Part shown: piece by piece, positions 1 through 64,000 of the stretch | Layout: every line of letters starts with the position of its first letter | How positions within the stretch are numbered: position 1 is the first letter of the stretch | Assembly (NCBI GenBank): GCA_036172665.1 | Contig: JAYKNF010000013.1 | Location: 1,674,001 to 1,738,000, forward strand | Direction of reading: 5' to 3' | DNA: 64,000 bases | Source of the DNA: Prosopocoilus inquinatus | Taxonomy: Eukaryota > Arthropoda > Insecta > Coleoptera > Lucanidae | Notes under the pieces: generated by a model | Database searches by the model: none | Told to the model about the DNA's origin: nothing | Seen by the model: the letters and a program-made list of their open reading frames with translations, nothing else | Position numbers and translations under genes: made by a program

Positions 1-500
1 TTCCGCGAAATGCATTTTTGCTTAAAGAATAACTTTCTGCTTAAAAAATAACTCTTCATAACAATTCATTTATTTGTATGAATGATAAACTTGGCCACAG
101 CGCGACATCACTGAATAACCGATTCCTGACCGATTCCTATACTGCGATTTTTAAATTCGGAGGTCGGACAACGTTAAATAAATTCTAAACATTTACTTAT
201 GGAGTTAAATTTATTAATAACTTCCAGTTATCAGATATAACTGCCAAGTGATATTCAACTCTTTAAAATTATAGATCCGTTTCAGATTCAAAATAATTGA
301 TTAGGAATGAATTTAAATTTTTATATGTGTTGACTGACTGAAAAATGACCTCTGCCGGACGTCTGATGTCAACGTCTCCACAACGTCGCAATAATGTCGT
401 CTCCATGACGTCATTTTTTCAGCCTCTGACGTCTTGGACGAATAATAACCAAAAAACGACGTCTCCGACGTCACTCTAACGTCAGTGTGTTAGCTGGGGT
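1..500. other. Unassigned AT-rich sequence
   Basis: No coding region, RNA gene or element end was recognised here. The only structure is a cluster of GACGT/ACGTC words from about 345 to 487, listed separately. The stretch ends where a piggyBac-like reading frame begins. Confidence 0.5.
345..487. repeat. GACGT/ACGTC word cluster
   Basis: About ten copies of ACGTC or GACGT occur within roughly 140 bp, several as the full palindrome GACGTC or TGACGTCA. They are irregularly spaced, so this is not a simple tandem repeat. It directly precedes the piggyBac remnant and could be a degraded element terminus. The word resembles a CREB/ATF site, but nothing here shows regulatory use. Confidence 0.5.
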
Positions 501-711
501 GTTGTTACGGTAGCCTCGACTTCATATGGTATACAACCAATATCTAATGTAAAGCGCTATTCCCAATCAGAAAAAAAAGTCATTCAAGTACCAAGACCTG
601 ATCTAATTGGCCAATATAACAACTATATGGGAGGGACAGATCAAATGGATTGAAATTTAGGACGGTATAGAATTTCAATCTTGGTAAGAAATGGTGGTGG
701 TGTATATTCAC
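501..711 (+). pseudogene. piggyBac transposase fragment
   Basis: The frame from 501 resembles the late part of the piggyBac transposase (DDE_Tnp_1_7): [20 protein letters not shown], then [12 protein letters not shown], then GRYRISI and KKWWWCIF. MGG-D-MD and KKWWW are hallmarks of this family near the third catalytic aspartate and just beyond it. A TGA at 651-653 falls right after QMD, and a one-base shift follows before KKWWW at 686. Only about 70 of roughly 550 residues survive. After WWWCIF the same frame becomes hAT-like, so the fragment is fused to the next element without a gap. Confidence 0.75.
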
Positions 712-2221
712 TACAAAGAAGAGTTGTGTTGTCATTGTAAGATATTTTGATAAAAATATGCAAAAAGTCTCTAGCAGGCTGTATGACTTACTTGAAGTTT
801 TTAAAGACGGGGAAGTACATGCTACAGCAGACCATCTCTACAAGTTGGTAATGAATTCCTTTAGAGAAAGAAACTTTGATTTAAAAAACCTTATTGGTTT
901 TGGTGCAGATGGGTGCAACACTATGTTTGGTGAACATAACTCTTTCGTCAGCAGACTTAAAAGTGATTTTCCAGGAATTATCGCTACTAAATGTATTTGT
1001 CACTCACTGCATCTGTGTGCAAGTAGTGCATGTGAACAGCTTCCTAATGAATGTGAAAAGTTAGCAAGAAATATTTATAACTATTTTAAGGTAAGCAACT
1101 ACAAAGATTTTTATTAAAGCTAACTAATGTTAAGTATTATTACAATTACAGAACAGTTCAAATCGCCAAGCTGATTTTGAAGAGTTTCAAATGTATGCTG
1201 AAGTTGAAATTCACAAAATACTAAAACCCTCCCAAACCCGATGGCTTTCTATTGCTATGGTATCACAGAGAATTTTAGAACAATGGAATGCATTAAAACT
1301 CTACTTTACCGATAAGTGGCTTGCTGAAAGTAATGTGTCTAGTAAGGAAATCTATAACAGTTTAAACAACCAATTCATGGAATTATATTATTGTTTTTTG
1401 TCTTGGATATTGCCAAAAATTTCAAATATAAATCAGTATTTTCAAAGTGATAAAGTAGTTATTCTCAATCTACATAAAAGAATGCAAGAAGAATTCCAGG
1501 ATTTGTTGTTGGCTTATATGAGATATGATTATATTACCTCAAGAAAACTAAATGAAGTAAATCCAGCAAATGCTTCTTATTTCAAAAATAAAAAATACAT
1601 TAGCACAAAAATTGGAAAATCCTCTAATTAAGAATGATGTAGAAAAATTGAATTTGTTTCTTTCGAACTGTCAAAACTTTCTCTGTGTACTTTGTTGTGA
1701 GTTAAAAAAAAGGTATAATTTTGGAGATGACAACTATTTATCAAATTTAGATATCTTTTTGCCTAAAAATGTTGTATCACTGTCATTTCACGAAACTCAT
1801 CCTTCTCTAGTAGTATATTTTAAAAATTTTCCAAGACTTATTTCAGCTGAAAATCATCAAAAAATTGATGATGAATGGAGAAAACTTCCTCTGTATAATA
1901 ACTTGCCGAGTGTATCATTAGATATTGATGTTTTTTACTCTAAAGTATTAGACATAAAAAATGTATAAAGAATGTGAAAGACAGTTTAGCAAAGTGAATC
2001 TAATAAAAACCAAAGTGAGAAATCGTTTAAATATTCAAACATTGTCAGCCATTCTATTATCTAGTCAACATATCAAAAACAATGGTACCTGTGTAAAATT
2101 CCAACCTCCTGTTAAAATGATTCGAATGTGCAATTCAACCATGTACGATCATAAACATTCTACCTGTGTTAGAAATGAAAATTCAGATGCTGCTGACTGT
2201 TTGTTTGAAAATGTTTTATGA
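712..2221 (+). pseudogene. hAT-family transposase pseudogene (ZBED/SCAND3-like)
   Basis: hAT-type DDE transposase, which moves DNA by cut-and-paste. The frame runs through 758-1090, where FGADGCNTMFG holds the second catalytic aspartate and KCICHSLHLC is typical of this hAT group. It then crosses a 61-bp GT-AG intron at 1091-1151 (AAG/GTAAGC to TTACAG) in phase 0, and continues in frame into 1152-1631. Frameshifts near 1590 and near 1955 (an A run) separate the next pieces. The last piece carries ECERQFSKVNLIKTKVRNRL, the C-terminal hAT dimerisation region with the ERxFS-type motif. The N-terminal BED finger and first catalytic aspartate are missing. A related but distinct copy lies at 54898-57021 on the minus strand. 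Confidence 0.82.
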
Positions 2222-3837
2222 ATAATACGTAAACTGTTTTTTAGAGACTAGTGTTACTGGTTAGAACATTAGAACTAGGGTTTAAAATGTAAAATATATT
2301 TTGTAAGAAAAGAACGAAAAAATAACATGAATAATGAAATTATTTAAATAAAAAGTACCTACTTATAAATACAGTAATGCGTGTTTATTCTACTACTACA
2401 AAATTTACTTTAAATTTGTTGAATAGCAAGTTTGAAAAATAAGCTTAAAGTAATTAATACGATAATTTTGCCTCAAACACGATATTTTCTCTACAATTGG
2501 TACGATAAATTGGTGTAAGAAGGTTGGCAACACTGATTAGTTCAGTAGGAGCATACATTTAGTTGAGGAATAGCATCATCTGTCAGTGTGCTTTGAATGA
2601 TTTCATTTCCACTGACTTAACGATTTTTTACAATTTTTCTTGAAAATGTATCAAGCACACAAAATGTTGCTTTAATATTGTGACACCTGCATTTTGATTC
2701 ATTCTTGAAGCCTTACCAAAATCTATTATTAACAATATTTCATAATTAATGGTATGAATCGTAAGTCTACATCTGTAACCCAAATTGGTTTGACAGCAGT
2801 TTATTCTGGTTAACTAAAAATTTAATGATGCTTTAAATATCTACTAATGTTTTTGATTCACTGGCATTGAATCAACGCACAACGAGTATCTTCATCTTGT
2901 GTTATTACAAGATGCAAACACTCTGACTGCAACCAGTACAAATGAATCAAAGACGCTATTTGCTTCACTGTTCTTTGTCAATTTCTTCGAGATTAATAAA
3001 TCATTTTATTTTCTGAAAGAGCCAGAGTGAAACGTAGATAAACTTTCATTACGTTGGTCATCATCATCAGTTTTTTCAAACTTGTGATGCAAATGAAGAC
3101 AAGTGCTACTCTTACGGTAATCTTGGAATAAGGGATGTAATCAGATTAAACAATATTTTTATTAACTTAGAAATAATATAAAGAAGGTTATGAGCCTCTC
3201 ACATAACACTTGATATTTTCAGCTTCGATGGAATTAAATTGCAAGGTCATCAAACTTGAAGGAAACAAGCTGCAGTAACGTTTAGGTGTTTTAACTTTAT
3301 GCACTCTTGGTGTCACTTGGATGTAGAACTGATGTTACTAGATAGGTACTTTTGTGAGTTTATATCCACTCGTTATATTGAGTACATTTTAATCAGTACA
3401 TCGGTCAGTTTAATGCCAGATGGATTGGTGGATATTCTAGGTTAGATAGCAATCTTACGATGAGTTCATGTTTATGTTAAAATCTCCTTGCTTCAATACA
3501 AATTAACTCTGAGAAGTCTTTCTATTTTGACTGCAATGTAACTAAATTAGGAAACGAATTAAATTATTCGCCAATACATACCCTCTTTAAATTAAAATTT
3601 CTACGCCTGACAACTTCGCTTTAAATTCATAGTTAAAATTTAAAATGGAGTATTTAACCTCAAACTAGTTGTTGCGTACTGACCTCTGTTAATCTCTGCC
3701 TATGTGTTTTGTGTTTACCACAAGAGCCCAACAAGAACCGGCTGCGGAATTTGATAAAAATGACAGTCCGCGATACGGTTCTGCCATCTAGCGAATTTTT
3801 ATAAACTACTCAACTTGCTCAAAATTTTAAACTGAAA
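2222..3837. other. Unassigned intergenic sequence
   Basis: About 1.6 kb of AT-rich DNA with no long open frame, no recognised protein remnant on either strand and no clear terminal repeat. The last 150 bases probably include the 5' end of the following mariner-type element, but no matching terminal inverted repeat was found. Confidence 0.45.
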
Positions 3838-4666
3838 ATGGCGGCGAGTGAGCGTACCAGTGTTCTCTATATCGTGAACTTACCAAATCATATTACAATT
3901 AATACGTTAAAAAACATTATCCAAAAGTTCGACGAAACTGGTTCTGTAGCTAGAAGGAAGAAAAAAAAAAGCAATACAATGACGATGATACGGTAACTCT
4001 GCTAGCTATGGGGATCAGTTTATGCAATTCCAAAATTGTCTTTGCGTAAAAGAGTTGCAGACCTTGGCGCCAACAAAAGATTGTTACAAAAAACTTTCAA
4101 GGAAAATAAGATACGTCCATACAAACCTAAATTTATTCATACTTTGGATCCTCAAGGCAATACATTTAAATTAGAATTTTGTTTGTGGGTTGCTGGTTTG
4201 GTGGAGAAAATGTTATGGAAAATCTATTTTTTTTATCATAAAATTTTATTTTCGGATGAAGCCAGCTTTTCTACAAATGGGACATTTCTACAAAATTGCA
4301 GGTATTAGTCAGAAGAAAATCCAAATTTTAGAATAAAAATAAATAATCAAAGATATAACAAAATAAATTTCTTGTGTGGGATTTTGGTAGACAAAATTAT
4401 TGGCCCCTACTTTTTCGAAGAAAATTTGAATCAATCCAATTATTTGCATGTTAGAAAATTTCTTTTTTACCGTCTTTGGCGGATGTAAATTTGGAAAACA
4501 TTTACTTTCAACAGGATGGATGTCACATTTACATGACAAATTGAATTTCCATGGAAGTTGGACCGGACGTTTTGAACCAATTTGGTCGGCTCGCCCACCT
4601 GAATTAACACCCATGGACTACTACTTTTGGGGATATATGAAACAAAAAATGTATGAAAATAAATAA
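3838..4666 (+). pseudogene. Tc1/mariner-type (Tc3-like) transposase pseudogene
   Basis: The ATG at 3838 opens an N-terminal helix-turn-helix region in which INTLKNIIQKFDETGSVARR matches the DNA-binding domain of the DUF4817/Tc3-like group. Later pieces give ENKIRPYKPKFIHTL, KILFSDEASFSTNG (first catalytic Asp), CGILVDKIIGPYFFEENLN, and finally RPPELTPMDYYFWGYMKQKM, equivalent to the family's PPRSPDLTPLDFFLWGYLK. There is a stop at about 4006 in the first frame, an in-frame TAG at 4306-4308, and shifts near 4450 and 4530. The middle Asp region survives only in another frame. This is an old, inactive copy. Confidence 0.75.
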
Positions 4667-4904
4667 CTTTGGTACAAATTTAGAAATTTTAAAAGAAAAA
4701 AATACGAAGGTAATGAAATAGAAATTGGAATGCTAAGAAACATGTATAAGAAAAATTGGACACAGGGTAGAGAAGTGCGTAGAGGTGGGTGGGGATTACA
4801 TAGAATAATTATTTTCCTATATTTATAACTAATAAAAATTTTTTTTAGGTTAAAAAACTTCCCACAATCAAGAGAACGGAAATGGAAGCTACCTAAAAAA
4901 AATA

Positions 4905-5170
4905 CAAACGCCACGGTGAACCCCCCTTTACAAAAGAGGAGCTCAAGAGAGCGGCAGATAGGAGAGATCAAGACGGGGAAAGCTCCCGGTCCGGATTGCA
5001 TACCGTCCGAGGTAGTGAAAATTACCATTAAGGCAAATCCGTCCATCTATCTGAAAGTATACACGAATGCTGGAAGAAAGGTGAGTTCCCAAAAATTTGG
5101 AAAGTAGCCCAGGGTAGTATTGGTGTGAGAAGCCAAGAAAAGAAGGGAGCGAGGAGACCGACATATAGAC
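4905..5170 (+). pseudogene. R1-like non-LTR reverse transcriptase fragment
   Basis: Two frames give the start of a non-LTR reverse transcriptase: FTKEELKRAADR, then IKTGKAPGPDCIPSEVVKI, then after a shift KGEFPKIWKVA and a worn piece ending in YRP. The K-TGKAPGPD-IP-E and FP-WK-A blocks are characteristic of R1/I-clade LINEs and lie just upstream of RT motif 1. About 85 residues remain. The fragment stops where a GC-rich tandem repeat begins at about 5171. Confidence 0.72.
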
Positions 5171-5415
5171 CGTCTTGGGTGGCGGGAGCGAGCGAGCGCG
5201 GGGTCTCGGACGGCGGGAGCAAGCAAGCGCGGGGGTTCTTGAGCGGCAGGAGCAAGCAAGCGCGGGTGGCCTGAGCGGCGGGAGCAAGCAAACGCGGGTG
5301 GTCTGAGCGGCCGGAGCCATGATAGCTGGGGGTGGGTTGACATTTGAAGCAGAGGCTTGGCTTGGCTTGGCTTCGGTTGGCTTGGCTTGGGTCGGGTAGA
5401 GGCGTGTCGGGACAA
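5171..5415. repeat. GC-rich minisatellite and (GGCTT)n tract
   Basis: At least four imperfect copies of a unit of about 35 bp built on GGCGGGAGCAAGCAAGCGCG span 5178-5310. A GGCTTGGCTTGGCTT simple repeat follows at about 5352-5392. The high GC content contrasts sharply with the AT-rich surroundings. It directly abuts the truncated LINE RT fragment. Proline/alanine-rich frames on the minus strand here are translations of the repeat and not genes. Confidence 0.7.
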
Positions 5416-6190
5416 CTCCGCCTGCGGCGGTGTGTTGGTGCCACTGCGTTGCGTTCGCGCAGTAGGGGTGCCGGGATGTCGCCGTTGCCGGTCCACAGCC
5501 CGGATAAAGGAGGATGGACACTAAGAACCACGCTAGTGAGCGGGAGCGGCGCCCCGGGGTGCCCAGCTGGGTGCATGCCATTCTTCAACTTGTCTAAAAA
5601 GGTATGTGCCCCTTCACTTTCAACTTTCCTGTACTATACTATAACTGATTTCAACCGTCGAAAAGTAATGTTTTCTAAATAGAACACCCAGTATTTTTTT
5701 ATACCATGAGAATCAGAATTAAATGTTCTTTCGAATTCTATTAGCATTCCCTATACCCATCTCTTACCTTTCTTTTTCTATTCATGATTTTCTCTTTGAC
5801 ACATTAATTTTTTCACTTTTCACTATTATTCCTGAATAGTGTGCTATGAAAATTTAACACACTGAGGTTTTTTAAGTTAATTTCTGACTGTAATTTCAAT
5901 TTTATTTTAAAAACCGACAAATAATACACATCTAAGTAGTATAGCTAGCGAGATCCTAGACCACTTTGACCTTGAAAAAAATTGCGGATGGCATGTGTCC
6001 ACCCGAAGTGACCATCGTTGAAGGTCCTCCCCTAAGTTAGGGGAGTGGTTTAAGAAGAGAAGAAGTTACCCCTTTAGTTCTTGAGCCGAAGAGGCCGTTG
6101 CAGAAAAATCTTTACTTCTTGCAGCTCTGAAGAATGTTGGCAATGACGTCATAATACCAGAAGAGGTCGTTGAGAAAAGAAATAAGTCTA
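5416..6190. other. Unassigned sequence with a local duplication
   Basis: GC-rich sequence to about 5590, which may be untranslated sequence of the preceding LINE family, then AT-rich sequence. Around 6070 and 6195 the segment CCCC-TTTAGTTCTTGA recurs, each time followed by a GAAG-rich stretch. No gene was recognised. Confidence 0.4.
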
Positions 6191-6198
6191 ACCCCCGT

Positions 6199-6516
6199 TT
6201 AGTTCTTGAAGAAGGGTTGTAATTTTATCCGGCGTGTTCGTTCAGTATAACGAGTCAATGAACTTTTGAAAAATGTTCCTAAGAGGAATTTGATATCTGT
6301 TAGTGGGTGAATAATCTGACGTATCAAATTTTGAAATGTTCTCTTTAATGTGTTCGTAAATATCTTCCACGAAAAAATGATAAATTGAAGAATCTGTATC
6401 TGTATAAAGTAATTTAGCTTTGTCTTTAAATTTATTCTTGATATAATTGTAATGAAAATCATACAAAAATATTTTAGAAAGATCTAGTATAGTAAAACCG
6501 ATATGCCTTAAAAAAT
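6199..6516 (-). pseudogene. Polinton/Maverick-type DNA polymerase B fragment
   Basis: Reading down from 6516, the frame gives [20 protein letters not shown], then [15 protein letters not shown], then [14 protein letters not shown] is motif C of family B polymerases with both metal-binding aspartates, and the flanking context is typical of the protein-primed polymerases of Polintons and related virus-like elements. About 85 residues remain of an enzyme normally longer than 1,000. The match is lost at about 6280 and the frame ends in stops near 6242. No other Polinton gene or terminal repeat was found. The upstream edge at 6517 is the start of the tandem array. Confidence 0.78.
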
Positions 6517-7374
6517 TTTCAGATAGTCGCCAACCTAAGCAGGGCCAACCCAGATGACAAAAAAATAAATTTAAGAGAAGAAAATGCGGAAAATGAGAGA
6601 TAAAAATTAAAAGGTGGAAAAAACTGAAGAAATTATAGAAAAAAGAGAAAAATATTAAAAATTACGGGAAAAAATTGAAAAAAAAATCGAAAACAATTTT
6701 AAAAAATTCTAAAAATTAGGGAAACAGTTCAAGGTCAACCCAACCGACGCCAACCCAAGCACGGCCAACCCAGATGGCAACAAATTTTTTTTTTTAATTA
6801 AGGGAACAGAGAAACTGAAAAAATTATAGAAAAAAGAGAAAAATATTGAAAATTACGGGCAAAAATTGAAAAAAATTAGAAAAATTCTAAAAATTGAGAA
6901 AGCCGATTATTGAAGTTTTACAACTTTTTTAAAACATTTTTCCTCACTTTCTCTTACATATTCCTTCACTCTTTTTTGAAAATTCAACCCAAACGGCGCC
7001 AACCTAAGCGAGGCCAACCCAGATGACAGAAATTTTTTTTTTTAATTAAGGGAACGAAAAAATGTAAAGAATTAGGGAAAAATGTAGTAAATATCGAGAA
7101 AAAATTGAAAAAATCGAAAAAAAAATGGAAAAAAATTCTAAAAATTAAGGAAACCGGTTTCTTCAGTTTTCCAATAATTTTTCTCACTTTTTCTTAAACC
7201 TTCCTTCACCTTTTTCTGAAAGTTGCTCAAGGTTAACCCAAACGGCGCCAACCCAAGCGAGGTCAACCCAGGTGACAGAAAAAATTGAAAAATTGAAAAG
7301 AATCGAGAAAAATTTGAAAAAATTCCGAAAATTAGAAAAATCAATTTTTAAAATTTTCCAACATTCTTCCAAGT
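6517..7374. repeat. Tandem array, first block (units of about 145 and 255 bp)
   Basis: Repeats of one core: GTTCAAGGTCAACCCAACC, then GACGCCAACCCAAGCGAGG, then CCAACCCAGATGGCAA, a poly-A/T stretch, TTAAGGGAACG, TTAGGGAAAAATATT, and ATTCTAAAAATTAGGGAAAC. Some units add about 105 bp of pyrimidine-rich sequence (TTTTCCAAC, then CTTTTTCTTAAACTTTCCTTCAC), which explains the two unit lengths. Small open frames here are repeat translations. The same array resumes at 11890 and ends at 18517. Confidence 0.85.
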
Positions 7375-7530
7375 CCCTAGCTGCCGCGAGTCCCCAAAGG
7401 CGAGCGGCCCAAACAGCGCGCAGCGCTTTCTTCACCTCTTCCGTCCAAACGAAGTCTCCGTCCATACAAAGCCTCTGTCCACACAAGCTTCTTGTTCATA
7501 CCCACAAGTGGGTATGAACCCACTTGTTAT
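7375..7530 (+). repeat. Array-flanking module with conserved terminal hairpin, copy 1
   Basis: A segment of about 150 bp starting CCTAGCTGCCGCGAG that recurs at 22829-22996 with about 90% identity. Both copies follow the same T-rich/tandem sequence. It ends in a perfect 10-bp stem, ACAAGTGGGT (7504-7513) and ACCCACTTGT (7518-7527), with loop ATGA. The second copy pairs C-G where this one pairs T-A at the loop-closing base pair. A Helentron-like 3' end is one explanation, as those elements carry a 3' hairpin and internal tandem repeats. Confidence 0.65.
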
Positions 7531-8040
7531 ATATAAGAAAAGAATCTCGGAAAAGTGTACTTAAGGGGTTCCTATGGCGGTCGCGTCGAACGTAAACCCG
7601 GGTTGTCGCCTATCAAACGAAAGGTCTCGCCGAGCGGCGACGGAAAATCGCGTCGGCTCGAATTTTCGATCGAAAATGGGGGCGCCATGATCGAAATCGA
7701 TAATGTCGCGCCTGAAACGAAAGGTCTAAATCGATCGCGTCGAATTCTTCTTTCCGACGTAGAAGAAAGTGGCTTTTTTGCGAACGTAACGTTTACCACA
7801 TGGCGAGAGATATACGGGATGATATCGAAAATGTGACACGAACGCGTGTGTGTGTAACAGTGAAAAAGTGTTTCCGCTTAAAAGAAGTAAGTGTTAAAAA
7901 CAACTGGAAACCTCCAAATTCCACTTCTCCGATGTTACTGCTGCGGTAATCGGAAAAAAAGGTTATAAGACGATCGCGGCGGCGTCGTTTTGCCGGTGAA
8001 ATTCTTCACGATTTGCATTGTGCCGTCGCGTGTACGGTCG
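7531..8040. other. GC/CpG-rich unassigned segment
   Basis: Sequence much richer in CpG than its surroundings. It contains two copies of ACGAAAGGTCT (about 7619 and 7718) and TCGAAAATGGGGGCGCCATG. A 93-residue open frame at 7555-7836 on the plus strand matches no family I know and has no supporting feature. The segment leads directly into the dispersed GC-rich repeat at 8041 and may be its upstream part. Confidence 0.35.
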
Positions 8041-8583
8041 ACCGAACGCGTCGGGGGAGGGGGGGGGGGTGCTGCCTGTCGACAGTGATCTAACCTGAAA
8101 GCGACGCGCGCGATCTCTTTCGCGTGTGTCGTGTTACGCCGGCGGAGGGAGTACGTGCGCCGCCGGTCGAACGTAACGTAACCTAACCTAACCTAAAGCT
8201 GCCGACGCGATCTCTTTCGCCGCGCGGACGCGTTCGAACATAATTTCGACCGTACATATTACGTAAATAGATGAATAAAGGAGGAGACTTTGAATGTTCG
8301 TTTGTGATTAAAAAAGGTGCGAGCGCGGGAAGGTCGATTCGTTCGCTCTCCGGCCGGCAATTAAAGCGGGAAATTCTGCTGTCTGATGATAGTTGTTGGA
8401 GCGGATTGCAGCGTTTGGCGATTTGGCGGTTTGGCGTTTCGTCGCGGGTACACTCCCATACTACACTCCGAAATAGAATTTGAACGCGCCAAATTGAAAT
8501 GATCGTATACTACTTGGAATATGAATGTGAAATGTACCATGGCAATTTGATAAATAAATTTCTTCTTATTATTATTTAATATA
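8041..8583 (+). repeat. GC-rich dispersed repeat, copy 1
   Basis: Begins near GGGTGCTGCCTGTCGACAGT after a run of eleven Gs and ends in an AT-rich tail (ATTATTATTTAATATAATAAAA). It is highly similar to 13642-14220. It contains (CCTAA)3 at 8182-8196, the insect telomere repeat on the opposite strand. No credible protein: the frame at 8271-8483 is also present in copy 2 but with an indel. The strand is assigned from the tail and is uncertain. It may be a noncoding retroposon or part of a larger noncoding element. Confidence 0.65.
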
Positions 8584-9151
8584 ATAAAATTAAAGCGGGA
8601 AAGTAGCGGCCTGTAGTCGGAGCGGATTGAGACGACGCACAGTAGTCCAAAGTTTAATTCTAGCTGGACAAAATTCCAAAATCAGTATGTCTCAGAACAA
8701 TCTTAATGATACAAAAGTACTTCTTAATGACCATTTCATTAGAAATTGTTATTAAATTTCCCCTTAAGTCTTATCTCTCTACCTGCAGTGGGCAGAAAAG
8801 GCCTTTGATGGGACCACTGATTTCAGTATTGTAACCGTGCGCGTTGCGAACGCTCATTATTTTAATAAACAATAACAGTGTTATTTAAATTCTGTGCCTT
8901 GAAAATATTATTTATAGGTAAGTACTATATTGTCATATAAATTATAACCAATGCAGAACATAGAAAAGAATGCAATTCGAATTTAAATAGAATTACCAAA
9001 ACTAACACATATTTACTCAAGCTTACAAAAAATTCTCCGCTATTCTCCGTAGTGCAAATTTAATCAATGTGTGAAATACATCAATTGGCATATATCCTAA
9101 ACAATGTAGCTGCATATCTTCGCAACTTTATGATTTATTTAAATTTCAGTA

Positions 9152-11537
9152 ATGGAAGGTGAACTCACGCGTCGAGCATTATTCGAGATCTGGCACAATG
9201 AGGAGGATATTGCTAACAGAAATAATGTTCTGTATAATTATATTATAAACAATTTGCACTTGGAAGACACAGTGATTTGCTCATCGGAGTCTTCGATGAG
9301 CAAATCACAGTGTGTGTTAAAAAAGTTATAGACAGTCTATGCGTACATTTAAAGGATAGATGGCAAAAAAGTCATCGTATATTAAAAAATTTTCTATCTA
9401 AAAACTCTAACTGGCTTAATTGTGAATTAGAATTTCCGGATATAGTAATTAATGCCGCTGTTTTAAGAAGACCAGGAACATCATCTCAAGATACCATAAC
9501 ACCGAAAACTAGCAGCACTATAGGTCGGCCGCGAAAAGCATTTGTTAATTCCAGTGATAAGACGAAAAAAAGAAGAGTGGAAACTTTGGTGTCGCAATCA
9601 ACTTCAGATGAGTTAGTTTACGCGTCACAAATCAGTTTGCGTTCAAAAGGAAAAAGAGATGCAGCTGAAATTATCAAAGAAATTAGCGCTTCCCCTACGA
9701 GAGCCACTCGAATAAAAAGAGCATTCAAATCTCCAGAACTATCTGCACCAAACAAGCTCGCTAAAGAAGACGCTTTAGCTTTGTATGTTGACGCGAAATT
9801 AACGAAATATCAGTACGTGTTGATTCGTGATCAAACTGAAAAGCAAAATGCGAATATATATCCTTCTTATAACAAACTTTTTGCGGCAAAAAAGGAATGT
9901 TATCCGAATGATAATGTCATTACTGAAATATCAGCAGAAGTAAAGCTTCAAGCTTTACTTGATCATACGATTCAACGTTTCTCTATGGCAAACAACATTT
10001 TAGACAATGCAGCATCCAGATCCGCAAATAATCTAATTATGATATTTAAATGGGGTTGTGATGGAGCTTCCGGGCAGAGTTCTTATAAGCAAGCATATAC
10101 CTAAGAAACAGAAGAATTGCATGATGATTCATCATTGTTTGTGATTTCGTTGGTACCTCTGCAGCTACAATGCGAAGGCGAAACTTTATGGCAAAACCCA
10201 AGACCGTCTTCAACTCGTTATTGTCGACCAATTAAATTGCTCTTTGCGAAAGAAACGGCAGAACTTACTCGACAAGAAGTTCGTAAAATTGAAGAACAGA
10301 TAGCTACTCTCTCACCGACAAAAATTTCTGGTCACTCGAAAGAATTGGAGGTCACACAGCAAATGTTGTTAACTATGGTAGATGGAAAAATCTGCAGCAC
10401 TCTTGCACAACAGTCATTTCAAAAATGCTACATATGTGGTGCAACACCAAAAGAAATGAATAATTTGGAGTATCATATTGCAAGACCGCGACCGACAGAT
10501 GAAACAACTTTGTCTTTTGGTTTGTCAAGTCTCCATTCGTGAATTAGGTGTTTTGAGTGTTTGCTGCACATTGCTTATCGATTAGAAATAAAGAAATGGC
10601 AAGTTAAACAAGCGGACAAGGAAAGTGTCGAAACACGAAAGAGGATTATTCAAAATAAATTTCGAAAAGAACTTGGCTTACTAATAGACATTCCGAAACC
10701 GGGTTACGGAACGACAAATGATGGTAATACAGCACGTAAATTTTTTTCACATCCAGCATTATCAGCTTCAATTACTGGTATCAATGAAGAGCTTATTATA
10801 CGGTTTGGCATAATTCTAAGAACAATTTCGAGTGGTTATGACATCAATATTGAAGCTTTTGCAAAATATACTACAGATACAGCGAAATTATATGTAGATA
10901 ACTATAACTGGTATTACATGCCAGCAAGTGTTCATAAATTATTAATCCATGGCAAACAAATTATTGAATCAGCATTATTGCCAATCGGACAGCTATCGGA
11001 AGAAGCTCAAGAAGCTCGAAATAAAGATTGCAAAAGATTCCGCGAACACCATACAAGAAAGATATCAAGAAAAACAACCAATGAAGATCTCCCTGCATAT
11101 GTTACTAATTACGAACATATAAAATAGCGACATCTTACTATCGCTTTTTGACCTAACATTGCAGTAGGATAGACAAATTGAAGCGGGATTTGCTCCTAAT
11201 GAGTCCCCCATGCAAGGCGGCCATGCTTGCTGTCAAAGCATAATGAAAGATTTTAGAAAAATTTTGTGCAAATCGTTTTTGATTGCAGTGAGAACCTCGA
11301 GCAGCCTCTGGACAGCTGTTTCAGCGCTGCTTGGGGCTTCTTCAGCAGAAACTAATTACATCTGATCCACTAATAACAAGTAAGAGAACAATAAAGCAAA
11401 AGCGTCAAGAATCTCTCCCAAACGAAGTAATCTTACTGTTAAAAAATGCTCCCATTCCAGCAGAAGCAGAAACTAGCATGGACGAAGAAGAAGATACAAC
11501 TGATGAAATTAGTTCATCATCCAGTGATGAATTATGA
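9152..11537 (+). pseudogene. Transib transposase pseudogene (RAG1-related)
   Basis: RAG1-related DDE transposase. The likely start is the ATG at 9152 (MEGELTRRALFEIW), separated from the body by a frame change at a 19-bp inverted repeat (9268-9312). The body includes KWGCDGASGQSSYKQ (first catalytic Asp), PRPSSTRYCRPIKLLFAKET, MLLTMVDGKICSTL (second Asp) followed by CYICGAT, and LLPIGQLSEEAQEARNKD with the candidate catalytic Glu. Damage: in-frame TAA at 10102-10104, in-frame TGA replacing Trp at 10540-10542, an extra base near 11090, and the insertion at 11113. After it the frame resumes as LITSDPLITSKRTIKQKR and ends in an acidic, serine-rich tail at 11537. Confidence 0.88.
11113..11350 (-). 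mobile_element. Hammerhead-bearing small element, copy 1
   Basis: A 238-bp insertion in the Transib coding region, flanked by the 9-bp duplication ACTAATTAC (11104-11112 and 11351-11359). On the minus strand it begins TTTCTGCTGAAGAAGCC, runs through the ribozyme core and the shared internal sequence, and ends TATTTTATATGTTC. It is a circular permutation of the other two copies (12027, 23761). The upstream half of stem I is absent and stem II carries one mismatch, so this copy should not form an active ribozyme. Confidence 0.82.
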
Positions 11538-11658
11538 AAATTGTAAATAATAAACGCAATTTGATTACGTTCTAAATAACATCTCACTTAAAATGTTACA
11601 ATTTTGTAAATTATTAATTTTGTCCAGCTAGATTCACGAGTTGGGCCACTGTGCGACG

Positions 11659-11890
11659 GGTCGAGCGTCGCGTACGCTCCCAAATAGAATTTGACGCGCC
11701 AAATTCAAATTATCTTAAGCTCCCCGAGCGTTTCGAAGCGAAGGTTATTATTCAGAAATGTCGCAAGCTCATCATGACACTTATTTCATTACTCTTGGAA
11801 TATGAATGTGAAATGTACCACGGCACGGCAATTTGATAAATAAATTTCTTATAATTATTGTTATAATAAAAGTAAAGGTGGAAAAAAAAA
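11659..11890 (+). repeat. GC-rich dispersed repeat, second half of copy 3
   Basis: Right-hand part of the repeat split by the Transib insertion; the left part is 8584-8637. It matches 14035-14290 (CTCCCCGAGCGTTTCGAAGCG, then GGAATATGAATGTGAAATGT, then a tail leading to GAGAAACATTATTGTTATTA). As in copy 2, it continues straight into the tandem array (CAAGGCCAACCCAACC), so the repeat and array form one larger composite unit. Confidence 0.75.
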
Positions 11891-12026
11891 GAGAAACATT
11901 ATTGTTATTATTTTCGGTAAATTCTTCAAGGCCAACCCAACCCCCAAGCGACGCCAACCTAAACAGGGATGACAGATGATAGATGACAAAAAAAAATGTA
12001 AAAATTAAGGGAACGAAAAAATTATA

Positions 12027-12401
12027 AACATATAAAATAGCGACATCTTACTATCGCTTTTTGACCTAACATTGCAGTAGGATAGACAAATTGAAGCGGG
12101 ATTTGCTCCTAATGAGTCCCCCATGCAAGGCGGCCATGCTTGCTGTCAAAGCATAATGAAAGATTTTTGTCTATCCTACTGCAATGTTAGGTCAAAAAGC
12201 GATAGTAAGATGTCGCTATTTTATATGTTCATCATTCTTACATCGCATTTGCGAATAAATTGGGCAAGTCGTTTTTGGTCTGCAGTGGGAATGTCGAGCT
12301 ACGTTTCTGCTGAAGAAGCCCCAAGCAGGGCTGAAACAGCTGTCCAGAGGCTGCTCGAGGTTCTCACTGCAATCAAAAACGATTTGCACAAAATTTTTCT
12401 A
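12027..12401 (+). mobile_element. Hammerhead-bearing small element, copy 2
   Basis: A 375-bp insertion in the tandem array flanked by the 12-bp duplication GAAAAAATTATA (12015-12026 and 12402-12413). It begins with an inverted segment (AACATATAAAATAGCGACAT onward to 12168) joined head-to-head to the same sequence in forward orientation (12169-12230). A spacer, the ribozyme (12282-12370) and CACAAAATTTTTCT follow. Variable-length duplications, inverted 5' segments and permuted monomers are known from Penelope-like elements and retrozymes. Confidence 0.85.
12282..12370 (+). ncRNA. Hammerhead ribozyme motif, copy 2
   Basis: Core order is canonical: CTGAAGA (12310-12316), stem II AGCCC/GGGCT with a 6-nt loop (12317-12332), GAAA (12333-12336), a very short stem III ACAGCTGT, then the cleavage triplet GTC with the predicted cut between 12344 and 12345. 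Stem I is CTG/CAG next to the core, then an internal loop, then TCGAGC/GCTCGA and GCAGTGGGAA/TTCTCACTGC. Short stem III is typical of hammerheads in Penelope-like elements and usually implies dimeric action. The fold was inferred by eye. Confidence 0.85.
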
Positions 12402-13641
12402 GAAAAAATTATAGAAAAAAAGAGAAAAATATTGAAAACTCCGGGAAAAAAATTAGAAAAATTCTAAAAATTGAGGAAACCGATTTCTTAAGTCTTCCAA
12501 CAATTTTTCTCACTTTTTCTTAAACTTTCCTTCGCTTTTCTTTTAAAATTGCTCAAGGTCAACCCAAACAGCGCCAACCCAAGCGAGGCCAATCCAGATG
12601 GCAAAAAAATTAAGGGAACGAAAAAATTGAAAAAATTAGGGAAAAATATTCAAAATTTCGGGAAAAAATGGAAATAATCGAAAAAAATAGGAAAAAATTG
12701 TAAAAATAGAGGAAGCCGATTATTGAAGTTTTACAACTTTTTTAAAACATTCTTCCTCACTTTCTCTTACATATTCCTTCACTCTTTTTTGAAAATTGTT
12801 CAAGGTCAACCCAACCGACGCCAACCTAAGCAAGGTCGACCCATATGACAAGAAAAAAATGTAAAAAATTAAGGGAACGAAAGAATCATAGAAGAAATGA
12901 GAAAAACATTCAAAATTACGGAAAAAAATTGAAGAAAACCCAACCGACGCCAACCCAAGCACGGCCAACCCAGATGGCAACAAGTATTTTTTTAAAAATT
13001 AAGGCAACGGAAGAACTTGAAAAATTAGGGGAAAATATTTAAAATTTCTGGGAAAAAAATCGAGAAAAATCGAAAAGAATTCTAAAAATTAGGGAAACGG
13101 ATGTTTTAAGTTTCCCAACTTTTTTTAAACGTTTTTCTGCACTTTTTTTTGTAAAATTGTTCAAGGTCAACCCAACCGACGCCAACCCAAGCGAGGCCAA
13201 CCCAGATGGCAATCAAAAAAACTTAAAAAATTAAGGGAACTAAAAAACTTAAAAAATTAGGGAAAAATATTATAAATTTCGAGAAAAAATGAAAAAATCG
13301 ACAAAAAATGGAAAGAAATTGTAAAAATTAAGGAAACCGATTTCTTAAGTTTTCCAACAATTTTTCTCTTTCTTCTTAAAGTTTTCTTAAACTTTCCTTC
13401 ACTTTTTTTTTTTAATTGCTCAAGGTCAACCCAGATGGCAAAATTTTTTTTTTAAATATTAAGGGAACGGAAAAACTTGAAGAATTAGGGAAAAATATTA
13501 AAATTTTCGGGGGAGAGTTTGAAAAAGATCGAGAAAAATTCTAAAAATTAGGGAAACAGTTCAAGGTCAACCCAAGCGAGGGCAACCCAGATGACAGAAA
13601 TTTTTTTTTTAAATTAAGTTAACGGAAAAACTGAAAAATGG

Positions 13642-14290
13642 GGTGCTGCCTGTCGACAGTGATCTAACCTGAAGGCGACGCGCGCGATCTCATTCGCGTG
13701 TGTCGTGTTACGCCGGCAGTCGGCCCGGCGGCGGAGGGAGTACGTGCGCCGCCGGTCGAACGTAACCTAACCTAACCTAACCTAAAGCCGCCGACGTGAT
13801 CTCTTTCGCCGCGCGGACGCGTTCGAACATAATTTCGACCGTACATATTACGTAAATAGATGAATAAAGGAGGAGAGGAGACTTTGGATGTTCCGTTTGT
13901 GATTAAAAAAGGTGCGAGCGCGGGGAGGTCGATTCGTTCGCTCTCCGGCCGGCAATTAAAGCGGGAAATTCTGCTGTCTGATGATAGTTGGAGCGGATTG
14001 CGGCGTTTGGCGATTTGGCGGTTTGGCGTTTCGTCGCGCGTACACTCCCATACTACACTCCGAAATAGAATTTGAACGCGCCAAATTGAAATGATCGTAA
14101 GTAAGCTCCCCGAGCGTTTCGAAGCGAAGGTGTTAGTTACTACTTGGAATATGAATGTGAAATGTACCATGGCAATTTGATAAATAAATTTCTTCTTATT
14201 ATTATTTAATATAATAAAAGACAAAAGTAAATAAAAGTAAACGTGAAAAAAAAAGAAAGAGAAACATTATTGTTATTATTTTCGGGAAAT
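13642..14290 (+). repeat. GC-rich dispersed repeat, copy 2
   Basis: Uninterrupted copy of the family at 8041-8583, starting GGGTGCTGCCTGTCGACAGT and ending GAAACATTATTGTTATTATT before array sequence resumes. It includes a segment missing from copy 1 (AAGCTCCCCGAGCGTTTCG). It begins in the middle of an array unit, so it was inserted into the array or is a built-in part of a higher-order repeat. Confidence 0.75.
13766..13785 (-). repeat. Interstitial telomere-like repeat (CCTAA)4
   Basis: Four exact CCTAA units (TTAGG on the minus strand). Copy 1 of the same dispersed repeat has three at 8182-8196. The run sits inside the repeat unit at both places, so it travels with the repeat and is not evidence of a chromosome end. 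Confidence 0.8.
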
Positions 14291-14561
14291 TGTTCAAGGC
14301 CAACCCAACCCAAGCGACGCCAACCTGAGCAGGGCCAACCCAGATGACAAGAAAATAAATTTAAGAGAAGAAAATGCGGAAAATGAGAGATATAAAAATT
14401 AAAAGGTGGAAAAACTGAAAAAATTATGGCAACGAAAATTTTTTAAAAATTAGGGGAACGGAAAAACTGAAAAAAATAGGGAAAAATATTCAAAATTTCG
14501 GGGGAAAATTTAAAAAATCGAGAAGAACTTTTTTTGAAAATTGTTCAAGGTCAACCCAACC
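14291..14561. repeat. Tandem array, third block
   Basis: Array sequence between the GC-rich repeat and the LINE, ending GTTCAAGGTCAACCCAACC. The broken unit resumes at 17553 with AACCGACGCC, so AACC is duplicated at the LINE insertion site. Confidence 0.8.
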
Positions 14562-17386
14562 AAATCAAGAAGTTTATGCACAAAATCTGTGAAAGCGGGT
14601 TTAAAAATTACTCACCTGAATGTTAGAAGCATTAGAAATAAGTTTGCATCTATTGAAATATTGTTAAATACTTTGGAGCCCGACATATTCTGTATTTCGG
14701 AACATTGGTTAACGGAAAGTGAGTCTATCGTGATAAACAATTACAATTTAATAAGTAGTTTTAACAGATCTTACAAAAAAGGTGGAGGAGTAGCCATATT
14801 TACTAAATGCGATATAAATGCAACTGAAGTATGTTGTTGTGCTCTTGAGGGCCTTTGTGAAATTGTTGCCAGCGTTGTTAAAATAAGAAACATTAAATAT
14901 TTAATTGTCACGATTTACAGACCACCAAACACAAATTTAAATGATTTTTTTGATTTTCTGGAGACAGAATTAGGAAAATTATATAACACTGCAGAATATC
15001 ACATAATATGCGGTGATTTCAATATAAATACGTTGGTTACTTCGGCCGAAACTTGCAAACTAGAAAATTTAATGTTCCAATTTAATCTACAGTTACGAAC
15101 TACAGAAATTACGAGATCTTCCAAAAATACGGGTACATGTATAGACAATTTTTTTTCTGATATTGCTTGTAATATTCAAATCGATGATACGCATTTATCA
15201 GATCACACTCTGCAAACTGCAATCCTGGAAATTTTCAACATTAGAGCTAGAAACTACATAACCAAAAGGCAATTTAGTAAATAGAATATCGAGACATTCA
15301 AAAATTACATAATGACAGAAGATTGGCAAGATACTGACGATGCATGTGGAACCAATAATAAATTTGATGCATTTATGAATGTTTTCGTTCACAACTTTGA
15401 TAAAGCTTTTCCTGTCCAAAGGATTAGAGAAAAGAAACGCCTATCTAAAAGAAAATGGATGACAGATGAAATCAAAGAACTCTCTAAATTTTTAACAGAA
15501 GTGAATCGACTTGATCAACAACTCAAACACGACTGGTATCAACGTTATTTGGAGCTTAGAAACATTTATAAACGGAAAATTGAATCTGCTATTATTACAT
15601 ACAATACTAACAGACTCACTACATCTCAAAATGTGAATAAAGAATGTTGGAAAATTATAAACGAAAATAGACTGGAAAATGTAAACAAAGAGATACATTT
15701 ATGGGATGCCGAGAAAAACGAAATAAGTGATAAAACTACTGTTTGTGATTTATTAAACACCTATTTTGTAAGTCTCTCTTCCAACACCGTAGACCTAGAC
15801 GAAGTTAACTTGACACCTATTGTTCAAAATTCTATGTTCCTGAGACCAACTGATGCAACTGAAGTTGAAACAGTAATCAACACGAAATGTATCAAGCATA
15901 GTGCTGGATTAGATGATATTCCCGGGAATATATTGAGAGTAGTGGCAAAATTCATAGCACATCCACTGCAAAAATAATAAATGAATCTTTCTTGGAAGGG
16001 CAATATCCTTCTACGCTCAAAATTTCAAAAGTTGTGCCGATTTACAAAAATAAAGGAAACCGTTTGGATGTAAATAATTATAGACCTATAACCTTGCAGA
16101 ATCAATTTGCTAAAATCTTTGAAGACATTTTCAATACAAGACTGATCTCTTTTATGAACGCAAACAATGTTTATGATGAAACGCAAAACGGATTTAGGAA
16201 AGGAAAGTCTACGATTACTGCTACAGCTGAAACTTTAAATTATGTTCTTAATGAGCTGAACGACAAGAAGAAAATTTATACTATTTTTTGTGACTTAAGC
16301 CGTGCGTTTGATACTGTCAATCACTGTTTGATGTGTCGAAAATTAGAAGTGCTTGGAATAAGAGGTGTACCTAATCTGTGGATCAAATCTTATTTGTCTA
16401 ACCGACAACAGCGGGTAGCAATTGGAGACTGTTTTTCCACTACTCTCAATATAAACAGCGGTGTCCCTCAAGGATCTATTTTGGGACCTATCCTGTTCTG
16501 TTTGTTTATCAAGACTTACCCAGGTCTTGCCAGTTTCCCGAGAAAACTATAATCTATGCAGACGACACTACTTTTATTATATCCAAAAACAACAATAAAG
16601 ATGCGATTCAAGCCGCAAATGATACAGTGAATGAAATGAATGTTTGGTGTAAGAAAAACGGTCTGTTATTAAATTCTTCCAAAACATGTATCATGCCAAT
16701 CGTTACTAAAAAGGCGACCTATGAATCTTCTCCTTTAATTAAATGTGACAAGCGTTCATTAACTTGTGTTCAAGATTGTAAGTTCCTTGGTGTTTTCTTA
16801 GACTTTAAACTAACATGGAAGTGTCATACTCAATACCTTGAAAAAAAAATTAAGTGGACAAACTTTTCTTATATACAAATTACGTGATTTAGTTACTGTG
16901 GACGTATTACGAACATTGTACTTTGGCCTAGTACAATCTCTTCTATCTTATGGCATTATCTTCTGGGGACACTCGGCCGGTACTTTGAGTATTTTTAAAC
17001 AACAGAAGAAAATCATAAGAACAATGGCAAATGCAGCGAGTAGAGTGAGTTGTAAAGAACTTTTCGTTCAGTTCGGTATAATGACTGTTCCGTCTCTTTA
17101 TATTTACAATTTAATAATATACGGGCGACCAATTGAACTGTCAGCGTCGAAAAATAGTGATTTTCATGATTACAAAACTCGAATAAGTAATGACATTAGG
17201 TTACCTATAAACCGTTTAACTATTAGTCAAAATGGCGCGATATTTATGAGTCTCAAGTGCTTAAATAAAATCAAGACACTGTGGAAAGAAGATGTTCCAT
17301 TAAATAATAGGCTGTTTAAATCTAAATTAAAAAGGACGCTTACATCAGCTGCATATTATACAGTTGAAGATTTTCTAAACCAATAG
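14562..17386 (+). pseudogene. LINE endonuclease-reverse transcriptase pseudogene
   Basis: The endonuclease starts at ITHLNVRSIRNKF, with CISEHWL, TIYRPPN, CGDFNIN and LSDHTL carrying the expected Asn, Glu, Asp and Ser-Asp-His residues. RT blocks are NNYRPITLQNQFAKIFE, QNGFRKGKST, FCDLSRAFDTVNH, SGVPQGSILGPILF and IYADDT, with YADD at 16555-16566. A C-terminal domain (LYFGLVQSLLSYGIIFWG) follows. Breaks: in-frame TAG at 15282-15284, shifts near 15975, near 16508 (just before YADD) and in an A run near 16842. All motifs persist, so decay is fairly recent. Confidence 0.88.
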
Positions 17387-17525
17387 TGATTTTGTTGTGC
17401 CCTATCTTCTTGTCTATATAATTTGTTTTATGCATATGGATTTTTCTATTCATTAGTTCTTACTGACATGTCAAATGTTCGTGTTATGTAGTCTTTTCTG
17501 TGTAATACGACAATTGGACTAAATA

Positions 17526-17552
<27 letters not shown>
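14562..17552 (+). mobile_element. 5'-truncated LINE inserted in the tandem array
   Basis: Non-LTR retrotransposon with endonuclease and reverse transcriptase and a (TTA)n tail at about 17529-17552. Its left edge interrupts an array unit after CCCAACC and its right edge resumes at AACCGACGCC, giving a short AACC duplication. No first open frame is present, so the copy is truncated just upstream of the endonuclease. The microsatellite tail resembles that of the LINE at 23378-27043, but the proteins differ considerably. Confidence 0.85.
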
Positions 17553-17556
<4 letters not shown>

Positions 17557-18517
17557 CGACGCCAACCTAAGCAAGGTCAACCCATATGACAAAAAAATAA
17601 TTTCAAAAATTAAGGGAACGAAAAAATTATAGAAAAAAAGAGAATATTAAAAATTACGGGATAAAATAGAGAAAAATCGAAAAAAATGCTAAGAATTAGG
17701 GAAACAGTTCTAGGTCAACCCAACCGACGCCAACCCAAGCAAGGCCAACCCAGATGGCAACAAGAAATAATTTTTAAAAATTAAGGGAACGGTAGAACTG
17801 AAAAAATTAAGGAAAAATATTTAAAATTTCGGGGAGAAATTTAAAAAAATCGAAAAGAATTCTAAAAGTTAGGGAAACGGATGTTTTAAGTTTCCCAACT
17901 TTTTTTAAACGTTTTTCGTCACTTTTTCTTACATTTTCCTGCCCTTTTTTTTTGTAAAATTGTTCAAGGTCAACCCAAACGGCGCCAACCCAAGCAAGGC
18001 CAACCCAGATGGCAAAAGAAAAAAATTAAGAGAACGGAAGAACTGAAAAAATTAGACAAAAATATTTAAAATTTCGGGGAAAAATTTTTAAAAATTCTAA
18101 AAATTAGGGAAACAGTTCAAGGTCAATCCAACCGACGCCAACTCAAGCGAGGCCAACCCAGACGGCGAAAAATATTTTAAAAATTAAGAGAACGGAAAAA
18201 TTGAAAAAATTGGGGAAAAATATTCAAAATTTCGGGGGAAAATTTAAAAAAATCAAGAAAAATCGAAAAAAATTCTAAAAATTAGGGAAACGGATTTCTT
18301 AAGTTTCCCAACTTTTTTGAAACATTTTCGTCACTTTTTCTTACATTTTCCCGCACTTTTTTTTTTAATTGTTCAAGGCCAACCCAACCGACGCCAACCC
18401 AAGCGAGGCCAACCCAGGTGACAGAAAAAACTGAAAAATTGAAAAGGATCGAGAGAAATTTGAAAAAATTCCGAAAATTAGAAAAATCAATTTTTAAAAT
18501 TTTCAGGTGATTTCAAC
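17553..18517. repeat. Tandem array, last block
   Basis: Array units resume in the middle of the unit cut by the LINE. GGTCAACCCAACC landmarks are near 17708, 17962, 18118 and 18375, giving spacings of about 254, 156 and 257 bp. The block ends at AAATCAATTTTTAAAATTTTCA, the same place in the unit where copy 1 of the hairpin module begins (7365), but here unrelated sequence follows. Confidence 0.83.
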
Positions 18518-19740
18518 AAAAAAAAAAACAAAAATGTCGAATAAAATGTGGATACGCGTTTCTCACAGTTTTCCACGGTGTTGGGACGATTTGTTAATTA
18601 AAAATAAATTACAATTAATTTATTTCAATCATCATTCGTCAATGCACTAATTAATTATTCCCACTTAGGACCGCTATTATAAAGGCAAGTTACCTTTAAC
18701 TATTGGTTTATTCCCATGGTAGTAATTGTGAATGAACACAATTAATTGTTGTTATGGCAATAAACTGGGAGTTACAGTTAACAACTTTCATCTATAATAC
18801 TGATGAACCTTTTTGTGAATTAGTAAACTACAGTTATAGAAATAAAACTTCGTTATCGACACCTACACCTGAACTAAAAGAAAAGAAAAAAAACACAATA
18901 AAAGCACGGAAAGAAAATTATATTCATAAAAATGTGTTCTTTCTGCCACATACTAATTTCGAATGTTAACGTTGGTGACAGCAGTAATGCTCATTATTAT
19001 TAGTGCTTCTCTCTAACTTCAGGTTATTTGATTTGAGCAGCAGCCCAGGAGTCATGCGTTTTATCAGGGACGTCATCCGAACGAAGAGCACGTGTTTATC
19101 ATCCTTTTACTTCTAATAATAACAGTACGTACTCCTTCGCATTAACATTTTTTTTCTCGGTGGATGATCGGAACGGAATCTGCCACCGATAGACAAACGA
19201 ACGTCGCTATAAATAAACAAACAAGCGAACGTTCGTTCATCCGTTCCCGTACGGACCCCACGATCGAGAACGTGAATCTGTCGTAACATCTATAGGAATA
19301 AAAAAAAAAAAGTTAGTTTCGTTCTCCTCTTTTAACTTTTCGAATCTGCCGCGTAATATACGACGGAATTTCGGTTTGCGATAGTTGGTAACGCTACATT
19401 TTTCACGGGAATGGGATAACGGAAGTTCATCGTTGTTCAATGCAACTTTGTTTGGTGTACGTTTGTAATGTAAGTGTACATATTCGTTTCACATTATTTC
19501 TCCCCTTTGTGGAAATTACGATCGAAAGAAAATGACATCTGTCAGAAGAACGGAAAGATGCCGAGAAGGAATTCGAAGTCATTAGATTGGCAACGTTAAC
19601 CGTCAGCGAGCAAATGACATTACGTGTGCTATTTTGTCGACGACGGTTCTCGTGAAGGCAGAAAACGAAGCAAATGTTACAGTTAGATTTTTCGTTAGTG
19701 TTTTCTATGTTAAAATTTTTACATTTAATCAAATTTGAAG
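18518..19740. other. Unassigned sequence
   Basis: AT-rich DNA without a recognisable gene. The frame at 18754-18969 (71 codons, plus strand) has no family features and is probably chance. CATCCGTTCCCGTACGGACC at about 19229 has a partial relative at about 21727 (ATCCGTTCCCGTACGCACC), both followed at similar spacing by GAACGT, suggesting a worn repeat pair. Confidence 0.35.
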
Positions 19741-20790
19741 TTGGGTGGCGAACCTAGTCGCTTACTCTGCCTTTTTGGGTTAGGCATTTAGTCGCTAGAT
19801 GTCGTAAGCTTGCAGTGTGCATATAAATCTAGTTCGTTGGCAATAGAATGTTCCAGAATTTTATGCGGAAGTGACGTAGGTTGAAATGCACGCTTCCTAT
19901 TGGTGCAGACTTCGGACAAGGCGGAAGAGTTGGTGACGACCATGTTTCTTTGTTCACTTCATAGTTCACTTTTGAAACGGATTGCGGGGCAAGCAGACGT
20001 TTTCTTGTGCACTCTGTGCTTTTGTGTTATGTGAGTTTTGGTTGGTGGTTTTGAGGGCAAATCCACTGTGCCGACGGCGAATGCCGGAATCTTCCCCGCT
20101 GTTCTTGAAAAGTATCGTGTGAATACTTTTGTCTAAACCTGTATATTACTAGGTAAGTCGCATCCTTTTTTTGATCCGCCATTACGAAGCTAATGCGCTT
20201 TATTTTCTTTTCCGTTAGGTTTTTTTCTTTACCCCTTTGGTTTCTCCTTGTGCTAATTGCTGTTGGTGTAATTTTGGAATCACCACCTCATCGGTGAATA
20301 CCTCGGGAAGTCCCTACCTGGCGCGTGAAACCCCGACTCGAGAACGTCGTCGCGTCTCGGTCGAGTGACGTCACATTTCGGCGTACAACGCGGAAAGTAG
20401 TTTTGGGGACAACCCCTGACCAACACCAGGCAAAGCGGCAGATTTTCTTACTCCTGCGCTGACGGGCAGTTCAAGCCTTGGAGATGACGCCTTGGAAAAG
20501 GACCAAACGCACTTGGAAGAAAATTTCAGGTCCTATTTTGTATATTTCATAACCTACCAGTAGAGCTCAAGTTTACCTCCGCGTCACATTTTTTTTTTTT
20601 TTTGTTCAGTGGACAATTCATTGCTTTGTTGACAAGTTTTAATAACCCATTAACTTACAGTGTAAGAGCAGATCTGTTCCCACTTGCAGTTTTTGCGAGT
20701 TTTATTTTGTCAAGACATTTAGTTGGTTACGACCTTTTATTTATATTTAATGTGGGTCCATTTAAGAGACAATAAAGTTTGGTTCAACTT
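19741..20790 (+). other. Possible spliced noncoding transcript
   Basis: Signals suggesting a transcript: a strong donor ACTAG/GTAAGT at 20153, a branch-like GCTAAT, a pyrimidine tract and TTCCGTTAG ending at 20218. Together they define a 66-bp GT-AG intron. AATAAA follows at 20771-20776 with a GT-rich stretch about 40 bases later. GC content is higher than the flanks and no open frame of note exists. It could be a 5' UTR exon of a gene beyond the window or a long noncoding RNA. Promoter evidence is weak. Confidence 0.3.
19844..19862. promoter_or_regulatory. Heat-shock-element-like sequence
   Basis: TAGAATGTTCCAGAATTTT fits three alternating GAA/TTC pentamers (nGAAnnTTCnnGAAn). CATATAAAT lies 25 bases upstream. 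The TATA-like word sits on the wrong side for a plus-strand heat-shock promoter, so this remains a sequence match only. Confidence 0.3.
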
Positions 20791-22384
20791 TTGATGGTGA
20801 TATTTAACAGGCTGTGTGTGTGGGTGTCAAATTACCGTACCCCCTTGACTTTTACACTCTATCCCCTTGCTGCATTATTATCGTCGCACTCAGCTGAGGC
20901 GAAGTTGGTGGAAACGACTGCTTCGTCATAACACACCTAGGTAATCTCTCCGTTTCCTGGCGCCTTATAAATTCTGAGACGACCCCTTTTACTGTTGGAG
21001 AACCTCGAACCTTCTCCGTTGAGTCAGCCGTGGGCACCCAGGTGTTACCACCGATCAGCTGCGCCTTTCGCACGGTAAGTGTAGTATTCTGTCCCGAACC
21101 TCCAACTTTAGTTAGACTACCACCAAAAAGCCGTGGTTAGGTAGCACAAAGTTTACCCAGAAACGTAAATGCGCCTTTAACGAATATTGTTGCACGAACA
21201 TCGTTTTCATAACGTCGTTTTCAGCAGTAAATGAACGCGGCGAATAAAGTCGTGGTGGGAAACGACCAGCGTGAAGTCATCTCATTCTATTTAAACAATT
21301 TCAGTTTAATCTAAGCTTACCGTGTTACGTGTTACCTTAAAAAGATACGTACAGTTAAAATCACGAAAGATTAACAATTACCTTTTCTTATTTACAATAC
21401 TACGCAATACTATTTGTAATTTTTTTTTTTGCTTCGGTTACTAATGACGCAGACCTCATCTGTCGATGATTTTAACTCTACTCCCGATCTGACTCCTGAC
21501 AATTAAGGAGAACGTTCTGATTCCCTTCTTCTTATGAACAGGATCGCGTGCCCCTGTTGTGGGATGAGCGAAGAAGTAAAGAGAGATGATGGCCGCACGC
21601 AGTGTCAACTGCCGCAACTGTGGAAAGCAAAATGGATCACCACATTCGGACACCTGATGCCGATATGTGGCATGCATCTACATGATCGCAGACGGACGAG
21701 TTAGAAGTCGCTTTATTTTCTAAGTAAATCCGTTCCCGTACGCACCGCATAATTGGGAACGTTTGGTCGTGATGACAGGTGAACGATGGCCAGGTTACCA
21801 TCTTCGTTGGCTAATGAAACGAACGAAACGAAATAAAATTCACGGCTGCCGGCTATGTTGTACGGTTTGTATTTTCAGTTTCACAGTCAGGTTTAACTCT
21901 TACTGGCCAAAAATAACCTTACAGGCCCATCTTCAACTAACGCGGAAGACACCACACGAGTACCAGAAAGAAGATGGAAATTTCCAACACGGTAATTACC
22001 AGAGGCGGATAAATAATGTCGGAATAGGAGGGTTCAGAGCGCTCGATCTCGTTCCGGTTACAGCTAAAATTAAATCGTGTTTTGAAACGTGCGACTAAAT
22101 AAAGACACACGTTTTCATTTTATTTTCTCAACAAATAAACAACGACGACATTTTAATGAACAGAGAACCATTTCGAAGGCAGGCAAATGGTGACAGGCAG
22201 TTTGCCAAGCGGTAACCCGATCATCTTGGACAGTTGGACAACATTAGCGTGCAAACACTTACTGTTCGTACGAATGTTTAAGTTGGGAAAGAGAGAGAGA
22301 AAAACGCAAAGAGAAAAAAGTTTATTTTGTCACTAACGAAGCTGCTTTGAGAAATTCAATATTGTAAAATATGAAACAATTGAA
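20791..22384. other. Unassigned sequence
   Basis: No recognisable gene. A donor-like CACG/GTAAGT occurs at 21075-21076. Short frames at 20852-21073, 21456-21677 (both minus) and 21763-22098 (plus) resemble no family I know and lack supporting signals. Confidence 0.35.
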
Positions 22385-22828
22385 AAAGGACCGGAAAAAT
22401 GTTTAAATTAAATTTTTTTTTTTTAAATTAGTGAAAAAATTTTAAATATGTTTAAAAATTCAAAGTAATATCGAGAAATGAGAAAAGAATTTTTTTAAAC
22501 TTTTTCCTACACTTTTTTCAGACATTTTCCTTCAGTTTTTTTCAAACATTTTCCTTCACTTTTTCTAAACATTCTCCTTCAAAGACACTTTTTTCCTAAC
22601 ATTTTCCTACAATTTTTCAAACATTTCCTTTAATTTTTTTCAAACATTTCCCTTCACTTTTTTCCTAACATTTTCCTTCACTTTTTTCAAACATTTCCTT
22701 TAATGTTTTTCAAACATTTCCCTTCACTTTTTTTCAAACATTTCCTTTAATGTTTTTCAAACATTTCCCTTCACTTTTTTTCAAACATTTTCCTACACTT
22801 TTTTCAAACATTTTCCTACACTTTTTTT
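22385..22828. repeat. T-rich tandem repeat of about 25 bp
   Basis: Imperfect units of the form CTTTTTTTCAAACATTTCC followed by TTTAATG or CTTCA. The pyrimidine-rich composition resembles the extra segment of the long array units. It directly precedes hairpin module copy 2, just as array sequence precedes module copy 1. Confidence 0.75.
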
Positions 22829-22996
22829 CAAGGCCCTAGCTGCCGCGAACCCCCAAAGGCGAGCGGCCCAAACAGCGGGCAGCGCTTTCTTCACCTCTTC
22901 CGTCTCCAAACGAAGCCTCCGTCCAAACAAGCCTCTGTCCACACAAGCCTCTGTACATACCCACAAGTGGGCTCCGCTACGCTCCGCCCACTTGTT
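22829..22996 (+). repeat. Array-flanking module with conserved terminal hairpin, copy 2
   Basis: Matches 7375-7530 (CCTAGCTGCCGCGA, AGGCGAGCGGCCCAAACAGC, GCAGCGCTTTCTTCACCTCT). It ends in a 10-bp stem ACAAGTGGGC (22963-22972) and GCCCACTTGT (22986-22995) with a 13-nt loop unlike that of copy 1. The stem is kept through a compensating change while the loop diverged, suggesting the hairpin itself was maintained. Confidence 0.65.
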
Positions 22997-23248
22997 CATC
23001 TACAAGAGGGAATTGGTTTCTGATTTCTTCGGCAACTCTTTTAATACCATGTGCCAAACAAGTGGTAGACTTCTTTTGCTATAAGAAGTAAATGATGACT
23101 CATCGAAATCTGACCGGCGGCATACGCATAGATAAAGAAAGATATAGATGGGAAAGATAAAATATGTTCTTTTTGCACGAGAACAGCGCCATCTCGTGTC
23201 TCTAGTCACGTACTATTTTAGTTTTCAATTTCATTATTTCAAGTATTA
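22997..23248. other. Unassigned segment with one copy of a 24-bp direct repeat
   Basis: Holds CGCCATCTCGTG...AGTCACG at 23187-23210, identical over 24 bp to 32222-32245 in the same orientation. Both are followed by ACTAT after one differing base. The pair brackets the LINE and P-element block. This segment may be the displaced 3' flank of the P-like element, but no terminal inverted repeat could be matched. Confidence 0.4.
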
Positions 23249-23374
23249 CGGCCTTTTTCATAATCGCACTTTAAAATGACTTTAATACTTTTAACACTTT
23301 AACCTATGCTATTTGCATAGGTTAAAGCGTTAAAGTAAAAGTTAAAGTTTTAAAGTTGATTATGGAAACGGCCG
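23249..23374. mobile_element. Foldback MITE with TTA target duplication
   Basis: Arms of about 58 bp starting CGGCC (left CGGCCTTTTTCATAATCGCA; the right arm complements CGGCCGTTTCCATAATCAAC) meet at CCTATGC/GCATAGG. Flanking TTA at 23246-23248 and 23375-23377 fits the 3-bp duplication of PIF/Harbinger-type elements. No coding capacity. Confidence 0.8.
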
Positions 23375-23760
23375 TTAATTTAAAATATAATTTTTTTATT
23401 AACGCAAGTTCTTGTTCGATGTTTGATATAACTCAATTTTAGGAAAAATTTAATTCTGTTTCAGACATTACAATTACCGATGTACCTATTTGTTAGAAGG
23501 ACAATTATTTTTTTTTTATTTGAAATGGTTTTGTATTCTTTCTTATCGTTAACAATTCACTTCAGAACAATTAATCAGTTATGAGCTAATTATGTTATTT
23601 ATATTATTATAATGAGACAATTAAGTATTGCACAGTTAAATGTAAGATCATTACTAGCAAGTTTTTTTGATCTCAAAGAACTTATTCTTAGTAATAATTT
23701 TGATATCGTTTTGATGTGCGAAACATGGCTAAATGAAAACATTCTCACTGAAAACATTAT

Positions 23761-24067
23761 GAACATATAAAATAGCGACATCTTACTATCGCTTTTTGAC
23801 CTAACATTGCAGTAGGATAGACAAATTGAAGCGGGATTTGCTCCTACTGCAATGTTAGGTCAAAAAGCGATAGTAAGATGTCGCTATTTTATATGTTCAT
23901 CATTCTTAATTCGCATTTGCGAATAAATTGGGCAAGTCGTTTTTGGTCTGCAGTGGGAATGTCGAGCTACGTTTCTGCTGAAGAAGCCCCAAGCAGGGCT
24001 GAAACAGCTGTCCAGAGGCTGCTCGAGGTTCTCACTGCAATCAAAAACGATTTGCACAAAATTTTTT
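23761..24067 (+). mobile_element. Hammerhead-bearing small element, copy 3
   Basis: A 307-bp insertion flanked by the 12-bp duplication TGAAAACATTAT (23749-23760 and 24068-24079). It opens with a perfect inverted pair of about 55 bp around a short loop (GAACATATAAAATAG... and ...CTATTTTATATGTTC), then the spacer, the ribozyme and a T-rich end CACAAAATTTTTT. It sits in the coding frame of an otherwise intact LINE, so it moved recently. Confidence 0.88.
23950..24038 (+). ncRNA. Hammerhead ribozyme motif, copy 3
   Basis: Same 89-nt organisation as 12282-12370, with CTGAAGA at 23978-23984, stem II AGCCC/GGGCT, GAAA at 24001-24004, and the predicted cut after the GTC ending at 24012. Stem I and the core are intact. 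Being in the plus-strand frame of the LINE, LINE transcripts would also contain it. Confidence 0.85.
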
Positions 24068-27000
24068 TGAAAACATTATGATTAATGGTTATGATTTATT
24101 GAGAAAAGATCGGCAGAGTAGAGGTGGAGGCGTTGGAGTTTACATAAAAAAGGACATTAAATTTTCAATTATAAACATGGAAAAAAATGACGATATAGAG
24201 CAACTATGGCTATCTGTTAATATTTCTAAATGCAAATATTGCATTGGCGTCGTATATCGTCCACCTAATATTAACTATAACATTTTTATAGAATCGTTGG
24301 AGGAACTTCTGTCTTTATTAATACCAATGCACGATGAAGTCTTATTAGGTGGTGACTTTAATAATAATCTGTTGAATGTGAACGACATATGCACGGTAAA
24401 ATTTTATGAAATGTTAGACTTATATGGTCTTTCTCAATTAATAAATGAGCCTACCAGACTGACGCTTTCTTCAGTAACCTTAATTGATTTGCTAATTTGT
24501 TCCAATGTTAGCCATGTAGCAGATGTTTGTGTTGAGAGCGTAAATCATATCTCAGATCATGAGCTTATATCATGTAAACTTTTACAGAGTGCAAAAGCTG
24601 AAGTTCCAGTCAAAAAACTATTTCGAGACTTTAAGTATTTTGACTATAATGCTTTTAAAGCAGACCTTGAAGCGACCAATTTCGATGATATTTATTATAT
24701 GAATAACATTGATGACATGGTTAATTATTTAAATAATAATATATGTAATCTATTTGATATTCATGCGCCACTAAAGTATTGTTACATTACAAAGCCCAAA
24801 AAACCATGGCTTACTGACAACGTGAAACTAATGATGAAACTGCGTGATGATGCTCACCGTCGCTATAAATTATCACGTTCTCCTCAGCATTTCGAATACT
24901 ATAAAACTTTACGAAACTTAACAAATGCTGCCGTCAAAACTGAAAAGAAAGCATACTTAAATTACAGGCTGCGTCACAGTAATCGAAATACTGTGTGGAA
25001 AGATATTAAGGATCTAAGTATTTATTCTAAGCCCAGTAACACTTATATCCCTACGCAATTATCTGATGCAAATCAAATTAATGATTACTTTATAGATTCC
25101 CTTTCGAATAACTCACCTGATGACGAAATTTTACAGTTTTACAGACTTAATTTGCACCCAAATGTTCGGAATACTTTTAAATTCACAGGTGTTACAGAAG
25201 CTGAAATAAGTAAATTGTTATGCTCCATTAACACGAATGCAAATGGATGCGATGGAATTAATATTAAAATGCTTAGTTTCTGTTGCCCTCGTATAATACC
25301 CTTTATCACTCACATAATTAACTTTTCCATACTAAATATGGTGTTTCCTAAAGTTTGGAAAATAGCTCATGTTATTCCGATTTCGAAAGTATTAGAACCT
25401 ACTGATTTCAAAGACTTAAGACCAATAAGTTTATTGCCAATAATGTCCAAGCTACTAGAAAGAATCATGTGCAAGCAAATCATGAATTATCTGAATGACT
25501 ATAACTTGTTACCAAATAATCAATCAGGTTTTTGTAAAAATTATAGCTGTTCTACACCTCTTATGCATATTACTGATGAGATCCTGAATGCAGCTGATCG
25601 GGATGAACTCACGGCACTGATTCTTTTAGACTTTTCTAGAGCTTTTGAGACGGTCAACCACAAGTTAGTTCTATCAATTTTGCGCTTTGTTGGGTTCGGA
25701 AACTGTGCTGAATCTTTTATAGCTAGTTACTTAAATGATAGGTATCAAATAATAAATATTCACCATAATTACTCTAATGCACGTGCAGTTAAGACCGGTG
25801 TTCCTCAGGGCTCAATTTTAGGGCCATTACTGTTTACTTTATACACCAGTCATTTAAGCAAATGTCTCGAGTATTGTACTAGTCATTATTATGCTGATGA
25901 TACTCAATTATATTATTCATTTAAAGCCAGCGATATTGAACAAGCAAATCAATTTATCAATTCCGATATCTTGAATTTATCTCGAGTGTCTAAGCAACAT
26001 TGTTTAATTTTAAACCCAAAAAAATCTGTAGTAATGCTCTTCGGAAAAACGTTTCAACGTAAACTTTCGACTAACTTACTTAATATTAAAATAGGTGAAG
26101 AGAGGGTACCATGTTCCGAATCTGCTAGAAACTTGGGACTTGTTTTGGATACAGATGTTCGATTTGTTAAGCATATTAATAATTGCATTAAAAAAGTGTT
26201 TACTAATATAAAATTACTATATGCTAATAAATCAGTTCTCAACATTGCAACTAGAACAATGCTTTGTGAATCCCTGGTCTTATCGCATTTTACATTTGCA
26301 GATATAGTGTACGGTCCTTGTTTAGACTCGTTAACGAGTAAAAGAATTCAAAGAGTTCAGAACACCTGTGTACGCCTCATATACGGTTTAAGAAGTAGAG
26401 AACGGGTATCATTTAAATTAAAAGAAATGCATTGGTTAAATATGGCTAACAGGCGTAAGCTTCATTTAGCAAGTTTCTGTATTAAACTTATTCATGAAAA
26501 AGCTCCATCTTACCTTTATAATAAAATACGATTTAGAACAGATGTGCACAATATAAACATTCGTCATAAAAATGTAATAACTCCACCTCTACATAGAACT
26601 GCTCTTTTTGAAAGATCGTTTCATTATAATATTGCCACTATATTTAATGCACTATCTGATGACTTAAAAATCTTAAACAAAGTTCAATTCAAAAATAAAT
26701 ATAGCTATGCTTTGCATGTGAAACAAATGTAAAATAGTTGTATTTATGTAACTAGATCGCCGAAATTTGGAAGTAATTTTTCACATAGTGTGTATATTTA
26801 TTTATTTTTTTCTTCTAAGTACAACTTTATTTGCTTAAAAAAAAAACTGTATACTGTCAAAACTTGCATTCTTATCTCCCTTCTCGTTAATTAGAAGTGT
26901 AAGGTTAAGTGGAAGAACAGTGCAACCTGGTTGCAACTGAACTTCGCCTCTTGGTTCGAATGAACCCTATGTCTAATTTTGTTAATTAGGATTTTGTTTA

Positions 27001-29460
27001 CATTTGGGCCAATAAAGAATATTATTATTATTATAATTAATGTTAAATTTAAGTGTGACAAATTTTCTGCGAATATTTCCTGTGTTTCAAAAATTTTTGG
27101 TGTGCTAATAACTTAATAGGGTCATTACTATTATACTGAATTTTACCCTTCGAAATTTTATTAATATTCTTGCACCACGTGTATAAATGAAATTCTACTG
27201 TAGAAGTAATAACTAAATCTAAGACATCGTGTTCCTTACAACTTAACATTTCATTTTTTATATTTGCCAATAATATAAATTTTAATGTGCTGGCAACATT
27301 ACTTTTGTAACAAATACCCGGTAGAGTATTATCTAAAATATATATGCATTTTTTAAATAATTTATTAAATGTTGTTGAAGGAGACAGCAAGGAATTTGGG
27401 CGAAAACTTCTATTTTTGATAATAAAACCATCCTCCTCACTGAGCTGGTTGATATTGCCAATTAAATCAAACTTACATGTATTACAACTTTTAACCTTTT
27501 TAAAAATTTTTCTTGCTATGTAACCAGCTATGTAGCTCAGTGTACTAGTTTTTATTAAAGAATAATTTAAATTATCAGGTATAATAATTTCGTCAGTTAT
27601 ATCTTCCAAGAGTATTGGTTCGTGGACAATTTCACGTTCTTCACATAAAAATTCTTTAAAAGGATGCAGTATTTGTGCAGTGTCATCTTCACAGTTTGCA
27701 TTACAGCTAATTGCAGCTAATTGAGGCAATATTACCTACAATAATCGATTTGAAGGATGCAATGAACGAAGAACACGTAGGGTAAACATGACTTCTAATA
27801 CGACCGAAAAAGTTTTCCACGGGATCTTGATTTATGTTACGTGGACATAAATATTTAAAACCCTCATTTCTCAATTTTCTCCATATGTATACAAATGCTT
27901 TTAATGTATGGTACCAGTTTTTTACCGAAGGAGGCACAACTTTATTTCTCCTTTCATGAAAAAACTCCATTGATTGGAAAACTTTTATTGCACCTTGCCA
28001 GAACTGTTCATGCTTACTGTTTTCACTAACAGCACACCGGAGCTCCTTTCCACTTTTATCTCTTAAAACTGCACCATTGACACTATCAAACGTTTGGTCC
28101 ATAAATAATAAAAATTCGGCTGTTTCAGCAGCGCGAGGAGGCATGTGCTGAGAACCTGCAAGATAAAAATAATTTCTGATTTCCCTTTCAAAAGAAGTAT
28201 AATTGTGTATAGAAATGTACCCACCTAATCGTCCTAATCCACGCATTACAGCTGCAACACGCTGACTAAGAACTTAAGCCGCAACACTGACTTTCATTTT
28301 CTTTAAGTTCTTTATATGAACGTCTGTTAGTTTGTTACACATTCTATATTCTTCCTTGTCCTCTTCCAATTCATATAGTCTCTTTATATCTTCCCATGAG
28401 GCAATTTCAGTTTTATTATTTCGCCAAGTAAAACGACAATTGTTTGCAAATAAGTTATTTCTGATTCCCTTTAATAAATGTCGTGGATCAAAAAAGGGCA
28501 CCACTTCTTCTCCATCCACAAGAAACCCGAAATATGTACTTTCCATGCTATTTGAAATGCAGTATTGTCTCGTTTCTTCATACAACATATTAATTGCTTT
28601 CATGTTTGCACTACTTTGATCACAGACGATTCCTATAACTTTTAATCCTACTGATCTTGCTTCTTGAATGACAAGTCTGACGCATTTTGAAATGTAATTT
28701 GTTTTCATACCCCCACCATTAAAAAAGTAGCATAAAGGCTGTTTCCACTTTTTATGTATACCTCTTGCCATGAATACCATAGCTTTATCTGCAAGTATAG
28801 GTGCTCTGTCACTAAATCCATTATCTTGAAAGCCAATAATAATATCCTTGCTTCTACTATAGAATAATGAAGGTTCCAGTGCAATTTCATCAAATATTAT
28901 TGTACAATATCTGTCTTCTATTTTCAGTTTTTCTACTTGTATTTTCAAGCTATTCATCATAACACTGTTAATACCACCCTGTAAAGGAATTTTCTTCAAT
29001 AAATTATTTAACGTTTTTATACATGGTAGAGCAAAATAATTACAGAGTAATCGATAGCCCTTTGGACTGTTTTTCATTAAGGTCAATGCAAGGAGTTTAT
29101 CATCAACAGAAAATCTTCTACCTTTAGGATTTTTTTTTTTGTAAACGTAATTGCATTTGCACAAAATTGTATGATGTAGGATTAAGTCTCAAACTTAAAT
29201 ACGTTGATGAGGTTAAAACTTCTTCTGCTTTTTTAAGACGTGTCTTGAGGTTTGCTCGTTCTACAAATAAACGTTTTGCGGTTTTCCTCAAGTCACCTAC
29301 TATTCGGTAAAGCTTTCTTGCTCTTGGGGTTAATTGATTATTTGTTGTCACTCCTAAAGAACAAAGAACATTGCTTCGTTTTGATAGATCTGAAATGCAT
29401 AATTAACATTTAGTAATAAATCTCATGTACAGATGACTTCAAATTTAGTCACTGATAATA

Positions 29461-29998
29461 CGGGGTGGGCCATTGAAATCGATATGTTGCATAAGTGAGT
29501 TATCCACCAAACTTATGCTTTTTTAAATGGAATGTACTAATTTTTATTACACATTTCGATAGATCTCTTAAAAATAAGCATTTTCAATTCAGCAACTATA
29601 GCCCTAAATCGAAGTATTCGCAATCTACAGCTATTCAATGGAATTGAAGAGCTTTAAATTTTTTGAGAAATATAAATTTTTAAGTTTTAATTCTTTCTGT
29701 GCAAACGTACATTGAATAGCTGTAGACTGCCAATGCTTCGATTTAGGGCTATAGTTGTTTAATAAAAAAAATGCTTATTTTTAAGAAATCTGTCGAAATG
29801 TAAAATAAAAATTAGTACATTCTGTTTAAAAAAGCATAAGTTTGGTGGATATCTCACTTATGGAACATCCTGTATATGTGAAAATAATTTTCTGTAATAG
29901 TGCTCATTACAGGCGATAACTTTTGTAGAGGACGTTTTGTTTTATAATTAACAGTTCAGACGCTATTGAAGAAATCGATACTAATGGCCCCCATCCTG
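29461..29998. mobile_element. Chimeric foldback MITE in P-element intron 3
   Basis: Two nested inverted pairs. The inner pair has arms of about 150 bp (CATAAGTGAGTTATCCACCA ... matching ... GGATATCTCACTTATG) and ends CATCCTG at 29873 before TA. The outer pair uses CGGGGTGGGCCATT at 29461 and its partner AATGGCCCCCATCCTG at 29998, again flanked by TA. The left ends of the two appear fused, so one element probably inserted into or recombined with another. TA flanks and CAGG(G/A)TG ends suggest Tc1/mariner-type MITEs. Confidence 0.7.
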
Positions 29999-30251
29999 TA
30001 TATGTTACGTAAGTTATATTAGTGAATTTAATTTGATAGAATATTATTTATACTTTATGGTATTTTAATAGAATTACCTTTGCATCTCCCAAAATTTACT
30101 GAGTGATTAGGAGTTGACCTTTCGATACATGTCTTTTTTTCCAGAAACCCAAGGACTGCCTACAACAACAGTTGCAATTAAAATAAAAGAAGCCTTCATT
30201 CACAGTTTTCTTTTTTATTAATGATTGGCTTTGTTCAATGTGTGACAAATA

Positions 30252-30642
30252 CAGGGTGATTGCGAAGTAAGTACACAAATTTAAACCTGTAATGTACCAC
30301 CATAAATGAGAAAGATTGAACTCATATGTCCTTAACAAAAGTCTTACGCATTTCGAGAAAATCGAAAGATAAGAAATAAGCGTACGCCTATGCTTTTGAG
30401 ATAGGTCTGGAAACATTGGCACAAAAAAAAAAATTTTTGCCAATGTTTCCTGACCTGACAAATTTTTTTTTGTGCCAACGTTTCCTGACTAATCTCAAAC
30501 GCATAGGCGTATGCTTATTTCTTATCTTTCAATTTTCTCGAAAAGTGTAAGACTTTTGTTAAGGACATATGAGTTCAATCTTTCTCATTTACGGTGGTAC
30601 ATTATAGGTTTCAGTTTGTGCACTTACTTCGCAATCACCCTG
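30252..30642. mobile_element. Foldback MITE (CAGGGTG ends, TA duplication)
   Basis: 391 bp with arms of about 190 bp. The left arm starts CAGGGTGATTGCGAAGTAAG; the right arm ends CTTACTTCGCAATCACCCTG. TA lies on both sides. It is in P-element intron 3 and has no coding capacity. CAGGGTG ends with TA duplication indicate a Tc1/mariner-mobilised MITE. Confidence 0.85.
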
Positions 30643-31371
30643 TATAGCAATTCACATAATTTGTGATTTTAATAAACGACCTTTAAGAAAATAAGAACTA
30701 AATTAAAGTTCACTTGTCATCTTTTTTGAGACATGTCGAATTATTTATCTTTTTACTGAAATTTTTTGTAAACTGTGAATTGGAGAGATCCACTCAATGA
30801 CACTTTGCCATACTCTTAAAAAAAAAACATACCTTCTCCTACTGTTAGCTTATTGGTGACTATTAATTCAGGAATTTCTGTGTCTAAATCCATTTCTACA
30901 ACATTGGTGGAAGGTCTTCCACTTTCTGTTACCATTTCCTCATGCTCCAGCATAAGATTTATACTAGATGAAGAAGCTTGATCAATTTCCATTATGAAAT
31001 TAGAGACAGATTCTTTATGTACATTGTAAATCATCTCGGTTTCAGTTGTGGACAATTGCTGCTCAGTAAAGACTAAAAAATAAGCACACATTAAGCCAAA
31101 AATTGTAATTACATTACATAATTATACATATGAATTACAAAGCATTAAATGAGACTGGTACCTTGTGTTTGAGATGATAAATGCAGTGATAGTACACTAT
31201 CAAATTTAAAATTAGCTCCACGTCGACCAATAATTTTCTCTTCTTGGGAAAAGTGTATGTCACATACCCGATAATTCTTTCTTAGTTCTTCGGCTTTCAT
31301 TAAAAAAAGCTCATGATTCTGCACTTTCTTCAACCATAATTTATAAATCTACAAATACATAACAAACATTA

Positions 31372-31876
31372 TACACTGCCTTTTTCTTAACTGTGGCCAT
31401 AAGGTTTTACGTGCTAAAAATTTTGCCTCATGTTAACTTATGTTCTACTGAAAATTGCAAGCAAATTTTTGTTCGTAATATTCAATTGCATAATTTACTG
31501 CAAAATACACATTGCCAAAATAAGAGGTGCGTCATTATTTTAGTTAATTTAATATGAAAAGCTGAAATTGTTAACGGGTAAATACGAATCGAATAGGTCA
31601 AAGTCAAAGATTAATTCGTCACCCAGACATTTTAGAGGGCAGCGACTAATTTATTTCCAACATGAACCTACTCGATTGATATTTATTCAATAAAAATTTT
31701 GTCTTTAATATTAAAATAATTAAATTAATGACGCACCTCTTATTCTGGTAATGCATATTTTATAATAAATTATGTAACTGATTATTAGAAACAAAAATCT
31801 GCTTGCAATTTTCACCAGAACATCGACGCAAAATTTTTAGCACGTACCCTATGGCCACAGTTAAAAAAAAGCACTA
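31372..31876. mobile_element. Long foldback MITE in P-element intron 1
   Basis: About 500 bp with arms of roughly 170 bp sharing TTAACTGTGGCCATA, CGTGCTAAAAATTTTGC, GAAAATTGCAAGCA and AAGAGGTGCG. The unpaired centre is about 150 bp. Likely TA flanks at 31372 and 31875, though the outermost bases are not perfectly matched. It fills most of the 579-bp intron 1. Confidence 0.75.
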
Positions 31877-32008
31877 ATTTGCAGACCATGTATTGTTCTA
31901 ACAAAATTATTATTAAATAATGCCTACCTTTTCATCCTTTGGAAACATGTGCATTTTTTGTTGGTTGTTATTGTTTTTGCATGACGGTATACAACAGTAA
32001 AATACCAT

Positions 32009-32498
32009 TTTTAACAATTTCACTCTTTTACACTTCACAGAATACCACAATAAATATTAAAGTAGTATTTTGTCTTTATATTTGTAGCCAAACAAGTGTT
32101 AAAATTGTAAAACGCACATTAAATACGAGAAAAATACACCATTAACCACACCACAACTTGTGGTTCACTTAAGCAAATTTTCGTATTAATGTCCTGTTTT
32201 ATCAACAATATCACCAAGGATCGCCATCTCGTGTCTCTAGTCACGAACTATAATTTGTATCCCCGCTCAAATGTTTGCACGACCTTGTACATAAGACTTT
32301 CTTACCCATGGGCATACTGACACCTGATGATCAGTGGCACAGGGATTTCATGTTATGTGTAGGGGCAGGAAAATAAATAAAAATATATTTTTGTGCATTA
32401 AATGCAGTATGTTTAAACAATATAGATAATAATAATTATGGATAATATAAATAATAATTAATTTATATTAAGAGATTACATTTTTGACTTTAACGTGT
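32009..32498. other. 5' flank of the P-like gene, unassigned
   Basis: AT-rich, no gene recognised. It contains the second copy of the 24-bp direct repeat (32222-32245). If the P-like element retains a terminal repeat it should lie here, but no inverted partner was found near 23.0-23.4 kb. Confidence 0.4.
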
Positions 32499-32818
32499 GG
32501 TTTATACAGTCGCTAAAACTAATAACTAAACATTAATAACTATCAACTAAGAAATTAAAAGGCCCTACTGATACGAAGCGGTTTATACAACTTCACTAAA
32601 AATTAAGAATTCGTTTATTTCAATTCTTAGTGGAAAAGGCTGGATGACCTTAAATTTGACTGTACTTTCTCTCCAGTTAATATTCCCTCCACGGAATTTT
32701 CACAGCTAGGTGTGCAACGAGCATGCGTAATTTTTGCTTGTATAAACGGAAACTTTTGCATAGTTTTAATTTTAGTTTTAGTTAATTTTTAGTTTTAGTT
32801 TTAGTGACTGTATAAACC
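32499..32818. mobile_element. MITE with GGTTTATACAGTC terminal repeats
   Basis: Left end GGTTTATACAGTCGCTAAAA and right end (reverse complement) GGTTTATACAGTCACTAAAA, 320 bp in all. The subterminal region is rich in AGTTTTAGTTTTA-type repeats. No clear target duplication and no coding capacity; superfamily not assigned. Confidence 0.7.
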
Positions 32819-32984
32819 AAGCATAATAAATGAAGTTAGGAATTAAATGAGGTTAGACTAATTGTTTTTAATAAAATTTGTTACATCTTTTTCAGCAGTT
32901 AATTTACAAAATATTATAATTAATTACAACTAATATTTACACAGGAGTATTTTTCATGTATAAAAGCAATTCCGTAGTGGAGAA

Positions 32985-34500
32985 TTACAATTTCAATGTT
33001 CCGGGTTCACGGCAATCACCATCTTCTTCATCAGAAAACAAATAATCTTCGTCATCTGAATCACCTGTGTTGACCATGAAGTTAAGATTATCGCTAGCAT
33101 TATCAAGTAAATGTTCTGTTTGCATATATTGTTCAACAACTTTGTCAACATGACTGCATATATTAGCCCACACTTCCGGTGTTATAGTTTCAAATTTCTG
33201 CTTGGCTATCTTCATTACGTCATCAAGTCTAAAAGTTGTATTTTTCGAAGCAACATAATTTTTAACTAGGGCTCATATTTTTTCTATTGGGTTGAGTTCA
33301 GGGTGATAAGGTGGTAATCTAAGTACACGAAAATCATGTTTGGCCATTTCAGTATCCAGAATGTATTGGGGATGCTTACTTTTATGCATTTTAATAATAT
33401 CATATAACTCCGGCTTAGTTAGATGAGGATCGTGTGGAATATTTCGCTCTAGTAGCCAGGTAACCATTTCTTTTTTCAAAGATGCAGTAGTTGGATCACG
33501 AATAATTTGTACACTATGATATGATGCATTGTCGATGACTAGAACTCCTCGAGGGGGAAAATACGGTATTAAACCTTCGGCAATCCATTTCATAAAATTA
33601 GTGTGATTCATATCGTCATGGTAGTCACCAGTTTTTGCACCTGTGTAACAATTTATCGTTATATGTATATATTTATAACAAGTCGTACACATTTATAAAA
33701 AATACCTGAACGAAACATTAACAATCCGTTATTCATTTTTCCCTCCAGCATGTAACATTATCAGTCGTGTTCCTTTTGCAATGGGTTTTTTGAAAGAATG
33801 AAGTGAATTGTCAGTCCAGCAGCGTGATACACAATGAGTACTATGAATATACGACTCATCAGTGTACAAAATAGGCCTGCCTTCCCTTCACATATTGTTG
33901 CAGTTGTCGTAAATAAGTGACCCTTTTCAGCCGGATGTCATAAGATTCCAATAGGACAGATCGGTTATCAATGATCTTTTTCCAACTGCAAAAAATCATT
34001 TTATACATAAACAGAAGAAGGATTCTTAACAGAACTATTGTCAAAAATAGGACAAATGAGACTGTTATATTTTTGATTGAAGTCGACAATTGTCTGATGA
34101 AAATTGTAAATAAACGGTTTTTAAATTTTAACCGGACAGAATTATAATTGGACATAGCACTCACACTTGATTACTGCTGCAGATGCATTTAAAATTCTTT
34201 CTGTGCAAGTGTATATTAGGTATATAATAATAATTGTAGTACTTACGAAAATCCCATAGTTTTCAATATTTTCCATAAAGTTGTTAAACCACCTTGAAAA
34301 TCAATTCCTGAGTCAATAATCTTTTGTCGAATAGCTGTAAACAATAATTGATTCAGTTATAGCACTAAACTGTACAAATGCATTTTTACAAAACCTTTTA
34401 AAGTTGGTTGCCTTTTTTCAAGCGAAACAAAATTGTGGATTAGTGTTCGAATTGTCTCAATTTCTCCTTCATGTAATTCACTTTTTGTTTGTAGATGTTT
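32985..34500 (-). pseudogene. DD82E Tc1/mariner-group transposase pseudogene (Sailor type)
   Basis: Exons by GT-AG signals: about 34493-34395 (ELHEGEIETIRTLIHNF, helix-turn-helix), 34334-34247 (DSGIDFQGGLTTLWKILKTM), 33985-33706 (KRVTYLRQLQQY, then ILYTDESYIHS with the first Asp), and 33640-32985. In the last exon VIDNASYH carries the second Asp and NPIE the Glu. Exactly 82 residues separate them, the DD82E spacing described for the Sailor group. Damage: a shift near 33887, an extra A near 33738 (GGK/MNNG), and TGA for Trp right after NPIEKI at about 33270. The acidic C-terminus (DSDDEDYLFSDEEDGD) is intact. First exon and terminal repeats not identified. Confidence 0.83.
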
Positions 34501-34731
34501 TGTTAAAAAAAAAACAAAATTAATTCATCTAAATATTGGTAGGTGAACCTACATTTTTTCCTTGGTCCTCGTTGAACACCAATCGGGATAATTTTTTATC
34601 CACGAGTACACTAAACTTTGTATTTTCGGCAAATTGAACTGCACGCGATGAACGAAAGAGAACAAATAAATTGGTTTTGCCACAAGCAGGCTATTTTAAA
34701 AACCCAGTAATTAAGCCTTTCTCAGAAATCT

Positions 34732-35692
34732 TGCTACCTACCTGTACAGGTATCACAAGTGATCGCCGTGACAGACGTTTCGGCGTCGCCGGTCAGCCCC
34801 AGTGGGATAGGATGGGTTAAAAAACTAAATCTGGACTATCAAACAGTACCAACAAAACAAAATAAAGGCGCCACTTAATTTCTTTTTGGCTATGGGGAAC
34901 CGCGGGAAAAAATTAAGAAAACCACGACTCATCCAAGATACTGTCAATATTCAGTTTTATTAAACGCAATACACAATCATAAAATAAACATAAATTCAAT
35001 GAAACACAGAAAAAAATGTCAAACCAATATAAACTGAAACAATTCGCAAATGCAACGTAATTATCAGTTAAATCTAGCAGCAACAGTGCTAATTACATTA
35101 CTCATACATAAATGCGCTTAAAATAGACGCATCGGTGACTTTAAAGTTGACAGGAGCGGTACGCAAAAATGTCAAACGGCGAATCCAATTAAAGTCAACG
35201 CGCACCGCGTAAATACACGCCTTTATCCGGCAGGAATGCTCGTAAAATAAAACAAAAATAACGAAAGGCAAGCAAACCTTGTCCCTACTCGTTCCGAACG
35301 TCGGTCGGCGTGTTGGGCAGCTCCAAGGGGGTACGTTAAGGCTCACGGGACCGTGCAGATGCGGTGAACGGCCACAAATACCGTGAATTCTTAACGAATG
35401 CGGCGCAGAGGTAAGGGTACCCCTGAACTAAAGCCTGTAAGGAAGGAAGATACGCGATAGAAAGTTTTGAAGCGAAACAGAACAAACAACGAATGGGCTC
35501 ACCTGTTCGCAGAACTACTTGGAAGGGAACAGGCGTAGACAATACGAGTGTATTAATTTTTCTCTCGGCACAACAGATTAATCCAGCCATAAAGCTGTTG
35601 ATGAATTCCCCAACATCAATTTTGGGCGAAAACACAAACAAAAAAACACACCAACGCGAGACGTGTTGTTGCATCGAGAAGTACGGGGTCAA
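34732..35692 (-). repeat. Gypsy A 3' LTR
   Basis: Plus-strand start TGCTACCTACCTGTACAGGT. A minus-strand polyadenylation signal AATAAA lies near 34958. Matches 41982-42937 along its length (for example GACAGACGTTTCGGCGTCGC and AACGCGAGACGTGTTGTTGC) and loses the match after CAATTCTGTTCTGAA at about 35700. Confidence 0.8.
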
Positions 35693-37188
35693 TTCTGTTC
35701 TGAAAAATCGCTTCGTGCAGGCGAACGAAAAAGAGATGGGGTTAGAAAAAAGAAGAGATAGAATGCCTCCGCCAACCGCGACAGAATCTTACGTCAACGA
35801 GGACCAATGGGCTTAAATACCGGGGTTCAATTTCTGTATAGCTTTCCTGAGAAAGAAATCGCTGATTTCACAATATGTTGCAATAATGCGTAAAAATAAA
35901 ATGCTAAATAAAGAATCTATGTGACCGAAAAATTAACTTTCGAAACCCAAATTTTCCTTATCCTAATTTTTACAGGAAAACAAATAGCACTGAGGAATTA
36001 CTTTGAAAGCAAATCGCCGGGCGGTCTGCGAAAATATTTCACGGGGAGCAATATACAGGGTGATTCGGGGTCGGACAGAAATTGAACGGTAACAATCCCC
36101 CTCTTACTACGGTAGAAATTTTGCCACAGGTAAAATTTCTATGGTAGGCCAGATGAAAAGGGTCCTAAGACCAAAAGCACAAGTTGAACGACCAAGATCT
36201 GCAGCGAGACAAGAAAGGAGCAAAGATATGCAGGGAACAAAAAGAAACGGGGGGGGGGGGGGGGGTAATGACAAATGGGGCGACCCAAACGGACGGACAA
36301 TAAACGCGGACGGAAACTCATAGTCAAAGACTGCGGGAAAAATACACAATAAACGACGAAAAATTCGGCCAAGCCGCGGGAAAAATTCAAACCAAAACGG
36401 AATTCGGCCGGAGCAGTGGACAAAACAAAGAAATCACAACCGGGTGGTTTTCCTACTATAGAAAAAGTAAACTGAAGAAAGTCGAATCCGGGTAATAAAA
36501 AAAAATTCGAGATGAACAAGTCTCAAAAGGACACCCAAAAAGATAGAGGTTAAAGGGGGAAGGGGAAAGAAAGAGAGAAGTTGAGGAAGACAGACGACAG
36601 GAAAGTAAAAGTCCTCCAATCGGAACACACCATACTACAGTCCTGGCTCCTCTGAGGAACATCCGATAGCGGTACGTCAGAGAGAGAGGGCAAGCGATAC
36701 CTTCACGGGATCCAGCACGCTTGGAACTCCCACATTCTCTGGCGGGTGCTAAGAGATATCCCAGAGTCGGCAGGGCCGAGCTGATTAATCCGAAAGGGGA
36801 AGAGTTAGAGTAGAAGAAAGGGTGAAACAAGAAGAAAGGAAAGCAATATGCATGTGGATAGAGGCATCTCACGTCACAATCGCGAGGCCTGCCAGACGTC
36901 ACTCATAGCGAAGTTCACGAAAAGAGAAGGCAAGAAGAGTCTTCACGAGATCCGACTCTCTTGTCATTCCCACAACTTCCGGAAACTGCAAGGCGACTTC
37001 TCGCAAACGACGAGACTGATCGAAAAGTACCTCCATCACACGTGAACATCCGAAGACGTTCAATTCCAAAGGTGTTAGAGGAGTTGGGACTGAATCTTTT
37101 AGGAGCCTTTTACTCCACGCAGAAGATACGTCGGGAGAATTCTAAGGGACCCATCCCGCAGGCCGAGAAAAAAAAGAAGCAAGCAAAT
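35693..37188 (-). other. Gypsy A 3' internal region, no gene recognised
   Basis: Lies between the integrase frames and the 3' LTR. Open frames at 36107-36902 on the minus strand are pyrimidine-rich and match no env or other family I know. It contains a run of about 17 Gs near 36250, an imperfect 16-bp hairpin with arms CTACGGTAGAAATTTT and AAAATTTCTATGGTAG near 36106-36150, and a duplicated motif TTCACG(G/A)GATCC near 36699 and 36940. A TACAGGGTGATTCGGGG sequence at about 36055 looks like one end of a mariner-type MITE without a partner. Confidence 0.45.
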
Positions 37189-40112
37189 CTACCCATCAGG
37201 GGGATCAGGTTTGAGATGTTCAGTGTTCCATGTACCAGGAAGTATGTTACCATCAAGGTCCTTAAGTTCGTAAGTGTCCGTGGACACACGTCGATAAACA
37301 AGGAAGGGCCCAACAAACTTATCGGCCAGCTTGGCCGCGAAATGCTTGGAAGCATCGGACAACACAAAAGTTTTACGCCACACCCGCTGTTCGGGTTGGT
37401 AAACTACCTTTCGCCTACGAAGATCACAACGACCCTTGGCCTTCTCATAGGCTTTCTGAAACCTTCCTTGAACTTCCTTATAAAGAACCGCAAACTTGCC
37501 GGTACGAGATTGAAGATCCGTCGGATCTTGAGGAACAACTTCCAGGGGTTCATTCTTTTCGGGGTTAGGATTCGGGGTCAAACTACCCTTAAGACACATT
37601 TCACGTCCAAAATTCAGGAAATATGGAGTCACACCAGTAACCTCATGACGCACGTTCTCAAAGCACGTGCAACCTTAGGCAAGAAGAGATCCCACTTACG
37701 ATGATCTTCCGCCACATAGGCAGTCAACATAGACTTAATAACGCGGTTCACGCGTTCGACAGGGTTTGCTTTTGGATGATAGTACGACGTGTACGCTGCG
37801 GGTACCTGATATGCCGTCAGGTGTTTTTGATATTCCTTAGACTTAAATTGGACTCCATTATCAGAAGTAATGGTGCGAGGTACACCAAAGACGAGAAAGA
37901 TGTTTTCCTCGATATGCTGGACGATCTTAGGGGCAGTGGCCTTTCGAAGGGGGAAACATAGGGTGAACTTACTGAAGCAATCCGTTGCCACCAAAATGTA
38001 CTGGTACACTCGAGAAGATCTAGGCAGGGGACTAACAAGATCGATACTAATGACCTCCCAAGGACGTGTGATTTTCGAGTGACCTCCTATTAGGCCAGTT
38101 TTCTCGGGTTTGGTACGAAGACACGTCTGACACCGGTGGATATACTTTATCACATCAGCATGCATTTTTGGCCAATAGTACATTTGAATGATCCGATTAA
38201 AGGTCTTATAGATTCCCAGATGAACACTAGTTGGGGAATCGTGTAATTCCTGAAGAATTTTCAACCGAGATTCCTTCCGAACAACGGGCTTCCATTGAGG
38301 TTCTTCCTCAGATATACGATAGCAAGTGTTCCTAACAAACTTGTATATTACTTTTCCCTCCACTCTAAAATTTGGAAATTTTTCGGGAGTCGATTGAATT
38401 TTTTTCAGAAGATTTAAGTACCAACTATCTTTGATATTTTCATAATCGATGGAATCGATCACAGGAACAGCACGTAAAAGCATGTCAGGGACAACGTGAT
38501 CTTTCCCTTTTCGATGCACAACACTGAAGTCATACTGTTGGAGGCGCACGGCCCATCGACACAAACGACCAGAGGGATTCTGAAGTCGGTTCAACCATAA
38601 CAGGGAATGATGATCGGTAATAACAGTGAAGTGTGAACCTTCAACATAAGGCCTAAGTTCATAACATTGCAAGAAGTTCTTTTTCCGTGGTGGAATAGTT
38701 GCGTTCGGTACGGGTTAAAGAACGACTCAAATAACAAATGACCTTCTCACCTTCCTCCTGTTGTTGAGTGAGTACAGCTCCGACACCATAGTCTGACGCA
38801 TCGGTTTGAACGACAAATTCCTTAGAAAAATCAGGGCACGATAAGACTGGAGCAGAAACCAGATGCTCACGAATCTTTTCCCAAGCGTCATCGCAGGTCT
38901 CATCCCAACGATGCTTAGAATTTTTCTTAAGGAGATTAGTCAGAGGAGCAATAATGGTTGAAAAGCCGGGAATAAATCTGCGATACCATGAGGCAGTTCC
39001 TATTAGACGACGGACTTCCCTGACAGTTGTTGGTTTTGGCATCTGTAAGATGGATTGAACTTTTTCAGGGTCAACATGGAGTCCGTGTCGATCTACCACG
39101 TAGCCTAGGTATTTCAGTTCGCTCAGGCAGAACTTACACTTGTCCTGATTCAGGGTTAGTCCCGCCTCCGTCAGGCGTTTATGGACTTCGGAAAGTAAAA
39201 GATCACACAATCTAGGAACCTTTGCCATGTTCCAGGAGAATTATGCAACCCAAACGGCATTCGACGGAACTGATACAACCCGCGATTCGGAACGGTAAAA
39301 GCAGTGTACTGACGAGAACTTTCAGCCACAGGGATTTGCCAACATGCAGACTTGATGTCTAGGAATGATAAATATTTAGCATTCTTTAGCTTATCCAAGG
39401 TGTTGGACACATATGGAAGAGGATATGCGTCTTTCGTGGTTACCTGGTTCAACTTCCGGTAGTCTACGCAGAAGCGGACTGAACCATTCTTTTTAGGAAC
39501 CAGTAGGATCGGTGAAGACCAAGCACTCTTAGATTTTTCGACAATACCTCGTTCCAATATGTCGTCAAGTTCCTTATTCCCCATCGTTTGCCTTGCCGGG
39601 GAAATGGGGTAATAACGTTGTTTTATGGGTGGGCTATCAGTATGAATAACGTGTTCCACCAATTTAGTACAACCCAATTCACGACCTTTTGAATTGGCAA
39701 ACAGCTGATCTGTCAAACTACCTAGTTGTTCTTCTTGGGAGTCAGTCAGATGACACCAGGAGGTGACATGTTCAAGAGAAGCGACAGATTCATGACCAAA
39801 CGACCATTCTCCAGAACGTAAATCAGGAACGATGCCCATCAGCTTCCAGAAGTCAGCTCCCAAAATTAGTGAATGAGGCAATTCAGGGACAACGAGTATG
39901 TCGATGATCTTAACTCGATTGCGAAGTTGGATAGGGGTAGCCACGTTACCAGGACTACTACAGGGCTGTCCATTTGCAACAGTACACGAAGTCACGTGCC
40001 TTGTGAATGGCAGGTTTACGGTTTGAAGAATTTCCCATCCTGTCTTCCCAACAATTGTGCGAGATGCACCGGAATCAAGGAGACCCAAGAAAGGGATTCC
40101 TAAGATGGACAC
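37189..40112 (-). pseudogene. Gypsy A pol pseudogene (protease-RT-RNase H-integrase)
   Basis: Protease near 40090 has LLDSGASRTIVG (DSGA active site). RT has PKKNGSVRFCVDYRKLNQVT and FLDIKSACWQIPVAE. The part that should hold the catalytic YLDD box is deleted at about 39215, with WQRFLDCVI joined out of frame to LLSEVHKRLTEAGLTL, so RT cannot work. RNase H follows (VVQTDASDYGVGAVL); a shift near 38665 leads to ITDHHSLLWLNRL. Integrase has ISIDLVSPL, TSDNGVQFKS and NPVERVNR (DDE intact). Another shift near 37640 precedes the C-terminal part (KLADKFVGPFLVYRRVS, then LPGTWNTEHLKP). Confidence 0.88.
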
Positions 40113-40221
40113 AGATAAGTAGGGTCATTCTGAGCATGAGCAAGGACAAAGTTGAGTACGGACTGAATTGTCAAGACTTCGATCGGTTTTGAAACTCGGA
40201 AACAACGCACTAGCCGATCAT

Positions 40222-41616
40222 CTACAGCGTCGGTCGGGAGTTTCTTGAGCACTTTGGACAAGTCTTGGTGGTGACGTTAGGACGTCCACATTGATAACAA
40301 TGTCTCCTAAGAGGTTCAGGGCATTCGTGAGATAAATGTCCTACCTTCTGGCAATTCCAGCCCTTCAAAGACTTACTCGATTTGGGTGGTTCTACTTTAC
40401 ATTCCGCAACCATGGGCGTACTAGTCTGGACATAAGCTAAATCAGGTTCTAGGGTTGCATTCTTACGAGGGGGAGGAGTATAAGCCTCTACAGCAGATTT
40501 TCTCGCTTCCAGCTGCCTACCCAATTTTAATAAATGAGCTGATGTAACCTCCACTAGACCTAATTGGCGTTGGTAAAAAGGGACGATATTGTTCAGCAAA
40601 ATTTTTATTTGTACTGTTTCATTAACAGGGATGCTCAACCGGTTAAATAAATCTAACATGACCGAAATGTTAATACCCATTGACTCATCGGGGCCTTGTG
40701 TTCGTTTTTTAATCCTCGAAAGTCGATCGTCATAATTGTGAGGTTGGAATTCGTCCCGAAGATTTTGGACGAGAGTGGACCAGTCACTATAGAATTTTTT
40801 ATTCGCTCGAAACCAAACCAGGGCCTTGTCTCTAAAAAGGTCAGACGCTGAGGCAAAAAGATTGGCTTCCGAAACGTTACGTGACACCTGTAATTCATTC
40901 ACGCGTTCCAGAAAAGCGCTAAGCGGCAAGATCTTATTTCCATTATATGTCAAACCCCACTTAGAAACGGGTACCGATTTGATTTCGGGTAAAGTTACAG
41001 GGCATACCGTATTCCTGTGCGAGGGTGATTCAATGTTAAGCAGGGGTGAGATTGCTTTTGGCGAAGAATTCGCGCTAGGGGCAACATTATGATCAGGGCC
41101 AATACATGACACGGTTAAAGGGTCGTTTTGAAATTGGTCCGCAATGGCTGTCAAGTCAAGTAAAGGGGATACTGGGACCTTAACGATTTCCGTCTCCTTT
41201 GTCGTCCAGTTCAATGTCATTTGCTCAAAATCGAACGCGAGCTCGTCTAATATTCGTACGATGTCTTTACGCTGCTTTGTCTCGTCATTGTTCAATGGTT
41301 GAGAGCGTTGAGCTCGTCCGATGGCATGTGCCAATTTAGTAGAAATTTTATCGATAATGCAAACAGCAGTCGAATCAGGGAGAGAATCTATTAAACAGCG
41401 GATTTCGCTAATTTTTTCACGTAGGGCGGATACGTCTTCGTCGAAAGTCACATCGTAAGTCGGTAAAGGGAGGCGTAAATCTTTTTCTAAACGAAGTTGT
41501 CGCCTTAAGTTCGCATGTTTTTGCGCAACCGTACCTTCGGTTTGTACACCCCTTAACGATATTTCATAATTTAACTCCTCAGAGTTAAGGCGGTCTGGTA
41601 ACAATTTAAATTCCAT
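40222..41616 (-). CDS. Gypsy A gag polyprotein
   Basis: 464-codon open frame from the ATG at 41616, just inside the 5' end. The N-terminal part is helical and charged. The central part (ALVWFRANKKFYSDWSTLVQ, LRDEFQPHNYDDRLSRIKKR) is the retrotransposon gag core. The C-terminus has CCHC-like knuckles: GWNCQKVGHLSHEC, where the first zinc-binding Cys is replaced by Gly, then CYQCGRPNVTTKTCPKC. It forms the capsid and binds element RNA. Protease follows about 110 bases downstream in another frame, with at least one extra shift. Open but with a damaged knuckle. Confidence 0.82.
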   Translation of the reverse strand: MEFKLLPDRLNSEELNYEISLRGVQTEGTVAQKHANLRRQLRLEKDLRLPLPTYDVTFDEDVSALREKISEIRCLIDSLPDSTAVCIIDKISTKLAHAIGRAQRSQPLNNDETKQRKDIVRILDELAFDFEQMTLNWTTKETEIVKVPVSPLLDLTAIADQFQNDPLTVSCIGPDHNVAPSANSSPKAISPLLNIESPSHRNTVCPVTLPEIKSVPVSKWGLTYNGNKILPLSAFLERVNELQVSRNVSEANLFASASDLFRDKALVWFRANKKFYSDWSTLVQNLRDEFQPHNYDDRLSRIKKRTQGPDESMGINISVMLDLFNRLSIPVNETVQIKILLNNIVPFYQRQLGLVEVTSAHLLKLGRQLEARKSAVEAYTPPPRKNATLEPDLAYVQTSTPMVAECKVEPPKSSKSLKGWNCQKVGHLSHECPEPLRRHCYQCGRPNVTTKTCPKCSRNSRPTL

Positions 41617-41716
41617 CGTAAATACGTAATAAGCAACAAGAAAAATATCTTGGAATGAGTACGTTATGTCAACAAATCAAAACGGAACAAACACAATAAA
41701 ATCCAACAAAAACTGG

Positions 41717-41735
41717 CCTCACGTGTCAGGCGCCA
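41717..41735 (-). other. Gypsy A primer-binding site
   Basis: On the minus strand TGGCGCCTGACACGTGAGG lies just inside a copy of the LTR end. It starts with TGG, complementary to a tRNA 3' CCA. The priming tRNA was not identified. Confidence 0.6.
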
Positions 41736-41739
41736 AACT

Positions 41740-41981
41740 TGCTACCTACCTGTTCGGACAAGTTTTAGTGGTTTCTTTAAGCTTACCACGACGGAAAGAC
41801 TGTTTCTGAATGGGACTTGTGCACTTGCTCTAAAAATGTTCTTCCTTTTTGCAGTTTCAGCAGCTTTTATTCTTACCTGATTGCCTAGATGGTTTTGAAT
41901 TTGGCTCGATTTCTTCGCAGGCGACAGGGGCAGGAATATTTGCACTAACGTAGGCTAAATTTGGTTTTAAAAAGTGTACCT
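41740..41981 (-). pseudogene. Rearranged LTR end plus gag zinc-knuckle fragment
   Basis: Starts with the LTR-end sequence TGCTACCTACCTGTTC, then switches into a minus-strand gag fragment (KNIFRASAQVPFRNS in one frame; knuckle-like CKKEEHF and TTKTCPNR in others) that resembles but is not identical to the Gypsy A gag knuckles. The full LTR begins afterwards at 41982. The junction falls in GAACAGGTAGG, a word also present in the LTR end, consistent with recombination or template switching at short homology between related Gypsy elements. Confidence 0.6.
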
Positions 41982-42937
41982 TGCTACCTACCTGTTCAGG
42001 TATCACAAGTGATCACCGTGACAGACGTTTCGGCGTCGCCGGCCAGCCCCAGTGGTATAGGGTGGGTTAAAAAACTAAATCTGGACTATCAAACAGTACC
42101 AACAAAACAAAAAAAGGCGCCACTTAATTTCTTTTTGACTATGGGGAACCGCGTGAAAAAATTAAGAAAACCACGACTCATCCAAGATACTATCAATATA
42201 CAGTTTTATTAAATAGCGATTAACAAACATGAAACAAACACAAATTATATAAAACACCAGAAAATGTTAAACCAGTAACAAAAAAAGAATTCGCAAATGC
42301 GCCTTAATTAACAGTTGAATCCAGCAGCAACAGCGATAATTACATTATTCATGCAAAAATGCGCTTAAAATAGACGCAACGGTGATTTTAGAGTTGACAG
42401 GAGCGTTACGCAAAAAAATGACAAACGACGAATCCAATTAAAGTCAACGCGCGCCGCATGAATACACGCCTTTATTCGGCATCAATGCACGTAAATAAAT
42501 AACGAAAGGTAAGCAAACCTTGTCCCTACTCGTTCTGAGCGTCGGTCGGCGTGTTGTGCAGCTCCAAGGGGATAGGTTGATGCTCAGGGGACCGTGCAGA
42601 TACGGAGAATGGCCACAATACGGCGTATTCTTAACGAATACGGCGCAGAGGTAAGGGTACCCCTAAAGCCTGTAAGGAAGGAAGATACGCGATAGAAAGA
42701 TTCGAAGCGAGTCAGATAATCAACGAATTCGCAGATATGTTCGCAGAACAACCTGGAGGAGAATAGGCGTACACAATACGAGTGTATTAATTTCCTCTCG
42801 GCTCAACATATTAATCCAGCAAAACAGCTTTTGATGAATTCCCCAACATCAATTTTGGCCGAAAACACACACAAAAGACACCAACGCGAGACGTGTTGTT
42901 GCACCGAGAAGTGCGGGGTCAATTGCGTTCTGAACAG
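41982..42937 (-). repeat. Gypsy A 5' LTR
   Basis: Partner of 34732-35692, starting TGCTACCTACCTGTTCAGGT on the plus strand and losing similarity after GTTCTGAACA. Its outer neighbour is the remnant of a hAT-like element at 43025. Confidence 0.78.
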
Positions 42938-43201
42938 GGTTGTCAGATATTTCAGAGACTAACGCGCCAAATCAACTACTTCAAAGCGCCATTTTCAAAT
43001 AAAAAGCGCCAATACCAGCTAATACAGGGACATCATTATAATTCGTCCAGAAAAAACTACTTTCCATAGACGTGATGCCAAAAGTTTCATTCACTGTCAT
43101 AAATAGGGTGAAGTTGGATCATTCCTTAACCTCACTTATACACCAGCTATTTCAAATAAAATATAATTTTAATTATTTATTGTTTAAATGAATGTTAATA
43201 A

Positions 43202-43544
43202 TGTTACAAAATTCGTAAAACACAAATTATTGATATGTATAAATTTTAATTTAATAATTTAATAAAACACTCGGTAAAAACTTAATCGTAATTTAATAAC
43301 GCTTACAAACTAATTTATTTGTAACAATTTATTTACACACTAAAATCTAACTTCGACGATTGCTGTTAGAATAGACTGACTCCTGAGTCCACCCCGAGCG
43401 ATTTTATATCCTTTGCTGCCATCTCGAATTTTCCAAGCTGGAAAATTCGAGTTTGTTCGATGGTGGCGTGATGGCCAATGACGCATAACGGACCGACTTC
43501 TTGACGCCTTCAGTTTGACGTAGTGAGCCGGGTGGCGCGCCACA
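43202..43544 (-). repeat. Gypsy B 3' LTR
   Basis: Inner edge fixed by CGCGCCACA next to the PPT. Matches 48760-49024 and 60770-61069 (AACTAATTTATTTGTAACAA, AAATCTAACTTCGACGAT). The outer 60 bases match the other LTRs poorly, so the 43202 edge (TGTTAC) is tentative. Confidence 0.75.
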
Positions 43545-44098
43545 CTGCCCCCTTCTTAAAAACGTTTCGTCTCGAAATGTTCCTGGTGATAGTCTAGAAG
43601 GAGGGTGTCGGAATCTACATGCTGGCCCATTCTTGCAACTTCCCGTCTGGAAGAAGTAGCAGTCCACGGTTTTGCTGTTGCTGACTGTTGCCTGTGGGTG
43701 GTGGCTGCAGACTAGGACTTCAATTCCCGTTCTGTGGAAGATAACTTCCAGCATGCTTCGAATTACTCTCCAGTCTAGTCCGTCCAATCCGCAGCCCAAT
43801 TTGGGGATGGCTAACTTCATCTGGTGGTTGTCTATTAGCTGTCTCCTCAGGCTATACAGGGCTCTCCACATACTTTGATAGTCAGGTTTACCGCTTGATG
43901 TCTTCTTAGTGACTAAATAATGCACGTGGCGCCTCCGATCTGCAAGCTCTTGCCTACCATGGGATGCTGTCTTCGGAGCTCCTCGATTTGGCCAAATTTC
44001 TTCCTAAACACCTGAGCAATTCCTTTGGACATTTTCAGGTCTTCTGCTACGCAGTGGGCCAGACTGTACTCCAGTGGCACTTTAAAAAGATCTTGTTG
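43404..44098 (-). pseudogene. TARG1/OARD1-like macro domain and CCCH finger at the end of Gypsy B pol
   Basis: Macro domains of this family remove ADP-ribose from proteins. The upstream half is residues 812-872 of the pol frame (44098-43916): DLFKVPLEYSLAHCVAEDLK, KGIAQVFRKKFG. After a one-base shift at about 43920 the downstream half runs 43925 to about 43701: HYLVTKKTSSGKPDYQSM and IPKLGCGLDGLDW. The Lys of TKK and the Asp of GCGLD correspond to the catalytic Lys84 and Asp125 of human TARG1. Beyond it, CYFFQTGSCKNGPACRFRH (43661-43605) is a C-x7-C-x5-C-x3-H zinc finger. The frame then crosses the PPT and stops in the LTR at 43404. It directly follows the integrase GPY/F module. Confidence 0.85.
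43545..43557 (-). other. Gypsy B polypurine tract
   Basis: AAGAAGGGGGCAG on the minus strand immediately upstream of the 3' LTR start TGTGGCG; it primes plus-strand synthesis in this element class. The tract is inside the frame that carries the CCCH finger. Confidence 0.75.
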
Positions 44099-47000
44099 CT
44101 TCTCCGTGGTCACTCCAAACCGTGCCTTAATTCCTTCAGTGTGATGAGACATGAAGGTTTCGAAGTTCACTTCGGAAACTTGCGCCCTTTGTACTGTCCC
44201 TTCATCTGCTTCTCCATGGTAAGGGGCTATCCGGTTGAAGTGGATTACTTTGGGTTTGCCATGGGGGACCTTTTTGATGCGGTAAACGACGTCGTTGATC
44301 CGTTTCATCACTTTGTAAGGACCTTCCCAAGAGGTCTGCAGTTTTGGGGAGAGGCATCGACGTCTTTGGGGGTTATAAAGCCAGACCAGTGCTCCAGGTT
44401 GGTATCCCCCGTGTTGAGCGTTTATGTCATAGTGCTCCTTCATCCGATCGCTGGCTGTCTGTATATTGTGACGCACTTGGTTGTGGATGTCATCCATTTT
44501 CCTGCGTAATTTGCTCACGTAATCTTCGTCGGCAGAGACTTCGCCAGGCTTCACACCAAACTTCAGGTCGCAGGGCAGTCTCGGCTCTCGCCCGAATACC
44601 ACTTTCGCGGGAGTCTCCCCTGTTGTCTCATGAACGGATGAGCGGTATGCCATTAGAAACAGGAGGATGTACGTGTCCCAGTCCCTCTGATGATCGGAAA
44701 CGACCTTGGACAAATGTCGGTTGATGGTTCTATTGAATCTTTCCACCATTCCGTCCGACTGTGGGTGGAGTGCAGTTGTTCTAGTCTTTCGTACGCCGAG
44801 CAGAGTACACACGTTCTTGAACAAGGCCGATTCAAAGTTCCTTCCTTGGTCTGAATGCAGTTCCATAGGTGCACCATACCGACTGATCCATTCCCTGACA
44901 AGGACTTCCGCAATAGTGACTGCCTCTTGGTTAGGTAGGGCGTAAGCTTCAACCCACTTGCTAAAGTAGTCCATTACTACGACGATGTACTTGTTTCCAT
45001 CATTCGTTTCTGGAAACGGGCCGGCTACATCGATGGCAACTCTCTCAAAAGGACTTTCAACGTTGTACTGTCTCATGGGGGCCTTACCCCGCCTGTGGGG
45101 ACCGTTACTGGCTGCGCAGACTGCACACTTTCTGCACCAATCCTTCACGTCTTCCTTGCAGTTCACCCAGTAAAATCTTTCGCGCACCTTCTCCATAGTC
45201 TTCTTAACTCCCAGATGCCCTCCCGAAGTTCCATCGTGAAGTTCCCTCAGAACTTCTGGCACCCTATTCTTGGGGATTAGTAACTGTGTCTTCTCTTCCA
45301 TGCCTTCTGGATTCTCCATGCTTCGTCTCAGAAGACCACGATCCAACACTATGGAGTCCCACTGCGCCCAGTATGATTTTACGGACGGTGCACATGGTGC
45401 TACCTCTTCCCAGGTAGGCTTCGCGTCCCTGCTTTTCCATTCTAGCACTAATTTCAAATCCGGGTCGTTCTTCTGGTCTCTTCGCAGTTCTTCGTCTTGC
45501 CATTTGTCGTCAACTATGGCTGTCCTCGCAGTCGTGGCTACTTTCTCGTCCAAACGACTACAGTGCTTACAGTCTTCGGCACAGGGTCTTCTCGACAAAG
45601 CATCGGCATTTCGATGGCTAGTTCCTGCCCGATGCTGAATTTCAAAATCGTACTCCTGAAGTCGTTCGATCCATCGTGCAACTTGCCCTTCTGGGTTCTT
45701 GAAACGGAGAAGCCATTTTAGAGCGGCGTGGTCGGTCCTCAGCAGGAAGCGTCTACCATACAAGTACTTGTAGAAGTGTTCTATCGTTTTTACGACGGCT
45801 AGCAATTCCCTTCTTGTGACGCAATAGTTTCGTTCCGGCTTTGATAGGACTTTACTGAAGTAGCCGATCATCTTCTCTTGCTCCTCTTGTATCTGGGAGA
45901 GTACGCCACCAATCCCAACGTTGCTAGCATCTGTGTCCACGACGAATTTGCCTTCCGGGAGAGGATAACTCAGAATAGGAGCACTAATCAAGTACTGCTT
46001 TAGTTGTTCAAAGCCAATTTGACACTGTTGGTCCCATTCAAATGGACGACCTTCTTCAGGGAGTTTTGTCAACGGCTTAGCAATGTCTGCAAATCCAGGA
46101 ACGTAGCGCCGATAGTAAGTGCACAGGCCAAGGAAACTCCTTATTTGGTGTTTATTTCTGGGAGTTGGCCAGTCTTTCACCACCTGAATCTTCACAGGGT
46201 CCACGGCGATTCCATTTCCATTAACAATGTGCCCCAGGTAATTCACTTCCTTCTGGAACAGGTGACACTTCTTGAGGCTAAGCTTTAGGCCAGCTCCGCG
46301 AAGCCGCTGGAACAGGTTCCTTAGGTGGTCGTCGAACGTTTTTTCCACGACAATTATGTCATCAAGGTACACCATGCACGTTGTCCAGGACAGACCTTTC
46401 AGAACCGTCTCCATTAACCTCTCGAATGTCGCTGGGGCATTACATAATCCGAATGGCATCACTGTGAACTGCCACAGACCCATACCAATGGAAAACACCG
46501 TCTTTTCTCGATCTTCAGGCGCCAGCTCCACTTACCAATATCCACTCTTCAAGTCCAAAGTTGAGAAGATCTTTGTGCCGGCCAGGGTGTCAAGGGTAGC
46601 ATCAATCCGTAGTAGGGGATAGCTGTCCTTCTTGGTGACATTGTTGAGTAACCGGTAGTCTACACAGAACCTGGTGGACCCATCCTTCTTCTTCACAAGC
46701 ACTACTGGTGACGCCCACGGACTGCTTGATGGTTCTATTACATTATCCTTTTCCATCTCACGAATAATGCGTTCCGCTTCCTCACGCTTCGCCAACGGTA
46801 ATCCCCTTGGAGCTTGACGGATAGGTCTTTCTTCTCCAGTCTCTATTTTGTGTTTCACGACATCAGTTCTTCCCTTGGATCCATTTTCTACCTCAAATAC
46901 ATCTTGATAGCGGCCGATCAGATTCTTTGCTTTTGTCTTCTGGTCTGGAGTCAATTCCTGGGCTGTTGACATAACCATTTCCCATAATTTCTTTGGGACT

Positions 47001-47774
47001 TTCGCTTCTGGCATGTTTGTTTCAAGTTGGCGGGAGATGGAGGACACCATGGTGCAGCTTCCCAAGATTGTTCCTTTCTTGATATTGACAGAGAAACAAT
47101 TGACGTTCATCAGGCGGACAGGTACTTCCTTCTTCGCCGTCAACAACATTTTCCCAACGAGGACTCCTCTTCCAATCCTTTGATCATCAGTATTAGGTTC
47201 AACCATAATGACTTGCCCATCTTGAAAAACACCGTTCAGTTTTGCGTCGACGATAACCTCAGTCCTGCTGGGTAATACAACGTCTTCAGCGAGGACTACT
47301 CGAGCGGACACGTCTCTTCGTTGATGTAGAACCAACTCCTCATTATTGACCGCCATCACGCCACGCTTTAAGTCCAATTGAAACCCGTGGGCACACATGA
47401 CGTCCATGCCCAAAATTGCCTCGTCCTCTATGTCTGCCACCAGTGCACGGTGTTGCAGTTTTCAGTCTCCACTTGGTCGGCTCGGTGCGTCCAGATGACT
47501 TAATGACGTCGGGTCTTAGGATGGTCTTCGTCGCACCCGTATCCAATAACATGGTGTGAGGAATGTCATCAATGGTAACATCCACGAAGACACTGCTGGT
47601 TAACTGCCGTAGGGATATTACTTGTTTGGATTTCGTCTTTGGGGGCCTTTGAATACGGGTCGACGTTTGCCCCTCTGCACCGACCCGGCTTAGTTTAACT
47701 GTGGCTTCCTTGGATCCTGAGTGGGCTTTGGACATCGCCTGCGAACATGTCCTTCCTCCTGGCAATTCCAACAC
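43913..47774 (-). pseudogene. Gypsy B pol (protease-RT-RNase H-integrase-macro)
   Basis: Protease: MLLDTGATKTILRPDVI near 47560, then a deletion/shift into DIEDEAILGMDVMCAHGF near 47440. RT: KKKDGSTRFCVDYRLLNNVT, FSTLDLKSGYW, then a TAA for CAA at 46532-46534, then MPFGLCNAPATFERLM and MVYLDDIIV (catalytic box intact). RNase H: FVVDTDASNVGIGG and RTDHAALKWLLRF. Integrase: HLGVKKTMEKVRERFYWV zinc region, VAIDVAGPF, HSDQGRNFES, GMVERFNRT (DDE intact), then WEGPYKVMKRINDVVYRI (GPY/F). Three residues after DDHLRN are missing compared with Gypsy C. One nonsense codon, the protease lesion and the macro shift are the only breaks seen. Confidence 0.9.
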
Positions 47775-48628
47775 ACCAGCGGCTTCTTCTGCTTGAAGAC
47801 CTGTTCCACAATGCGGCGAACATCCTCGGCGGTGGTATATTCCCTGGGTCGCTCCTTTATAGCAGATCCCACCTTTCAGTTAGCGGATTCTTTCTCTTCT
47901 TTCTTTTTTCTTTCTTTATTATCCTGCTGAAATATTATTTCTTCCACATTTTCTTGCAGGTTCCTTGTTTCTTCCGATATTTTTACCACTAGTTTATCTT
48001 CGAGTCCTTTCGTCTGCTCTAGAAATTCACCCTTCAAATTTCCGGATTGTTCTAGAAGCTTCTCTTCTAAATTTCTGGATTGTTCTCGAAGCTCGTCCTG
48101 GAAATTTCCAGATTGTTCTAGAAGCTTCTCCTCTAAATTTCTGGATTGTTCTCCAAGCTTCTCTAAATTTCCAGACTGTTCTTGAAACTTCTCGTCCAAA
48201 TTTCTGGATTGTTCTCGAAGTTCGTCCTTGAAATTTCCAGATTGTTCTAGAAGCTTCATCTCTAAATTTCTGGATTGTTCTCGAAGTTCGTCCTTGAAAT
48301 TTCCAGATTGTTCTAGAAACTTCTCGTCCAAATTTCTGGATTGTTCTCGAAGTTCGTCCTTGAAATTTCCAGACTGTTCTCGAAGTTCGTCCTTGAAATT
48401 TCTGGATTGTTCTCGAAGTTCATCTTTCAGGATTTTATTAAAATCGACGGGACCACACGAAATTTCGAAAAGGAGCGTCTCTGGATCTTCACCAGCTGTC
48501 AACAAATCGCATTGGAGACGCTGTTGAAGTGCGGCTTTCAAACCACAGGTTTCTAACTCTCGTTCTTCCAATTCGGTTTTTAATTCCGCCATTTTTATGT
48601 CTTTCAACAACACTTTTCTCGTAGCCAT
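47690..48628 (-). pseudogene. Gypsy B gag with internal deletion
   Basis: The ATG at 48628 starts MATRKVLLKDIKMAELKTEL, a SAP-like helix-extended-helix motif (leucine pattern continuing to ALQQRL). A coiled-coil region of about 12 repeats of EQSGN/EQSRN follows, spanning about 48050-48430. After IFQQDN the sequence jumps to KKEEKESAN and a stop at 47876. About 330 codons present in Gypsy C (the gag core) are missing. The CCHC knuckle CWNCQEEGHVRRRC survives at 47690-47872 in another frame. This gag is not functional. Confidence 0.85.
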
Positions 48629-48725
48629 TGTTTTTTTTTTATACTGTACTTATTTAATAATCTGATTAAATTTAATTTACTTTAAATTGTTTATTTATTT
48701 GCACAAACCCGCACACCGACACCAC

Positions 48726-49024
48726 TGATACGTTTCTAGGGTTTAAATTTATTTAAAAACTTAATCGTAATTTAATAACGCTTACAAACTAATTTATTTG
48801 TAACAATTTATTTACACACTAAAATCTAACTTCGACGATCGCTGTTAGAATTCGACTGACTCCTGAGTCCACCCCGAGCGATTTTATATCCTTTGCTGCC
48901 GTCTCGAATTTTCCAAGCTGGAAAATTCGAGTTTGTTCGATGGTGGCGTGATGGGCAATGACGCATAACGGACCGACTTCTTGACGCCTTCAGTTTGACG
49001 TAGTAAGCCGGGTGGCGCGCCACA
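48726..49024 (-). repeat. Gypsy B 5' LTR
   Basis: Element-strand start TGTGGCGCGCCACC at 49024, end near TATCA at 48726 followed by the PBS. About 50 bp shorter than the Gypsy C LTR owing to a missing AACGAATAAAACACTCG segment and other gaps. Confidence 0.82.
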
Positions 49025-49724
49025 TTATTAACACAAGTAACGCACAGAATATATCCATTCACCGTTTCCGTTGCATTGGCCGTTGCGAAAATATAACTCC
49101 AGAATGAACCGGTTTTGCTGAACCTACTAAAAATGATAATTATTAGGAGAAATGTTTTTAATTGCATAAAATTTACTTACGAAAGTACCTGACAGATTCT
49201 GAAATAATAACAATACGCTGTGTGGTCTTGAAATAAGATCACTTTCGGGAAAATACTGTAGAAAATTCGCGAACTAATAAAAGCATGCACGACCATTAAA
49301 CACAAGTGTCAAATAATCAATGTGGCTAATATCAGATAGGAACTAAGGTTTGACTTACCGAAGGAAAGTAGTTTTTTCTGGACAAAGTATAATGATGTCC
49401 CTGTACTATTAAAGGTAGGTTTTCGATAGCGCGAGCGAGCGAGCGACAGCAACGGTGAACCAATCACGAGTGAGTATTCATTTGGCGCGGCAAAATCGCA
49501 CGCGATGATTTTGAATTGCTTTGGAAGCGATACGGACGAATTTTCGCACGCGACTACCAATAGGAACGCAGGATATTGTACAGTTTTTCCATGTTTTCTT
49601 ACTATAATTTTGTTAACCTAGACGTGCACGAACTCACGCTCTGACTAAACTCAGATTTCCGGTCGCTTGTGATTAATTAAAATACGTTAAAAATATTTCA
49701 TATTATAATCCTAATTATTTTGTC

Positions 49725-51272
49725 ATGGCAACTCTGTCTTCATACAGAAAGAAAAATATTGCTGTATTATTACTGCTAGATAATATTGACAGTGAAGAAA
49801 AACCTACAGAAACTGTAAATAAAGCCAGTAGAAAGAAGTACAATCGAAAACGTTGGAGTGTTAAACCTATTTTCCGAGAGAGGAAACGACAAGGGGATTT
49901 TTATAATTTAGTACAGGAGCTGCACAATGACAGCACATCATTTGAGAACTACTTCCGTATGACACAAAACCAATTTAATACTTTAGTTAATCTTGTTTCA
50001 CCATTAATTACAAAAAATTCAATTCCGAGGGAATCCATTACACCATCACAGAAGCTGGCAGTAACTATACGGTAAGAAAATTTTTTTTTAGAGTAAAAAA
50101 TTGTCCTTACACATTACTAATATTTGTAGATATTTAGCATCAGGAGATAGTATGGTATCTTTGTCATATGCATATCGGTTGGGGAAAACAACTGTCTCAA
50201 ACATAATATATGAGACAACACTAGCGATTTGGAAGTTATTGGTGGACGACGTATTTGAAGTGCCCTCAATGGAAACATGGGAGCAGTATTCTGCAGATTT
50301 TTTTAATTTGTGGCACTTTCCAAACTGTTTAGGAGCAATAGATGGGAAACACGTTGTTATGCAGGTATTAATTTATTCATTTTTTTATGCAGAAAAAGTA
50401 CAAAAATTATCCACTTATATATTAACAAGAGCAGTAAAAAACTAAAGGTACTTTTTGTTATGTTGTTATTATGTCGGTTAATCTTGAGCAAATATAAAGT
50501 GTACAAAGTTCAATAAAATTTATACTAAAACAAATATTTATTGTAGGCTCCAGCTAATTGTGGCTCCAGATTTTATAATTACAAAGGAACACACAGTATT
50601 GTCCTATTAGCTGTATGTGATGCAAGATATTGTTTCTCATTTGTTGATATTGGTCGTAACAGTGATAGAGGTGTGTTTGCAGCATCAACCTTTGGACAAA
50701 AGTTAATGAAAGATGAGTTAAATTTGCCAAATCCAGCGCCGTTACCAAATTCCGTAACAAATATTAATGTTCCATTCGTTTTTATTGGAGATGAAGCTTT
50801 TCGCTTATCTGAACATGTCATGCGTCCATATCCACAGAAATATCTAGAGGCATCTAAATCTATTTATAATTATAGACTTAGTCGAGCTCGACGTATTATT
50901 GAAAATTCTTTTGGAATTTTAACTTCTATGTGGAGAATATATAGGCGTCCCATTATAGCGAGAGAGGAATTGGTAAAACGTATCATACAAGCAACTGTAT
51001 GTTTACATAATTGGTTGCTAAAAGAAGATTATAATAGTAGACCAAGAAGACTAATGACACCAGATTTCATTGATCATGAGGACGCAGAAGGAAATATAAT
51101 CCCAGGGACTTGGAGAGTGGAAAATGCAGGTACCAATTTAGCCTTGACAAATTTACAGAGAGTTGGTGGAAACACAGCCCTGGCTTCTGTCCAGACAAGA
51201 CAAGAATTTACAAGGTACTTCATTAATGAAGGGGCTGTTCCTTGGCAAGATAGAGTTTTGCCAGAAATATAG
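49725..51272 (+). CDS. Harbinger transposase (HARBI1-like), 435 aa, 3 exons
   Basis: Cut-and-paste transposase of the DDE_Tnp_4 family. Exons 49725-50071, 50130-50364 and 50547-51272. Introns of 58 and 182 bp have consensus ends (CG/GTAAGA to TTTGTAG; CAG/GTATTA to TTGTAG), and the joins preserve frame (phases 2 and 0). N-terminal basic stretch RKKYNRKRWSVKPIF, then a helix-turn-helix-like region (SYAYRLGKTTVSNII). Catalytic residues: CLGAIDGKHV (Asp), FIGDEAFRL (Asp), ARRIIENSFGIL (Glu). The C-terminus includes VCLHNWLLKED. No stop or shift, and length is normal for the family, so it may still be functional. The transposase normally needs its MADF/Myb-type partner to enter the nucleus and bind DNA. 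Confidence 0.93.
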
Positions 51273-51990
51273 TGGATGTGTATATGTATATATAATTTAA
51301 CAATCAACATTTTATTATTACCAGTTAAAGAAATGTTTTTTTTTTTAAATTAAGTAGTAGTAAGTAATAATTTAAAATTTGTATTGCAATTTTTTCTGTA
51401 TATACTTGCATATTATATTGAAATTGTAGAATTTTTTCAAATTAATTAAGTAGGTAGGTACTTCTGGAATAGTGCACAATGTATAATTCTTTTACTCAAA
51501 AACTCTCATGAAAAACAAGCTTTTCTTTGTTTAATAATAATTTTTTTTCACATACATTCTTATACCACTTATTAGGCAAACAAAAACTTCATAACAAAGT
51601 GGGTATTTGACAGAACATAGTCATACAACCATATGTGACACAAGCTACATTTCCCAAGAGTTCTATACTGAAGAAAATGTCACTAAAATAAATATGTACT
51701 GTTGCAAGCAATAAATTTTGGTTGTCTTTGATTGTCAGAGATTTGTACATGATTTGTATTTGTTTAGAAATAATGAGAATGACTTCTTAATTTTTATTAG
51801 GAATAATTTTTTAAAAATCTGATTTATTTTCCACCATTTCTTAGCAAAATACATGAAATTTATATGAGAATTTCTAATTTACAGAATTGAAACTGATGTT
51901 TTATTTCAGTAACGACCAAAATTTATTGCTCGTGACAGTACTTGCAACGCCATGTGAATGTGTAATAAAATTCCCATTAAGTGAAAATAT

Positions 51991-52731
51991 TTATTTCTTA
52001 AATTCTAAATCATGAAAATATTGTGCTACATGAATTTTAGCTAGCGATTGTTTTTCAGCAGACAGCCTATCCATTTGTGGCACAAAGGACAAAAGAAATG
52101 CCTCTGAACTGCTTGGACCTTTCTTTAAAATATCTATGATTTCCTCCACATTTTTTTATTTTGTACGGTATTTCTTAAAAATGATCTGGAAGGTGTGTCT
52201 GCAGCGATTACTGTAATTTCTTCTTCTTCAGCATCATCACCATCACCTTCCAGAGATTGTGATGCTAGCTGAACTTCAGTTGTTCTTTCATTTAGATTAC
52301 TAATACAGCTAAAAATACATAAATCTTAAAAATATGTTACTTAAAAAAGTAATTCCTTACGATTGCTTTTGTTGAATATCATCTAAAAATGACAATCGAC
52401 ACAAATACTGCCACTTCGATTTTGAAGTAGCACCACTTCCGCTACTAGTTCCTTTTTTCTTCTCCCTAATGTATGTATCCCGCAAATTCTTCCATTTCTG
52501 TTGAAGACTTTGCGCTAAAATAATTAGCTAATGTTGCAAAAATTATTCTGATTTATTTTCTATTTACTTACGATCTTTTCCTAAAATTGCACCAATTTCC
52601 TGAAATGCATTTTGCCTTTTTAAGGAATTTCTATAATCTGGGTGAGACATAATATATAAGATGGGTCTGCTTTGCACCAAATCAATCAATAATTCAGTAA
52701 AATTATCTTCGTTTATCACCGCTTTAAACAT
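51991..52731 (-). pseudogene. Harbinger MADF-BESS accessory protein, 3 exons, one A-run shift
   Basis: Second Harbinger gene, expected to act as the DNA-binding partner. Exons 52731-52572 (ATG at 52731; DNFTELLIDLVQSRPILYIM and HPDYRNSLKRQNAFQEIGAI), 52514-52361 (QQKWKNLRDTYIREKKKG, completing MADF, then LCRLSFLDDI), 52318-51991. Introns of 57 and 42 bp have consensus GTAAGT/GTAAGG and TTTTAG ends and maintain frame. In exon 3 an A run at about 52151-52157 is one base short for continuing into EAFLLSFVPQMDRLSAEKQS, a BESS-type protein-interaction motif, which ends at 51991. Without that base the frame stops at 52134. It may be a recent mutation or a sequencing error in a homopolymer. Confidence 0.82.
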
Positions 52732-53102
52732 TTTTCTACTTTGTCGCGCCGTAATTTCTATGTCAACACGTGGTCAACACAAACAGCAAAAAAGAAACCA
52801 ATTTCGTTTAAGTTAGGGCGTTCTGTTACAAAGGGCCAGTTGATTATAGTCAATCTGTCACCAACACCACAAATGAAATGACCGATTGTAGCGATCGCAC
52901 TGAGTCGCTTCTACGAAAACGCAAAGAAGCGAGCGAAAATCTGTTGTTCGCTCGCTCGCTCGCGCTATCGAAAACCTACCTTTTACAGTAATACATACAC
53001 TGATGACATACAAAAAAGGGGACAAGTTTTAGTAATGATTTTAAATTTCTTATTGGCATAAATGAAACTTCTAATTCAGCTTGTAGCCGTTTTCATAGCA
53101 AT

Positions 53103-54148
53103 TACTAATTTTTCGCGACTAACCGGTTACAGGTGGTTAGGCGAAATGAGTAACCGCTCATAATCGCGACTTACCGGTAACTGTTGGTATGACGTCAAAT
53201 TCGTAACTACAGTTACTATTTGCCTAATCCGGTCAGGGAGCTGTGGAACCGTACTGTCTCTGTCTAATTCAGTGAGTTCTGCCTTATGGTTAATTATTTT
53301 GCACAGGAAATGGAGGATAACGTCATATCCATAATATACACTGTGTCCACATTTTGATGCTCATCATTGGCATCTCGGTTATTAGAAGACATAGAGCAAC
53401 GGTTAAATGGGGAATGTTTTGCAGAATTCAATGCTCGCAACAAATCTCATTTCAAATTCACCGTAACTTTTTTAAATTTTAAGATAATTTAAGAAAATCA
53501 AAATTTTACGGTTTTCAAAATTCCTCAATAACTCGATAACACCTCATGTAACCTCTTCTAAACTTTTACATTGTTCAGACACTTTTTTAAGACAAAGTTT
53601 TTGATGCAAACGGAAACCTGCGATTATAATTTGTTTTCAAGTTATTAGGGCTAACTTTTGTTTTTCATATGACATCCATATTAGGTTTTTGGTTAGTTAG
53701 ATAGTCTTTAAAAAGAGCTTTTCAACGATGTATAACATACCCGAAAAATTTTTATTTTTATGTTACCGAGTTATTGAGAAATTTTGAAATCGTAAAATTT
53801 TGGTTTTCTTAAATTATCTTAAAATTTAAAAAAGTTGTGGTGAATTTGAAATGAAATTTTTTGTGAGCATTGAATTCTGCAAAACATTCCCTATTTAACC
53901 GTTGCTCTATGTCTTCTAATAACCGAGATGCCAATGGTGAGCATCGACATGTGGACACAGTGTATGTGTTTCATCAATGAAAGAACGGAGTCGATCTGCG
54001 TCAAATTTGAAAATGCAAGCGCCACATAGCTTGTAATCCTAACTGTTTCATTTTGGCGAATCTTACAAACCGTGACATACGCATGTGAACCTGACGTCAC
54101 TATAGCTAACCGTTGACTTCGTAACCGGTTACTCGCGAAAAATTAGTA
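53103..54148. mobile_element. Large foldback element of about 1.05 kb
   Basis: Ends TACTAATTTTTCGCGA and TCGCGAAAAATTAGTA, both followed inward by an AACCGGTTAC-type palindrome. The arms match again over about 200 bp (left 53335-53540, right 53770-53960: ATTGGCATCTCGGTTATTAG, GAGCAACGGTTAAAT, GAAAATTTTACG-type). Flanked by AAT on both sides, a possible 3-bp duplication. No coding capacity. Confidence 0.75.
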
Positions 54149-54306
54149 AATGTGATCATAGTTACACGATTAGATAGTCAAATTAATTTTGTTACTACAG
54201 CACCAGTTTTCTGAAACACCCATTTGCATTAAAGCTGTCCTCACTTTTTATGTCGGCCGTGGTACATACCTATTGTTATTGTATCAGTTAATAATTACTA
54301 CGAGGA

Positions 54307-54552
54307 TTGTATAGGCGAGGCGCTCTGTATTTCGTTGCACGTCATTCGTTAACAATGACGGTCAGACGCATGCTGTGTTGATAAATACTTAAAATGGAAA
54401 GGAATTTTTACATTGTATGTTTAGTTTTATAACAAATCTTAAGGTATGTATATTGTATTTTAAGTAAATAAGTATATTTACAACACAGCAAGAGTCTGAC
54501 GTCATTATTAACTAATGACGTACAACGGAATGTAACGCGCCTTGCCAATACA
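54307..54552. mobile_element. MITE with TTGTATWGGC terminal repeats
   Basis: 246 bp. The left arm runs TTGTATAGGCGAGGCGC to GTCAGACGCATGCTGTGTTG; the right arm is its imperfect reverse complement (from AACACAGCAAGAGTCTGACG to GCCAATACAA). Arms of about 75 bp contain TGACGT/ACGTCA words. Target duplication unclear. Confidence 0.75.
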
Positions 54553-54897
54553 AGTTAATATGAAGAGGAGAAAAACAAAGATGCGCATAAAATTTAAAAA
54601 TACCAAAAACAAGTATGTATTCTGTATAAGTACTCGTATTTACAATACGAGTCAAAACTAAAACAAAAACGTAATAAATGCAACTACATTTAAGTCATGT
54701 TATAATAAATGATTTAAAACTCAAATTTTTAATTCTCAAAAAAAAAAAACATTTAAAAAAACTGCAAAAAAATTAAATTGGACCTCCGTCCTTAAATATC
54801 TCAAACAAGTTCTTCTGCTGGCGTTTCTTCGTTTTCTTTTGTGTTGTACATTGTGGAGTTAAAAAGTTCAAACATAACTTCAGTGGGAATAAAGTCT
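54553..54897. other. 3' flank of hAT gene, no feature
   Basis: AT-rich sequence downstream (minus strand) of the hAT C-terminus, with no terminal repeat recognised. Confidence 0.4.
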
Positions 54898-57021
54898 TTA
54901 GAGCCACATATTATTCACTTTCAGATGAATTCTAATTCTTAGTATGGCTTCCAACAGTTGCATTCCCATTTTGTTTCGGATTTTTGTTTTGGCCGTGTTC
55001 ATAACAGAAAAAGTCCTTTCCACGACCGCATTGCTTGTTGGTATGCAATAATAGTTCAAAACCGCTCCTGCAAGTTTCTCAAAACAACGGTAACCATTCC
55101 CATCTGTATATTTCCAAACTCCTTCCCAGAATTTTACACTACATTCAGGAATTTCTTTCCCATCAAATTGCTCTTGCCAATTTACAAAATTTAGTTTTCT
55201 CCACTGAGCTTCATAATTATCGATAGACACGGATGTATCTAAAAATTGTTTAATTGGTAAATCCGCAAATTTTTCTTGTTTTTGACCAAGGTATGATGTG
55301 GGACATAATAATTTATATTGTTTAAAAATTTCAAAATTTGGCGGTAATCGACTACACATTTCCTTTAATAAACTCCTTACAAAATTAGAACATCTTCTCT
55401 GAACATTTTCTAGTTCTTGTTTCGGTAATTTACTTTTAGTCATTTCTTGATAAAATTCAAGTCCAAAATCCATACTACTGTACTCCAATGTAGCTAAATC
55501 ATTATCCAGAGCTTCTACTATTTGGTCAAGCAAAGGCCTCTTTCCTGTCTGCTGAAGAAACATCGGCTTTAGAATTCTCCTTGCCATTGAAAATATTAGG
55601 TGTATTCGTTTTAGAAATGCTGGGTTTGCCACAATAGCGTCATCGTTAAGTAGCCGATGCCCATCTAGGTCAAGTTATGGTTGCATCAGAAATTGATCTA
55701 AAACGAATAGTTTGTGATGGGCAAATTGGTACCCAGAGAAAAGAAAAATGGTAAATCAACATAATTTTCGTTTGGATATGTTCAATGCATTCATTTATTT
55801 AAAAGAAAACCCATTATGTATTCTATTCAAGTAAAAAAATGTTTGAATCAACAAGAAACTGCTTGAATTAATGTAAAGTGTGCATCATTCAAATAAATAA
55901 ATGCATCGACTGTATTCAAACAAAGATTTTTCTGTGTGATGAACATCGACCTTACTGAAAAATAATTAAATTAAGGTTAAGTAAACAATACTTTGGTGTT
56001 GACGCAACTAAACCCTACTCTGGAGTAGGTGCACATTGCGTCAACACCAGCACTGCCGCAGTGGCAACTAAAACGAATATGCCAATGTCAAATACCGCAT
56101 GCCGAAAATCTAAAACGAATACACATTTCGTTGAGCAGGTGACTTGCGGCAACCTAAGTCATCTAAAACGAATATACCTATTGTCATACGCGGCTCCTGG
56201 ATCTAATGAATCACTTTGAAACAATGTATTGAGATGGATAATTTCGTACAGAATACTTTTCATACTCAAAAAATAAAGTTTTATTTGGTTATCTTTAAGC
56301 TTGTTATTGATTGTTTCCGCCTTGTAGCATCGTTCTTTATCTGCTGCTACATCAAAATGTGTTTGCAATTCTATCCATTGTTGCAAAATTGTTTTAATTG
56401 CATTATATCTACTCAACCAACTCGTAGAAGACATTTGGACAAATTGTTTAAAAATATTTTTGTCAAATCCAGTGTTAATGAGATCAAATGTTTGTTTGTA
56501 CTTCAGGCGACGCAAAGGACTAAAAGCGAACCAATTATAAATTTCCCTGGTTAAAAACTCTATAGAAGTAGGATATTCCTTGGACGCCTTTTCGGCACAT
56601 AAATGCAAAGAATGGCACGTACATTTTATTAAAATTAATCCGGGTACTTCTTCTTTGAGTCTAGAGAATAAAGAATTGTTCTTTCCTACCAAATTACTTG
56701 CACCATCAGTCCCTATTGCTACTAAATTGTTTAAATGTAACTTAATTTCTTTTAGGTAACTTGTTACATCCCTAAACAGATCTTCCCCTGTTGCCCATTC
56801 TATTAATATAATCCCTAGGAAATTTGTTGAAACACGTCCAGTTTGAGTGTTAAAATATTTAACACAAATTGCCATGTATTTAACTATAGATACATCCGTT
56901 GATTCGTCTAATATTAACGAATAGCGACCATTTCCAATATTTTTTATAAGTTCATTTAAATATGCTGGAGCAATTACGTTTTTAATTAACAAAGAACATT
57001 TTGTTCTATGCGTTCTTAAAT
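54898..57021 (-). pseudogene. Second hAT transposase, split and 5'-truncated
   Basis: The upstream half (57021 to about 56190) reads SLILDESTDVSIVKYMAI (first catalytic Asp), VAIGTDGASNLVGKNNSLF (second Asp) and LIKCTCHSLHLCAEKA. The downstream half (55632-54898) reads KRIHLIFSMARRILKPMF up to SNAVVERTFSVMNTAKTKIR, the dimerisation region with the catalytic Glu of ERTFS. They are separated by about 550 bp of unrelated sequence. The N-terminus with the BED finger is replaced by Gypsy C: the frame reads straight through the junction at 57021 into Gypsy sequence, so the first 49 residues of the 336-codon open frame are not hAT. Relative of the copy at 712-2221. Confidence 0.85.
55640..56190. other. 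Insertion within hAT holding CTAAAACGAATA repeats and a cruciform
   Basis: CTAAAACGAATA occurs four times in one orientation (55698, 56068, 56110, 56163) and once inverted in the adjoining hAT coding sequence (55603-55614). A cruciform-capable sequence has arms TGGTGTTGACGCAA (55994-56007) and TTGCGTCAACACCA (56036-56049) with an inner CCTACTC/GAGTAGG stem. No open frame and no clear target duplication. Confidence 0.6.
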
Positions 57022-57232
57022 TTCCCACTGCGCCCAGTATGATTTTACGGACGGTGCACATGGTGCTACCTCTTCCCAGGTAGGCCTCGCGTCCCTGCTT
57101 TTCCATTCTAGCACTAATTTCAAATCCGGGTCGTTCTTCTGGTCTCTTCGCAGTTCTTCGTCTTGCCATTTGTCGTCAACTGTGGCTGTCTTCGCAGTCG
57201 TGTTTACTTTCTCGTCCAAACGACTACAGTGC

Positions 57233-59111
57233 TTACAGTCTTCGGCACAGGGTCTTCTCTGTGTCCACGACGAACTTGCCTTCCGGGAGAGGATAACTCA
57301 GAATAGGAGCACTAATCAAGTACTGCTTTAGTTGTTCAAAGCTAATTTGACACTGTTGGTCCCATTCAAATGGACGACCTTCTTCAGGGAGTTTTGTCAA
57401 CGGCTTAGCAATGTCTGCAAATCCAGGAACGTAGCGCCGATAGTAAGTGCACAGGCCAAGGAAACTCCTTATTTGGTGTTTATTTCTGGGAGTTGGCCAG
57501 TCTTTCACCACCTGAATCTTCACAGGGTCCACGGCGATTCCATTTCCATTAACAATGTGCCCCAGATAATTCACTTCCTTCTGGAAGAGGTGACACTTCT
57601 TGAGGCTAAGCTTTAGTCCAGCTCCGCGAAGCCGCTGGAACACTCCTTCCAGGTTCCTTAGGTGGTCGTCGAACGTCTGTCCCACTACAATTATGTCGTC
57701 AAGGTACACCATGCACGTTGTCCAGGACAGACCTTTCAGAACCGTCTCCATTAACCTCTCGAATGTCGCTGGGGCATTACATAATCCGAATGGCATCACT
57801 GTGAACTGCCACTGACCCATACCAATGGAAAACGCCGTCTTTTCTCGATCTTCGGGCGCCAGCTCCACTTGCCAATATCCACTCTTTAAGTCCAAAGTTG
57901 AGAAGATCTTTGAGCCGGCCAGGGTGTCCAGGGTATCATCAATCCGTGGCAGGGGATAGCTGTCCTTCTTGGTGACATTATTGAGTAACCGGTAGTCTAC
58001 ACAGAACCTGGTGGACCCATCCTTCTTCTTCACAAGCACTACTGGTGACGCCCACGGGCTGCTTGATGGTTCTATTACATTATCCTTTTCCATCTCGCGA
58101 ATAATGCGTTCCGCTTCCTCACGCTTCGCCAACGGTAATCGCCTTGGAGCCTGACGGATAGGTCTTTCTTCTCCAGTCTCTATTTTGTGTTTCACGACAT
58201 CAGTTCTTCCCTTGGATCCATTTTCTACCTCAAATACATCTTGATAGCGGCCGATCAGATTCTTTGCTTTTGTCTTCTGGTCTGGAGTCAATTCCTGGGC
58301 TGTTGACATAACCATTTCCCATAATTTCTTTGGGACTTTCGCTTCTGGCATGTTTGTTTCAAGTTGGCGGGAGATGGAGGACACCATGGTGCAGCTTCCC
58401 AAGATTGTTCCTTTCTTGATATTGACAGAGAAACAATTGACGTTCATCAGGCGGACAGGTACTTCCTTCTTCGCCGTCAACAACATTTTCCCAACGAGGA
58501 CTCCTCTTCCAATCCTTTGATCATCAGTATTAGGTTCAACCATAATGACTTGCCCATCTTGAAAAACACCGTTCAGTTTTGCGTCGACGATAACCTCAGT
58601 CCTGCTGGGTAATACAACGTCTTCAGCGAGGACTACTCGAGCGGACACGTCTCTTCGTTGATGTAGAACCAACTCCTCATTATTGACCGCCATCACGCCA
58701 CGCTTTAAGTCCAATTGAAACCCGTGGGCACACATGACGTCCATGCCCAAAATTGCCTCGTCCTCTATGTCTGCCACCAGTGCACGGTGTTGCAGTTTTC
58801 AGTCTCCACTTGGTCGGCTCGGTGCGTCCAGATGACTTAATGACGTCGGGTCTTAGGATGGTCTTCGTCGCACCCGTATCCAATAACATGGTGTGAGGAA
58901 TGTCATCAATGGTAACATCCACGAAGACACTGCTGGTTAACTGCCGTAGGGATATTACTTGTTTGGATTTCGTCTTTGGGGGCCTTTGAATACGGGTCGA
59001 CGTTTGCCCCTCTGCACCGACCCGGCTTAGTTTAACTGTGGCTTCCTTGGATCCTGAGTGGGCTTTGGACATCGCCTGCGAACATGTCCTTCCTCCTGGC
59101 AATTCCAACAC
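57233..59111 (-). pseudogene. Gypsy C pol (protease and RT only)
   Basis: Protease in 58680-59111 with MLLDTGATKTILRPDVI. The frame then switches into DIEDEAILGMDVM at 58777, at exactly the same lesion as in Gypsy B. RT is uninterrupted: KKKDGSTRFCVDYRLLNNVT, LDLKSGYWQVELAPEDREKT (Gln present where Gypsy B has a stop), MPFGLCNAPATFERLM, MVYLDDIIVVGQTFDDHLRN. The remaining RNase H start FVVDT runs out of frame at 57250. A further 70 codons of linker before integrase lie at 57022-57219. Confidence 0.88.
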
Positions 59112-60619
59112 ACCAGCGGCTTCTTCTGCTTGAAGACCTGTTCCACAATGCGGCGAACATCCTCGGCGGTGGCATATTCCTTGGATTGCCCCTTATTAGC
59201 AGATCCCACCTTGGCGTTGGCGGACTTTTCTTCTTCTTCCTCTTGGAAGTCCATAGCCGCTCGCACCTTGACATGCCCTCTTGAAACTCGTCTCGCCGCT
59301 TCAAATTCCAAGGCATAAGCCAATGCGTTCTTGGACGTCTTCGGATGGGTCATTCTCAATGCCTGCTGGTTGTCTGGGTCACGGATTCCATCTATGAAGG
59401 TCTGCACCGTCAAACATTTGAGGAATTCAACGGGAGCTGTGGGATATGCCAACTGGGCCAGACGCGCTACGTCCGCTTCGAATTCTTGAAGACTTTCTCC
59501 GGATTTCTGACAGCGATTCCTCAACTGCGCATGGTATACCTCGGTCAGATGGGCCTGTCCGTAACGCATTTCCATCCTATTCACTAGCTTGTCGAAGTCT
59601 TCTGGTTCCTCTGGCGGCATCGTCTGTAGCACATCGATAGCGTCTCCTCTCAAGGCCACAATTAACGAAGTGGCTTTTTCGCTGGCCGTCCATCTGGTTG
59701 CCTTTGCTGCTGCTTCGAACTGTTTGAAGTAGTTGGGCCAAGAAGATTTTCCATCGAACGTCGGTGGTTTTATTTTCAATTTCGAATTTTCTGCTGGTCC
59801 TTCCACAACTCGGGTTTCATTATTTTCTAGTGTTTCTACTGGTGGCTGATCCCCGAACACTCGCAACCCCGCCATGATTTGTTCCAGATTTTTGATTTTG
59901 TTATCCTGCTGAAATATTATTTCCTCCACATTTTCTTGCAGGTTTCTTGTTTCTTCTGATATTTTTACCACTAGTTTATCTTCGAGTCCTTTCGTCTGCT
60001 CTAGAAATTCACCCTTCAAATTTCCGGACTGTTCTAGAAGTTTCTCGTCGAAATTTCTGGATTGCTCTAGAAATTTCTCGTCTAAGTCTCTAGATTGTTC
60101 CAACAATTTATTTTGTAATTTGTCGAAATTTCCAGATTGTTCTAGAAGCTTCTCCTCTAAATTTCTGGATTGTTCTTGAAGCTGCTGTAAATTTCCAGAC
60201 TGTTCTTGAAACTTCTCGTCCAAATTTCTGGATTGTTCTCGAAGTTCTTCCTTGAAATTTCCAGATTGTTCTAGAAGCTTTTTCTCTAAATTTCCAGACT
60301 GTTCTTGAAACTTCTCGTCCAAATTTCTGGATTGTTCTCGAAGTTCGTCCTTGAAATTTCCAGACTGTTCTTGAAACTTCTCGTCCAAATTTCTGGATTG
60401 TTCTCGAAATTCATCCTTCAAGATTTTATTAAAATCGGCGGGACCACACGAAATTTCGAAAAGGAACGTCTCTGGATCTTCACCAGCTGTCAACAAATCG
60501 TATCGGAGACGCTGTTGAAGTGCGCCTTTCAAACCACCGGTTTCTAACTCTCGTTCTTCCAATTCGGTTTTTAATTCGGCCACTTTTAAGTCTTTCAACA
60601 ACACTTTTCTCGTAGCCAT
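59027..60619 (-). CDS. Gypsy C gag, 530 aa: SAP-like motif, coiled coil, gag core, zinc knuckle
   Basis: Open frame from the ATG at 60619. Residues 1-45 form a SAP-like motif (LLKDLKVAELKTELEERELE, then LKGALQQRLR). Residues about 68-220 form a charged coiled coil built from about 12 EQSGN/EQSRN repeats. Residues about 285-450 are the gag core (IKPPTFDGKSSWPNYFKQFE, SLIVALRGDAIDVLQTMP, FEADVARLAQLAYP). A CCHC knuckle CWNCQEEGHVRRRCPKP is near the C-terminus. SAP motifs bind AT-rich DNA in scaffold proteins, so a role in chromatin targeting is conceivable, but that is inference. No lesion seen. Confidence 0.88.
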   Translation of the reverse strand: MATRKVLLKDLKVAELKTELEERELETGGLKGALQQRLRYDLLTAGEDPETFLFEISCGPADFNKILKDEFREQSRNLDEKFQEQSGNFKDELREQSRNLDEKFQEQSGNLEKKLLEQSGNFKEELREQSRNLDEKFQEQSGNLQQLQEQSRNLEEKLLEQSGNFDKLQNKLLEQSRDLDEKFLEQSRNFDEKLLEQSGNLKGEFLEQTKGLEDKLVVKISEETRNLQENVEEIIFQQDNKIKNLEQIMAGLRVFGDQPPVETLENNETRVVEGPAENSKLKIKPPTFDGKSSWPNYFKQFEAAAKATRWTASEKATSLIVALRGDAIDVLQTMPPEEPEDFDKLVNRMEMRYGQAHLTEVYHAQLRNRCQKSGESLQEFEADVARLAQLAYPTAPVEFLKCLTVQTFIDGIRDPDNQQALRMTHPKTSKNALAYALEFEAARRVSRGHVKVRAAMDFQEEEEEKSANAKVGSANKGQSKEYATAEDVRRIVEQVFKQKKPLVCWNCQEEGHVRRRCPKPTQDPRKPQLN

Positions 60620-60719
60620 TGTTTTTTTTTTCCTATACTGTACTTATTTAATAATCTGATTAAATTTAATTTACTTTAAATTGTTTATTTATTTGCACAA
60701 ACCCGCACACCGACACCAC

Positions 60720-61069
60720 TGTTACGTTTCTAGGGTTTAAATTTATTTATTTAAACGAATAAAACACTCGATAAAAACTTAACCGTAATTTAAATAAAGC
60801 TTAAAAACTAATTTATTTGTAACAATTTATTTTCACACTAAAATCTAACTTCGACGATCGCTGTTCGAATTCGACTGACTGGTGAGTCAACTCCGGGCGA
60901 TTTTATATCATTTGCTGCCGTCTGGAATTCTCTACGCTGGAAGATTCGAGTTTGTTCCATCGCCGGAAAAGTCTAGGCTGTTCGATGTAGACCCCGGTGG
61001 CGTGGCAGCCAATGACGCATAACGAACCGACTTCTTGACGCCTTGAGCTAAGCCGGGTGGCGCGCCACA
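60720..61069 (-). repeat. Gypsy C LTR
   Basis: 350 bp, TGTTACGTTTCTAGGG on the plus strand to GTGGCGCGCCACA. TG...CA ends and an adjacent PBS define both edges. It is the 5' LTR of the element; the 3' LTR is absent from this locus. Confidence 0.88.
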
Positions 61070-61379
61070 ATATGCACGAAGTTGCCAAAATATACATTTT
61101 TTTAATTGGCTTCTTTTAATAAAAAAAAAACATTAGATATGCATAGAAAACTTAACGTTTTGTTGGTATACCTCTTAATAACAAATATGCATTTTACATA
61201 TAATCCGAGCTTTACTTATTATAAATGGTACATTTAAGACCCCACTCGAGTCCAACCTATCAGTATAGTAAAATACTACATACATTCATAGAATTCGTTT
61301 CACAGAGCGTACTTTTAAAGTTAAAAAAATGCTAGCAATCTAAAAGTATTTGCTTTTGTAAACTACAGTGCGGGGATAC

Positions 61380-61970
61380 TTATATACCCTCTTTTTGATA
61401 ATTTATTACTGCCGCATAACATCTTCCTTCATATAAACCTCTCAGACTATAATTAATTCTTTTTTCTCCCATGTATTTATTAACAACTGAATTAAAATTC
61501 TCTGTGGAGTTGATATCAACGTCATTCAATAAACTGGATGACAATGCCAATATGTGATTTAGATGTTTAGTGAAATTTATTTCGTTCAGCCATTACAAAA
61601 TTCGGCCATTACAAAATTCATTCCACGCACCAGATTTTTTTACAAAAGTTTTTTCATATATTTTTTAAATATTTTTCACACTTCGAATGATCGTTATAAA
61701 TGTGATGCGGCCCATTTAGAATATCACTTTTAAAACTTTTGATTCGATGTTTTATTGACAAGTCCTCCTCTTTTCGATACTTCATGGCACTTGTAATAGC
61801 TGATCGAAATTTAAATTGTCTTAAAAATATGTGCATGTTGTCCAGTGAAATATTCCTTAATTTGTTACAGTAGTTACGTAAAACGCTATTACGACATTCT
61901 ATTTTCTCAATAAAAAAATTAGGACCGTAGGGTTTAGAATCACGAATTTTTCTATACCAGCTTGTTCAAA
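61380..61970 (-). pseudogene. Mutator-like transposase domain remnant
   Basis: Successive frames on the minus strand read SWYRKIRDSKPYGPNFFIEK, IECRNSVLRNYCNKLRNI, FKFRSAITSAMKYRKEEDLS, FKSDILNGPHHIYNDHSKCE, then, after stops and shifts, NDVDINSTENFNSVVNKYMG and EKRINYSLRGLYEGRCYAAV. This order matches the Mutator-like transposase domain common in insect genomes (N-x-E-x-FNS-V-K and GGKR-N-S-R-SYQ-R regions). A tandem duplication of GCCATTACAAAATTC near 61591-61620 is one lesion. No ends found. The longest uninterrupted frame is only 60 codons, 61654-61836. Confidence 0.75.
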
Positions 61971-62345
61971 TTGAATGTGCACTGAAGGGATCTTCTAAAC
62001 CGACAGAGATACATATTTTGGTTAAAGAAAAGTTGCACAAATCAATGCCTAATTCGTATTCATTAACAGAATGATTCTTTTTGGAGATATTAATGAAAAT
62101 GTAAAATTTCTTTTTTTCTGTATTTCTTTGATTATAATTTTAAACTTCTGATTTAATTTTATACAGACATTTTTTGATTTTGCTTCGAATAAGGGTGACT
62201 GAATTGAAGTCTGAAGTTTCATCATTGTCTATCACAACGTGTATCTTTTTCTTTTTCTATTCGATAGCATTTTTTCTTCTGTTTGTAATGCTATAGCATA
62301 CTTAATAGTTGATGTTATATTGGAAACTTATATAATTCAGATATA
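61971..62345. other. Unassigned sequence
   Basis: No gene or repeat recognised. It may include decayed upstream parts of the Mutator-like element. Confidence 0.4.
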
Positions 62346-62451
62346 CAGGGTGTCCCAGAGCTCCGTAAAAGTTCCATAACTTTCTTGCTATTCCATATAC
62401 CTGGAATAGCAAGAAAGTTATGGAACTTTTACGGAGCTCTGGGTCAGCCTG
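62346..62451. mobile_element. Near-perfect palindromic MITE (TA duplication)
   Basis: 106 bp. CAGGGTGTCCCAGAGCTCCG and its complement ending CGGAGCTCTGGGTCAGCCTG enclose a loop of about 6 nt (TATACC). Arms of about 48 bp differ only near the tip. TA on both sides (62344-62345, 62452-62453). Tc1/mariner-type MITE. Confidence 0.88.
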
Positions 62452-62679
62452 TATGTTTGAAAATGTTATTTAACACCTAATTTCAAATTTCTAATTCATT
62501 TTCATATTTTTTTGTTATTCTATTCGATAGAATTGTTTCTGGTGATTTTAATGACGTATAATACTTTTTTTCAAGTAAAGTTAAAATATGATAAAAAAAT
62601 ACTGATACCGTTTCATCAAATGTTGAGAGCCGCTGAGTGCTAAAGAAATTAAAAAAATACATTGTTACACATATGTGAA

Positions 62680-62860
62680 AAAAAATAAGTCTATTTACTT
62701 TTTTTCACTCCTGACTAAAAAAGGAAATAAGTTTATTTACTTTTTTTTACTCCTGACAAAGCTATAAATCGAGAGAAACTGATATACAGGTCAGTTTCTT
62801 TTGAGATTTCCCGAGTACTCAAGTTAAAATTTGAAAGTGACATACAAATCAGTTTCTCTT
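62680..62860 (+). repeat. Repeats with degenerate CTGAC...GAAAC motif, copy 1
   Basis: Two tandem partial units of AAATAAGTYTATTTACTTTTTT plus CTCCTGAC. The second continues CTGACAAAGCTATAAATCGAGAGAAAC. A related copy is at 63645-63720. A separate direct duplication of CAGTTTCTTTTGAGATTTCC and GAGTACTC lies at about 62791 and 62850. CTGANRA followed by GAAAC is the spacing of a hammerhead core, but the pairing expected for stem II is poor. Confidence 0.5.
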
Positions 62861-63644
62861 GAGATTTCCTGAGTACTCTAATTTGAATTTTCATGAATCA
62901 TAAAGAGAACTTCTAATTCACGCGAACTGGGAAGATACATTTGAAATTAAAGCCGCAGTCCTACTGAATGATCGCGGATAATCATGCACAGCGAATAAAA
63001 TATTAAACCAATGAAATTCGCACTTTTTGACACAGTATATCCGTAACTGGCGCGACGTTGGTTGAAAATTTTAATCGCTTTTCATTTTGGTACCAAACTA
63101 CTAGAAACTTTCAGTTGTTTATTAAATATTTACATCTAAAAATTACTATTTTCTCAATAACTCGTCGAATATCAGAATTGGACCCTACAAACTGTATATC
63201 ATTGAAAAGCGTATCAAAAATGCTATGGAATGGTGTGAAAATATATAGGGTGTTCTATTTGAAAAAATGGAGTTTTTGTTATTTATAATTATTCATTTTC
63301 AAAAAATCGTAGTAAGCCTTGGAACATCCCTACACGACTTGGCTTGATCTCGAATGATTGACCACAGCCTTGGCATTGACTGAAAAAAAAATCGGTTGCG
63401 TTATCTTTAGTGGTTTAGAAGTTACGAATTTTTGAATGGAACCTTGCATCCGGGAATTTTCAAGAAAAAATTGACTCACATCAAAAAGTATGATTGATAC
63501 GTGAAAATGATTCAAATAAATTTAACGCAAAATTTATTATAGAACCCAGAAATGAAGTCAAAATGGGGTATTTCAATTAAAAAAAACGTAACTTTAATAT
63601 TTTTATAATACTTGGACAGCCTGTATATAAACGAATTCACTCCA
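62861..63644. other. Unassigned sequence, possible worn MITE
   Basis: TATATAGGGTGTTCTATTTG near 63243 and GGACAGCCTGTATATA near 63614 face each other and may be eroded ends of a mariner-type MITE of about 390 bp. The internal sequence does not fold back. Short open frames here match nothing known. Confidence 0.35.
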
Positions 63645-63720
63645 GACGAAAAAAGTAAATAGGTTTATTTACTTCTTTTACTCCTGACGAAGCTATAATT
63701 TTATACCGAAACGTTGAGTG
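63645..63720 (+). repeat. Repeat with degenerate CTGAC...GAAAC motif, copy 2
   Basis: AAATAGGTTTATTTACTTCT then CTCCTGACGAAGCTATAATT, then TTATACCGAAACGTTGAGTG. CTGACGA and GAAAC are separated by a potential TATAA/TTATA stem. This resembles the worn 3' ends of Penelope-like elements. No cleavage triplet in the right context could be confirmed. Confidence 0.45.
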
Positions 63721-64000
63721 TGTTCTCATCATATTTCTGTCCGGTTCAAGATTAAAATTAATAAAAATTTGTATTATTATTAGAAACATTTGAATTTTGT
63801 TAGTATTTTATACGATTTTTAATTACTGGTTCAATAAGATTTATTGGATAAGAATTTTGAATATACAGTTTTCTTTTAATTTGACTAGATAAGCATATTC
63901 GAATATCTTAGAAAAGACTGAGGACAAAGATATTGGCATGTAATTTTATAATCGTTGTAGATTATTCGTTTTGATAATAGGTATTATTTTACTCGTTTTT
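63721..64000. other. Unassigned AT-rich window end
   Basis: No recognisable feature. Confidence 0.4.

What the first reader, a model, noticed from the sequence alone, without database searches (positions are those of the whole stretch)
43404..44098. Gypsy retroelement pol ends in a TARG1-like ADP-ribosylhydrolase domain plus CCCH zinc finger
Directly after the integrase GPY/F module the frame continues as a TARG1/OARD1-type macro domain. Both residues equivalent to the catalytic Lys84 (TKK) and Asp125 (GCGLD) of human TARG1 are kept, and a canonical C-x7-C-x5-C-x3-H finger follows. It lies inside the element: the frame runs through the PPT into the 3' LTR. Macro domains that reverse ADP-ribosylation are used by several RNA viruses against PARP-based defence, so a retroelement keeping one suggests a counter-defence or integration-site function. 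I know of no described Gypsy group with this arrangement, but I could not search.
Basis: partly seen in the sequence, partly recalled or inferred. Interest (0 to 1): 0.92.

Follow-up and report, generated by a model that had tools for sequence, protein, structure and literature searches.

The report
Gypsy retrotransposons carrying a TARG1 ADP-ribosylhydrolase
At least six families of jumping genes (Gypsy retrotransposons) in one genome, probably a beetle's, carry inside their copying-and-inserting protein a version of the animal enzyme TARG1, which is predicted to strip ADP-ribose tags and would likely help these elements escape a host system that represses them.

Summary
In the window a Gypsy pol runs from integrase into a TARG1/OARD1-type macro domain and a C-x7-C-x5-C-x3-H finger, through the polypurine tract into the 3' LTR. 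This copy is broken (in-frame stop in RT, frameshifting deletion in the macro domain). In the same genome 147 of 150 scored macro copies of the family have no stop inside the domain. At least five further families there carry the domain, three of them between protease and RT. Public proteins show the window arrangement in beetles and other Gypsy polyproteins with the domain before protease, between protease and RT, between RNase H and integrase, or after integrase. The catalytic Lys and Asp are kept in 46 of 46 element rows examined, and shared changes show purifying selection. A relative's predicted fold matches human TARG1. Best reading: a Pol-borne ADP-ribosylhydrolase that counters host ADP-ribosylation, analogous to retroviral dUTPase. 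Activity and target are inferred. More than one capture is favoured by trees but not proven. My paper searches found no description of it.

The parts
48726..49024 (-). 5' LTR (TGTGG...TATCA)
   Evidence: direct repeat of the 3' end; boundaries read by eye from the sequence and from other copies
47876..48649 (-). gag-like ORF with a SAP motif and an 11-residue (33-nt) repeat array
   Evidence: ORF; Pfam SAP E 2.5e-6; repeats
47343..47879 (-). protease piece
   Evidence: Asp_protease_2 E 2.2e-5
46532..47461 (-). pol piece ending in the first part of RT; closed by an in-frame stop
   Evidence: ORF; RVT_1 E 1.8e-5, 25 bits against a cut-off of 29.6
45281..46531 (-). rest of RT and RNase H
   Evidence: RVT_1 E 1.5e-18, RT_RNaseH E 1.4e-33
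44162..45280 (-). integrase with H2C2, rve and C-terminal p58_C/SH3-like module
   Evidence: Pfam hits
43952..44101 (-). TARG1-type macro domain, N part, in the integrase frame
   Evidence: phmmer to C6orf130 structures, E 2.7e-10
43710..43931 (-). TARG1-type macro domain, C part, in the other frame (this copy has a frameshifting deletion)
   Evidence: phmmer to OARD1 structures, E 2e-14
43905..43907 (-). codon of the catalytic Lys equivalent (TARG1 Lys84)
   Evidence: alignment; lysine in 46 of 46 element rows
43782..43784 (-). codon of the catalytic Asp equivalent (TARG1 position 125)
   Evidence: alignment; aspartate in 46 of 46 element rows
43599..43673 (-). CCCH zinc finger
   Evidence: Pfam zf-CCCH E 1.3e-6; CPSF30 E 8.1e-10
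43545..43557 (-). polypurine tract, read in frame as part of LRRGQC
   Evidence: sequence; LRRGQC also near the ends of P0052, P0072 and P0106
43261..43544 (-). 3' LTR, its last part missing in this copy; the macro-CCCH frame stops inside it (43404-43406)
57023..61069 (-). second, partial copy of the same family in the window (LTR, gag and RT/RNase H pieces; no integrase or macro match)

Best explanation
The feature is a TARG1-type ADP-ribosylhydrolase domain, here followed by a CCCH finger, built into the Pol polyprotein of Gypsy retrotransposons; it is predicted to be catalytically active, likely travels in the particle with reverse transcriptase and integrase, and would remove ADP-ribose that the host likely attaches to the element's proteins, RNA or cDNA, so countering ADP-ribose-based repression. 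Shown: the domain lies in one open frame with protease and RT or with integrase in several families, the catalytic pair is kept, and it evolved under purifying selection. Inferred: activity, release by the protease, presence in the particle, the substrate, and the benefit to the element. Its scattered places in pol (before protease, before RT, before integrase, after integrase) fit an enzyme that only has to be delivered with Pol, as I recall for retroviral dUTPase, better than a part of integrase. The CCCH finger, seen only beside window-type domains, would guide it to RNA (inference).
For: In the same genome: integrase-macro-CCCH, protease-macro-RT in one frame (B, B', E), protease-macro with RT hits downstream (D), integrase-macro (C) and protease-macro (F). 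Copy success: 147 of 150 scored window-family macro copies have no stop inside, and 49 of the 150 combine this with an open frame of 1000 aa or more, by my count of the listing; family B stands in frames of 1914-1916 aa in 9 of the 39 rows. Catalytic Lys and Asp in 46 of 46 element rows. Selection over 38 copies: changes shared by two or more copies give N/S ratios of 0.30 in the macro domain (p 2.9e-5), 0.23 in the finger and 0.34 in the integrase end, against 0.75 in the linker and 0.73 in the LTR tail; single-copy changes give 0.65-0.97; macro plus finger, shared against single-copy, p 0.0036. Between families B and B' dN/dS is 0.13 for the macro domain against 0.37 and 0.28 for the spacers beside it (dS near saturation). 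Fold of a beetle relative (P0106): best Foldseek hit TARG1 with ADP-ribose, TM 0.97 by target, rmsd 0.8. Other species: 12 of 47 and 20 of 21 database proteins join the domain to retroelement domains. Literature: Lys84 and an acid at 125 form the catalytic dyad, and TARG1 acts on proteins and nucleic-acid ends (PMC7050489, passages); TARG1 reverses DNA ADP-ribosylation (PMC8501950, abstract); several gypsy-superfamily elements rise without PARP-1 in Drosophila, many below significance (PMC7712786, passages); SIRT6 silences L1 by ADP-ribosylating KAP1 (PMC4695847, passages); dUTPase sits between gag and RT, RT and IN, or after IN (PMC5408684, passages).
Against: No enzyme activity, expression or particle content could be tested. 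A macro-broken variant was itself copied: the window copy and a 99.2% identical copy at C11:24.82 Mb with another 3' flank share the broken frame pattern, so the domain is not strictly needed in cis. Most of the 40 copies nearest to the window copy do not hold macro and finger in one frame (31 of 40). The contrast of macro shared against LTR-tail shared changes is only p 0.078; copies are related, so the p values are rough. In the Drosophila paper the effect may be indirect, as its authors say. A chikungunya preprint finds ADP-ribose binding, not hydrolysis, important in Aedes (PMC12632316, abstract). Which ADP-ribosyltransferases this genome has was not learned: the PF00644 search did not complete.
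Confidence: 0.55

Rival explanations
1. One reading: the domain binds ADP-ribose and guides integrase to chromatin or DNA breaks marked by PARP, as chromodomains are thought to guide chromoviruses (recalled). Hydrolysis would be incidental.
For: In families A and C the domain follows integrase, where chromodomains sit; one database protein has both a chromodomain and a macro domain beside integrase (P0032). ADP-ribose binding matters more than hydrolysis for chikungunya virus in Aedes (PMC12632316, abstract).
Against: In families B, B', D and E of this genome the domain lies between protease and RT, far from integrase. A pure reader would not need the catalytic Lys, yet it is kept in 46 of 46 element rows.
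Confidence: 0.2
2. Integration helper: the enzyme clears ADP-ribose from DNA ends or from PARP-1 at the nicks and gaps left by integration, so that cDNA ends stay usable and gaps are repaired. It serves repair rather than escape from silencing.
For: TARG1 acts on ADP-ribosylated nucleic-acid ends and interacts with PARP1 (PMC7050489, passages), and TARG1-deficient cells are very sensitive to DNA ADP-ribosylation (PMC8501950, abstract). A domain in Pol would lie next to the cDNA (inference).
Against: Nothing in the sequence separates this from counter-repression; the CCCH finger of family A points to RNA rather than DNA ends (inference).
Confidence: 0.17
3. Passenger: host OARD1 sequence picked up by read-through and carried without function.
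For: The window copy and 31 of the 40 copies compared lack macro and finger in one open frame; a broken variant was also copied.
Against: Purifying selection, domains without a stop in 147 of 150 scored copies, several families and several beetle species, catalytic residues 46 of 46.
Confidence: 0.03
4. Domesticated or mis-assembled host gene rather than part of the element.
For: Some database rows are gene models with odd names (P0033, named tropomodulin; P0035), where neighbours may be joined.
Against: The domain lies between integrase and the polypurine tract inside an LTR pair, it stands at 150 scored places of the genome, and a separate OARD1-like gene lies at C5:3.7525 Mb with an intron inside the domain.
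Confidence: 0.01

Closest known systems
TARG1/OARD1 (C6orf130), ALC1-like class of macrodomains
   Same: Sequence match, predicted fold with rmsd 0.8 for a beetle relative, catalytic Lys and Asp.
   Different: Lies inside a retroelement polyprotein, without the intron of the genome's own OARD1-like gene, and next to a CCCH finger in the window family; activity not tested.
Ty3/Gypsy (Metaviridae) LTR retrotransposons with an integrase C-terminal module
   Same: PR-RT-RH-IN order, LTRs, polypurine tract, H2C2/rve/p58_C integrase.
   Different: Carries an ADP-ribosylhydrolase-type domain inside pol; no chromodomain match in the window element.
Retroviral and LTR-retrotransposon dUTPase in pol
   Different: Different enzyme; dUTPase cleans the nucleotide pool (recalled), this one is predicted to erase ADP-ribose.
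Orchid Gypsy elements with an AlkB m6A demethylase
   Same: A Gypsy element carrying an eraser of a modification, proposed to reflect host surveillance (PMC9289625, abstract).
   Different: Extra ORF in one 25-kb plant lineage and shown active; here a domain within pol in several lineages, activity untested.
Macrodomains of RNA viruses (alphaviruses, coronaviruses)
   Same: A macrodomain in a viral polyprotein that counters host ADP-ribosylation (PMC7232374, listing only; PMC12632316, abstract).
   Different: Foldseek places the beetle domain with TARG1 and DarG (E 1e-16 to 2e-8), ahead of RNA-virus macrodomains (best 2.5e-7); Lys/Asp site of TARG1.

Membership tests
TARG1/OARD1 macro domain | sequence similarity to human TARG1 over the domain | tested here: met
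   E 2.7e-10 and 2e-14 for the two pieces
TARG1/OARD1 macro domain | catalytic Lys84 and acid at 125 | tested here: met
   both kept in the window piece and in 46 of 46 element rows
TARG1/OARD1 macro domain | TARG1 fold | tested here: met
   AF2 model of beetle relative P0106, macro part mostly over pLDDT 90; best hit 4j5s, TM 0.97 by target; the window copy itself was not folded
TARG1/OARD1 macro domain | ADP-ribosylhydrolase activity | not testable with these tools
   needs an assay
Ty3/Gypsy retrotransposon | pol order PR-RT-RH-IN | tested here: met
   Pfam pieces in order from 47879 down to 44162
Ty3/Gypsy retrotransposon | paired LTRs and polypurine tract | tested here: met
Ty3/Gypsy retrotransposon | target-site duplication | tested here: inconclusive
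   no matching flanks; the 3' LTR end of this copy is missing
Chromovirus | chromodomain after integrase | tested here: not met
   no chromodomain hit in the window pieces at E up to 1
CCCH zinc finger | C-x7/8-C-x5-C-x3-H above the Pfam cut-off | tested here: met
   zf-CCCH 28.6 bits against 20.5
Pol-borne accessory enzyme (dUTPase-like role) | enzyme-type domain within pol, position varying between lineages | tested here: met
   four placements; RH-macro-IN rests on two gene models only, macro before protease on one contig protein with a protease hit (P0028)
Pol-borne accessory enzyme (dUTPase-like role) | enzyme present in particles | not testable with these tools
   needs particle proteomics

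The most novel reading that the evidence does not exclude
Insect Gypsy retrotransposons took up the host's own ADP-ribose eraser TARG1 more than once, at several junctions of pol, and package it to erase ADP-ribose marks from their proteins, RNA and cDNA. ADP-ribosylation would then be an unrecognised arm of insect defence against retrotransposons, with an arms race between host transferases and element-borne hydrolases.
Probability: 0.42. Interest if true: 0.92.

Novelty: new variant of a known kind. Interest (0 to 1): 0.82.

Why it matters
Fixation of additional protein domains in LTR retrotransposons is considered rare and can reveal host-element interactions (PMC9289625, abstract). Here one enzyme type recurs in several deep RT lineages and at different places in pol, with its catalytic residues kept. 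That points to ADP-ribosylation as a real obstacle to retrotransposition in insects, a subject for which I found only hints, such as rising gypsy-superfamily elements without PARP-1 in Drosophila (PMC7712786, passages). It gives natural domains for a direct assay. It also explains misleading names in beetle gene sets: 8 of 16 Molorchus polyproteins of the window type are listed as cleavage and polyadenylation factors.

Tried and rejected
One-off host fragment: rejected. Chance read-through: rejected by E-values and selection. Single origin of all retroelement macro domains: no bootstrap tree of 200 shows it in either careful tree, but AU tests do not reject it: all element rows in one clade p 0.19 and 0.26, the same without the Rhynchophorus row p 0.12 and 0.37. 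Two narrower AU tests did not reject either: beetle and locust-type host rows as a clade without Rhynchophorus p 0.24, window-type rows with P0032, P0033 and P0035 as a clade p 0.069. So I claim only that several captures are favoured. The nesting of the Rhynchophorus row in the beetle host OARD1 clade (96/96; 97/98) rests on one gene model. RT tree: four lineages, but without macro-free Gypsy rows, so it cannot say whether macro-bearing elements form one clade among Gypsy; P0033 and P0035 are long branches that meet. IMG/VR scan: 33 loci on virus contigs, not followed. LTR dating of families B and E: no LTR pair found in the stretches fetched; family C gave 129 of 129 identical bases. PARP content of the genome: not completed. 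Organism name: not given by any search; beetle is inferred from the 61% match of one OARD1-like exon to Tribolium and from the named window-type relatives, which are Coleoptera apart from two contigs filed under a mildew.

Rows dropped before counts: two window-like copies (L081, L082) from the selection counts; copies under 80% identity or under 60% filled left out per region (32 to 38 of 38 kept). Single-copy changes do not reach a ratio of 1 because transitions were not weighted, so the fair contrast is shared against single-copy (macro p 0.016). A first count, with wrong region limits, gave the same macro ratio for shared changes and was replaced. The first tree (92 rows, quick method) had long-branch rows, which were dropped later. 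Decayed genome copies were left out of the residue count; some of them have lost the Lys or Asp codon (1 other codon of 38 at Lys, 2 at Asp, besides gaps).

Full report
OBSERVATION. On the minus strand, 43261-49024 is a Gypsy element: LTR pair, a gag-like ORF, protease, RT, RNase H and integrase. The integrase frame goes on into a match to human TARG1 (E 2.7e-10). In the other frame the match continues (E 2e-14) with the Lys and Asp of the active site and a CCCH finger like those of CPSF30. The frame runs through the polypurine tract into the 3' LTR. The copy is broken: an in-frame stop splits RT and a frameshifting deletion splits the macro domain.

COPIES IN THE GENOME. A DNA search scored 40 of 2488 first-look candidates; these cover at least 583 of the 695 bases at 87-100% identity, and 2 short matches came besides. 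Of the 40 copies (39 fetched and the window), 9 hold macro and finger in one open frame by my pattern test; this set was picked by likeness to a broken copy. A protein search with a natural open macro domain scored 150 of 1391 candidates, all at 95-100% identity: 147 have no stop inside the domain, and by my count 49 of these lie in open frames of 1000 aa or more. The window copy is 99.97% identical to one at C11:24.91 Mb over 3695 bases, flanks included, hence a duplicated segment. A third copy at C11:24.82 Mb (99.2%) has the same open-frame pattern but another 3' flank. So a macro-broken variant was copied at least once.

OTHER FAMILIES. A search with Pfam Macro gave 39 matches. Three (L009-L011) look like MacroD-type pieces (sequence). 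The 32 others that I translated look TARG1-type; four matches were not fetched. They fall into families: B and B' (PR-macro-RT in one frame), C (IN-macro plus about 200 aa without a Pfam match), D (CCHC-PR-macro, with RT hits downstream) and E (PR-macro-RT in one frame). A search with the Tribolium OARD1-like protein added F (protease then macro; its macro part is below the Pfam cut-off but matches B at E 1e-51) and G (macro; retroelement context weak). The domains of A to G are 37-69% identical. The same search found a probable host gene at C5:3752508-3753233 in two pieces, one 61% and one 37% identical to Tribolium, with a GT-AG intron inside the domain; the element frames run through that point without one.

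OTHER SPECIES. Of 47 proteins found with a family B macro region, 12 join it to retroelement domains: macro before protease (P0028) or before RT (P0034, P0036), PR-macro-RT (P0039, P0043), RH-macro-IN (P0033 Leptinotarsa, P0035 Rhynchophorus; both are gene models) and IN-macro (P0011, P0023, P0029, P0032, P0040; P0011 and P0023 with the finger). The other 35 showed none of these domains. A search with the window-type region gave 21 new proteins. Of these, 20 have a protease, RT or integrase hit and 18 have the finger: Molorchus minor (16 rows), Aromia (1), contigs filed under the mildew Erysiphe pulchra (2) and unnamed contigs (2). Short window-type ends also occur in Gonioctena, Brassicogethes and Aromia, and an integrase end with macro but no finger in Pyrocoelia. 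These five genera belong to four beetle families.

ACTIVE SITE AND FOLD. Lys and Asp are present in 46 of 46 element rows, five short fragments included, and in 150 of 150 other rows. The rows were chosen by similarity and decayed genome copies were left out. In the 38 genome copies Lys is kept in 36 and Asp in 34. An AlphaFold2 model of P0106 (mean pLDDT 78; over 90 for most of the macro part, about 50 for the finger end) has TARG1 with ADP-ribose as best hit, TM 0.97 by target, rmsd 0.8 over 142 columns. The finger's structure is not supported by the model.

SELECTION. Over 38 copies (two window-like copies dropped), nonsynonymous to synonymous ratios for changes shared by at least two copies are macro 0.30 (27/25; p 2.9e-5), finger 0.23 (6/7; p 0.009), integrase end 0.34 (34/30; p 2.3e-5), linker 0.75 and LTR tail 0.73 (neither significant). 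For changes in one copy they are 0.65-0.97. Macro shared against single-copy changes: p 0.016; with the finger p 0.0036; macro against LTR tail, both shared: p 0.078. So the domain was held about as firmly as the integrase end while the family spread, and decays after insertion. Between B and B' the macro dN/dS is 0.13 (dS 1.38, near saturation) and the spacers beside it 0.37 and 0.28, protease 0.16, RT 0.07. Between D copies L036, L032 and L030 it is 0.16-0.22. Older B and B' copies against young ones give 0.32-0.51, two C pairs 0.25 on few changes, and the near-identical pair L036-L039 0.79. In B against B' the macro domain is better kept than the stretches just beside it, and 200 codons of RT are identical at every base, which points to recombination between families, a way to move modules.

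ORIGIN. In macro trees the window-type rows form a clade (100/95; 95/95). The Rhynchophorus row nests in beetle host OARD1 (96/96; 97/98). No bootstrap tree unites all element rows, yet AU tests do not reject one origin. The RT tree shows four lineages: window type with C (integrase-macro), B with D and the two RH-macro-IN rows, E with P0034 and P0043 (macro before RT), and P0028, P0029, P0036, where places are mixed. Several captures are favoured, one is not excluded.

HOW IT MOST LIKELY WORKS. Established: TARG1 removes ADP-ribose from proteins and nucleic-acid ends through Lys84 and an acid at 125 (PMC7050489, passages) and reverses DNA ADP-ribosylation (PMC8501950, abstract). SIRT6 silences L1 through ADP-ribosylation of KAP1 (PMC4695847, passages). 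Several gypsy-superfamily elements rise in Drosophila without PARP-1, many below significance and perhaps indirectly (PMC7712786, passages). Inferred: the domain is made with Pol, carried with RT and integrase, and erases ADP-ribose from the element's proteins, RNA or cDNA. dUTPase shows the same freedom of place in pol (PMC5408684, passages). A plant Gypsy lineage with an active m6A eraser is the nearest idea in print that I found (PMC9289625, abstract and passages).

NOVELTY. Seven paper searches listed no paper that, by title and start of abstract, treats a macro domain in LTR retrotransposons; the lists were capped at 20-25 of 153-3243 papers. The main texts of the Troyka, giant-transposon, bdelloid and orchid papers hold no word beginning with macro or ADP-rib. 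Subscription journals, most preprints and Repbase were not searched. A 2014 survey found TARG1 only occasionally in invertebrates (PMC4245714, one section) and mentions TARG1-like homologues in viral genomes (passage). I file it as a new variant of a known kind: a captured accessory enzyme in pol, with an activity not reported there before as far as I could search.

Noticed in passing
window:47876-48649 (-): The gag-like ORF starts with a SAP motif (Pfam E 2.5e-6) and holds a degenerate array of 33-nt repeats coding 11-residue units; unusual for a Gypsy gag as far as I recall.
   Followed up: no
window:37189-41676 (-): A second, different Gypsy element (gag-like, protease-RT and integrase pieces) with no macro match, about 1.6 kb downstream of the first.
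   Followed up: partly
window:49677-51272 (+): ORFs that look like a PIF/Harbinger-type transposase (recalled resemblance, no family search run).
   Followed up: no
L021/L044 and L040 (families B and B'): 200 codons of RT are identical at every base between two families whose protease, spacer and macro parts differ by 12-47% of bases: a recombination or gene-conversion patch.
   Followed up: partly
P0021, P0024, P0030: TARG1-type macro domains in proteins with DNA-ligase and PARP-type zinc-finger Pfam domains; no retroelement domain found in them.
   Followed up: no
P0168, P0187: Window-type polyproteins on short contigs of an assembly filed as the powdery mildew Erysiphe pulchra; insect contamination seems likelier than transfer.
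   Followed up: no
P0033; Molorchus rows among P0170-P0186: Element proteins bear misleading public names: tropomodulin (Leptinotarsa) and, in 8 of 16 Molorchus rows, cleavage and polyadenylation specificity factor.
   Followed up: no
L092-L124: 33 loci on IMG/VR virus contigs encode TARG1-like relatives, 23-43% identical; their context was not looked at.
   Followed up: no
window copy and C11:24.91 Mb (L001, L002): 3.7 kb identical at 99.97% including flanks on contigs C13 and C11: a segmental or assembly duplication.
   Followed up: partly
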